Assembly (NCBI GenBank): GCA_913052465.1
Contig: CAJXEN010000002.1
Location: forward strand, 1-39,048
Origin: an uncultured Oceanospirillaceae bacterium
Lineage (GTDB): Bacteria > Pseudomonadota > Gammaproteobacteria > Pseudomonadales > Balneatricaceae
Direction of reading: 5' to 3'
Length of the DNA: 39,048 nt
Shown here in pieces: positions 1-39,048 of the stretch (position 1 is the first letter of the stretch; every line of letters starts with the position of its first letter). The position numbers and the translations under genes are program-made. A model generated the notes under the pieces. It made no database searches, was not told the DNA's origin, and saw only the letters and a program-made list of their open reading frames with translations.

Positions 1-62
1 AAGAAGCTGAGAAGATCACCACTGTTCAAGCTGCAATCGACTACGTTAATGCTAATCAGTAA
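1..62 (+). CDS. acpP: acyl carrier protein, C-terminal end (partial)
   Basis: Only the last 19 codons are in the window, read in frame from base 3 and ending in TAA at 60-62. The translation EAEKITTVQAAIDYVNANQ is the characteristic C-terminal helix of bacterial acyl carrier protein, including the KITTVQ-AIDYV motif. AcpP carries growing acyl chains on a phosphopantetheine arm during type II fatty-acid synthesis; its serine lies upstream of the window. acpP directly before fabF is the usual gammaproteobacterial order. The terminator that follows suggests acpP is mostly transcribed apart from fabF. Confidence 0.93.
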   Translation, partial: EAEKITTVQAAIDYVNANQ

Positions 63-96
63 GTTAGCTTAGTTTTTTGCACGTTGAATTGAAGTT

Positions 97-128
97 AGAA
101 AAGCCGCACCACTTGGTGCGGCTTTTCT
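97..128 (+). terminator. intrinsic terminator after acpP
   Basis: A perfect 14-bp stem (AGAAAAGCCGCACC at 97-110 with its complement at 115-128) encloses the tetraloop ACTT. The core is GC-rich and the 3' arm ends in a T-rich stretch, as in a Rho-independent terminator. It lies 35 bases after the acpP stop. The A-rich start of the stem means it could work in both directions. Confidence 0.88.
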
Positions 129-143
129 GCATCTACAGCTTTT

Positions 144-157
144 AAAACAGCTGTTTG
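144..157 (+). promoter_or_regulatory. palindromic operator candidate in front of fabF
   Basis: AAAACAGCTGTTTG contains the perfect 12-bp palindrome AAACAGCTGTTT (145-156). It resembles the PsrA-type fatty-acid operator (G/C)AAAC-N4-GTTT(G/C), differing at the first base. A near-identical element lies before the SCP2 gene at 25536-25551. A candidate -10 (CATAAT, 173-178) sits so that its -35 would fall on or next to the palindrome, which would fit repression. The bound protein is inferred, not seen. Confidence 0.45.
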
Positions 158-229
158 ATGGCAAAAAAATGCCATAATAGAAGTATTACTTACGCAATTT
201 GCGTGGGCTATCATTGAAAGGAGATTCAA

Positions 230-1468
230 ATGACTCGTAAGCGCGTTGTAGTTACTGGCATGGGTATGTTGAGCCCAGTTGGTAACACCATGGACGAAAC
301 TTGGAGCAACCTCCTAGCTGCAAAAAGTGGTGTGGCGAACATTACTCATTTTGATACTGAAGGTTTTGGTACTCACTTTTCTGCTGGTGTAAAAGATTTT
401 GACCTAAGCAACTACTTGCCACCCAAAGAAGGCAAGAAGATGGATTTATTTATTCAGTATGGTATGGCCGCAGGTATCCAGGCTATTCAAGATGCCAATC
501 TAGAAATTACCGATGCTAATGCAGACCGCATTGGTGTTGCGATTGGCTCTGGCATTGGCGGTTTACCCTTGATTGAAAAATGCCATGATGCCCTTAATAA
601 AAGTGGTCCCAGACGGATCTCTCCGTTCTTTGTACCAGGCAGTATTATCAATATGATCTCTGGTAATTTGTCGATTATGTACGGATTACGTGGTCCTAAT
701 ATTGCGATTACCACAGCCTGTACCACGGGCACCCACAACATTGGCGCCTCTGCACGTATGATCGCTTATGGTGACGCAGATGTGATGGTGTGTGGCGGAG
801 CTGAAATGGCTACCACGCCATTAGGTTTAGGTGGTTTTGGCGCTGCTCGTGCGTTATCTACTCGTAATGATGATCCGTTAGCAGCGAGTCGCCCTTGGGA
901 TGCTGGCCGAGACGGTTTTGTTTTGGGTGATGGCGCGGGTGTAATGGTGCTAGAGGAGTATGAATCGGCGAAAGCTCGTGGTGCTAGAATCTACGCTGAG
1001 CTAACTGGCTTTGGGATGAGTGGCGACGCATACCACATGACCTCGCCACCAGAAGATGGCCGTGGCGCTGCAGCATCAATGCGCAACGCTATGAAGGATG
1101 CTGGCCTCAACGGTGGTGATATTCAGTACATAAATGCCCACGGTACATCGACACCTGCAGGAGACATTGCCGAATCCAATGCCGCAAAACTAGTGTTAGG
1201 TTCAGCCGCAGAGAATGTACGCATGAGCTCAACTAAATCTATGATCGGGCACTTACTCGGCGCAGCAGGTGCTGTAGAAGCCATCTTTTCTGTTTTGGCG
1301 ATACGTGACCAGGTAGCACCACCGACCATTAATTTAGATAACCCTTCGCCTGGGTGTGACCTTAACTACGTGCCTCATCAACCACAAGAAACTCGTATAC
1401 ACTCAGCAATGTCTAATTCATTTGGTTTTGGCGGCACTAACGGCACGTTGATTTTCTCTCGTATTTAA
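230..1468 (+). CDS. fabF: beta-ketoacyl-ACP synthase II
   Basis: Condensing enzyme of type II fatty-acid synthesis: it adds two carbons from malonyl-ACP to acyl-ACP, and in E. coli is the form that makes cis-vaccenate. The protein has 412 residues, the usual FabF length. The Cys-His-His triad is visible: C164 in TTACTTG, H304 in INAHGTST and H341 in [10 protein letters not shown], with the conserved lysine K336 between. The glycine-rich C-terminal loop [11 protein letters not shown] is also present. The ATG at 230 has a strong AAGGAG ribosome-binding site 7 bases upstream. It follows acpP after a terminator and an operator-like palindrome, so it probably has its own promoter. pabC starts 21 bases downstream. 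Confidence 0.97.
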
Positions 1469-1489
1469 CCTTCCAATGAGGCTGGCGCA

Positions 1490-2392
1490 ATGGAGTCTAC
1501 AACCCTGGTTAATGGCCAGCCTTCAAATACGCTAGAAGTTAGTGATCGTGGTCTAGCTTATGGTGATGGGGTATTTGAAACCATTGCTTTAAGCCAAGGC
1601 CAAGTGCAGTTATGGCAAGGTCACCAACAGCGCCTAATAACGGGCTTGTTGACGTTAGGTATTGTAGCTGATCGAGTGTCAGCACAAAACTTGGTTGACG
1701 CCATAGCAAACGATATCCAAACTGCATACGCCCTATATGGCCGCCCCAAGGGAGTGATCAAAATTACCGTCACTCGTGGCAGCGGTGGGCGTGGGTATGC
1801 GCCACCAATTGAATCCATACCCACACGCATTGTTTTTATATTACCTTGGCCGTTAGGGCGCAGTCACTTGTCTGGAGACGGTGTGCGCGTTCAAATTTGC
1901 CAGCACCGATGGTCCAATAATACTGCCTTAGCAGGCGTTAAACACCTTAATCGTTTAGACCAAGTAATGGCGCGTCGTGAGTGGAGTGATAGCAATATCC
2001 ATGAAGGCATTATGCTCGACCAAAACGGCCTAGTGATTTCGGGAGTGATGAGTAATCTATTCATCCAAATGGATGGTGTACTTATTACACCCAAGCTAGA
2101 CCAATGCGGCATTAACGGCACTATGGCCCAAGTAGTGCGTACCATAGCCGAACAATGTAATATTGACGTGGTCCAGCAACAAGTGACTTTAGAACTGCTT
2201 CTTAAAGCTGATGCAGCCTTTATGACCAACAGTTTAAATGGCATGTGGCCTATTATAACTCTGACACAATCAGCACTCGGCTCTCCTAGCCTCAATACAA
2301 CGCGCTGGCCTATTTCTGCGCTCATTCAAACACTTCAGAAAACCCTTGCACAACACTTGTCTGAGCAACTGACTGTCGGTGAAATATGTTAA
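1490..2392 (+). CDS. pabC: aminodeoxychorismate lyase
   Basis: Class IV PLP enzyme that releases pyruvate from 4-amino-4-deoxychorismate to give p-aminobenzoate for folate. The 300-residue protein has the N-terminal DRGLAYGDGVFET signature of the fold. The PLP lysine is expected at K151 in GVKHLNRLDQVMARRE, and the glycine loop SGVMSNLF (about 184-191) should bind the cofactor phosphate. The C-terminal NSLNGMWPI fits PabC better than branched-chain aminotransferases. A GAGG motif precedes the ATG. The gene sits between fabF and mltG, its conserved place, and overlaps mltG by 7 bases, implying coupled translation. Confidence 0.92.
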   Translation: MESTTLVNGQPSNTLEVSDRGLAYGDGVFETIALSQGQVQLWQGHQQRLITGLLTLGIVADRVSAQNLVDAIANDIQTAYALYGRPKGVIKITVTRGSGGRGYAPPIESIPTRIVFILPWPLGRSHLSGDGVRVQICQHRWSNNTALAGVKHLNRLDQVMARREWSDSNIHEGIMLDQNGLVISGVMSNLFIQMDGVLITPKLDQCGINGTMAQVVRTIAEQCNIDVVQQQVTLELLLKADAAFMTNSLNGMWPIITLTQSALGSPSLNTTRWPISALIQTLQKTLAQHLSEQLTVGEIC

Positions 2393-3390
2393 AAAAAGTA
2401 TGGTTTTGGCTACTAATGGTTAGTATTTTAGTAATCACTTTAATCACTTACGGCGCCATACGGCAAGTACAAGTATGGTTATATGAACCTTTACCACTTT
2501 CAGATCCCACACTAATTACTATATCCTCTGGCACTGGGCTAGGTGCCATTAGTAATAAGCTCGAACAAGTGGGGGTTATTGCTCATGCCGATAGTTTTAA
2601 ATATTATGCAAAATGGCGTCAATTGGATCGTCATATAAAGGCCGGAGAATATCAGTTTAGTGGCTCCCTTAGTAGCGTAGAAGTGCTCGCGCAATTGGTG
2701 TCTGGTAAAGTTTTGGAGTATCAGTTCACAGTTCCAGAGGGACTGCGTTATAAGGACTTCGTAACACTTTTGAGCCAACATCCTGCGATGCAAGGCAAAC
2801 CCATACCTGAAGCTGACGAATGGCTCAGCGTAATGCATAGCCGCTGGCAACATCCAGAAGGTTTACTGTTTCCATCTACCTACCGATTTGCTCGGCACAA
2901 TTTGCCGATGGACATCATCAAGCAAGCACATTTAAAACAATTGCAGATTTTACAAACTGCCTGGGCACAAAGGGCAGCCGACTTACCCTATGAAACACCC
3001 TATGAAGCCCTTATTATGGCTTCTATTATTGAAAAAGAAACGGGCTTAGCTAGTGAACGAGCAACGATCGCTGGCGTGTTTGTTAGACGCCTACAAAAGG
3101 GCATGAAACTACAAACTGATCCCACAGTAATTTATGGCATGGGCGCAGACTTTAAGGGTAACATTCGCCGTTCTGATTTAACCAAAGACACGCCGTACAA
3201 TACCTACGTTCATCGTGGGCTTCCTCCTACACCCATCGCGTTACCAGGTTTAGCTGCTATACATGCAGCATTAAACCCAGAAGATGGCCTCAGCCTGTTT
3301 TTTGTCTCGAGGGGAGACGGTAGCCATGAGTTTTCAGATACGTACCCACAGCACCTGATTAATGTGCGTAAATACCAGCTAAAAAACTAA
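2386..3390 (+). CDS. mltG: endolytic murein transglycosylase
   Basis: Inner-membrane lytic transglycosylase that cuts nascent glycan strands and is thought to set their length. One N-terminal membrane segment (about 6-24) is followed by a periplasmic YceG domain. The catalytic glutamate motif ASIIEKETG places E218 at the same number as in E. coli MltG. The segments TDPTVIYG, the PYNTY-HRGLPPTPI stretch and the C-terminal HEFSDTYPQHL are family hallmarks. At 334 residues it is of normal size. The ATG lies inside the last codons of pabC (ATGTTAA overlap). tmk follows 10 bases later. Confidence 0.95.
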   Translation: MLKKVWFWLLMVSILVITLITYGAIRQVQVWLYEPLPLSDPTLITISSGTGLGAISNKLEQVGVIAHADSFKYYAKWRQLDRHIKAGEYQFSGSLSSVEVLAQLVSGKVLEYQFTVPEGLRYKDFVTLLSQHPAMQGKPIPEADEWLSVMHSRWQHPEGLLFPSTYRFARHNLPMDIIKQAHLKQLQILQTAWAQRAADLPYETPYEALIMASIIEKETGLASERATIAGVFVRRLQKGMKLQTDPTVIYGMGADFKGNIRRSDLTKDTPYNTYVHRGLPPTPIALPGLAAIHAALNPEDGLSLFFVSRGDGSHEFSDTYPQHLINVRKYQLKN

Positions 3391-3400
3391 GAGATTTTTT

Positions 3401-4057
3401 ATGGCCTCATCATTTATATCAATAGAAGGCGGCGAGGGTGCTGGTAAGTCTACGAGTATTGAATACATCAGACAAAAACTCGAAGCTTGTGGCATAGAGT
3501 GTGTAGTTACGCGAGAACCTGGTGGCACACCCATGGCTGAAGATATTCGACAACTATTACTGCAACATCGTGATGAAATTGTTGATCCATATACCGAGCT
3601 TTTGTTAATGTTTGCGTCGCGTCGGCAACATGTAGAAAATGTTATCCGACCCGCTCTAGCCTCAGGAAAATGGGTAGTTTGTGATCGTTTTACAGACGCT
3701 TCATTCGCTTATCAAGGATTCGGGCGTGGTTTAGATAAAGACTTTATTACTAGCCTTAAACATTGGGTGCACGGTGATTTAACCCCACATATGACCTTAC
3801 TATTTGACCTAGATATCAATATTGGCATGGGGCGGGCAGGCAAGCGGTCTAATTTTGACCGAATTGAAACGGAACAAACCAGCTTCTTTGAGCGAGTCAG
3901 GCAAGGTTATTTGACCCAAGCAAACGATGAGCCACAACGGTACCGTATTGTTGATGCATCCCAATCTATTAACCATGTTGAAAACCAAGTGGACAATTTC
4001 CTTATGCCATTATTGGCCTCTTCGAAGGCAGCTTCCTTGTTGGCCTCGGGGCACTAG
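3401..4057 (+). CDS. tmk: thymidylate kinase
   Basis: Phosphorylates dTMP to dTDP with ATP in the cytoplasm. The protein has 218 residues. The P-loop is EGGEGAGKST at 9-18, the DR(F/Y/H) motif is in VVCDRFTDASFAYQG, and the LID region is GRAGKRSNFDRIE, with basic residues typical of the E. coli-type enzyme. TREPGGTP is the dTMP-binding loop. The ATG at 3401 follows mltG closely, with only a weak purine-rich ribosome-binding site. The stop is one base before the holB start, so expression is probably coupled. Confidence 0.96.
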   Translation: MASSFISIEGGEGAGKSTSIEYIRQKLEACGIECVVTREPGGTPMAEDIRQLLLQHRDEIVDPYTELLLMFASRRQHVENVIRPALASGKWVVCDRFTDASFAYQGFGRGLDKDFITSLKHWVHGDLTPHMTLLFDLDINIGMGRAGKRSNFDRIETEQTSFFERVRQGYLTQANDEPQRYRIVDASQSINHVENQVDNFLMPLLASSKAASLLASGH

Positions 4058-4058
4058 C

Positions 4059-5090
4059 ATGATGACCAACGAGACTAATGTATCGTTTTTGAACTCATAT
4101 CCCTGGCAGCAAGAGTATTGGCTGCAGGTCAACAACATGATGCAGCAACAACGCTTGCCCCATGCATTAATTATTGGTGGTGTACCTGGCCTTGGAAAGT
4201 TAGCCTTTGCCAAACGACTTGCTGCAGCTTTATTGTGCCAACAACAGACCAGTGGTAATGCCTGTGGCGAATGTAAGTCTTGCCAGCTATTAGCTGCCAA
4301 CAGTCATCCTGACTTTAAGATAATGCAACCTGAAGAGGCTGGTAAAGCTATTTTGGTAGACCAAGTTCGAGGTATTCAACATGCCATGGCCACCACTGCT
4401 CAACAAGGTGGTGCTCGAGTAATAATTATTAATGGCGCAGCAGATCTTAACTTAAATGCGGCAAATGCGTTATTGAAACAGCTGGAAGAACCGGGAGCTA
4501 ATAGCTATTTTTTGCTTCTACACCAATGGCCTAAGTCTGTATTGCCTACGGTTCGCAGTCGTTGCCAGCAATTAGACATCGCTATACCTTCATCTGAAGA
4601 CGCCTTGCAGTGGCTGCAACAACAGTTAATTGGTATTGATGTCAGTAATGATGCAGCTATAAAACTATTACAGCTGGCCAACGGAGGCCCACTCAAAGCA
4701 CTAGAGCTGCATGCTGCTAAGGCCCACCAGCTGCGTCACCAAATGCTCGTTGATCTTACGGCTATTTTAAGGGGTAAAGAAAGCCCAGTAACAGTAGCTC
4801 ATAGCTGGCATAAGCAGCCTTTAGACCAGATGTTCAGCTGGTGGATAGAGTGGCTAAATGATCTTATTAAATTGAAAATGACGGCCAGTACATTACACTT
4901 AAATAATCCAGACATTGTTAAACTACTGCAGGCTGTCGCTTCGCGTAGCAATGTCATGGCTATTTACTCCTTGTTAGAAAAACTGACTCAACAGCTTAGC
5001 TATATTAATCAGCGTCGTAACCTTAATGCCCAATTGGTGTGTGAAGAACTCTTACATCAATGGTATTTATTAGTACGTTCTGGAACTTAA
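4059..5090 (+). CDS. holB: DNA polymerase III delta-prime subunit
   Basis: Clamp-loader subunit of the replicative polymerase. Residues 34-60 carry a modified P-loop (GVPGLGKL) that aligns with the AAA+ fold, followed by the four-cysteine zinc module C60, C69, C72, C75 (NACGECKSC). SRC in TVRSRCQQL is the arginine-finger motif region. The reading frame stays open further upstream inside tmk, but I chose the ATG at 4059, one base after the tmk stop, with GGGG 7 bases ahead; ATG 4062 is an equal alternative. The protein is 343 residues. It lies between tmk and tatD, but the pilZ gene found after holB in Pseudomonas is absent. Confidence 0.92.
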   Translation: MMTNETNVSFLNSYPWQQEYWLQVNNMMQQQRLPHALIIGGVPGLGKLAFAKRLAAALLCQQQTSGNACGECKSCQLLAANSHPDFKIMQPEEAGKAILVDQVRGIQHAMATTAQQGGARVIIINGAADLNLNAANALLKQLEEPGANSYFLLLHQWPKSVLPTVRSRCQQLDIAIPSSEDALQWLQQQLIGIDVSNDAAIKLLQLANGGPLKALELHAAKAHQLRHQMLVDLTAILRGKESPVTVAHSWHKQPLDQMFSWWIEWLNDLIKLKMTASTLHLNNPDIVKLLQAVASRSNVMAIYSLLEKLTQQLSYINQRRNLNAQLVCEELLHQWYLLVRSGT

Positions 5091-5092
5091 CA

Positions 5093-5866
5093 ATGATTAT
5101 CGATTCCCACTGTCATCTAGATAAACTAGATACAAGTCACTACCCTAACGGTTTAGCAGGTTTAATCTCTGCTGCTCAAGCTGATGGTATTTCACAAATG
5201 TTAAGTATTGGTGTGGATACAGACCAGTTTGAACCAATGATGTCTCAAATTAAAGACTATGACTTTATACATGCTTCTGCTGGACTTCACCCCCTTGGCG
5301 TTAAAAGCCTAGATAGTCTTAAGCTGTTAGAGCAGCAGGCTAAACATGATAAGGTGGTCGCTATTGGCGAAACTGGCTTAGATTACTTTTATGAAAAAGA
5401 CAATTCGCAATTGCAGCAACAATCGTTTGCTACCCATTTGCAGCTTTCAAAACAACTTCGTAAACCTGTCATCGTTCATACACGGGACGCTAATGCTGAC
5501 ACTTTAAGCTTACTTAGTAATGAAGCAGACCTAACAGTAAGTGGCGTGATTCATTGCTTTACAGAAGATTGGGCCATGGCTAAAGCCTGTTTAGACTTAG
5601 GTTTTTACATCTCTATCTCTGGCATAGTAACCTTTAACAACGCTAATGCATTAAGAGAGTTGGTTAAAAAACTTCCTATGGATCGCTTGTTGGTAGAAAC
5701 TGACTCACCCTACCTAACACCAGCGCCTCACCGTGGTCAACAAAATGAACCTAAACATGTACGCTTGGTTGCCCAATATGTAGCCGGCCTTAAAGGAGTT
5801 TCATTAGAGCATCTTGCTGAACAGACCAGTGATAATTTTGTTAAGCTATTTCTGACACCACGCTAG
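5093..5866 (+). CDS. tatD: TatD-family metal-dependent hydrolase / DNase
   Basis: TIM-barrel amidohydrolase-fold nuclease of the TatD/YcfH family. The metal site begins with SHCHLD (H6, H8). GETGLDYFYE supplies the bridging glutamate, PVIVHTRDA and GVIHCFTED supply histidines, and VETDSPYLTP supplies the aspartate. At 257 residues it is a normal length. An in-frame start at 5060 lies inside holB; I prefer the ATG at 5093, two bases after the holB stop, because the family begins directly with this metal motif. Position next to holB matches the ycfH subfamily. The physiological substrate is unknown; 3'-5' DNase activity is known for relatives. Confidence 0.9.
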   Translation: MIIDSHCHLDKLDTSHYPNGLAGLISAAQADGISQMLSIGVDTDQFEPMMSQIKDYDFIHASAGLHPLGVKSLDSLKLLEQQAKHDKVVAIGETGLDYFYEKDNSQLQQQSFATHLQLSKQLRKPVIVHTRDANADTLSLLSNEADLTVSGVIHCFTEDWAMAKACLDLGFYISISGIVTFNNANALRELVKKLPMDRLLVETDSPYLTPAPHRGQQNEPKHVRLVAQYVAGLKGVSLEHLAEQTSDNFVKLFLTPR

Positions 5867-5896
5867 TTAAGGAATATTATAAGTAATGGCCTTTTG

Positions 5897-5935
5897 AAGC
5901 TTTTATGACTATGATGATTACCTTAGTCATAGCTT
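5897..5935. repeat. imperfect inverted repeat before the TetR gene
   Basis: The right arm AGTCATAGCTT (5925-5935) is complementary to AAGC plus TATGACT on the left (5897-5910), apart from a 3-base T bulge. The central TATGACT/AGTCATA arms (5904-5910 and 5925-5931) are perfect. No T-run follows, so an operator for the downstream TetR protein is more likely than a terminator. This is inference from position. Confidence 0.35.
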
Positions 5936-5961
5936 GACCGGCTTACCTATTTATCTATTTA
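5934..5961 (+). promoter_or_regulatory. possible sigma-70 promoter for the tetR operon
   Basis: TTGACC (5934-5939), a 16-base spacer and TATTTA (5956-5961) lie about 30 bases before the TetR start and touch the inverted repeat. Both hexamers match the consensus only in part. Confidence 0.3.
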
Positions 5962-5992
5962 CCGACCTATTTGTAAAATCGAAGGTATCACT

Positions 5993-6712
5993 ATGAATTG
6001 GGGCATTGCTTCTAAACCAAAAATTCCTGCCTATTTTCCGCGCGAAAAGGAAAACCGTAAAGTACGTGAGTTTCAGCGTAGGGAAGAAGAGATACTAGAA
6101 ACGGCGTTAGAACTTTTTCGTGTTCACGGTGAAGATAAAGTGACTGTAGAAATGATTGCAGACAATGTCGGTATTGGTAAGGGCACCATATACAAACACT
6201 TTAAGTCTAAATCAGATATTTATATCTATTTACTGATTAACTATGAACAACAGTTAGCCAGTTTATTAGCGACAAAAGATTTTTCTGATCCTGAGTCCTT
6301 GTGGCGCAGTTATTTTGAGTATCGGATGAATGACCCAGAGCAAGCGTTACTGTTCGATCGCTTGGAGGACCGTTTGATCAAGGGTGAAGAATATGAAAAT
6401 GAGATCGCCGAAGTCCATAAAATACGCAATCAAAATATGCAAGTATTAACGACCCTAGTTGAAAAGCGTATCGATTCTGGCAGGTTAGAACAAGTGCCTG
6501 CATATTTCCATTTATCTGCTTCTTGGGCTCTAGTTCATGGTGCCCTAGCTTTGCATGATTCAGGCTTCTTTAAACAGTTTATTCAAGACCGTGAAGCTTT
6601 TTTTGAGTTCCTTATGCAAATAGGTATGCGCATGGGTAATCGCGGGCAAAGTCGCAATACCGATGCTACCAAAAAAGCGCACCCTGAAAATGATACTGCC
6701 GACAGAGACTAA
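5993..6712 (+). CDS. TetR/AcrR-family transcriptional regulator
   Basis: The 239-residue protein has a TetR helix-turn-helix at about 27-75. The motif VTVEMIADNVGIGKGTIYKHFKSK matches the recognition region, and the rest is a helical ligand/dimer domain with no metal or other motif I can name. A basic 25-residue extension precedes the DNA-binding domain. The ATG has AAGG upstream. This TetR gene follows tatD in the Pseudomonas order too, so it is a conserved neighbour rather than a recent arrival. It starts a short run with the DUF1285 gene and upp. Its ligand and targets are not apparent; the inverted repeat upstream suggests self-regulation. Confidence 0.88.
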   Translation: MNWGIASKPKIPAYFPREKENRKVREFQRREEEILETALELFRVHGEDKVTVEMIADNVGIGKGTIYKHFKSKSDIYIYLLINYEQQLASLLATKDFSDPESLWRSYFEYRMNDPEQALLFDRLEDRLIKGEEYENEIAEVHKIRNQNMQVLTTLVEKRIDSGRLEQVPAYFHLSASWALVHGALALHDSGFFKQFIQDREAFFEFLMQIGMRMGNRGQSRNTDATKKAHPENDTADRD

Positions 6713-6718
6713 CTGAAC

Positions 6719-7258
6719 ATGTTAGAACAACTAGTAAAACATGCACAACAATTGCCCGATTATGATTTGGCCTCTTGGCAGCCTACATTTCATGGTGACA
6801 TGAACCTAGTTATCGCTGCTGACGGTACTTGGTACCATGAAGGAAGTGCCATCCTTAAATCAAAAATCATGCAATTATTTGGTAGATTATTGCAACGCCA
6901 AAAAAATGATGATTATTGGATTATTACTCCTGTAGACGCCTTTCGCATCACTGTTGAAGACTTACCTTTTGTCATTGTTGCTGCAGACCAGGTTCTCCAA
7001 AATGGTATTAAAGTGTGGCAATTCACCAGTAATACGGGTGACCAAACTTACCTCTCACGCGCTAATCAATTGGTTGTGACCTTCGACTCAGAGCAACAAC
7101 CACAACCTAAGTTGTGGTTACGCGATGGTCTATGGGGGCGCATTAATCGTGCAGTTTTTTACCAACTTGCTTTAGCCTGTGAGGTGGTTGAAACACCTCA
7201 AGGTGATCGAGCCGAGTTGACCAGCGGCCCTCACCGATACTGTTTCGGGCCAGTTTAA
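6719..7258 (+). CDS. DUF1285 domain protein
   Basis: The 179-residue protein is recognised by the DUF1285 pattern: [20 protein letters not shown] near 23-42, then LFGRLL and the pair [11 protein letters not shown]...VEDLPFVI. No signal peptide, membrane segment or catalytic motif is evident, so it is probably cytoplasmic. Function is unknown. It starts 6 bases after the TetR stop and ends 20 bases before upp, so the three genes are probably co-transcribed. A DUF1285 gene also follows the TetR gene in Pseudomonas. Confidence 0.85.
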
Positions 7259-7278
7259 CTCACCAGGAAATACATATT

Positions 7279-7908
7279 ATGCCAGTACATGAAATTCACC
7301 ACCCCCTTATTTCACATAAACTTGCACTACTACGCAAGGCTTTTGTAAGCACAAAACAATTTCGAGAACTATCTAATGAAGTAGCCAGTCTATTAACCTA
7401 TGAAGCGAGTAGGGGTTTACCGTTGGAAAAGGTGAATATTGATGGTTGGCAAGGCGAACCAATCCCTGTGCAAATGTTAGCTGGAAAAAAACTCACAATT
7501 GTGCCTATTCTGAGAGCAGGTCTAGGTATGCTTGAGGGAGTAATGCAGTTAGTGCCTAATGCAAAAGTGAGTGTTGTGGGACTTTACCGTAATGAAGAGA
7601 CCTTAGAACCAGTAGCTTACTTTGATAAGATAATTGCCGATGTAGATCAAAGAACAGCGCTTATTATTGACCCAATGCTAGCAACAGGAGGCACACTTTT
7701 GGCCACCATTGATTTACTTAAACAAAAGGGCTGTAAAAATATTATGGGATTATTCTTAGTCGCATCTCCTGAAGGTTTAGCCAAAGTTGCAGAATTACAT
7801 CCAGAGGTTAATCTGTATGTTGCCGCCATCGATGATTGCTTAAATGATCAAGGCTATATTATCCCAGGCTTAGGTGACGCTGGGGATAAAATATTTGGCA
7901 CCAAGTAA
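7279..7908 (+). CDS. upp: uracil phosphoribosyltransferase
   Basis: Pyrimidine-salvage enzyme that makes UMP from uracil and PRPP in the cytoplasm. The 209-residue length is typical. [10 protein letters not shown] is the conserved N-terminal active-site loop, [11 protein letters not shown] is the PRPP-binding motif, and [13 protein letters not shown] is the C-terminal uracil-binding signature. AGGAAA precedes the ATG. Here upp sits at the end of the TetR-DUF1285 run rather than beside the uraA permease. A hairpin follows the stop. Confidence 0.97.
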
Positions 7909-7926
7909 TTTGATGCCTAAGTAAAG

Positions 7927-7949
7927 TAGGGCTAGTTATACCAGCCCTA
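7927..7949. terminator. hairpin between convergent upp and ETF-QO genes
   Basis: TAGGGCT (7927-7933) pairs with AGCCCTA (7943-7949) around a 9-base loop, in the 44-base gap between the two stop codons. No long T-run follows on either strand, so it is a modest candidate for a bidirectional terminator. Confidence 0.5.
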
Positions 7950-7952
7950 TGC

Positions 7953-9605
7953 TTACATATTGGGGTAGTTTGGGCCACCAGCACCTTCTGGTACTACCCA
8001 AGTGATATTTTGACTTGGGTCTTTAATATCACAGGTTTTGCAATGTACACAGTTTTGGCCGTTTATTTGGAAGGTTTTTTCACCCTTTTCGTTCTCTAAA
8101 ACCTCGTAAACTCCAGCCGGGCAATACCTTTGTGCTGGTTCGTCCCACATGCTCAAATTAATACCTAAGGGCAGGCTTGAATCTTTTAAAGTAAGATGGC
8201 ACGGTTGATTTTCTTCATGGTTGGTGCCAGAAATAAATACTGATGACAACTTATCAAAACTAATTAACCCATCAGGTTTAGGGTACTCAATTTTAGGCAT
8301 CTGTGCTGCAGGTTTAAGCTGAGCATGGTCAGGAATATTGTCTTTTAAGCTAACGGGCAATTTGCCACCAAAAATGTTTTGGTCAACCCAGTTGAAAGCA
8401 CCACCTAGCCACATGCCAAACTTATGCATTGCCGCACCAAAGTTACGTGCTTTATAAAGTTCTTCATGTAACCAAGACTGCTTAAATTTTTGGCCATAAG
8501 CTAATAAGTCTTGTTTACCTTCATCGCCATTAGTCAGCGCTTCAAATAATGTTTCAGCGGCTAACATGCCAGACTTCATAGCAGTATGACTACCTTTAAT
8601 CTTGGCAAAGTTCATAGTGCCAGCATCACACCCGATTAACAAAGCACCAGGCAAGCTCATTTTAGGCAAAGCAAAAAGACCACCTTTTTCCACTGCACGA
8701 GCACCGTAAGAAACCCTAGAACCTCCTTCTAAATGCTGCTTAAGCACTGGATGATGCTTGAGGCGCTGAAACTCATCAAACGGGCTTAAATGGGGATTGT
8801 CGTAGCTTAAGTCAATAATAAGGCCAACGGTGACCTGGTTGTTATCTCCGTGATAAAGGAAAAAACCACCATTAGCCCCTTTGGTTAGTGGCCAACCAGA
8901 TCCATGAACCACTAAACCCGGCTGGTGTTTAGCTGGATCAATATCCCACAGTTCTTTAATGCCAATGCCATAGTGTTGGCTTGTAGTGCCTGCATCAAGG
9001 TTAAACTTTTCGATCAGTTGTTTACCTAGGTGGCCACGACAGCCTTCAGAGAAAACAGTATATTTTGCGTGTAACTCCATGCCTTGCATGTAGCTGTCTT
9101 TTTGCTCACCCGCTTCACTTACACCCATATCACCTGTGGCAATACCTTTAACACTGCCATCTTCGTGGTAGAGTATTTCAGACGCAGCAAAACCTGGAAA
9201 TATTTCGGCACCTAAGTTTTCAGCTTGTTCTGCCAACCAACGACACACATTGCCTAAGCTGACAATGTAGTTGCCTTCATTGTGCATTGGTTTTGGGATA
9301 GCAAAGTTAGGTAACGTAATGCCACCACTTGCACTGGTGAGAATGTGCATCTCGTCTTTGGCGACAGACGTCGTTACAGGGGCCCCCATAGATTGCCAAT
9401 CAGGAAAGAGTTCGTCTAGGGCAGTAGGTTCTAAAATAGCGCCAGACAATATATGTGCGCCCACTTCAGACCCTTTTTCAACCACACAAACAGTTAACTC
9501 TTGCTCTTTTTGTTGTGCTAGTTGTAGTAGTTTGCATGCGGTGGCTAGACCAGATGGGCCAGCACCAACGATAACAACATCAAATTCCATTGATTCACGT
9601 TCCAC
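7953..9605 (-). CDS. electron transfer flavoprotein-ubiquinone oxidoreductase
   Basis: Membrane-associated flavoprotein that passes electrons from ETF, reduced by acyl-CoA and other dehydrogenases, to ubiquinone. The 550-residue protein has the FAD motif GAGPSG at 14-19 and FSEGCRGHLGKQL. The C-terminal 4Fe-4S site is formed by the cysteine of RYCPAGVYE and the NCVHCKTC cluster, with the family ending GGPNYPNM. I keep the GTG start because AGAGGA lies about 8 bases before it; the in-frame ATG five codons later lacks a good site. The etfAB genes are not in the window. The leader contains a terminator-like hairpin at 9637-9667. Confidence 0.96.
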   Translation of the reverse strand: MERESMEFDVVIVGAGPSGLATACKLLQLAQQKEQELTVCVVEKGSEVGAHILSGAILEPTALDELFPDWQSMGAPVTTSVAKDEMHILTSASGGITLPNFAIPKPMHNEGNYIVSLGNVCRWLAEQAENLGAEIFPGFAASEILYHEDGSVKGIATGDMGVSEAGEQKDSYMQGMELHAKYTVFSEGCRGHLGKQLIEKFNLDAGTTSQHYGIGIKELWDIDPAKHQPGLVVHGSGWPLTKGANGGFFLYHGDNNQVTVGLIIDLSYDNPHLSPFDEFQRLKHHPVLKQHLEGGSRVSYGARAVEKGGLFALPKMSLPGALLIGCDAGTMNFAKIKGSHTAMKSGMLAAETLFEALTNGDEGKQDLLAYGQKFKQSWLHEELYKARNFGAAMHKFGMWLGGAFNWVDQNIFGGKLPVSLKDNIPDHAQLKPAAQMPKIEYPKPDGLISFDKLSSVFISGTNHEENQPCHLTLKDSSLPLGINLSMWDEPAQRYCPAGVYEVLENEKGEKTFQINGQNCVHCKTCDIKDPSQNITWVVPEGAGGPNYPNM

Positions 9606-9636
9606 TGCATATCCTCTTATTTAGTCTTTAGGGTGT

Positions 9637-9667
9637 AAAAAGCCACTTTAGCGTCTACAAAAGTGGC
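9637..9667 (-). terminator. terminator-like hairpin in the ETF-QO leader
   Basis: On the minus strand GCCACTTT, a 10-base loop and AAAGTGGC form a perfect 8-bp stem followed at once by five Ts (AAAAA at 9637-9641 on plus). It lies 32 bases before the ETF-QO start codon and on its sense strand. It could be an attenuator in the leader, or could stop antisense read-through from hpf. Confidence 0.6.
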
Positions 9668-9815
9668 CTACTGTTCATATACCGACTTATATTGGCTCTT
9701 CTTATACAGAGTTTCAATCAATACCGTATAGTCTCAGGGCTTAATCGCTGAAAATGTCCACTTTTCCCTAATGTTTGTTAAACTATTGGCCCCTATACTA
9801 AGCAAAGCCGCTCTA

Positions 9816-10262
9816 ATGCATATAGAAATCACCAGCACCTCCACTCAGAAACAGGTGCAAGATGAGTTACGCCAATTGAACGCAGGCGACCGCATACATT
9901 GCATTGATGTTGGACAGTTTTTGGTGTGTAAAGATTTGTTGGAGACCTGGCGCTGGAGTAACGTGCTATTGTTAATGATAGATGATCAGAAGCAGGTATT
10001 AAAACAGTTTAAATACAAACCTCCAGCCCATGAAGAAGTGCCAAGAGAGCGTTTGCTTAAGGATCAAGAGCAAGTTGTGCACGCGCTAGAGAAGGTATTC
10101 GCTCATTGCCATAAAGTGGGCTTGCAGGTGGTGTCTTTTAGTGATGGTTTGGTGGTGGTACCAAAGGATCTAGCTGAAGATCCTATGGCATTATGTTCGG
10201 CAGCGGCGTTAGGCATTAATGATTATGAAACATACTCCACTTTTGCTGAACATCTAGACTAG
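9816..10262 (+). CDS. hypothetical protein
   Basis: I do not recognise this 148-residue protein (start MHIEITSTS). It has no signal peptide or membrane segment. The N-terminal half reads as a small alpha/beta domain (LNAGDRIHCIDVGQFLVCKD, then VLLLMID), a charged helix follows (about 80-105), and the end is acidic. The frame is open from another ATG at 9771, adding 15 residues, but neither start has a clear ribosome-binding site; a TATACT -10-like box at 9794-9799 lies between them, so I prefer 9816. It runs towards hpf with a 30-base gap. Codon use resembles its neighbours, so it is probably a real native gene. Confidence 0.6.
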   Translation: MHIEITSTSTQKQVQDELRQLNAGDRIHCIDVGQFLVCKDLLETWRWSNVLLLMIDDQKQVLKQFKYKPPAHEEVPRERLLKDQEQVVHALEKVFAHCHKVGLQVVSFSDGLVVVPKDLAEDPMALCSAAALGINDYETYSTFAEHLD

Positions 10263-10292
10263 ATTATATGCTTTATGGCTTTTAACTTTTGA

Positions 10293-10643
10293 TTAGGCCA
10301 CTTCCTCATCCGGCTCCTCTGGAGGTACTCTCATACCCTTATCAATACCTTTACGGATTTGTGTTTTAGATTTCACTTTTTGTAACTGGGTTTCTATCTT
10401 TGAACTCAGCGAATCTATGGCACTAAACATATTATCGCCAGTGGCTTTGGCAAATATTTCTTGGCCAGTATCTAGGTGAAGGGTGGCTTCAGCAAGGTCT
10501 TGGTTACCTTCTTTGTCCATCGTGACTTGGATGTTAGTAATATGATCGAAGTGGCTTTCATTTTTCTGCAGCTTGGCCATAATACGTTCTTTTATGGCAT
10601 CGGTAGCTTTGGTGTCGTGACGAGCAGTAATGTTCATTTGCAT
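10293..10643 (-). CDS. hpf: ribosome hibernation promoting factor, short form
   Basis: S30AE-domain protein that binds the 30S decoding region in stationary phase and promotes ribosome dimer formation. The 116-residue protein starts MQMNITARHDTKATDAIKER and contains EATLHLDTGQEIFAKA and the DNMFSAIDSL-KIETQLQK pair typical of HPF. There is no C-terminal dimerisation domain, so it is the short form. GAAGGA lies upstream of the ATG, and a TATACT -10 box lies at 10675-10680. It is isolated here, not in the rpoN cluster where hpf is often found. The last 14 residues are acidic (PPEEPDEEVA). Confidence 0.92.
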   Translation of the reverse strand: MQMNITARHDTKATDAIKERIMAKLQKNESHFDHITNIQVTMDKEGNQDLAEATLHLDTGQEIFAKATGDNMFSAIDSLSSKIETQLQKVKSKTQIRKGIDKGMRVPPEEPDEEVA

Positions 10644-10674
10644 AATCGATTCCTTCTTATCGAAAGTTTAAAAA

Positions 10675-10680
10675 AGTATA
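10675..10680 (-). promoter_or_regulatory. -10 box of the hpf promoter
   Basis: TATACT on the minus strand lies 32 bases before the hpf ATG, giving a leader of about 25 bases with GAAGGA (10651-10656). The -35 position (about 10698-10703, AGAGGG on minus) is a poor match, so activation may be needed. The tetranucleotide repeat starts just upstream of it. Confidence 0.45.
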
Positions 10681-10706
10681 TAGAAATAAAGTTTGAGCCC
10701 TCTAAA

Positions 10707-10729
10707 GTTGGTTGGTTGGTTGGTTGGTT
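10707..10729. repeat. GTTG tetranucleotide repeat, 5 copies plus GTT
   Basis: Five exact tandem GTTG units followed by GTT (23 bases) sit between hpf and ubiF, about 64 bases upstream of the hpf start and just beyond its -35 position. Short tetranucleotide tracts can change length by slipped-strand mispairing. Confidence 0.9.
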
Positions 10730-10739
10730 AAGTTCAGTT

Positions 10740-10757
10740 GTTAGTCACATGACTAAC
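10740..10757. promoter_or_regulatory. 18-bp near-perfect palindrome in hpf-ubiF gap
   Basis: GTTAGTCA-CA-TGACTAAC has two perfect 8-bp arms around CA. No T-run follows. Symmetry and length fit a dimeric regulator site. It lies about 100 bases upstream of hpf and 143 bases upstream of ubiF, so either could be the target. I cannot name the regulator. Confidence 0.5.
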
Positions 10758-10899
10758 ATAACTTCGGCTCCAAATAAGAAAGTACTCACGCTGAAGCCTT
10801 GTTTCAATAAACCATAAGTGGACTAGGAAGGGAAGTGCTTTTGTTAAGCAGGAGTAATTAAATTGGGTACTTTAGTGATAAAATTAAAGGCTAATAGAC

Positions 10900-12072
10900 G
10901 TGAAAAGTGATTACGACATTGTTATTTGTGGTGGTGGCATGATTGGTGCTGCATTGGCAACACGACTTGCTCCACACGGATTCTCCATCGCACTAGTAGA
11001 GGCACAAGCCCCTGCTGCTTATGATTTGAGCCAACGCTTTGATTTAAAAGTTTGCGCGTTAAGTCCTAAAAGCGCAGAGGTTATGCAGCAATCTAAAGCC
11101 TGGAGTATTCTTCAAGAAATGCGCCTGTGTCCATACAAGCGTATGCGCGTATGGGAAATGGCAGTGTTTGGAGACTTAACCTTTGATGCTAGCCAAGTTG
11201 GCGTACCAGAACTTGGGCATATCGTTGAAAATAGGTTAGTACAATTAAGCCTTTGGCAGGCTTTGGAGGACAGCGAAAACGTTGACCTAATCTGTCCTGC
11301 TTCTCCACAACAGTTCCACCACGAAGGCTCTACCACCACTATTGACCTGGATACAGGACAAAGTCTATCAGCTCGATTAGTTGTTGGTGCTGACGGTGCT
11401 CAATCTAAGGTGAGGCAGGGTTTTGGCGTTGGGGTTAATCGTGGTCAATATCAGCAAGCTTGCTTAGTTGCTTCAGTGAATACGCAACTGGGCCAGCAAG
11501 ATATTACGTGGCAACGTTTTGTAAGTACTGGCCCACAAGCCTTTTTACCACTGCTTGGGCAGCATGGCTCTGTAGTTTGGTACCACCAAGCTGATCAAGC
11601 AAGGGCCTTGTGTAGCTTATCAAATGAGGACTTGGCGGCTAAAATTATGGCGCAATTCCCACCCCAGCTTGGCCAAATTGAAGTTATAGACAAGGCTTCT
11701 TTTGGTCTACAAAAACAGCACACCCAAAGTTATTGTAAACAGGGTATGGTTTTGATTGGTGATGCAGCCCATGTTATCAACCCATTAGCAGGACAGGGTG
11801 TTAATTTAGGGTTTCAAGATGTTAACTGTTTAGCAAAGGTGCTAACTGATGCTTATAATAATGGCCAAGACTGGTCAGCTACACAGGTTTTAAGACGCTA
11901 TGAAAAGCAGCGTAAATTAGCCAACAGCCTCATGCTCCACAGCATGGATGCATTTCACCATGGTTTCAGCCAAACTAACAGCAAGACTAAATGGCTACGA
12001 AATTTAGCGCTCGCATCTGCTAACCTCCCCGTTATTAAGAAACGAGTGGTTCGATATGCCATGGGGATGTGA
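10900..12072 (+). CDS. ubiF: 3-demethoxyubiquinol 3-hydroxylase (UbiF)
   Basis: FAD-dependent aromatic hydroxylase of the UbiH/UbiF/VisC family, expected to add the C6 hydroxyl late in ubiquinone synthesis. The GGGMIG FAD motif is at 11-16, the DG motif in VVGADGAQSKVR, and the GD motif in LIGDAAHVINPLAGQGVNLG. UbiF rather than UbiH is supported by segments I recognise from E. coli UbiF: MR-CPYKRMRVWE, GHIVENRLVQLSLWQALE, TWQRF-GPQAFLPL, and the C-terminal LRNLALA...KKR-VRYAMGM. The length (390) is also the same. The start is GTG with AAAGG 9 bases upstream. It is apparently transcribed alone. Confidence 0.88.
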   Translation: MKSDYDIVICGGGMIGAALATRLAPHGFSIALVEAQAPAAYDLSQRFDLKVCALSPKSAEVMQQSKAWSILQEMRLCPYKRMRVWEMAVFGDLTFDASQVGVPELGHIVENRLVQLSLWQALEDSENVDLICPASPQQFHHEGSTTTIDLDTGQSLSARLVVGADGAQSKVRQGFGVGVNRGQYQQACLVASVNTQLGQQDITWQRFVSTGPQAFLPLLGQHGSVVWYHQADQARALCSLSNEDLAAKIMAQFPPQLGQIEVIDKASFGLQKQHTQSYCKQGMVLIGDAAHVINPLAGQGVNLGFQDVNCLAKVLTDAYNNGQDWSATQVLRRYEKQRKLANSLMLHSMDAFHHGFSQTNSKTKWLRNLALASANLPVIKKRVVRYAMGM

Positions 12073-12290
12073 TAGGGTAATTTAGCATTTCTGGTAAAGA
12101 GGACTTTTCTAGTCGCGCTTTTCAAATTATACTCGAGGAAGCAACACTAGTATCGCTATAGTTTTGGACAATGCTTTTTCCAAAGTTTGTTGTTAACAGC
12201 CTTACACATAACCAGCATAAGTAACTTTTGACTAATGTTTGTCAACCGATCTCAGGTCTAGAAGTCAATTAATATCTAGGCCTTATATAT

Positions 12291-12319
12291 GCCACAATCG
12301 GCGTCTCACTGATTGTGGC
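12291..12319 (+). promoter_or_regulatory. hairpin just upstream of the M16 peptidase
   Basis: GCCACAATC (12291-12299) and GATTGTGGC (12311-12319) form a perfect 9-bp stem with an 11-base loop, followed by TTTCGTATTTATT. It ends 26 bases before the ATG. A TATATA box at about 12284-12289 would put the transcript start inside the stem. It may be an mRNA 5' structure, an operator or a weak terminator. The rest of the 12073-12290 gap holds no gene that I can see, only a TTTGGA/TCCAAA inverted pair at 12163-12184. Confidence 0.45.
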
Positions 12320-12345
12320 TTTCGTATTTATTAATTGGTAAAAAT

Positions 12346-15285
12346 ATGCCCGCAGCACCACAGTCACATTCTGCATTTCGTTTTTTGCGCCAGCAAACCA
12401 TAGCTTCGTTAAATATTAATATTCAGCAATATGAGCACATTACTACGGGTGCTTTACACCTCCACTTGGCCAGCGAACAAACAGAAAACGTGTTTTTAGT
12501 GGCGTTAAAAACTATGCCACAAGATTCTTCTGGGGTAGCTCATGTATTGGAACATACTGCCCTTTGCGGGAGTGAAAAGTTCCCAGTAAGAGACCCTTTT
12601 TTCATGATGATAAGGCGCTCTTTAAACACTTTTATGAATGCCTTTACTAGCAGCGACTGGACTGCATACCCATTTGCTAGTCAAAACAAAAAGGACTTCA
12701 ATAATCTGTTAGAAGTCTATTTAGACGCGGTGTTTTTTGCCCGCCTTGATGCTTTAGACTTTGCCCAAGAGGGCCATCGTGTAGAGTTTATTGATGACGA
12801 AAACGGTAACCAAAGTCTGACCTATAAAGGCGTGGTGTTTAACGAAATGAAAGGTGCTATGAGTTCGCCAGTAAGTCAGCTCTGGCAGACCTTGACCAAA
12901 TACCTATTTCCAAGTACCACCTATCATTTTAATAGCGGTGGTGAGCCATCAGATATTCCTGACCTTACCCATGAGCAGCTACTCGCGTTTTATAAACGCC
13001 ATTATCACCCATCTAACGCTATTTTCATGACCAGTGGTGATATATCAGCTGAAACTCATCAAAACGCTTTTGAAACCCATGCACTACATCGCTTTTCAGC
13101 ACAGAAAATTGATCTTTTTGTTGCTGATGAAAAACGCTATTTTAGCCCCTTAAAGGTGCAGGAAAGTTACCCTGCAGCGGTGCATGATAAGCAGGCAAAA
13201 AGCCACTTAGTATTGGGTTGGTTGCTTGGTCATAGCACCGACTTGAAGCAACAAATGCAAGCTAATTTACTGGCCAGAGTGTTACTTGACAACAGTGCTT
13301 CCCCTTTGCGCAAAGAGCTAGAAACATGTGGAATTGGTACTGGGCCTTCACAACTGTGTGGGTTAGAAGACTCTAACAAAGAAATGACTTTTGTTTGTGG
13401 CTTAGAGGGTGCCGATGTTGCAGACGCAGATGCTTTTGAAAAGCTAGTACTAAATTGCCTACAAAAAGTCGCAGACGAGGGCGTGGCGCAAAGCGAAATT
13501 GAAGCAGCTTTACACCAGCTTGAACTAGGGCAACGTGAAATTGGTGGTGATGGCTACCCATTCGGTATGCAATTGATTTTGAGTGCACTACCTGCTGCTA
13601 TCCACGGTGGTGATGCATTAACAGCACTTAACTTAGATCCTGTATTGTTACAGCTTGCTGACGACATTAAAGATCGCAACTTTATACCAAGCTTAATACA
13701 AGACTTACTGCTGGGTAATAGCCATCAAGTGCGCTTAACACTAGCACCTGATGAGCAGATGTCAAACCGCAGAGAGGCCGCAGAAAAGCAGCGTCTTAGT
13801 GAAATGCTTAAAGCGATGAACGATGAACAGCGTAAAGTAGTGGTCGAAGAAACGGCAGCACTGTTAGAACGCCAGTCTCAAGAAGATGATGCTGATATTT
13901 TACCTGAAGTCACCAGAGAAGATATTCCCGCTACCCAGTTTATTGCTAGCCCTACAGTGTCTAATAAAGACTTAGGCTGGCAGTTTTATGGTGCAGGAAC
14001 TAACGGCTTAGTGTATCACCAGCTAGTGATCGATTGGCCCACAGTGGATGAAAAAACCTTACCTTACCTTAATTTGATGGCCCAACTAATGACTGAAGTT
14101 GGTATTGGTAAACAAGATTACTTGGCTGTTCAAGCCAAACAGGCTGCTGTCTGTGGTAGCCTTGCAGCGTATTTATCTTATCGCGGCCAAGCCACCGATG
14201 CTGATCAATTAGACGCTTATTTTGTTCTTAGTACCAAAGGGTTAGTTAGCCAACAAGTGGCGATCGTCGATTTACTCAAGCAAACCTTGATGTCTGTGCG
14301 CTTTGATGAAAAGCAGCGCATCAAAGAACTAGTAGGGCAGTTACGATCGCGCCGTCAGCAAAGTGTGGGTCAATCTGGCCATAGTTTTGCTTTAGGTGCA
14401 GCCAGCCGCAATATGAGCTCAGGAGCAAATCTTCAGTACAGTATCAGTGGCTTACAGGGCATTGTTTGGTTACAAAAGCTTGATGATAGCTTGCAAGATG
14501 AGCAACATCTAACTGATTTATGCAACACACTTACAAACCTACAAAAACAGTTATGCCAACAACCTTTACAATTGGCCAGTGTTGCTGATGAGCAGCAACA
14601 AACTCACTTAGAGGCAACGTTTACTAAAGCCTTTGCAGAGCAGGTGGGGCCGTTAAATGGTCGCTTAAATTGGTCTTACGACAAGGCTCATACTAAGGCA
14701 GATTATAAGCCAGTACAGCAGTTATGGACCACTAACACCCAGGTTAATTACTGTGCAAGATCTTTTCCTACCGTATCCAGTGCTCATCCAGATGCTGCTT
14801 CTTTGGTGATACTTGGTGAGGTTTTACGTAATGGATATTTGCACCGCGCAGTGCGTGAACAAGGTGGCGCGTATGGTGGTGGTGCGGGCCAAGACAATAA
14901 TAACGCCTGCTTCCGTTTTTACTCCTACCGCGATCCCCGCAGTGAAGAAACCTTTGCCGATTTTAGTGCTTCGGTGGATTGGGTATTGTCTGATCAGCTA
15001 CTACCAACACATCTTGAAGAAGCCGTGTTAGGTGTTATTGGTAGCTTAGACAAACCAGGTTCGCCTGCAGGTGAAGCCTTACAAGCCTATCAAAATGAGC
15101 TTCATGGGCGTACTTCAAAAATTCGTCAAGCCTTTAGGTTAGCTATATTGGCTGTTGATTTACACTCGTTAAAAACGGTGGCTGAGCGGTACTTGCAACA
15201 CACTCAGCCAGCAGAGGCTGTTGTTGCACCTTCAGAGTTAAGTGAGCACGCTTATTTTAAAGATTTTGACGTTTATAGTGTTTAA
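12346..15285 (+). CDS. M16 zinc metallopeptidase, PreP / presequence-protease type
   Basis: Large insulinase-superfamily peptidase of 979 residues that forms a closed chamber degrading peptides. The inverted zinc motif HxxEH is HVLEH at 66-70, in GVAHVLEHTALCGSEKFPVRDPF, followed by RSLNTFMNAFT-SDWTAYPFAS, the PreP signature. The C-terminal half keeps the RxxGGAYGGG motif (VREQGGAYGGGAGQDNN) that binds the peptide. No signal peptide is seen, so a cytoplasmic place is likely. An in-frame TTG at 12313 would add 11 residues, but it overlaps the leader hairpin, and the ATG at 12346 starts the usual family N-terminus. It appears to be monocistronic, with a strong promoter after it for the next genes. 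Confidence 0.93.
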   Translation: MPAAPQSHSAFRFLRQQTIASLNINIQQYEHITTGALHLHLASEQTENVFLVALKTMPQDSSGVAHVLEHTALCGSEKFPVRDPFFMMIRRSLNTFMNAFTSSDWTAYPFASQNKKDFNNLLEVYLDAVFFARLDALDFAQEGHRVEFIDDENGNQSLTYKGVVFNEMKGAMSSPVSQLWQTLTKYLFPSTTYHFNSGGEPSDIPDLTHEQLLAFYKRHYHPSNAIFMTSGDISAETHQNAFETHALHRFSAQKIDLFVADEKRYFSPLKVQESYPAAVHDKQAKSHLVLGWLLGHSTDLKQQMQANLLARVLLDNSASPLRKELETCGIGTGPSQLCGLEDSNKEMTFVCGLEGADVADADAFEKLVLNCLQKVADEGVAQSEIEAALHQLELGQREIGGDGYPFGMQLILSALPAAIHGGDALTALNLDPVLLQLADDIKDRNFIPSLIQDLLLGNSHQVRLTLAPDEQMSNRREAAEKQRLSEMLKAMNDEQRKVVVEETAALLERQSQEDDADILPEVTREDIPATQFIASPTVSNKDLGWQFYGAGTNGLVYHQLVIDWPTVDEKTLPYLNLMAQLMTEVGIGKQDYLAVQAKQAAVCGSLAAYLSYRGQATDADQLDAYFVLSTKGLVSQQVAIVDLLKQTLMSVRFDEKQRIKELVGQLRSRRQQSVGQSGHSFALGAASRNMSSGANLQYSISGLQGIVWLQKLDDSLQDEQHLTDLCNTLTNLQKQLCQQPLQLASVADEQQQTHLEATFTKAFAEQVGPLNGRLNWSYDKAHTKADYKPVQQLWTTNTQVNYCARSFPTVSSAHPDAASLVILGEVLRNGYLHRAVREQGGAYGGGAGQDNNNACFRFYSYRDPRSEETFADFSASVDWVLSDQLLPTHLEEAVLGVIGSLDKPGSPAGEALQAYQNELHGRTSKIRQAFRLAILAVDLHSLKTVAERYLQHTQPAEAVVAPSELSEHAYFKDFDVYSV

Positions 15286-15332
15286 TGCAGGTGAGCGTTT
15301 TTTGAAAAGCTAACCAATTAGTCAGTTTTTTG

Positions 15333-15360
15333 TTGACGCGCACTATTTTACCGTTACAAT
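15333..15360 (+). promoter_or_regulatory. sigma-70 promoter of the BMP ABC-importer operon
   Basis: TTGACG (15333-15338), a 16-base spacer and TACAAT (15355-15360) make a near-consensus promoter. Transcription would start near 15367. The -10 overlaps the first in-frame ATG (15359), which therefore cannot be the start of the ATPase. A weak CTAA/TTAG hairpin with a T-run at about 15310-15331 may end the peptidase transcript. Confidence 0.75.
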
Positions 15361-15394
15361 GCTATTTAGTATTACTTCTAAATACTGGAAATCT

Positions 15395-16975
15395 ATGCTC
15401 AATAAATATAATAAAAATGCACAATCGACCCTATTACAGGTCAAAAGTATTACCAAAAAATTTGGCGAATTTTATGCCAATGACACCATTAACCTGTCCA
15501 TAAACGCCGGTAGGGTTCATGCCTTATTAGGTGAGAATGGAGCGGGCAAGTCCACCCTAGTAAAAATGATGTACGGCGCTTTACAACCTACATCTGGCAC
15601 CATCCATTGGCAAGGTAATGAAGTTTCAATTGCTAGCCCTGCTCATGCAAGAGACCTGGGCATAGGCATGGTATTCCAACACTTTTCATTGTTTGAAGCC
15701 CTTACTGTGGTCGAAAACATTAGTCTTGCATTGCCACCAGAGCTACGCCAGGGTGACTTAAGTCACCGCATTGCTGACTTGTCACAAGATTATGGTTTAC
15801 CGCTTAATCCTGCAGCATTAGTAGCCGACTTATCTGTTGGTGAAAGGCAACGTATCGAAATTGTTCGCTGCTTGTTGCAACAGCCCAAACTCCTTATCAT
15901 GGATGAACCTACTGCGGTTCTTACCCCTCAAGAAGCGCAAGCATTATTTGCTACCTTACGCCGTTTAGTCGAAGAGGGTTGTGCTGTGCTTTATATCTCT
16001 CATCGCTTGGAAGAGGTAAAACAAATATGCCATGACGCAACGATTCTGCGCCATGGCAAGTTAGTCGCAGAAGTAGATCCGCAAGAAGAGACTGCTGCAA
16101 CCTTAGCGCAGCTGATGGTAGGTGCTAGTGTGCACAAGGTCAGCCGTGATAATAACGATCAAGTAGGTGACGTTCTACTAGAACTTTCTAACCTCTACCA
16201 AAATTCATCGACGCCGTTTGGAGTAGATCTTGTCGATGTGAATTTGCAAGTTAAAAGTGGGGAGATCTTGGCAGTTGCAGGTATTGCAGGCAATGGCCAG
16301 GGTGAGTTATTTGGGGTGATTTCCGGTGAGGAGTGTAACCCTAATCAAAACGCTATTTCATTACTAGGGCAGGCCGGTGATGGCCTTAATATAAATCAGC
16401 GGCGTTGTTTAGGTGCAGCTTTTGTACCGGAGGAACGAATGGGGCATGGGGCAGTAGAACACTTAAGTTTAACTGATAACATTTTACTTTCTCGCCACGG
16501 TTGTATTGATACACACTCGCCATTAGACCGAGGTTGGTTAGGCATCGACAAAAAGCAGTTAGCTCAGTTAAACCAGGTTATTGGTGCAGATTATGACGTG
16601 CGCAAATCAAAGGAAGACGCTGCAGCTGGTTCATTATCTGGTGGTAATCTACAAAAATTTGTAGTGGGCAGGGAACTCAATCGCAAACCTAAAGTTTTAG
16701 TGATTAATCAGCCAACATGGGGTGTTGATGCGGGTGCTGCGGCTTTAATTCGCCAAGCAGTAATCGATTTATCACGCCAAGGCAGTGCCATTTTAATTAT
16801 TAGCCAAGACCTTGATGAAATTTTTGAGTTAGCCGATACCATTGCAGTAATGTCGCGTGGGCAATTATCGCCTATCTATGCAGCAGGTGATCTAACCCGT
16901 GAGCAGATTGGTTTAATGATGGCTGGGTCTCATGAGCAGTCCGACTTCAACTCTAACCTAGATGCTGGAGCTTAA
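15395..16975 (+). CDS. BMP-type ABC importer, ATP-binding protein with two NBDs
   Basis: Cytoplasmic ATPase of an importer for nucleosides or related small molecules, with two fused nucleotide-binding domains as in RbsA, NupA and YufO. The first domain has Walker A GENGAGKST at 46-54, signature LSVGERQR and Walker B LLIMDEPTAVL. The second has a degenerate P-loop (AGIAGNGQGE), signature LSGGNLQK and NQPTWGVDAGAA in place of Walker B, which is normal for this class. I moved the start to the ATG at 15395 (526 residues) because the longer one lies in the promoter -10; TGGA precedes it. It ends one base before permease 1. Confidence 0.93.
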   Translation: MLNKYNKNAQSTLLQVKSITKKFGEFYANDTINLSINAGRVHALLGENGAGKSTLVKMMYGALQPTSGTIHWQGNEVSIASPAHARDLGIGMVFQHFSLFEALTVVENISLALPPELRQGDLSHRIADLSQDYGLPLNPAALVADLSVGERQRIEIVRCLLQQPKLLIMDEPTAVLTPQEAQALFATLRRLVEEGCAVLYISHRLEEVKQICHDATILRHGKLVAEVDPQEETAATLAQLMVGASVHKVSRDNNDQVGDVLLELSNLYQNSSTPFGVDLVDVNLQVKSGEILAVAGIAGNGQGELFGVISGEECNPNQNAISLLGQAGDGLNINQRRCLGAAFVPEERMGHGAVEHLSLTDNILLSRHGCIDTHSPLDRGWLGIDKKQLAQLNQVIGADYDVRKSKEDAAAGSLSGGNLQKFVVGRELNRKPKVLVINQPTWGVDAGAAALIRQAVIDLSRQGSAILIISQDLDEIFELADTIAVMSRGQLSPIYAAGDLTREQIGLMMAGSHEQSDFNSNLDAGA

Positions 16976-16976
16976 T

Positions 16977-18068
16977 ATGCAGCTGATTTTAGAAAAACGC
17001 GCCCAGGCCTCAGGTTTAATGAATCTATTGTCGCCAGTGCTGGCTATATTACTTACCGTGATTATGGGTGGTTTAATTTTTGCTGCCATGGGTAAACCAC
17101 CCCTTACGGCCTTGTACCTCTACTTTATAGACCCCTTAACTAGTTGGTGGTCAATTGAAGAAGTACTAGTAAAAGCGGGACCATTAATACTCATCGGCGT
17201 GGGATTAGCAGTTTGTTTTAAGGCCAACGTTTGGAATATCGGAGCTGAAGGCCAGTTCACTGCTGGTGCGTTAATGGGCGCTATTATCCCTGTATTGTGG
17301 GGAGAGTGGCAGTCACCTTTTGCACTGGTGGCGATGTTATTTTTAGGTGCGTTAGGTGGTGCGTTATTTGCGTTTATACCTGCTTGGTTAAAAACTCGCT
17401 TTGGTGTTAATGAAATTCTTACTAGCTTGATGCTGGTTTATATTGCTCAGTTACTCTTAGACTGGATGGTACGCGGGCCGTGGAACGACCCCCATGGTTA
17501 TAACTTCCCAAAGTCTGCATCCTTTGAAGGGTGGCATCTTTTACCTATGTGGGGTGATGGCCGAATGCACCTAGGTTTGGTAGTTTCTTTGGTTGCAGCG
17601 TTAGTACTGTTCTGGGTCATGCGTCACACGCTAAAGGGCTTTGAGGTTAATGTTGTTGGCAGTGCTCCTAGAGCTGGCGCTTTTGCAGGTTTTTCACAAA
17701 CTAAAATGGTTTGGTTCTGTTTTGCACTTTCTGGTGGCCTTGCAGGCCTAGCTGGCCTAATTGAAGTAGCAGGCCCTGTGGGGCAACTACAACCCAATAT
17801 TTCACCTAATTATGGCTTTACCGCTATTATTGTGGCTTTCTTGGGGCGTTTAAACCCAATTGGTGTCATCTTTGCTGGTCTTTTACTGGCCATTAGCTAC
17901 ATTGGTGGTGAAGGTGTGCAAATAGAATTAGGTATTTCTGACAAAACTACACAGGTGTTTCAGGGTATGTTGTTATTCTTTATTCTGATGTGCGATACGT
18001 TAATTTTATATCGTCTTAAATGGATCAGTACTCAATCTAGTCAGCAAGCTATAGGTGACCCATCATGA
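16977..18068 (+). CDS. BMP-type ABC importer permease 1
   Basis: Integral membrane subunit of 363 residues with about nine hydrophobic segments. NVWNIGAEGQFTAGALMGA and RFGVNEILTSLMLVYIA are conserved in the BPD_transp_2 family (sugar/nucleoside permeases). A longer frame begins at ATG 16962 within the ATPase gene, but GGAG sits 6 bases before ATG 16977, which I take as the start. The stop overlaps the start of permease 2 by four bases (ATGA), so the two are translationally coupled and probably form a heterodimeric pore. Confidence 0.92.
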   Translation: MQLILEKRAQASGLMNLLSPVLAILLTVIMGGLIFAAMGKPPLTALYLYFIDPLTSWWSIEEVLVKAGPLILIGVGLAVCFKANVWNIGAEGQFTAGALMGAIIPVLWGEWQSPFALVAMLFLGALGGALFAFIPAWLKTRFGVNEILTSLMLVYIAQLLLDWMVRGPWNDPHGYNFPKSASFEGWHLLPMWGDGRMHLGLVVSLVAALVLFWVMRHTLKGFEVNVVGSAPRAGAFAGFSQTKMVWFCFALSGGLAGLAGLIEVAGPVGQLQPNISPNYGFTAIIVAFLGRLNPIGVIFAGLLLAISYIGGEGVQIELGISDKTTQVFQGMLLFFILMCDTLILYRLKWISTQSSQQAIGDPS

Positions 18069-18985
18069 GCCCATATGAAGCAATACTTTTAACCATCATT
18101 ACCGCTTCGACACCTTTATTATTAGCAGCCATCGGTGAACTAGTAGTGGAGCGTTCTGGGGTGCTTAATCTTGGTATTGAGGGCATGATGGTGATGGGAG
18201 CAGTGTGTGGCTTTGCAGCAGCCCATGTCACAGGTTCTGCTTGGTTAGGGGTATTAGCAGCAACCTTTGCAGGCATCGCTACATCTTTATTATTCGGACT
18301 ACTCACGCAAACCTTAATTACTAATCAGGTGGCAACGGGTTTGGCAATTACTTTATTAGGCTTAGGACTTTCTGGTTTAATTGGTAGCGGATTTGTAGGT
18401 TTACCCGGTGTTAAGTTAGCCAATGTGTCTATTCCGTGGTTGTCTGATTTACCTTATGTGGGTCGATTAATTTTTGGCCAAGACCCGTTAGTTTATATTT
18501 CTATCGTGTTAACTGTTGGTGTGGCTTATGTGCTTAACAACACCCGTGTGGGTTTAATTATCCGTGCAGTCGGCCAAAACCATCATTCTGCTCACGCGTT
18601 AGGTTATCGTGTAGTGGCGGTTCGTTATGCTTGCATTGCCTTTGGAGGTGCTACGTCAGGCCTAGCTGGGGCCTATTTATCTTTGGTCTATACTCCACAG
18701 TGGATAGAAAACATGACTGCTGGTAGGGGCTGGATTGCACTGGCATTAGTGGTATTCTCTACTTGGTTACCTGAACGCTTAGCCGCAGGAGCCTATTTAT
18801 TTGGTGGTGTGTGGATATTAGGACTCTATGCACAGGGTATGGGTATAGGGATTCCGTCGCAGCTGTTATCTGCCTTGCCATACATCGCTACTATTTTGGC
18901 GTTGGTTATTATTTCCACTAATCGACGTTTATCTGTAATCAATACCCCAGCCTCTTTAGGGCAAGGGTTTGTACCTGATCGTTAA
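18065..18985 (+). CDS. BMP-type ABC importer permease 2
   Basis: Second permease of the importer, 306 residues, with about eight to nine membrane segments. ELVVERSGVLNLGIEGMMVMGA near the N-terminus and AVGQNHHSAHALGYRV, a cytoplasmic coupling loop, mark the BPD_transp_2 family. It has no long N-terminal extension, unlike permease 1. It overlaps the preceding gene by 4 bases. A short perfect inverted repeat covers its stop codon, and the binding-protein gene begins 70 bases later. Confidence 0.92.
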   Translation: MSPYEAILLTIITASTPLLLAAIGELVVERSGVLNLGIEGMMVMGAVCGFAAAHVTGSAWLGVLAATFAGIATSLLFGLLTQTLITNQVATGLAITLLGLGLSGLIGSGFVGLPGVKLANVSIPWLSDLPYVGRLIFGQDPLVYISIVLTVGVAYVLNNTRVGLIIRAVGQNHHSAHALGYRVVAVRYACIAFGGATSGLAGAYLSLVYTPQWIENMTAGRGWIALALVVFSTWLPERLAAGAYLFGGVWILGLYAQGMGIGIPSQLLSALPYIATILALVIISTNRRLSVINTPASLGQGFVPDR

Positions 18986-18996
18986 GCCTGGCTTAA
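18982..18996 (+). repeat. inverted repeat at the permease 2 stop
   Basis: TTAAGCC-T-GGCTTAA, two perfect 7-bp arms, overlaps the stop codon in the widest gap of the importer operon. No T-run follows. It could protect or process the mRNA so that the binding protein is made in excess, a common need in ABC importers (inference). Confidence 0.5.
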
Positions 18997-19055
18997 GGTC
19001 AATATTGCTGTAACATTTTAATAATATGTCATTACAAATGATGAGGAGAAGTTTT

Positions 19056-20120
19056 ATGAAGAAGTTGCTCACAGCTGCAGCCAGCATTGCACTGGTCTCA
19101 GCACTATCCATTTCTGCCGTTGCTGCAGATAAGCTCAAGGTTGGTTTCATCTACATTGGACCTCCTGGTGACCATGGTTGGACTTACCAGCATGACCAAG
19201 GTCGCCAAGCAATTGATACTCGTTTTGGTGATCAAGTAGAAACGGTATTTGTTGAAAATGTTCCTGAGGGACCAGATGCTGAACGTACCATTACTCGTTT
19301 AGCCCGCCAAGGTGCTGGCTTAATTTTTACTACATCATTCGGCTACATGGACCCCACATTAAAAGTGGCTGCCAAGTTCCCAGATGTTAAGTTTGAACAC
19401 GCCACTGGTTACAAGCGCACAGATAACGTTTCAACCTACTCGTCACGTTTTTATGAAGGCCGTTACGTCATTGGTCAGATTGCTGCTAAAACATCCAAAA
19501 CTGGCGTAGCGGGTTATATTGGTTCTTTTCCTATACCCGAGGTAGTGCGCGGTATTAATGCCTTCTTGTTAGGTGCTCAGACTGTTAATCCAGACTTTAA
19601 ACTTAAAGTAGTATGGGTTAACTCTTGGTTTGACCCTGGCCGTGAAGCTGATGCTGCTAAAGTGTTAATCAGCCAAGGCGCTGATATTATTACCCAGCAC
19701 ACCGATTCTACAGCCGCAGTACAAGTTGCAGAAGAGCAGGGTGTCAATGCGTTTGGTCAAGCTTCAGATATGGCTGCATTTGCACCTAATGCTTTGCTAA
19801 CCTCCATCATTGATAACTGGGCTGACTATTATATTGCTCGTACACAAGCGGTATTAGACGGTTCTTGGGTGAGCACAGACACCTTTGGTGGCATGGATGC
19901 CAACATGGTTAATATTGGCCCATTCATCAACATGCCTGCTGATGTTAAAGCTGAGGCAGAGGCAACAGTAGCTGCTATCATATCTGGTAAACTACACCCG
20001 TTTGCTGGACCTATATATAAGCAAGATGGTTCATTAGCCGCTGCTGCAGGCGAGACCATTGATCTTGGTACTCTATTGGGTATGGATTGGTATGTTCAGG
20101 GCGTTGACGACAAACTGTAA
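19056..20120 (+). CDS. BMP-family substrate-binding protein
   Basis: Periplasmic binding protein of 354 residues for the adjacent importer. A Sec signal peptide is clear: MKKLL, a hydrophobic stretch to about residue 22, then AVA-A cleavage before DKLKVGF. There is no lipobox, so it is soluble rather than a PnrA-type lipoprotein. FIYIGPPGDHGWTYQHDQGR and LIFTTSFGYMDP are typical of the proteobacterial BMP group. The frame opens at 19026, but GAGGAG lies before the ATG at 19056 and the signal peptide starts there. Purine nucleosides are the known ligands of the family; the actual substrate is not proved by sequence. Confidence 0.93.
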   Translation: MKKLLTAAASIALVSALSISAVAADKLKVGFIYIGPPGDHGWTYQHDQGRQAIDTRFGDQVETVFVENVPEGPDAERTITRLARQGAGLIFTTSFGYMDPTLKVAAKFPDVKFEHATGYKRTDNVSTYSSRFYEGRYVIGQIAAKTSKTGVAGYIGSFPIPEVVRGINAFLLGAQTVNPDFKLKVVWVNSWFDPGREADAAKVLISQGADIITQHTDSTAAVQVAEEQGVNAFGQASDMAAFAPNALLTSIIDNWADYYIARTQAVLDGSWVSTDTFGGMDANMVNIGPFINMPADVKAEAEATVAAIISGKLHPFAGPIYKQDGSLAAAAGETIDLGTLLGMDWYVQGVDDKL

Positions 20121-20132
20121 ATTAGTTTGGTA

Positions 20133-20154
20133 ACAACCTTGCTAGTTGGTTTTT
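20133..20154 (+). terminator. weak terminator after the importer operon
   Basis: AACAAC (20133-20138) pairs imperfectly with GTTGGTT, followed by a T-run (to 20154). It lies between the convergent BMP and mltD genes. The stem is short and AT-rich. Confidence 0.35.
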
Positions 20155-20172
20155 ATGCTCTTAGCTTTATTG

Positions 20173-22020
20173 CTATTGCTTAAGTTTGGTAACGTTAACA
20201 AAGAGGCTTAACTGCTGACCTGGTTGAAGGTATTTCTTAAGTGATTGGTTCCACTTTTGAATATCGTTAACAGTCACGCTAAATCGATGGGCAATAGCCG
20301 ATAAGTTATCACCAGAACGAACCTTATAGGTGAGCTTTTTAACGACATTACGCTGGGTCTTAGCAGGGAGTTTATTACCACTACTACGTGGCCAGATGTT
20401 GAGCTGGTCACCAATCTGCAACACTGATTTAGTACCCAATTTATTCCAGCTTGCGATCTGTGCAATACTGACCTTATACTTTTTAGCGATTTTCCAAAGG
20501 CTGTCACCACTTTTAATCTTATACTCAATACGCTGTCCTGCTTGAGTTTGAGTAATTCTTTGCTGTCTATTAATTACCCGCTGAGCCGCACTTAAAGTGT
20601 AAGCAGCTGCATCCTTGCTGGCAATAGGGATCATTAAGGTTTTACCCGCTCTAATCATATGGCCATCTATATTGTTAATAGTACGTAATAGATCAACGCT
20701 CACATGATACTGATTAGCAAGCGCCAATAAGCTATCACCTGAAACTATTTTATACCTTTCCCACGCCACTCTTTTACTTGATGGCAGGTCTAATAGACTA
20801 GCTTTGAAAGTTTCTAAATGAGCAATAGGAATAAGGAGGTTGTGCGGGCCTTGGGGGTCTGTGGCCCATTGATTAAAAGCAGGGTTCAATCGATACATTT
20901 CATCGGTGGTAATGTTGGCCATTTCTGCAGCTTGAGCTAAGTCAATCTGAGATCCGATACTTACCGACTTAAAATAGGCTTCATCAGCAATACTATTTAG
21001 ACTATCTGTGCCCGCCTGCTCAGCAATAACGCGTGCTACAGCCAACAATTTAGGCACATAATTCATGGTTTCTTGAGGCAGGTCTAACGACCAAAAATCT
21101 GTAGGCTTACCAGCCTTTCTGTTGCGTTTAATGGCCTTCAGCACAGTACCTTGGCCACCATTATACGAGGCAATGGCAAGTAACCAGTCGCCATCAAACA
21201 TTTTGTGCAACATTAATAAATATTTATGAGCAGCATTGGTAGACGCAACAATATCTCGACGACCGTCATACCACCAGTTCTGTTTTAGGTCAAAAGCAAG
21301 ACCTGTGTTGGGGATAAATTGCCATGCACCAGATGCACGTCCAGATGAATAGGCAAAGGGGTCAAAACCACTCTCTATAATCGGTAGCAATGCTATTTCT
21401 GCTGGCAGCGATTGATCTAAAGCTTCGTGTAACATGAAATGATAGTAACGGTTTGCCCGGGTAGTGACACGGCGCATATATTCTGTGTGTTTGTTGTACC
21501 ATTTGTAATACTTATCAATACGAGCGTTCTCAACACGACCTAAGCCGTAATTGGCCACAGTAAGTTGCCAAAGGTCTAGTTTCGCGATTGGCTCTGGAAT
21601 AGCTTCGATCGTTATGTCTAAAGTGATGTTTTGGTCAACGTTTTGGTACGCTTCTGCTAGTAAATCAGCGGCCGTGGAAGTACTAGCCTCTGAGTCTAGT
21701 TCAGACCAACCGAGAGAATTGTTATTTGTAATGTTTTCAACAATGGCTTCAGCCGACAGGTACGGTTCTGCTTCTGAATTATAGCGAATCTCATTAAATA
21801 CTAGAGCTTCTTGTGGCGTGTCTACTACTTCATCTAAATCATCAACCGGAATAATTACCTTAGCCATGGTTGAATTGATGGCATCTTTTTTAGACAGCTG
21901 AGGTTGTAAAGGCGTTGTTTGGCATGCGCTAAGAAATAAAACTAAGGCAAGTAAACACGTCGACTTAAGGGCATCTTTAGAGATGTGGTGTACAAAATTT
22001 CGTGTCAAAATAATAATCAC
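20173..22020 (-). CDS. mltD: membrane-bound lytic transglycosylase D
   Basis: Outer-membrane lipoprotein that cleaves murein glycan strands. The N-terminus is a lipoprotein signal with lipobox LSAC (C33). After a polar, acidic linker (about 35-140) comes the SLT domain with catalytic E216 (LLPIIESGFDP), SGRASGAWQFIP and ASYNGGQG. The C-terminal part has three LysM repeats (YKIVSGDSL, YKIKSGDSL, YKVRSGDNL); E. coli MltD has fewer. The start is GTG without a good ribosome-binding site; it is the only in-frame start that keeps the signal peptide's basic n-region. The 615-residue length is large for the family. It follows gloB on the same strand, as in E. coli. Confidence 0.93.
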   Translation of the reverse strand: MIIILTRNFVHHISKDALKSTCLLALVLFLSACQTTPLQPQLSKKDAINSTMAKVIIPVDDLDEVVDTPQEALVFNEIRYNSEAEPYLSAEAIVENITNNNSLGWSELDSEASTSTAADLLAEAYQNVDQNITLDITIEAIPEPIAKLDLWQLTVANYGLGRVENARIDKYYKWYNKHTEYMRRVTTRANRYYHFMLHEALDQSLPAEIALLPIIESGFDPFAYSSGRASGAWQFIPNTGLAFDLKQNWWYDGRRDIVASTNAAHKYLLMLHKMFDGDWLLAIASYNGGQGTVLKAIKRNRKAGKPTDFWSLDLPQETMNYVPKLLAVARVIAEQAGTDSLNSIADEAYFKSVSIGSQIDLAQAAEMANITTDEMYRLNPAFNQWATDPQGPHNLLIPIAHLETFKASLLDLPSSKRVAWERYKIVSGDSLLALANQYHVSVDLLRTINNIDGHMIRAGKTLMIPIASKDAAAYTLSAAQRVINRQQRITQTQAGQRIEYKIKSGDSLWKIAKKYKVSIAQIASWNKLGTKSVLQIGDQLNIWPRSSGNKLPAKTQRNVVKKLTYKVRSGDNLSAIAHRFSVTVNDIQKWNQSLKKYLQPGQQLSLFVNVTKLKQ

Positions 22021-22044
22021 AATTTAAAGTTCAAAAGGTCGCTA

Positions 22045-22072
22045 ATTTTAGCAGGACAGGCACATAGTTCAA
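22045..22072 (-). promoter_or_regulatory. sigma-70 promoter of mltD
   Basis: On the minus strand TTGAAC (22067-22072), a 16-base spacer and TAAAAT (22045-22050) lie 25 bases before the mltD GTG. The leader would be about 18 bases. Confidence 0.55.
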
Positions 22073-22124
22073 TATAGAACCTTAAGTCTTCTTATAGTTC
22101 CTTAGTTTTTATCACTATTAACGA

Positions 22125-22916
22125 TTAAAAACTGTTTTTCCATTCCCTCAGTGCCGCAAAAACCTCACTAGACTGTGGCAATTCCCTACGCTTAAAGCTT
22201 TCTGCACTAGCAATTACAGCCCTATCATGGGTGCGTACAAAAGGGTTGATGGCCAATTCTTGAGCCAAGCGCGTGGGTAATGTAACTTCATTCTCTGCAC
22301 GAATTTCTTGACACATTTCTTGAGCTAACTTTAAGGCCCCATTGTCTCCGTCCACTACCATAGCAAATTTTAAATTGGCTAAACTATATTCATGTGTGGG
22401 ATAGGCTTTAGTCATGGCAGGTAATGCCATGATTTTGTTAAGAGACTGATGCATTTGGTGATCTGTCCCTTCGAACACACGACCACAACCTGCCAAAAAT
22501 AAAGTGTCTCCACAAAACAGCAGCCCTTGCTGGTCATTATAATAGGCAATGTGATCAAGAGTATGGCCCGGAATTTCTATGACGTTAAAAGTAAAACCTA
22601 ATACATCTAAAGTGTCGTCTTCTTTTACCTGGTGGGTGACTCCCTTGTAAGGGCTGCTAACTGGACCATAAATAGGTAAATTGCCAAAATGATTAACTAG
22701 TTCCGCGATACCACCCGTGTGGTCAGCGTGATGGTGGGTCACCAATATAGCACAAAGGTTTTTTTGTGTTCTTGATGAGTGGTTAATAACAACCTGTGCG
22801 TCACCAGGGTCTACCACTATAAAAGAATCAGATTGTACATCTTCGATAGACCAAATGTAGTTATCATCAAAAGCTGGAAGTGGCGTGATGATTAGATTGG
22901 AAGCTGTTGTCTGCAT
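22125..22916 (-). CDS. gloB: hydroxyacylglutathione hydrolase (glyoxalase II)
   Basis: Metallo-beta-lactamase-fold enzyme that hydrolyses S-lactoylglutathione to lactate and glutathione, the second step of methylglyoxal detoxification. The metal-binding motif is THHHADHTGG, with further ligands in IPGHTLDHIAYY, FCGDTLFLAGCGR and YPTHEYSLANL. The C-terminal LPQS-EVFAALREWKN is the glutathione-binding domain end. I place the start at MQTTASN (263 residues, normal for GloB); a longer frame from 22946 adds ten residues without a ribosome-binding site. It lies upstream of mltD and divergent from the methyltransferase gene, the conserved arrangement. Confidence 0.94.
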   Translation of the reverse strand: MQTTASNLIITPLPAFDDNYIWSIEDVQSDSFIVVDPGDAQVVINHSSRTQKNLCAILVTHHHADHTGGIAELVNHFGNLPIYGPVSSPYKGVTHQVKEDDTLDVLGFTFNVIEIPGHTLDHIAYYNDQQGLLFCGDTLFLAGCGRVFEGTDHQMHQSLNKIMALPAMTKAYPTHEYSLANLKFAMVVDGDNGALKLAQEMCQEIRAENEVTLPTRLAQELAINPFVRTHDRAVIASAESFKRRELPQSSEVFAALREWKNSF

Positions 22917-22989
22917 AATATGAACTTTCTCAGATCTAGGTTTCATAACGCAGGGTAGCGGTGCTGGCTAAATTACGCAAGCAAGGCAG

Positions 22990-23007
22990 ATAATAATGCC
23001 TTATTAT
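22990..23007. promoter_or_regulatory. palindrome and -10-like box before the methyltransferase
   Basis: ATAATAA-TGCC-TTATTAT has 7-bp arms and ends 5 bases before the ATG of the next gene. Its right arm contains TATTAT, a fair -10 hexamer placed so that transcription would begin at or beside the ATG. It may be an operator or part of a leaderless promoter. Confidence 0.4.
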
Positions 23008-23012
23008 AGACC

Positions 23013-23768
23013 ATGACTGAACATACCCACTTACAATCCTACCAGTTTGAAGAACAACAATTCGCTGCTTGGTTAAAGACTGAAAAAGGGGCCTCATTTA
23101 TGGCCCAGGAGCAACAACAGCTGGCTTTTTTGATGCCTAGAGCATTTGGACATTACAGTGTCTATTTGGGGCTCAATGCCAAACTTACTTCGAGCTTTGA
23201 AAGCCCCATAAAAAGGGCTATGGCGTTAACGGCAAACCTTCAGTTGGAGGGCCATGCAGTAATGGATCCACACCAATTACCACTCGCCAACGAAGCCATA
23301 GACCTAGTTGTACTGCAGCACGTTTTAGATATGAGCGACAACCCTCATCAAACCCTTCGCGAAGCTGCACGAGTCATTAACTCTGGAGGTCGTCTTGTGA
23401 TCACCGGTTTTAACCCTTTCAGCTTATGGGGCTTATGGCGACAACTCAGGCTCAAGCGCGGAGTACCATGGCGTGTAAACTTCTTAGCTCAAAGTAGGCT
23501 TAAAGACTGGCTTACGCTACTCAATTTTGGTGACTTTGATATCAAGCCTGTATATGATTGCTCACCCGCTAAGTGGAAGACTAATCCTTGGCTCACCTGC
23601 TTCTTAAACCCGTTGGGCTCTGGTTATGTTTTATCTGCAGTAAAGCAAGAGACACGGGTACATTTACTTAAAACACATTGGCGTAACAGAATGATCAAGC
23701 CAAGCTTTGGCTTAGCTGGAGCAACAAGGCAACCCAGCCAAAATAAACAATGTTTGGAGACTAATTGA
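23013..23768 (+). CDS. class I SAM-dependent methyltransferase (YafS-like)
   Basis: The 251-residue protein contains the Methyltransf_11 core: LPLANEAIDLVVLQHVLDM (motif II region), then LREAARVINSGGRLVITGFNPFS. Motif I is degenerate, since the usual GxGxG is replaced by FGHYSVYLGL near residue 46, which is also seen in proteins at this locus. The substrate is unknown. It lies between gloB and rnhA exactly as yafS does in E. coli. No ribosome-binding site precedes the ATG. Its TGA stop abuts the rnhA start codon. Confidence 0.85.
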   Translation: MTEHTHLQSYQFEEQQFAAWLKTEKGASFMAQEQQQLAFLMPRAFGHYSVYLGLNAKLTSSFESPIKRAMALTANLQLEGHAVMDPHQLPLANEAIDLVVLQHVLDMSDNPHQTLREAARVINSGGRLVITGFNPFSLWGLWRQLRLKRGVPWRVNFLAQSRLKDWLTLLNFGDFDIKPVYDCSPAKWKTNPWLTCFLNPLGSGYVLSAVKQETRVHLLKTHWRNRMIKPSFGLAGATRQPSQNKQCLETN

Positions 23769-24212
23769 TTGACCACAGATAATGTTGAGTTATTTACCGA
23801 TGGTGCATGTAAAGGTAACCCTGGCCCTGGAGGTTGGGGGGTATTGATACGTTTTAAAAATCAAGAAAAACGGTTGCATGGCGGTGAACCATTAACTACT
23901 AATAATAGAATGGAGCTGATGGCGGCTATCAAGGGTCTAGAGGCATTAACGCGTCCATGCAAGGTAGATCTAACCACCGATTCGCAATATGTTCGTAAAG
24001 GTATTACTGAGTGGATTTTTAATTGGCGTAAAAACAACTGGCGTACAGCTGCTAAAAAACCTGTGAAAAATGCTGATCTTTGGCAGATGTTAGATCTGGC
24101 TGTGCAACCCCATGAGGTACAATGGCACTGGGTTAAAGGACATAGTGGCCATGTGGAAAACGAAATTGCTGATGACCTTGCCAATCTCGGTGCAGCACAA
24201 CATACGGCATAA
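23769..24212 (+). CDS. rnhA: ribonuclease HI
   Basis: Degrades the RNA strand of RNA-DNA hybrids. The 147-residue protein has all catalytic residues: D11 ([16 protein letters not shown]), E49 ([10 protein letters not shown]), D71 (TTDSQYV) and D135 (NEIADDLA), plus H125 in KGHSGH. The only fitting start is a rare TTG directly after the methyltransferase stop; GGAG lies 9 bases upstream and no in-frame ATG exists before the first motif. The weak codon may keep RNase HI low. dnaQ follows on the same strand, whereas in E. coli rnhA and dnaQ are divergent. Confidence 0.96.
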
Positions 24213-24230
24213 GCTACACAGGAATAAATT

Positions 24231-24950
24231 GTGCGATTAATAGTATTAGATACAGAAACAACAGGCTTAGAACCCAAACAGGGGCATCGATTAATTGAGG
24301 TTGGTGCCCTAGAAATGGTTAATAGACGTCTTACGGGGGTAAACTTTCATCAGTACGTTAATCCACAACGTGATATGCCGATGGAAGCTCATGCGGTGCA
24401 TGGGATTAGTGAAGAGTTCTTGCAAGACAAACCATTGTTCTGTGCCATTGCAGATGAGTTTATAGAGTTTGTACGTGGTGCTGAATTAATCATTCACAAT
24501 GCTCCCTTTGACCTAGGTTTCCTAGATAATGAACTTGCGATAGCTGGTAAAACCAATGGGCAGCGTTATCCAAAAATTGCTGATATTTGTAAAATTACAG
24601 ATTCCTTAAAGCTAGCTAGACAACAACACCCCGGACAAAAAAACAACCTAGATGCCCTTTGTCGCCGCTACGGCATTAATAATTCTCATCGGGAATTGCA
24701 TGGAGCATTGTTAGATTCTGAAATTTTAGCAGACGTATACCTGTTGATGACTGGTGGTCAAACTGACTTGATGTGGGCAACACAAACGTCTTCTGCTAAC
24801 GACAAATCAACCACAAATAGCAGAATGGTGAGCTTAAGAGGAAACAATCTGCCTGTGGTTTTAGCGACCATCGAAGAGCTTAATGCTCATCAACTAAAGC
24901 TTGAAACAGTCTCAAAGGCATCGGGGGATCTATGCCTGTGGTTGCAATAA
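24231..24950 (+). CDS. dnaQ: DNA polymerase III epsilon subunit (proofreading)
   Basis: 3'-5' exonuclease of the replicative polymerase. DEDDh residues are D7 and E9 (LDTETTG), D94 (HNAPFDLGF), H157 and D162 (LHGALLDSEILADVYL). The C-terminal tail (about 180-239) is longer and more polar than the core and should hold the segment that binds the alpha subunit. The start is GTG with AGGA 7 bases before it. It follows rnhA by 18 bases in the same direction. The 212-base gap after it shows no tRNA gene; only a short GCCT-AAAA-AGGC hairpin is seen at about 24990-25001. Confidence 0.95.
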   Translation: MRLIVLDTETTGLEPKQGHRLIEVGALEMVNRRLTGVNFHQYVNPQRDMPMEAHAVHGISEEFLQDKPLFCAIADEFIEFVRGAELIIHNAPFDLGFLDNELAIAGKTNGQRYPKIADICKITDSLKLARQQHPGQKNNLDALCRRYGINNSHRELHGALLDSEILADVYLLMTGGQTDLMWATQTSSANDKSTTNSRMVSLRGNNLPVVLATIEELNAHQLKLETVSKASGDLCLWLQ

Positions 24951-25125
24951 GCACAATAAGTTAGCTCTCGAGTGATTTTTTTCAACGCCTAAAAAGGCAT
25001 TAATAAAGCGTAAACGGTCACTCTAGCAGACGACATCAGCAATCGTGTAATCCCGTTCGATGCTTTAAAGATCCCGCCCTATGCAATGCTATCTAGGCAG
25101 TAATAATGCAGCGCTTAAGAAACAA

Positions 25126-25156
25126 AGGCCACTAACCGCAATCGATTGAGTGGCCT
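25126..25156 (-). terminator. terminator after the SCP2 gene
   Basis: AGGCCACT (25126-25133) and AGTGGCCT (25149-25156) form a perfect 8-bp stem around a 15-base loop. On the minus strand TTTGTTTCTT follows, so it should stop the SCP2 transcript just after its stop codon. Confidence 0.72.
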
Positions 25157-25162
25157 GTGAAA

Positions 25163-25477
25163 TTAACCCATTTTGAATAATTGGCTTAACCGTGTACCCA
25201 ACATAACATCGCCTTCAGCCTGCAAACGACCACCCATAAATGCTGCCATACCATCTAATTCACCTGACACAATTTCTGAAAGTGTTTCTGAGTCCATAGA
25301 CATCGTAATTTCAGGGTCATCATGGTTGCCTAGGTTAGCATCGCAGTTTGCATCATTAATGGTTACGTAAAAATCATCATCATCAGAAATGCAAAATTGG
25401 AATGTTGCTTGTAAGCCTTCAGCTTCATCAGCGACGAATGCAGACTGCATTTGTGCCATTATTTCTGCTACTGCCAT
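25163..25477 (-). CDS. SCP2 sterol-carrier-like domain protein
   Basis: The 104-residue protein is a stand-alone SCP2 domain, which folds around a hydrophobic pocket for lipids or acyl-CoA. The pattern is typical: ATFQFCISD, DDDDFYVTINDANCDA, then ITMSMDSETLSEIVSGELDGMAAFMGGRLQAEGDVMLGTRLSQLF. It lacks the N- and C-terminal parts of UbiJ and has no signal peptide, so it is cytoplasmic. AGGA precedes the ATG. Its promoter carries a PsrA-like fatty-acid operator, supporting a role in fatty-acid metabolism (inference). It is divergent from sohB. Confidence 0.9.
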   Translation of the reverse strand: MAVAEIMAQMQSAFVADEAEGLQATFQFCISDDDDFYVTINDANCDANLGNHDDPEITMSMDSETLSEIVSGELDGMAAFMGGRLQAEGDVMLGTRLSQLFKMG

Positions 25478-25510
25478 TGGATTAGTCCTAGTAGTGAGTT
25501 TGAGGGGTCG

Positions 25511-25539
25511 ATTCTATGGGTTTTTTAACATAAAATCAA
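25511..25539 (-). promoter_or_regulatory. sigma-70 promoter of the SCP2 gene
   Basis: On the minus strand TTGATT (25534-25539), exactly 17 bases and TAGAAT (25511-25516) precede the ATG, giving a leader near 27 bases. The -35 is overlapped by the operator-like palindrome. Confidence 0.65.
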
Positions 25540-25551
25540 ACAGCCGTTTGA
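25536..25551. promoter_or_regulatory. PsrA-like operator over the SCP2 promoter -35
   Basis: TCAAAC-AGCC-GTTTGA fits the published PsrA-type consensus (G/C)AAAC-N4-GTTT(G/C) exactly. It shares AAACAGCYGTTTGA with the site before fabF. Binding here would block the -35 of the SCP2 promoter and might also affect sohB, which starts 101 bases away on the other side. The regulator itself is not in the window. Confidence 0.55.
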
Positions 25552-25652
25552 ATTGTAACTTTGATGCATGTTTCGTTATGGTTTTATGTCCTAATTAGAC
25601 TAGAATATGGGGTATTATTGAGTGTACCCAAGAACCATATCTGGAGAGTTAC

Positions 25653-26762
25653 GTGTTAGATTTTTTGTACGAGTACGGGTTATTTTTAGCTAAAGTGATT
25701 ACTTTTTGTGTTGCAGCTGTCGTGGTTATTGGCTTTTTAATAATGACAGGACAAAACCGCCGCCAACACAGTAAGGCTGGGCACATCGAGGTACGAAATC
25801 TTAATGAAGAATTTGAAGACATGACGGATACACTAGATCACGCCATGATGGACAAATACCAATTCAAGCAGTTACGTAAAAGCCAAGAGAAAGCTGACAA
25901 GCTCCAAACTAAACTAGATAAGGCTTATGCAAAAAAGCAGGCCAAGCAAACTAAGCTAAATGTCTCTGCAGAAACAAGCGAGGAAGAGGATGTTTCTACA
26001 GCCAAAAAACGTACCTTTGTATTGGATTTTGATGGCGACGTAAAAGCCAGCGCGTTAGAGTTTCTACGTCACGAGATTAGTGCCATTATATCTGTTGCTA
26101 AAGTGACTGATGAAATTATTATGCGCTTAGACTCAAGCGGTGGCATGGTGCACACCTATGGTTTGGCTGCATCGCAACTGGGACGCATTAACGCTGCCAA
26201 AATCCCACTCACTATTTGTGTTGACGAAATAGCGGCTAGTGGTGGCTACATGATGGCTTGTATGGCTAACCATATTATTGCCGCACCATTTGCCCTTGTC
26301 GGTTCTATTGGCGTAGTGGCAGAGGTACCTAACGTACACAGATTGTTAAAAAAGCACTCTATTGATGTTGAAGTGCTAACTGCAGGTGAACACAAGCGAA
26401 GCCTCACTATAATGGGTGAAAATACACGCAAGGGACGTGATAAGTTTGTAGACGACTTACAGCAAACTCACAGTTTATTTAAACATTGGGTAAAGCAACA
26501 ACGCCCACAACTTGATTTAGATAAAGTGGCTAATGGTGATGTATGGTATGGCCAACAAGCTATTGATATGGGCCTTGTAGACGCAGTGGGCACCTCAGAT
26601 GAAGTATTACTAGAGGCCATTAAAAAAAGTGATGTATTACTGATAGAGTACGTTGCTAAAAAGACCATTGGTGAAAAATTTGGCATTGCAGCCGCTACGA
26701 GTATAACGCTGTTCAGCAACCGCATATGGTCCAAAATACAACGTCAGTCTATTACCCACTAA
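25653..26762 (+). CDS. sohB: inner-membrane serine peptidase SohB
   Basis: S49-family peptidase of 369 residues. One N-terminal membrane segment (about 10-31) is followed by a charged Lys/Gln-rich stretch (70-102) and the ClpP-like domain. The expected Ser-Lys dyad is S196 (DEIAASGGYMMAC) and K248 (AGEHKRSLTIMGENT). FVLDFDGDVKASA and RLDSSGGMVHTYG are SohB signatures. GTG start with GGAG upstream. In E. coli extra SohB suppresses loss of the DegP protease; natural substrates are uncertain. The next gene starts 20 bases later. Confidence 0.94.
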   Translation: MLDFLYEYGLFLAKVITFCVAAVVVIGFLIMTGQNRRQHSKAGHIEVRNLNEEFEDMTDTLDHAMMDKYQFKQLRKSQEKADKLQTKLDKAYAKKQAKQTKLNVSAETSEEEDVSTAKKRTFVLDFDGDVKASALEFLRHEISAIISVAKVTDEIIMRLDSSGGMVHTYGLAASQLGRINAAKIPLTICVDEIAASGGYMMACMANHIIAAPFALVGSIGVVAEVPNVHRLLKKHSIDVEVLTAGEHKRSLTIMGENTRKGRDKFVDDLQQTHSLFKHWVKQQRPQLDLDKVANGDVWYGQQAIDMGLVDAVGTSDEVLLEAIKKSDVLLIEYVAKKTIGEKFGIAAATSITLFSNRIWSKIQRQSITH

Positions 26763-26782
26763 ATTGCTTAAGGAACTATTTA

Positions 26783-27565
26783 ATGCAGTCTTTTTCAAGC
26801 CTTTGTAAACCTTTGAAACCAAACTTTTTGGGGTTAAGCGATACACCAGTGCGTATTGGCTTAGTGGTATTGGCAACAGACATGGTGCTTGAAGCCGAAT
26901 GGCGCGAACTATTTACTGGCTTACCGATCGAGGTTTTGGTAGCTCGCATAGCCTGTGAAGCAGAAGTGACTCCTGAGGCGTTGTTAACCATGGCGCATCA
27001 GATAGGTCAGTGTGCTAGCTTAATATTGCCGGACGTAACGCTAGATGCGATCGCTTACGGATGCACGTCTGGCAGTTTAGTGATAGGTGAAGATAAGGTG
27101 CATCAATTGCTTCAACAGGGCAACGTACAACAAATTACTAGTAATCCATTTAGTGCAGCCAAAGCTGCATTAGCACACATTAAGGCGCAAAATGTGGTGG
27201 TGCTTTCTCCTTACTTAGCCTCTGTCAATAGACCCTTTTATAAGGCGCTAACTCACGCCAGTTTTAACATTACACGTTGGGGCAGCTTGGACCTAACACT
27301 AGATCGTGACATTGGCGCCATGAACCCAGATCATTTACCTATATTGATTGATCAGCTAATTGATGGTCTTGAAGTGTTGCCAGATGCAGTATTTATTTCT
27401 TGCACTAACTTTAAAGCAATAGCCAAGTTACATGAACTAGAGCAGCGTTATGGCTGTTACTTTATGTCTAGTAATCAAGTGATGGCCTGGCATGTTTTAC
27501 ACCAGCTTAATATTACACTACCTAAAGCCCAGGCTGGACGCTTGCTGAGTTCGGTATCCGTATAA
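26783..27565 (+). CDS. Asp/Glu racemase-superfamily protein, maleate isomerase/EutA-like
   Basis: The 260-residue protein has the two-domain racemase fold with both catalytic cysteines: C94 in AYGCTSGSLVIG and C207 in FISCTNF. RIGLVVLATDMVLEAEW and VLSPYLASVNRPFYKAL match the maleate cis-trans isomerase / arylmalonate decarboxylase / EutA group. The frame opens at 26726 inside sohB; I prefer the ATG at 26783, with AAGGA before it. No ectoine-degradation genes are nearby, so EutA function is not supported by context. It may be co-transcribed with sohB. Its stop abuts the stop of the opposing molybdoprotein with no gap. Confidence 0.82.
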   Translation: MQSFSSLCKPLKPNFLGLSDTPVRIGLVVLATDMVLEAEWRELFTGLPIEVLVARIACEAEVTPEALLTMAHQIGQCASLILPDVTLDAIAYGCTSGSLVIGEDKVHQLLQQGNVQQITSNPFSAAKAALAHIKAQNVVVLSPYLASVNRPFYKALTHASFNITRWGSLDLTLDRDIGAMNPDHLPILIDQLIDGLEVLPDAVFISCTNFKAIAKLHELEQRYGCYFMSSNQVMAWHVLHQLNITLPKAQAGRLLSSVSV

Positions 27566-29626
27566 CTAGTTAGTTTTACTACAAGGCTTCAGCCACACGC
27601 TGGTGTCATGAAATACTGCACCACCATATGGTAAGCCTGGTTCTGCGCTGGTAAGGGCATTAATGCCCACTTTGCCAATAAAGGCTTTATTGGGCCAAAT
27701 AGATTCGCACACTAAAACCCCCTGTTGCAATCCTGCATACTCTTTAATAGGCAAAATAAGTTGCCCCCTTGAATTACCTATTTCAACAAGGTCGCCATTT
27801 TTCACACCTAAAGCTAAGCAATCCTTAGGGTGAATCATTAGGTCTGGTTGCTTCTCCAACCTCAGTGAAGATGGGGTCTCAGTAAAACTTGTGTTCAAAA
27901 AATGACGGGCAGGGGCCGTTACCAAGCGCCATCGCTGTTTAGCTGTGGTAGGGTCAGTGATCGCAACATGGTCGGCAAACGAAGAGGTATTAACCTTACC
28001 TAACAAGAGCTCATCCCAGCCATGGCGAAAATGAAATTTACCATCACTATGACCAAAGCCATTTAAGTAATGTGCATCCTCAAAGGGTAACGCACAGTCT
28101 ACAAAATTATTTTGCCATAAGGTTTTCCAATCAACTACGCCACCTCGCTCTACGCAGTCTTTCATAAGCGCTACTTCAGACATTTTAAAGCCTTCATGCT
28201 GGCTACCTAAACGTCGACCCAACTCGTTAATAACCCATAAATTACTGCGACATTGGCCAGGTGGCTCAATGACTTTACGACTGATTTGAAGGTGTGTGTG
28301 GCCGCCCCCTAAATAAATGTCATCATGTTCTAAAAACATAGTGGCAGGTAGGACTAGGTCTGCCATAGCAGCTGTTTCTGTCATAAACTGCTCATGCACA
28401 CAAATAAACAAATTATTACGTTCAAAACCCTGTCGCACCAAATTTGATTCGGGGCATACCGCTAAGGGATTAGTGTTTTGAATGAACAGGGCTTTAATAG
28501 GCGCCTTACCTTGCAAGTCTTTTTTATTATTAGTAAGTATTGGACCAATACGTGATTGGTCTAATTCTCGGGTAATTTCATCAAGGCAATCCAAACCTCT
28601 GATAATATTTAAGTCTACTGGATACATAGCACTGTTAGTGTAAAGGGCTCCACCACCCAAGTGTTTCCAAGCGCCAGTCACTGCTGGTAAACACGAGGCC
28701 GCATGCATATTAAAAGCACCATTGCGGCTGCGGCTGAAGCCATATCCTAAGCGAATAAATGACTGGGGATTGGCACCATACCATTGCGCGAAGGTTTCTA
28801 TGTCTGCTTCAGTTAAGCCTGTAATGTTTGACGCCCATGCTGGTGTTCTTGTTTGTAGATGTTTTTCTAGCCCGCATGGGTCATCCGTGTATTTATTCAA
28901 ATAATCCCAGTCAGCGTATCCGTCTCTAAATAAACAATGCATAACGGCACAAGCCAAAGCGCCATCAGTGCCAGGTTTTAGCATCAGGTGTAAATCGGCT
29001 TTTTGCGCCGTTGCTGTCTGGTACGGATCTACAACAATTAACTTGGATTTATTGTTATTACGAGCTTTATTAATGTGATTCATGACATTAATTTGGGTGT
29101 GCACTGGATTACCACCCCACACCACAATAAGCGATGAATACTTCATTTCACGTGGATCGATACCTCGCTTAAGTCCAGCACCTGCAGTATAACCGGCGTC
29201 AGCTAAAGTCGTACAAATGGTAGATTTTTGACGTGAATAACCTAAAGCATGGCTAAGCCGGTCTATAGAGTCCCTTTGAACTAACCCCATAGTGCCTGCG
29301 TAGTGATAAGGCCAAATGGCCTCAGGACCATATTTACTGGTAATTTTGGTGAATTTATCAACCATCATCGCCATAGCTTGATCCCAGCCAATAGGTTCAA
29401 ACGCCTCTATGCCTTTGGCACCAGTACGCATTAGGGGCTGAGTCAGACGTTGAGGGTGGTGTATGCGGTCTTTATAGCGGGCCACCTTTGCGCAAATAAC
29501 ACCATCAGTATAGGTCTGGCTTTTGCTACCATAAACGCCACCGATGGTATGGCTGTCTATACGCTCTACTTCTAAGGCGCAAACACTTGGGCAATCATGA
29601 GGGCAGGTAGCTGCTATTCTTTGCAT
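27566..29626 (-). CDS. molybdopterin oxidoreductase of unknown substrate
   Basis: Mo/W-bisMGD enzyme of the DMSO reductase superfamily, 686 residues from MQRIAATCPHDCPSVC. The N-terminal 4Fe-4S site is C8, C12, C16 and C45 (GVICAKVARY). LIVVWGGNPVHTQ and LIVVDPYQT (MGD binding), ADLVLPATMFLEHDD and the C-terminal molydop-binding domain (MIHPKDCLALGVKNGDLVEI) follow. No Tat signal is present, so it should be cytoplasmic. A GTG at 29677 would add 17 residues but overlaps tmcA; I use the ATG at 29626. No iron-sulfur or membrane partner genes are next to it, so substrate and electron partner are open. Confidence 0.88.
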   Translation of the reverse strand: MQRIAATCPHDCPSVCALEVERIDSHTIGGVYGSKSQTYTDGVICAKVARYKDRIHHPQRLTQPLMRTGAKGIEAFEPIGWDQAMAMMVDKFTKITSKYGPEAIWPYHYAGTMGLVQRDSIDRLSHALGYSRQKSTICTTLADAGYTAGAGLKRGIDPREMKYSSLIVVWGGNPVHTQINVMNHINKARNNNKSKLIVVDPYQTATAQKADLHLMLKPGTDGALACAVMHCLFRDGYADWDYLNKYTDDPCGLEKHLQTRTPAWASNITGLTEADIETFAQWYGANPQSFIRLGYGFSRSRNGAFNMHAASCLPAVTGAWKHLGGGALYTNSAMYPVDLNIIRGLDCLDEITRELDQSRIGPILTNNKKDLQGKAPIKALFIQNTNPLAVCPESNLVRQGFERNNLFICVHEQFMTETAAMADLVLPATMFLEHDDIYLGGGHTHLQISRKVIEPPGQCRSNLWVINELGRRLGSQHEGFKMSEVALMKDCVERGGVVDWKTLWQNNFVDCALPFEDAHYLNGFGHSDGKFHFRHGWDELLLGKVNTSSFADHVAITDPTTAKQRWRLVTAPARHFLNTSFTETPSSLRLEKQPDLMIHPKDCLALGVKNGDLVEIGNSRGQLILPIKEYAGLQQGVLVCESIWPNKAFIGKVGINALTSAEPGLPYGGAVFHDTSVWLKPCSKTN

Positions 29627-29670
29627 ATTGTTTTTGACATCGTTTATTGTTACTTCTAAGTGTACAATAA

Positions 29671-31782
29671 ATGCCACTCATAGCCACCAAGGATTGGACT
29701 ACTTTGCACCCTATTCCACTATTAGCTGATTTTCGTGAACCGCTATTAATGGCACGATTAAACGGCCATCGTTTGATGTTAGTGGTGGCAATGTCACAAG
29801 AGCAAGGTATCGCTCAGGCGCAAGAACTGACTCGCGCTAGTTCCTCGTGCTTGTGGATAGATGTAATAAAAAATGACCAAATTTTGTATACAAACCACCA
29901 ATACATCAGCTCGGATCAAGCTAATCAGTTCTTAGGCACATGTAACCAATATGTGGTCTACAATGCACATAGTGGGTTTAATGCCAACGCTTTTTGTGGC
30001 TTTAGCGGAACGGTTTCTGCAGGGGGTGTATTAGTTTTACTTACACCAGACACGCATCAATGGCATAGTAATTTTGATACTCAACTAAAAAATTATGGCC
30101 AACTAGCCAGCAATGCTCATTCATATTTTATCCAATGGTGGCAACTGCAATGGCAAAGCCATGACGCAGTATACGTTTTGCAGTCGCAGGTATATGGCCA
30201 TAATGATCAACTAAAAAGCGATATTTGGCAGCCATTATCTGACCTCACACAAACCTCGATGAGGTTTGAGCCTACGGCCCAACAACAGGGCATTATTGAT
30301 CAACTTATTACTGTCTATGATAGACAAACGCCTATGGTTTTTACTATTGATGCTCATAGAGGTAGGGGCAAATCATCTTGCTTAGGGTGGCTAATTAAAG
30401 CCATTAGCAAAAATGCCAGACACGAGCAGATTCACAATAGCATTATAGTCACTGCGCCGAGCAAACGGGCCCTTGGCGCTATGATACATACTGCAGCGCC
30501 ACAAAAGATCAATTTTTATGCCTTAGACACCCTATTAAAGATGCGCCCAGAGGGAGGTATGCTAATCGTTGATGAAGCTGCATCTGTGCCTCTGTCGCAG
30601 CTGAAAAAGCTAATCGACTACTATGATTTAGTCGTTTTATCGTCCACGCAAGATGGCTATGAGGGCAGTGGTCAAGGTTATCGACTTAAGTTACCACATA
30701 TTATTAATGACCTTGGACGGGCCTGTAAGGTAATGAAATTAACCCAACCTATGCGCTGGCAGACCAATGACCCGTTAGAAGAGTTTATCCGAAGTAGTTT
30801 TTTATGTGATGTAAAGACGCCAAATGTTGGAAAAAAGTTACCCTATGACTCTAAACAATTACCCAATTACTGTCAGGTAACAGGCCAGCAATTGGCTTAT
30901 GATAATAACTTATTGAGGCAGGTTTACGCATTACTCATGTTGGCTCACTACCAAACCACCCCCCAAGACTTGCGGATATTGCTTGATCACCCTGAACATA
31001 AGATTCATCTGTGTTATGTCGGCAGTCAACTAGCTGGGTTAGCATGGGTGGCCTGTGAGGGTGGTTTAGACTCTGAATTAGCCCAGCAAATTACGCTAGG
31101 AACACGACGTATTCAAGGCCATCTTTTAGCGCAAATTTTAGCCCAGCAAGCTAGCTTTTCAAACGCTTGTCAAATGCACAGTTGGCGTATCCAACGCCTA
31201 GTAGTGTTGCCGTCGCTACAGGGAAAGGGACTAGGGTCGGCTTTACTGCAACAGATTTATAGTTTGGCAAAACAGTCTCACGTGGACTTTGTTGGTGCCA
31301 GTTTTTCTGCAAGCAACGATACCTTAAGGTTTTGGCGTACCAACAACTTTTTACCTGCATGGCTTGGAATACGAGCAGACGCGGCTACTGGGCTCAATAG
31401 TGTGCAGGTGATACGCCCCATAAGTGATGCGGCCACACAAATGACCAAAGACCTAAGCTATCACTTGCAAGGTTACTTAAATTTTGGCAAAGACATTTGG
31501 TTTGGCTCAGTAAATTCGCAAACTTGGCAAGACCTGCATTGGGCAGATCTTCCAACTGTAACTATAGATCACCAACGCCAGCAACAGCAGAAGCTGTTAA
31601 GGATACTGGCACAAGGGCTTGCAGGCTTTAGTGGACCGTTGTATTTATTGCACAGACAATTAGCGGATAAAAAACGCAAAAAAATAGTAATGAATGCAGC
31701 ACAAAACAACACTCATAAAGGCTTACAGCGTGAAGTGAGGCAACTAGCAGCACTAATACTAGAATCTTCTTCTGTTGAATAA
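29671..31782 (+). CDS. tmcA: tRNA(Met) cytidine acetyltransferase
   Basis: Makes N4-acetylcytidine at the wobble base C34 of elongator tRNA-Met, using acetyl-CoA and ATP. The 703-residue protein has an N-terminal DUF1726-type region, an RNA-helicase-like module with Walker A AHRGRGKSS (228-236) and DEAA (301-304), then a GNAT domain whose acetyl-CoA loop is LQGKGLG (516-522), and a C-terminal tRNA-binding tail. E. coli TmcA is slightly shorter. The ATG at 29671 has only a weak ribosome-binding site. It is divergent from the molybdoprotein gene, leaving about 44 bases for both promoters. Confidence 0.95.
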   Translation: MPLIATKDWTTLHPIPLLADFREPLLMARLNGHRLMLVVAMSQEQGIAQAQELTRASSSCLWIDVIKNDQILYTNHQYISSDQANQFLGTCNQYVVYNAHSGFNANAFCGFSGTVSAGGVLVLLTPDTHQWHSNFDTQLKNYGQLASNAHSYFIQWWQLQWQSHDAVYVLQSQVYGHNDQLKSDIWQPLSDLTQTSMRFEPTAQQQGIIDQLITVYDRQTPMVFTIDAHRGRGKSSCLGWLIKAISKNARHEQIHNSIIVTAPSKRALGAMIHTAAPQKINFYALDTLLKMRPEGGMLIVDEAASVPLSQLKKLIDYYDLVVLSSTQDGYEGSGQGYRLKLPHIINDLGRACKVMKLTQPMRWQTNDPLEEFIRSSFLCDVKTPNVGKKLPYDSKQLPNYCQVTGQQLAYDNNLLRQVYALLMLAHYQTTPQDLRILLDHPEHKIHLCYVGSQLAGLAWVACEGGLDSELAQQITLGTRRIQGHLLAQILAQQASFSNACQMHSWRIQRLVVLPSLQGKGLGSALLQQIYSLAKQSHVDFVGASFSASNDTLRFWRTNNFLPAWLGIRADAATGLNSVQVIRPISDAATQMTKDLSYHLQGYLNFGKDIWFGSVNSQTWQDLHWADLPTVTIDHQRQQQQKLLRILAQGLAGFSGPLYLLHRQLADKKRKKIVMNAAQNNTHKGLQREVRQLAALILESSSVE

Positions 31783-31796
31783 CAATGATAATTGTT
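31781..31796. repeat. AT-rich inverted repeat after tmcA
   Basis: AACAAT-GATA-ATTGTT overlaps the tmcA stop codon. Arms are 6 bp and no T-run follows. It only loosely resembles a Fur box. It lies about 95 bases before selD, and its role is unknown. Confidence 0.3.
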
Positions 31797-31891
31797 GATG
31801 GATGGATTGGTGATAGGTTTCGCAATTGAGGCGCAGCACAATAGGTATAAACTGGGTATACTGCTATCTTTGTTAATTTGTCTGATTAATC

Positions 31892-32932
31892 ATGAGCTCA
31901 GTTAAACTTACCCAATATAGCCACGGTGCTGGTTGTGGCTGTAAAATTTCGCCCCAAGTACTTGATGTGATGCTACAATCACAGCTACCCAAATTCTCTC
32001 ACCCTAATTTACTCGTGGGCAACGAAACCCGTGATGACGCCGCAGTGTTTGATTTGGGTGATGGTTCTGGCATTATCAGTACCACTGATTTTTTCATGCC
32101 TATCGTTGATGACCCCTTTGATTTTGGCCGCGTTGCAGCCACTAATGCGATTAGTGATGTTTATGCAATGGGTGGCCAGCCATTAATGGCCATTGCCATA
32201 TTAGGATGGCCTGTTGATAAATTGGACCCAGAAATTGCTGCCATGGTGATAGATGGCGCACGAGCGGTATGTGCACAGGCCAACATTTGCCTCGCAGGTG
32301 GTCACAGTATAGATGCATTAGAACCTATATTTGGGCTAGCCGTAACCGGCCGAGTGGAGTTAGAGCACCTTCAACGCAATGACCAAGCTCAAGCTGGTGA
32401 TCGATTAATGCTTACCAAACCCTTGGGTATAGGCATCTTAACTACAGCTGAAAAACGCGGCATACTCCGACCAGCAGATGTAAACTTGGCTCGTGACAGT
32501 ATGGTGAAGCTCAATGACTTAGGTGCAAAGTTGGCGCCTTTAACGGGCGTACATGCAATGACTGACGTTACTGGTTTCGGCTTAATGGGTCATTTAGTTG
32601 AGGTCTGTGAGGGAAGCCAGTTACAAGCCCTTATTGAGTTCGACAAAGTCCCCTTACTAACAGATCTACAACACTACCTTAACCAAGACTGCGTGCCAGG
32701 AGGCAGTGCTAGGAACTTTGCCAGCTATAGCCATAAGCTAGGAACTCTCACTGAGGAACAGTTGAACATCCTGTGTGACCCGCAAACAAGTGGTGGTTTA
32801 TTGGTGGCTGTGGCAGAGAGTCAAGTCGGCGCAGCAGAAGAAATTTGCCGTGCTCAAGCACATGAGTGTGTGTGGATTGGACGCTTATCTGCCCCAAAAG
32901 ATACGCAAAAACACTGGATCGAGGTAATTTAA
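31892..32932 (+). CDS. selD: selenophosphate synthetase
   Basis: Makes selenophosphate from selenide and ATP, the selenium donor for selenocysteine and for tRNA 2-selenouridine. The 346-residue protein starts with the catalytic [12 protein letters not shown]17 is ordinary cysteine, not selenocysteine. [32 protein letters not shown] and [11 protein letters not shown] are AIRS-family ATP-binding signatures, and [10 protein letters not shown] closes the active site. No clear ribosome-binding site precedes the ATG. The next gene (mnmH) starts one base after its stop, so the selenium is at least meant for tRNA; selA and selB are not in the window. Confidence 0.96.
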
Positions 32933-32933
32933 A

Positions 32934-34082
32934 GTGGCTCCTCAAAGCAGACCAAAAAAAATGCCAAAGTCAATTAAGGCAGATGAATTTGACGATTTAC
33001 TATTACATCAACGTCCCATGTTTGATGTGCGAGCGCCTATAGAATTTGATAAGGGGGCGTTTCCCAACGTCGTTAACTTACCCCTAATGAACGATGATGA
33101 ACGCCAACAAATTGGTGTCTGTTATAAGCAACAAGGCCAAGAGGCTGCTATCGCTCTAGGCCATCAGTTAGTTAACGGCAACACTAAAGCGGAACGTGTT
33201 CAAAAATGGCATAACTTCGCTAGTGAACACCCAGAAGCTGTGCTCTATTGTTTTCGTGGAGGCCTTCGATCAAAAATTAGCCAGCAATGGCTGGCAGAGG
33301 CGGGCATTGTTATTCCTTTTGTTGAGGGTGGCTATAAAGCGCTGCGTTCTCATTTGCTTGAACGTTTAGACCACCTGATAGAAGAGGTACCTGCGTTTGT
33401 ACTCAGTGGCCGCACTGGCACTGGTAAGACCGAAATATTACCGCAGTTTGATCGCCCCATCGACTTAGAAGGTATTGCTAAACATCGCGGCTCTAGTTTT
33501 GGTAAATATATAGAAGAGCAACCCAGCCAAATTACCTTTGAAAACAATTTGGCTATCGCTTTAATGAAACTAAAACGAGCCGCTAATGCACCAGTAATCT
33601 ACGAAGACGAAAGTCGCTTGGTGGGCTGTCGCTTACTGCCTATAAGCCTTCAGGAAAAACTAAAATCTTCACCAATAATGGTATTAAGTGATGACTTTGA
33701 CCAGCGAGTAGAGCGTATTTTTGGTGAGTATGTAGTTAAGGCTGTCACAGCTTGGGAGCAAGAACTTATAGACCCCAATGAGGCTTTTTTAGCCTTTGGT
33801 GATAGTCTATTACAAAGCATTAATAGAATTCGTAAACGTTTAGGTAGTGAAGCCCATGCACATCTTGTTAAACTACTTGAAAAGGCCTTAAACCTGCAAT
33901 CTAAGCAACATAACCTTAGCAATCATAAAGATTGGATTTGCTACTTACTCATCCATTATTATGACCCCATGTATGACTACCAACTGTCCCTTAAACAGGA
34001 TCGTGTGGTTATGCGAGGCACCTCAAGTGAACTGGTCACTTGGTACAGAGCCAACATTACTAACAACACGCCACTTACTTAA
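32934..34082 (+). CDS. mnmH: tRNA 2-selenouridine synthase
   Basis: Also called SelU/YbbB; replaces sulfur by selenium in mnm5s2U34 of tRNA-Lys, -Glu and -Gln through a geranylated intermediate. An N-terminal rhodanese domain (PMFDVRAPIEFDKGAFP) has its catalytic C106 in CFRGGLRS. The second part has P-loop GRTGTGKT (159-166) and DLEGIAKHRGSSFG, the SelU signature. The start is GTG, with GAGG upstream within the selD end; an ATG nine codons on (32961) is possible. Length 382 is near the E. coli protein. Co-transcribed with selD. Confidence 0.95.
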   Translation: MAPQSRPKKMPKSIKADEFDDLLLHQRPMFDVRAPIEFDKGAFPNVVNLPLMNDDERQQIGVCYKQQGQEAAIALGHQLVNGNTKAERVQKWHNFASEHPEAVLYCFRGGLRSKISQQWLAEAGIVIPFVEGGYKALRSHLLERLDHLIEEVPAFVLSGRTGTGKTEILPQFDRPIDLEGIAKHRGSSFGKYIEEQPSQITFENNLAIALMKLKRAANAPVIYEDESRLVGCRLLPISLQEKLKSSPIMVLSDDFDQRVERIFGEYVVKAVTAWEQELIDPNEAFLAFGDSLLQSINRIRKRLGSEAHAHLVKLLEKALNLQSKQHNLSNHKDWICYLLIHYYDPMYDYQLSLKQDRVVMRGTSSELVTWYRANITNNTPLT

Positions 34083-35213
<1,131 letters not shown>

Positions 35214-35223
35214 GGGGCCTTGT

Positions 35224-36105
35224 ATGTCTTTAAATCAACTTTCAGAAGTAAAGGTTAGCGGCGGTCGTTTATTGCGTATGCAACATGAATCTGCCATGTG
35301 CAACGGCACAATGACCTTCGCTATTTTTTTGCCACCTCAATCGCAGCAAGGCCCTAATTTAAGCGCTCAAGTAAACAAGGTGCCCGCACTCTATTGGTTA
35401 TCTGGACTCACCTGTAATGATGAAAACTTCTGCCAGAAGTCTGGTGCATTTTCTGTAGCGGCTCAATTAGGCATGGCTCTTATCATGCCTGATACCAGCC
35501 CACGTAACGCCAATATTGAGGGCGAATACGAGGCTTATGATCTAGGCACTGGCGCAGGCTTTTATGTCAACGCTACTCAAGCGCCATGGTCTGCTGCTTA
35601 CAACATGTACAGCTATGTTACCGAAGAATTACCACAACTCATTCAAAGCAACTTTGCAGTGAGCGAGCAAGCAGCCATTAGTGGCCACTCCATGGGAGGT
35701 CATGGCGCGTTAATTTGTGCCTTAAAGAACCCAGGTAGATACGCTTCAGTGTCGGCTTTTGCACCCATTGCTTCACCTTCAAAGTGCCCTTGGGGCCAAA
35801 AAGGTCTTACAGCTTATTTAGGTAAAGATGAGGCCTCTTGGGCTCAGTGGGATGCTAACCAGTTGGTGCAAATAAACCATGCAGCAGGCATTGCACCCCA
35901 AAATTTGTTAATCGACCAAGGTACCAGCGATCCGTTTTATAAAGATCAGCTGATGCCAGAGTTATTTAATGCAACCTGTGAGCGCTTGCAACATCCAGTA
36001 GACTACCGTGAGCGTGAGGGCTACGACCATAGCTATTATTATATTAGTAGCTTTATCGAGGAGCACCTTCGTTATCATGTAACACATCTTGGTTTAACGG
36101 TATAA
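35224..36105 (+). CDS. fghA: S-formylglutathione hydrolase
   Basis: Esterase-D family alpha/beta hydrolase that splits S-formylglutathione into formate and glutathione. The nucleophile is S156 in SGHSMGGHGAL, with D236 in DQGTSDPF and H269 in GYDHSYYY. The oxyanion region is LSGLTCNDENF with C64 and a NIEGEYEAYDLGTGAGFY stretch typical of the family. The protein has 293 residues, some 15 more than the E. coli paralogue, mostly in a loop near 40-50. AGGGGG precedes the ATG. A DUF2185 gene starts 4 bases after the stop. Confidence 0.95.
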   Translation: MSLNQLSEVKVSGGRLLRMQHESAMCNGTMTFAIFLPPQSQQGPNLSAQVNKVPALYWLSGLTCNDENFCQKSGAFSVAAQLGMALIMPDTSPRNANIEGEYEAYDLGTGAGFYVNATQAPWSAAYNMYSYVTEELPQLIQSNFAVSEQAAISGHSMGGHGALICALKNPGRYASVSAFAPIASPSKCPWGQKGLTAYLGKDEASWAQWDANQLVQINHAAGIAPQNLLIDQGTSDPFYKDQLMPELFNATCERLQHPVDYREREGYDHSYYYISSFIEEHLRYHVTHLGLTV

Positions 36106-36108
36106 ATA

Positions 36109-36492
36109 ATGATAAAAAAACAGCATCCACCTGTCATCAACAATGCTGGTGATACCCCTCGCCAAACAAGGCAGGGGCACATGGCACGAGTCTCCAAGCT
36201 AGCTTTGGGGGACAATGCCTTGCCCGTCCGTTTTATGTACAAAACCATACCAGAGCATGGTAATGACACAGGTTGGCGCTTGTTCACTGGTTATGAAACG
36301 CCTGAATTCCTAGAACAGTTCTCCAACCTAGAACCTTTCCCATTGGAGCCTATGTGTGAAGCGGACTCAAGCCTAAACGCTTTGTTAGACCAAAACGCAG
36401 GTACTGCGTGGGAGAGACCCCCACAACAACCATGGCAACAAGTGTATGACTTCGAAATCCCTGTGGAAGAAGTCGCTGTTGATGTAAGCTAA
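36109..36492 (+). CDS. DUF2185 (Imm33-like) domain protein
   Basis: The 127-residue protein matches the DUF2185 pattern: VSKLALGDNALPVRFMYKT, then the hallmark DTGWRLFTGYETPEFLE, and an N-AGTAWERP segment near the end. There is no signal peptide or membrane helix. DUF2185 includes proteins called Imm33 immunity proteins in toxin systems, but no toxin gene is near, and the position inside a formaldehyde/hydrolase operon points to a housekeeping role. Function unknown. It overlaps the ybfF stop-start (TAATG) by one base. Confidence 0.78.
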   Translation: MIKKQHPPVINNAGDTPRQTRQGHMARVSKLALGDNALPVRFMYKTIPEHGNDTGWRLFTGYETPEFLEQFSNLEPFPLEPMCEADSSLNALLDQNAGTAWERPPQQPWQQVYDFEIPVEEVAVDVS

Positions 36493-37283
36493 TGCTACTC
36501 AATACCCTTCAATTTAACACTCATGGTAAATACCCTCTAGTGGTTTTACATGGCCTTTTTGGTGCCCAAGATAATTGGCGTAGCCAAGCCTTAGTTTGGG
36601 CGCAAGATCGTCGTGTGATTATTATGGACCTGCGTAACCATGGTATGTCGCCTCACGATCCGTTGATAAACTATGTCTCTATGTCTGAGGATGTGATAGA
36701 AAGTTTAAACTGGCTGGGGTTACAACAGGTTGACCTTTTAGGTCATTCCATGGGAGGCAAGGTGGCTATGCAACTGGCCTTTAATCACCCACAACGTATA
36801 ACAAGCCTGCTAGTAGCAGATATAGCGCCAGTATCTTATCAACCCCATCACCAGAAAATATTAGCAGGCCTCAATAGTATTAATCTTGACACGTTAAAGT
36901 CACGTAAAGAGGCTTTAGATATACTTATGGCCTACCAACCAGATGCTAGTGTGTGTCAGTTTTTACTTAAAAGCCTTTATAAAAATGAAAGTGGCATGTT
37001 TGCTTTTCGCTACAACCTCAAAGCCATCAACGAGAACTATCAAGCGATCAATGCAGCTCCTGAGCCTGACATACTCTCTGCTAAACAAGCCTACTCTGGC
37101 CCAACTATGGTACTTAAGGGTGCTAACTCTGCTTACATATTACCTCAACATAAGCCTGCTTTTGATGCTTTGTTGCCCAGCGCACAGCTTAAAATCATGG
37201 CCGATTGTGGGCATTGGTTACATGCCGAAAAACCAGAGCTTTTTTGTCGTTTGGTGACCCGTTTTTTAGACCGTGTTGTTTAA
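36492..37283 (+). CDS. ybfF: alpha/beta hydrolase, YbfF-type esterase
   Basis: The 263-residue cytoplasmic hydrolase has HGLFGAQDNWR (oxyanion loop), DLRNHGMSPH and the nucleophile elbow GHSMGG with S86. The catalytic histidine should be in CGHWLHAEKPE near the C-terminus, with the aspartate-type residue before it unclear. This pattern is that of YbfF, an esterase active on short acyl-CoA or thioesters in vitro. Its start overlaps the preceding stop by one base and the next gene starts 4 bases after its stop, so it is part of the frmA-fghA run. Confidence 0.85.
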   Translation: MLLNTLQFNTHGKYPLVVLHGLFGAQDNWRSQALVWAQDRRVIIMDLRNHGMSPHDPLINYVSMSEDVIESLNWLGLQQVDLLGHSMGGKVAMQLAFNHPQRITSLLVADIAPVSYQPHHQKILAGLNSINLDTLKSRKEALDILMAYQPDASVCQFLLKSLYKNESGMFAFRYNLKAINENYQAINAAPEPDILSAKQAYSGPTMVLKGANSAYILPQHKPAFDALLPSAQLKIMADCGHWLHAEKPELFCRLVTRFLDRVV

Positions 37284-37286
37284 TTA

Positions 37287-38417
37287 ATGCGTATTTTATT
37301 ACTTTCAGCTTACGATGCTCAAAGTCATCAATATTGGCGTGAGGGGCTAGTAGCTCAGTTCCCAAGCTCTGATTGGACCCAGTTAGTATTGCCAGGGAGA
37401 TATTTTAGTTGGCGTATTCGGGGCAATAGTATGCAATGGGCTTTGGGAGAAAGAGCCACTTTAGACCAGCCCTATGATTTAGTTATTGCTACCTCCATGG
37501 TTGATTTAGCCTCCCTCAAAGGGTTTGTGCCTAACTTGGCACATGTACCGTCAATTCTATATTTCCATGAAAATCAGTTTATTTATCCCCTTAGTCATTC
37601 CAACAAAAAACACCATTTAGACCCTAAAATAGTGACTTTATACGGTGCTTTAGCTGCTGATAAGTTGTTATTTAATAGTCGATACAACCAACAAAGTTTT
37701 ATGTCAGGGATCAAAGAGTTACTCAACCAATTACCAGAAAAGATGCCTGTAGATGTGGCTCAACTATTAGACGAAAAAAGCTCTGTGTTGCCAGTACCCT
37801 TAAGGTCTCTCACAGACAATAGCCACCAAGACTATCAAAATTTGTGGCCTAAACGAAAGGGCGTATCACCTTTACGGTTAGTTTGGGCTGCGCGATGGGA
37901 ATACGACAAGGGTCCACAACTTCTGCAAGCCATATTACGAGAACTAGGTAAAAGAAATATAGACTTCCAGATTTGTGTTCTAGGGCAGAAGTTTCGTAAA
38001 CAACCCATCGAATTTGAACAAATAAAAGATGAATTCAGTACTCAAATTATTCAATTTGGGTATGCTGAATCCCGTCATCACTACCTTAGTTGGCTGGCGG
38101 CAGCCGATATAGTACTGTCTACGGCGCTGCATGAGTTTCAAGGGCTAGCTGTGCTAGAAGCAGTGCAGTTAGGGTGTATTCCCGTATTGCCAAATCACCT
38201 AGTTTATCCAGAACTATTTGCTCCCATATACCTGTACACATCTGCCTTTAATAACCTACCACAAGAAGCCAGTTCGGCTGTGTCTGTGATTCAGTATCAA
38301 ATGGGGCTAATGGTTAAAGGCATAGCCGTAGCACCGATAATAAAAAACCTAGAATGGCCCGCTATGACGATTGCTTATGACGAAATTTTGCGTTGCGTTC
38401 GTTATAGTCGAAGTTAG
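37287..38417 (+). CDS. DUF3524 glycosyltransferase, tRNA-queuosine mannosyltransferase-like
   Basis: The 376-residue GT-B glycosyltransferase has the DUF3524 N-terminal domain: [27 protein letters not shown], and [13 protein letters not shown]. Its GT4-like C-terminal domain has [12 protein letters not shown] and [33 protein letters not shown]. These are the landmarks of human GTDC1/QTMAN, which puts mannose on queuosine-34 of tRNA-Asp. Bacterial members of DUF3524 are common but their product is, to my knowledge, not settled. It is the last gene of the run from frmA. Confidence 0.85.
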   Translation: [376 protein letters not shown]

Positions 38418-38878
38418 GGCACTGGCAAAGTGACTGTTGTAGCTTGCCTAGGACAATGCCATGGGTTTACGTACCGATAACGATTATTGGACCAAGCAAC
38501 ATGTGAACCAAAAACTGTAGACTTTTTAAATTTAAAAAAATGCGCAAATATTACGCCCTAAATGACCAGAGTAATAATTACAGACTATTGTGCCGGCAAT
38601 TTATTTAACGTCAAAGTAGCATACAGAGCTGCCCCACAGCTAGGACAACCCAATGATCTATTTGGATCAGTCCCTTGATTACGAAAACAGTATAGCAACA
38701 TATTCTGGTATTACTTTGTCACCATATAGTCATTATTTAACAGCTGTATTGGATTCTGTGTTGTTACCGTAATTTTACAGCAGAGCTGTAAAAAAAATAA
38801 GCATATGGCGCCCAAACTAATACTGAAGCATGGTAAAATTACTATATATTATTACTAATGCCATTGAGCTGAACCCAC
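38418..38878. other. gene-free AT-rich region
   Basis: I see no convincing gene in these 461 bases; the longest plus-strand frame with ATG near 38461 is about 19 codons. It holds the perfect 16-bp palindrome TTTTTAAATTTAAAAA (38523-38538), an AACAGCTGT element near 38739 and the hairpin at 38773-38793. A TATATATTATTA stretch near 38843 could be a promoter for what follows. Confidence 0.6.
38773..38793. repeat. perfect 9-bp hairpin
   Basis: TTTTACAGC and GCTGTAAAA flank a 3-base loop (AGA). A run of A's follows on plus, so it is not a standard terminator for either strand. It may be an operator or mRNA structure for the downstream reading frame. Confidence 0.5.
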
Positions 38879-39048
38879 ATGACTCGTGTCAAAAAGAAAA
38901 TGCCTGCCGTAGCTGGTGTGACTTTTAAGTAAGCCCCATAAAAAAAATCCATCGTTGCTAAGAATTTGTCGCCTTCCAGTTATCAAGTGCGTAAACAAAA
39001 AGGCTTAGCCACTAAAAAGAAACAAAAGTCTGTATTCCAGCAGCACGA
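38879..39048 (+). pseudogene. possible broken small basic-protein gene (runs off window)
   Basis: From ATG 38879 the frame reads MTRVKKKMPAVAGVTFK, then TAA (38930-38932), Ala-Pro, and a second TAA (38939-38941). The same frame then stays open to the window end, with KNLSPSSYQVRKQKGLATK and KKQKSVFQQH. Both parts are equally rich in lysine, suggesting one former gene with two nonsense changes. Alternatively, a real gene starts downstream at TTG 38969 or later, and the first part is a 17-residue peptide. I cannot name the family; a loose likeness to basic YihI-type proteins is not enough to call. Confidence 0.35.

Follow-up and report, generated by a model that had tools for sequence, protein, structure and literature searches.

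The window analysed here, the whole stretch of 39,048 nucleotides, comes from an ASP10-02a-type Oceanospirillaceae MAG and was compared across 15 genomes of the genus. The locus of interest comprises a leftward-reading gene for ETF-QO, a divergently oriented gene of no recognised family, and hpf, arranged as follows:

7953–9605, minus strand: ETF-QO gene, 550 amino acids, GTG start (Pfam Fer4_ETF_QO, 6e-49; ETFQO_UQ-bd, 1e-39)
9612–9618, minus strand: Shine-Dalgarno-like AAGAGGA ahead of the GTG, from its sequence and genus conservation
9816–10262, plus strand: unrecognised gene, 148 amino acids from ATG 9816, divergent from ETF-QO, conserved throughout the genus
10293–10643, minus strand: hpf, ribosome hibernation promoting factor (TIGR00741), convergent with the unrecognised gene

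In 14 of the 15 genus genomes these genes can be followed in the order hpf, unrecognised gene, ETF-QO, and the exception, G005, still has an hpf-like sequence. Assignment of the ETF-QO start to the GTG is supported by the conservation across the genus of a GTG (ATG in two genomes) following an AAGAGG-like sequence. The product of the unrecognised gene matches no family in Pfam or NCBIfam, its relatives elsewhere in the family share 26–35% identity with it, and those relatives that come from named genomes are mostly Oceanospirillaceae MAGs, including ASP10-02a. Its true start is probably the ATG at 9816; an ATG at 9771 was considered and set aside because several relatives show in-frame stops ahead of ATG 9816. 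On the far side of hpf, between it and the gene at 10900, there is a tandem repeat of five GGTT units (10710–10729); its length is reduced in G004, it is interrupted in G001 and G013, and it may be a variable tract ahead of hpf.

The leader of ETF-QO contains a set of closely packed elements, all of which are read in the sense of the gene:

9712–9717, minus strand: predicted -35 box TTGAAA of ETF-QO, from a TTGNAN that keeps constant spacing to the -10 box across the genus
9689–9694, minus strand: predicted -10 box CAATAT after a 17-nt spacer, from genus conservation
9668–9684, minus strand: conserved leader start CGGTATATGAACAGTAG, adjoining the stem
9642–9667, minus strand: stem-loop GCCACTTT-N10-AAAGTGGC, with an 8-bp stem, -10.9 to -13.6 kcal/mol, in seven of ten close relatives
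9637–9641, minus strand: U-tract UUUUU, 3' of the stem

On the minus strand, positions 9667 to 9642 read GCCACTTT-TGTAGACGCT-AAAGTGGC and are followed by TTTTT at 9641–9637, such that 9667–9660 pair perfectly with 9649–9642 over 8 bp, including four G-C pairs, around a loop of 10 nt. An earlier, sequence-only reading had described a perfect 8-bp stem and five Ts on the ETF-QO sense strand, and had both the position and the sequence right; it placed them 32 bases before the start codon, whereas 31 bases separate the last T from the GTG at 9605. Folded alone, the hairpin reaches -13.6 kcal/mol with two further outer pairs, and none of 200 dinucleotide shuffles was as good (z = -3.4). The stem has the form of that of an intrinsic terminator, in that it contains G and C, reaches the usual minimum length of 5–8 bp, closes a short loop and immediately precedes the tract. 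The tract itself is five Us followed by ACA, where an intrinsic terminator would have about 7–8 U-rich nucleotides directly after the stem; across the relatives the U-tracts are short, interrupted in most, and weaker than the terminators that trail hpf in G012 and G014.

We estimated how often such a structure would arise by chance in the 39-kb window using a strict scan for a perfect 8-bp stem with at least three G or C, a loop of 3–12, and at least five Ts in the next six bases. The scan returned four matches over both strands, corresponding to three places, one of which is counted twice since it matches on both strands; shuffled versions of the window (n = 40) yielded a mean of 0.15. A laxer, energy-based scan gives dozens of sites, the majority of them within genes, and the hairpin is thus not exceptional by stability alone. 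It is absent from the output of the promoter and terminator scan because that scan permits loops of 3–8 only.

Hairpins also occur at several other positions in the window. Between a gene for an FAD-monooxygenase-like protein and an M16 peptidase gene there is a strong plus-strand hairpin (12291–12319, -16.1 kcal/mol) with a TTTCGTAT tail; it overlaps the TTG listed as the peptidase start (12313), so the M16 peptidase gene probably starts beyond that codon. A minus-strand ORF of 104 amino acids at 25163–25477, whose product we take to resemble a small sterol-carrier-type protein, is followed at 25126–25156 by a symmetric hairpin, AGGCCACT...AGTGGCCT. Another symmetric hairpin, GCCGCACC-N4-GGTGCGGC, lies at 103–122, close to where the window begins on the left; it has T-runs on both strands and is typical of a two-way terminator.

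The position of the leader hairpin relative to transcription initiation was examined by comparison within the genus. Upstream of ETF-QO, the pattern TTGNAN-N17-CANNAT is present in 14 of 15 genus members, with AAGTCG after the boxes in most; the -10 box of G006, CAAACT, is a near match to CANNAT. We infer that the element at 9717–9689 is a sigma-70-like promoter of ETF-QO, which would put the transcription start near 9682 and the hairpin, about 20 bp from the end of the -10 box to the stem, at about +16 to +41 of the leader. A start between the hairpin and the GTG was also considered: the right arm contains the -10-like hexamer TAAAGT, and inspection by eye revealed no -35-like hexamer at a distance of 16–18 bases before it. 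The sequence-only reading had supposed that transcription might begin upstream of the hairpin and have to read through it, and this proposal gains support from the genus-wide promoter-like element together with the joint conservation of the stem and U-tract. In the five more distant members of the genus the promoter is kept, and the leader is longer (108–253 nt from -10 box to start codon) and is without this hairpin.

Conservation among the ten close relatives peaks in the -35 region, in ATGAACAGTA just before the stem, and at the gene start; it is lower in the loop and reaches its minimum between the U-tract and the ribosome site. The segment CGGTATATGAACAGTAG (9668–9684, minus strand) is conserved nearly as strongly as the promoter, including in species that have no hairpin, and a similar CGGCTAAAAACAAGT lies at the same place in the distant clade; it is possibly an operator or an RNA element. 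A separate observation concerns 9703–9715 (minus strand), where GAAAC overlaps the -35 box and is followed in G001 and G013 by TCTGTTTA; this resembles one half of a PsrA site, but the other half of such a site is unconserved.

The hairpin itself has a narrower distribution than the promoter. The ten close relatives compared, some of which are sisters, are G000, G004, G013, G001, G012, G010, G008, G007, G002 and G006; the first seven of these keep the stem, and it is missing from G007/G002 and from G006. In a tree of ETF-QO the stem-bearing G012/G010 and G008 fall outside the group formed by the seven others, with some deep forks open, and two losses of the stem within the clade would be the simplest reading. 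The hairpin is evidently dispensable, being missing from G007/G002, G006 and the five more distant members that have the same promoter. Among the stem-bearing species, changes in the arms lead mostly to G-U pairs, with one compensatory change (G008) and one mismatch (G013); the G-U replacements and the compensatory change fit an RNA read in the ETF-QO sense. Covariation beyond G-U is slight, and in a pair-shuffle control, itself unremarkable, the observed counts of pairs and pair types are reached by 135 and 275 of 500 shuffles, respectively; pair counts alone are weak evidence. Against column-shuffled alignments in which gap pattern and conservation class are preserved, RNAalifold scores the seven species at z = -4.1 (2 of 1000 shuffles as good) and all ten at z = -5.4 (1 of 1000). 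Read in the antisense direction, the alignment yields a structure in the seven species and none in the ten.

The stem does not travel alone. At least four of the first five bases past the stem are U in all seven stem-bearing species and in none of the three stemless ones (counts of 1, 1 and 3), an association with a Fisher p of 0.008 when kinship is ignored, the species representing about seven independent lineages. The second five bases past the stem are not U-rich. That stem and U-tract occur together and are lost together is the strongest indication that the two function as one, as a terminator or pause site requires.

What such a unit might do was weighed against several explanations. One is that the stem-loop has a structural role in the 5' UTR, protecting the mRNA and keeping the ribosome site free, and that it causes no termination, the Us being incidental. 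The short and mostly interrupted U-tracts agree with this, as does the fold of the full G000 leader, in which the ribosome site is left free beside the stem; but T-richness does not extend beyond the first five bases past the stem and is not seen in the stemless species, and the stem starts some 15 nt from the predicted 5' end, whereas classical protecting stems sit closer to the end than that. We consider a purely structural role rather unlikely, and a regulated attenuator, in which a metabolite, a protein or a ribosome on a leader ORF sets termination against read-through, is a more doubtful proposition still. The predicted layout of promoter, stem, U-tract and gene would suit an attenuator, a strongly conserved segment, GAACAGTAGG, lies ahead of the stem, and a short ORF that continues into the stem could begin with ATG AAC AGT AGG. 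The sole competing 5' fold is nevertheless weak (-2.6 to -4.9 kcal/mol) and depends on bases that lie ahead of the predicted start, while the stem forms with a probability of 0.97 or more in six species and is the minimum-energy fold in G008. A leader peptide from ATGAACAGTAGG... was rejected, as the ORFs vary in sequence and are of unrelated length and end from species to species, and the ATG is missing in G006. The sequence-only reading had invoked attenuation and proposed a comparison of related leaders for an alternative antiterminator pairing; the alignment of close relatives reveals no conserved, mutually exclusive pairing within the leader, a search of the window against Rfam gives no match at the gathering threshold, and attenuation proper, as a switch, is thus left unsupported. 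More specifically, we think it very improbable that the promoter, GAACAGTAGG and the hairpin with its U-tract constitute a regulatory RNA of about 45 nt or a protein-dependent attenuator that adjusts the entry of fatty-acid-derived electrons into the quinone pool of ASP10-02a.

Two further explanations place the function of the hairpin outside the ETF-QO transcript. It could stop leftward transcription that continues out of hpf and across the unrecognised gene in antisense. Its orientation is right for this, and in G000 and seven close relatives the short gap behind hpf shows no terminator. A hairpin with a U-tract does follow hpf directly in G010, G012 and G014, and a stand-in for a missing hpf terminator should be present only, and always, where there is no other; yet G010 and G012 retain the leader hairpin as well, and G002, G006 and G007 have neither. 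Moreover, lying downstream of the inferred ETF-QO promoter, it would also cut the ETF-QO mRNA and make a poor shield. The antisense stop, which the sequence-only reading had offered as its alternative, is therefore less likely, and we regard it as distinctly improbable. Least attractive is a DNA operator, with the dyad bound by a regulator that acts on ETF-QO or on the divergent gene. The region is shared by divergent promoters, and in P. aeruginosa PsrA activates the ETF-QO gene, PA2953 (PMC13104628), but the dyad does not match the PsrA motif G/CAAAC-N2-4-GTTTG/C, the substitutions in its arms lead mostly to G-U pairs and so suit RNA rather than DNA symmetry, and the association with the U-tract would be left without explanation. 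Nor does the dyad recur as a regulon or dispersed repeat. CCACTTT-N4-14-AAAGTGG has a single further match in the genome, which falls in apparent coding sequence, and GGCCACT-N3-18-AGTGGC is found at seven places, mostly inside apparent genes; this wider pattern had zero control matches in the genome itself, and across the other genomes of the genus the numbers of matches and controls lay closer together. An operator role thus seems very unlikely.

Because stem and U-tract are conserved together and absent together, we favor a terminator or pause site on ETF-QO's own transcript. With moderate confidence, we interpret the hairpin, which would lie in the 5' leader of the ETF-QO mRNA, as a weak element of the intrinsic-terminator (or pause) kind, one that is probably constitutive. 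RNA polymerase starting near 9682 from the conserved sigma-70-type promoter would transcribe stem and U-tract between about +16 and +46; some transcripts would stop at the U-tract as RNAs of about 45 nt and the remainder would continue to the GTG. The hairpin would then most likely act as a fixed, leaky reduction of ETF-QO expression and not as a signal-driven switch. Should termination indeed occur here, a gene connecting beta-oxidation with respiration in an uncultured marine group would come under RNA-level control as well; in the papers cited, the control described is at initiation only (PsrA in Pseudomonas). A constitutive weak terminator in this position would be ordinary.

Known systems provide points of comparison for this leaky leader terminator. 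In P. aeruginosa, ETF-QO (PA2953) is controlled at initiation by PsrA, a TetR-family protein (PMC13104628); the gene family is the same as here, but the control is exerted on initiation by a protein and not by an RNA element. The 5' terminators described in the text of PMC2965389, a survey of bacteria in which electron transfer proteins are not mentioned, have a mean stem of 7.0 bp and -16.5 kcal/mol, and the leader stem is near these in length and stability. It is close to the premature intrinsic terminators, such as the rimP-leader, described there, which likewise have a short conserved stem and a U-stretch upstream of a gene with no larger conserved sensing element, although the ETF-QO hairpin is confined to part of one genus, has a weaker U-tract, and does not have the GGGc...gCCC signature. 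Attenuation in the amiE leader of Pseudomonas aeruginosa is described as known in the main text of PMC8297930, a 3'-end map that does not mention PA2953 in that text. Whereas no antitermination element was found in the ETF-QO leader and its stop is predicted from sequence, the amiE case resembles it in placing a stop within the leader of a transcript, and does so in a related gammaproteobacterium.
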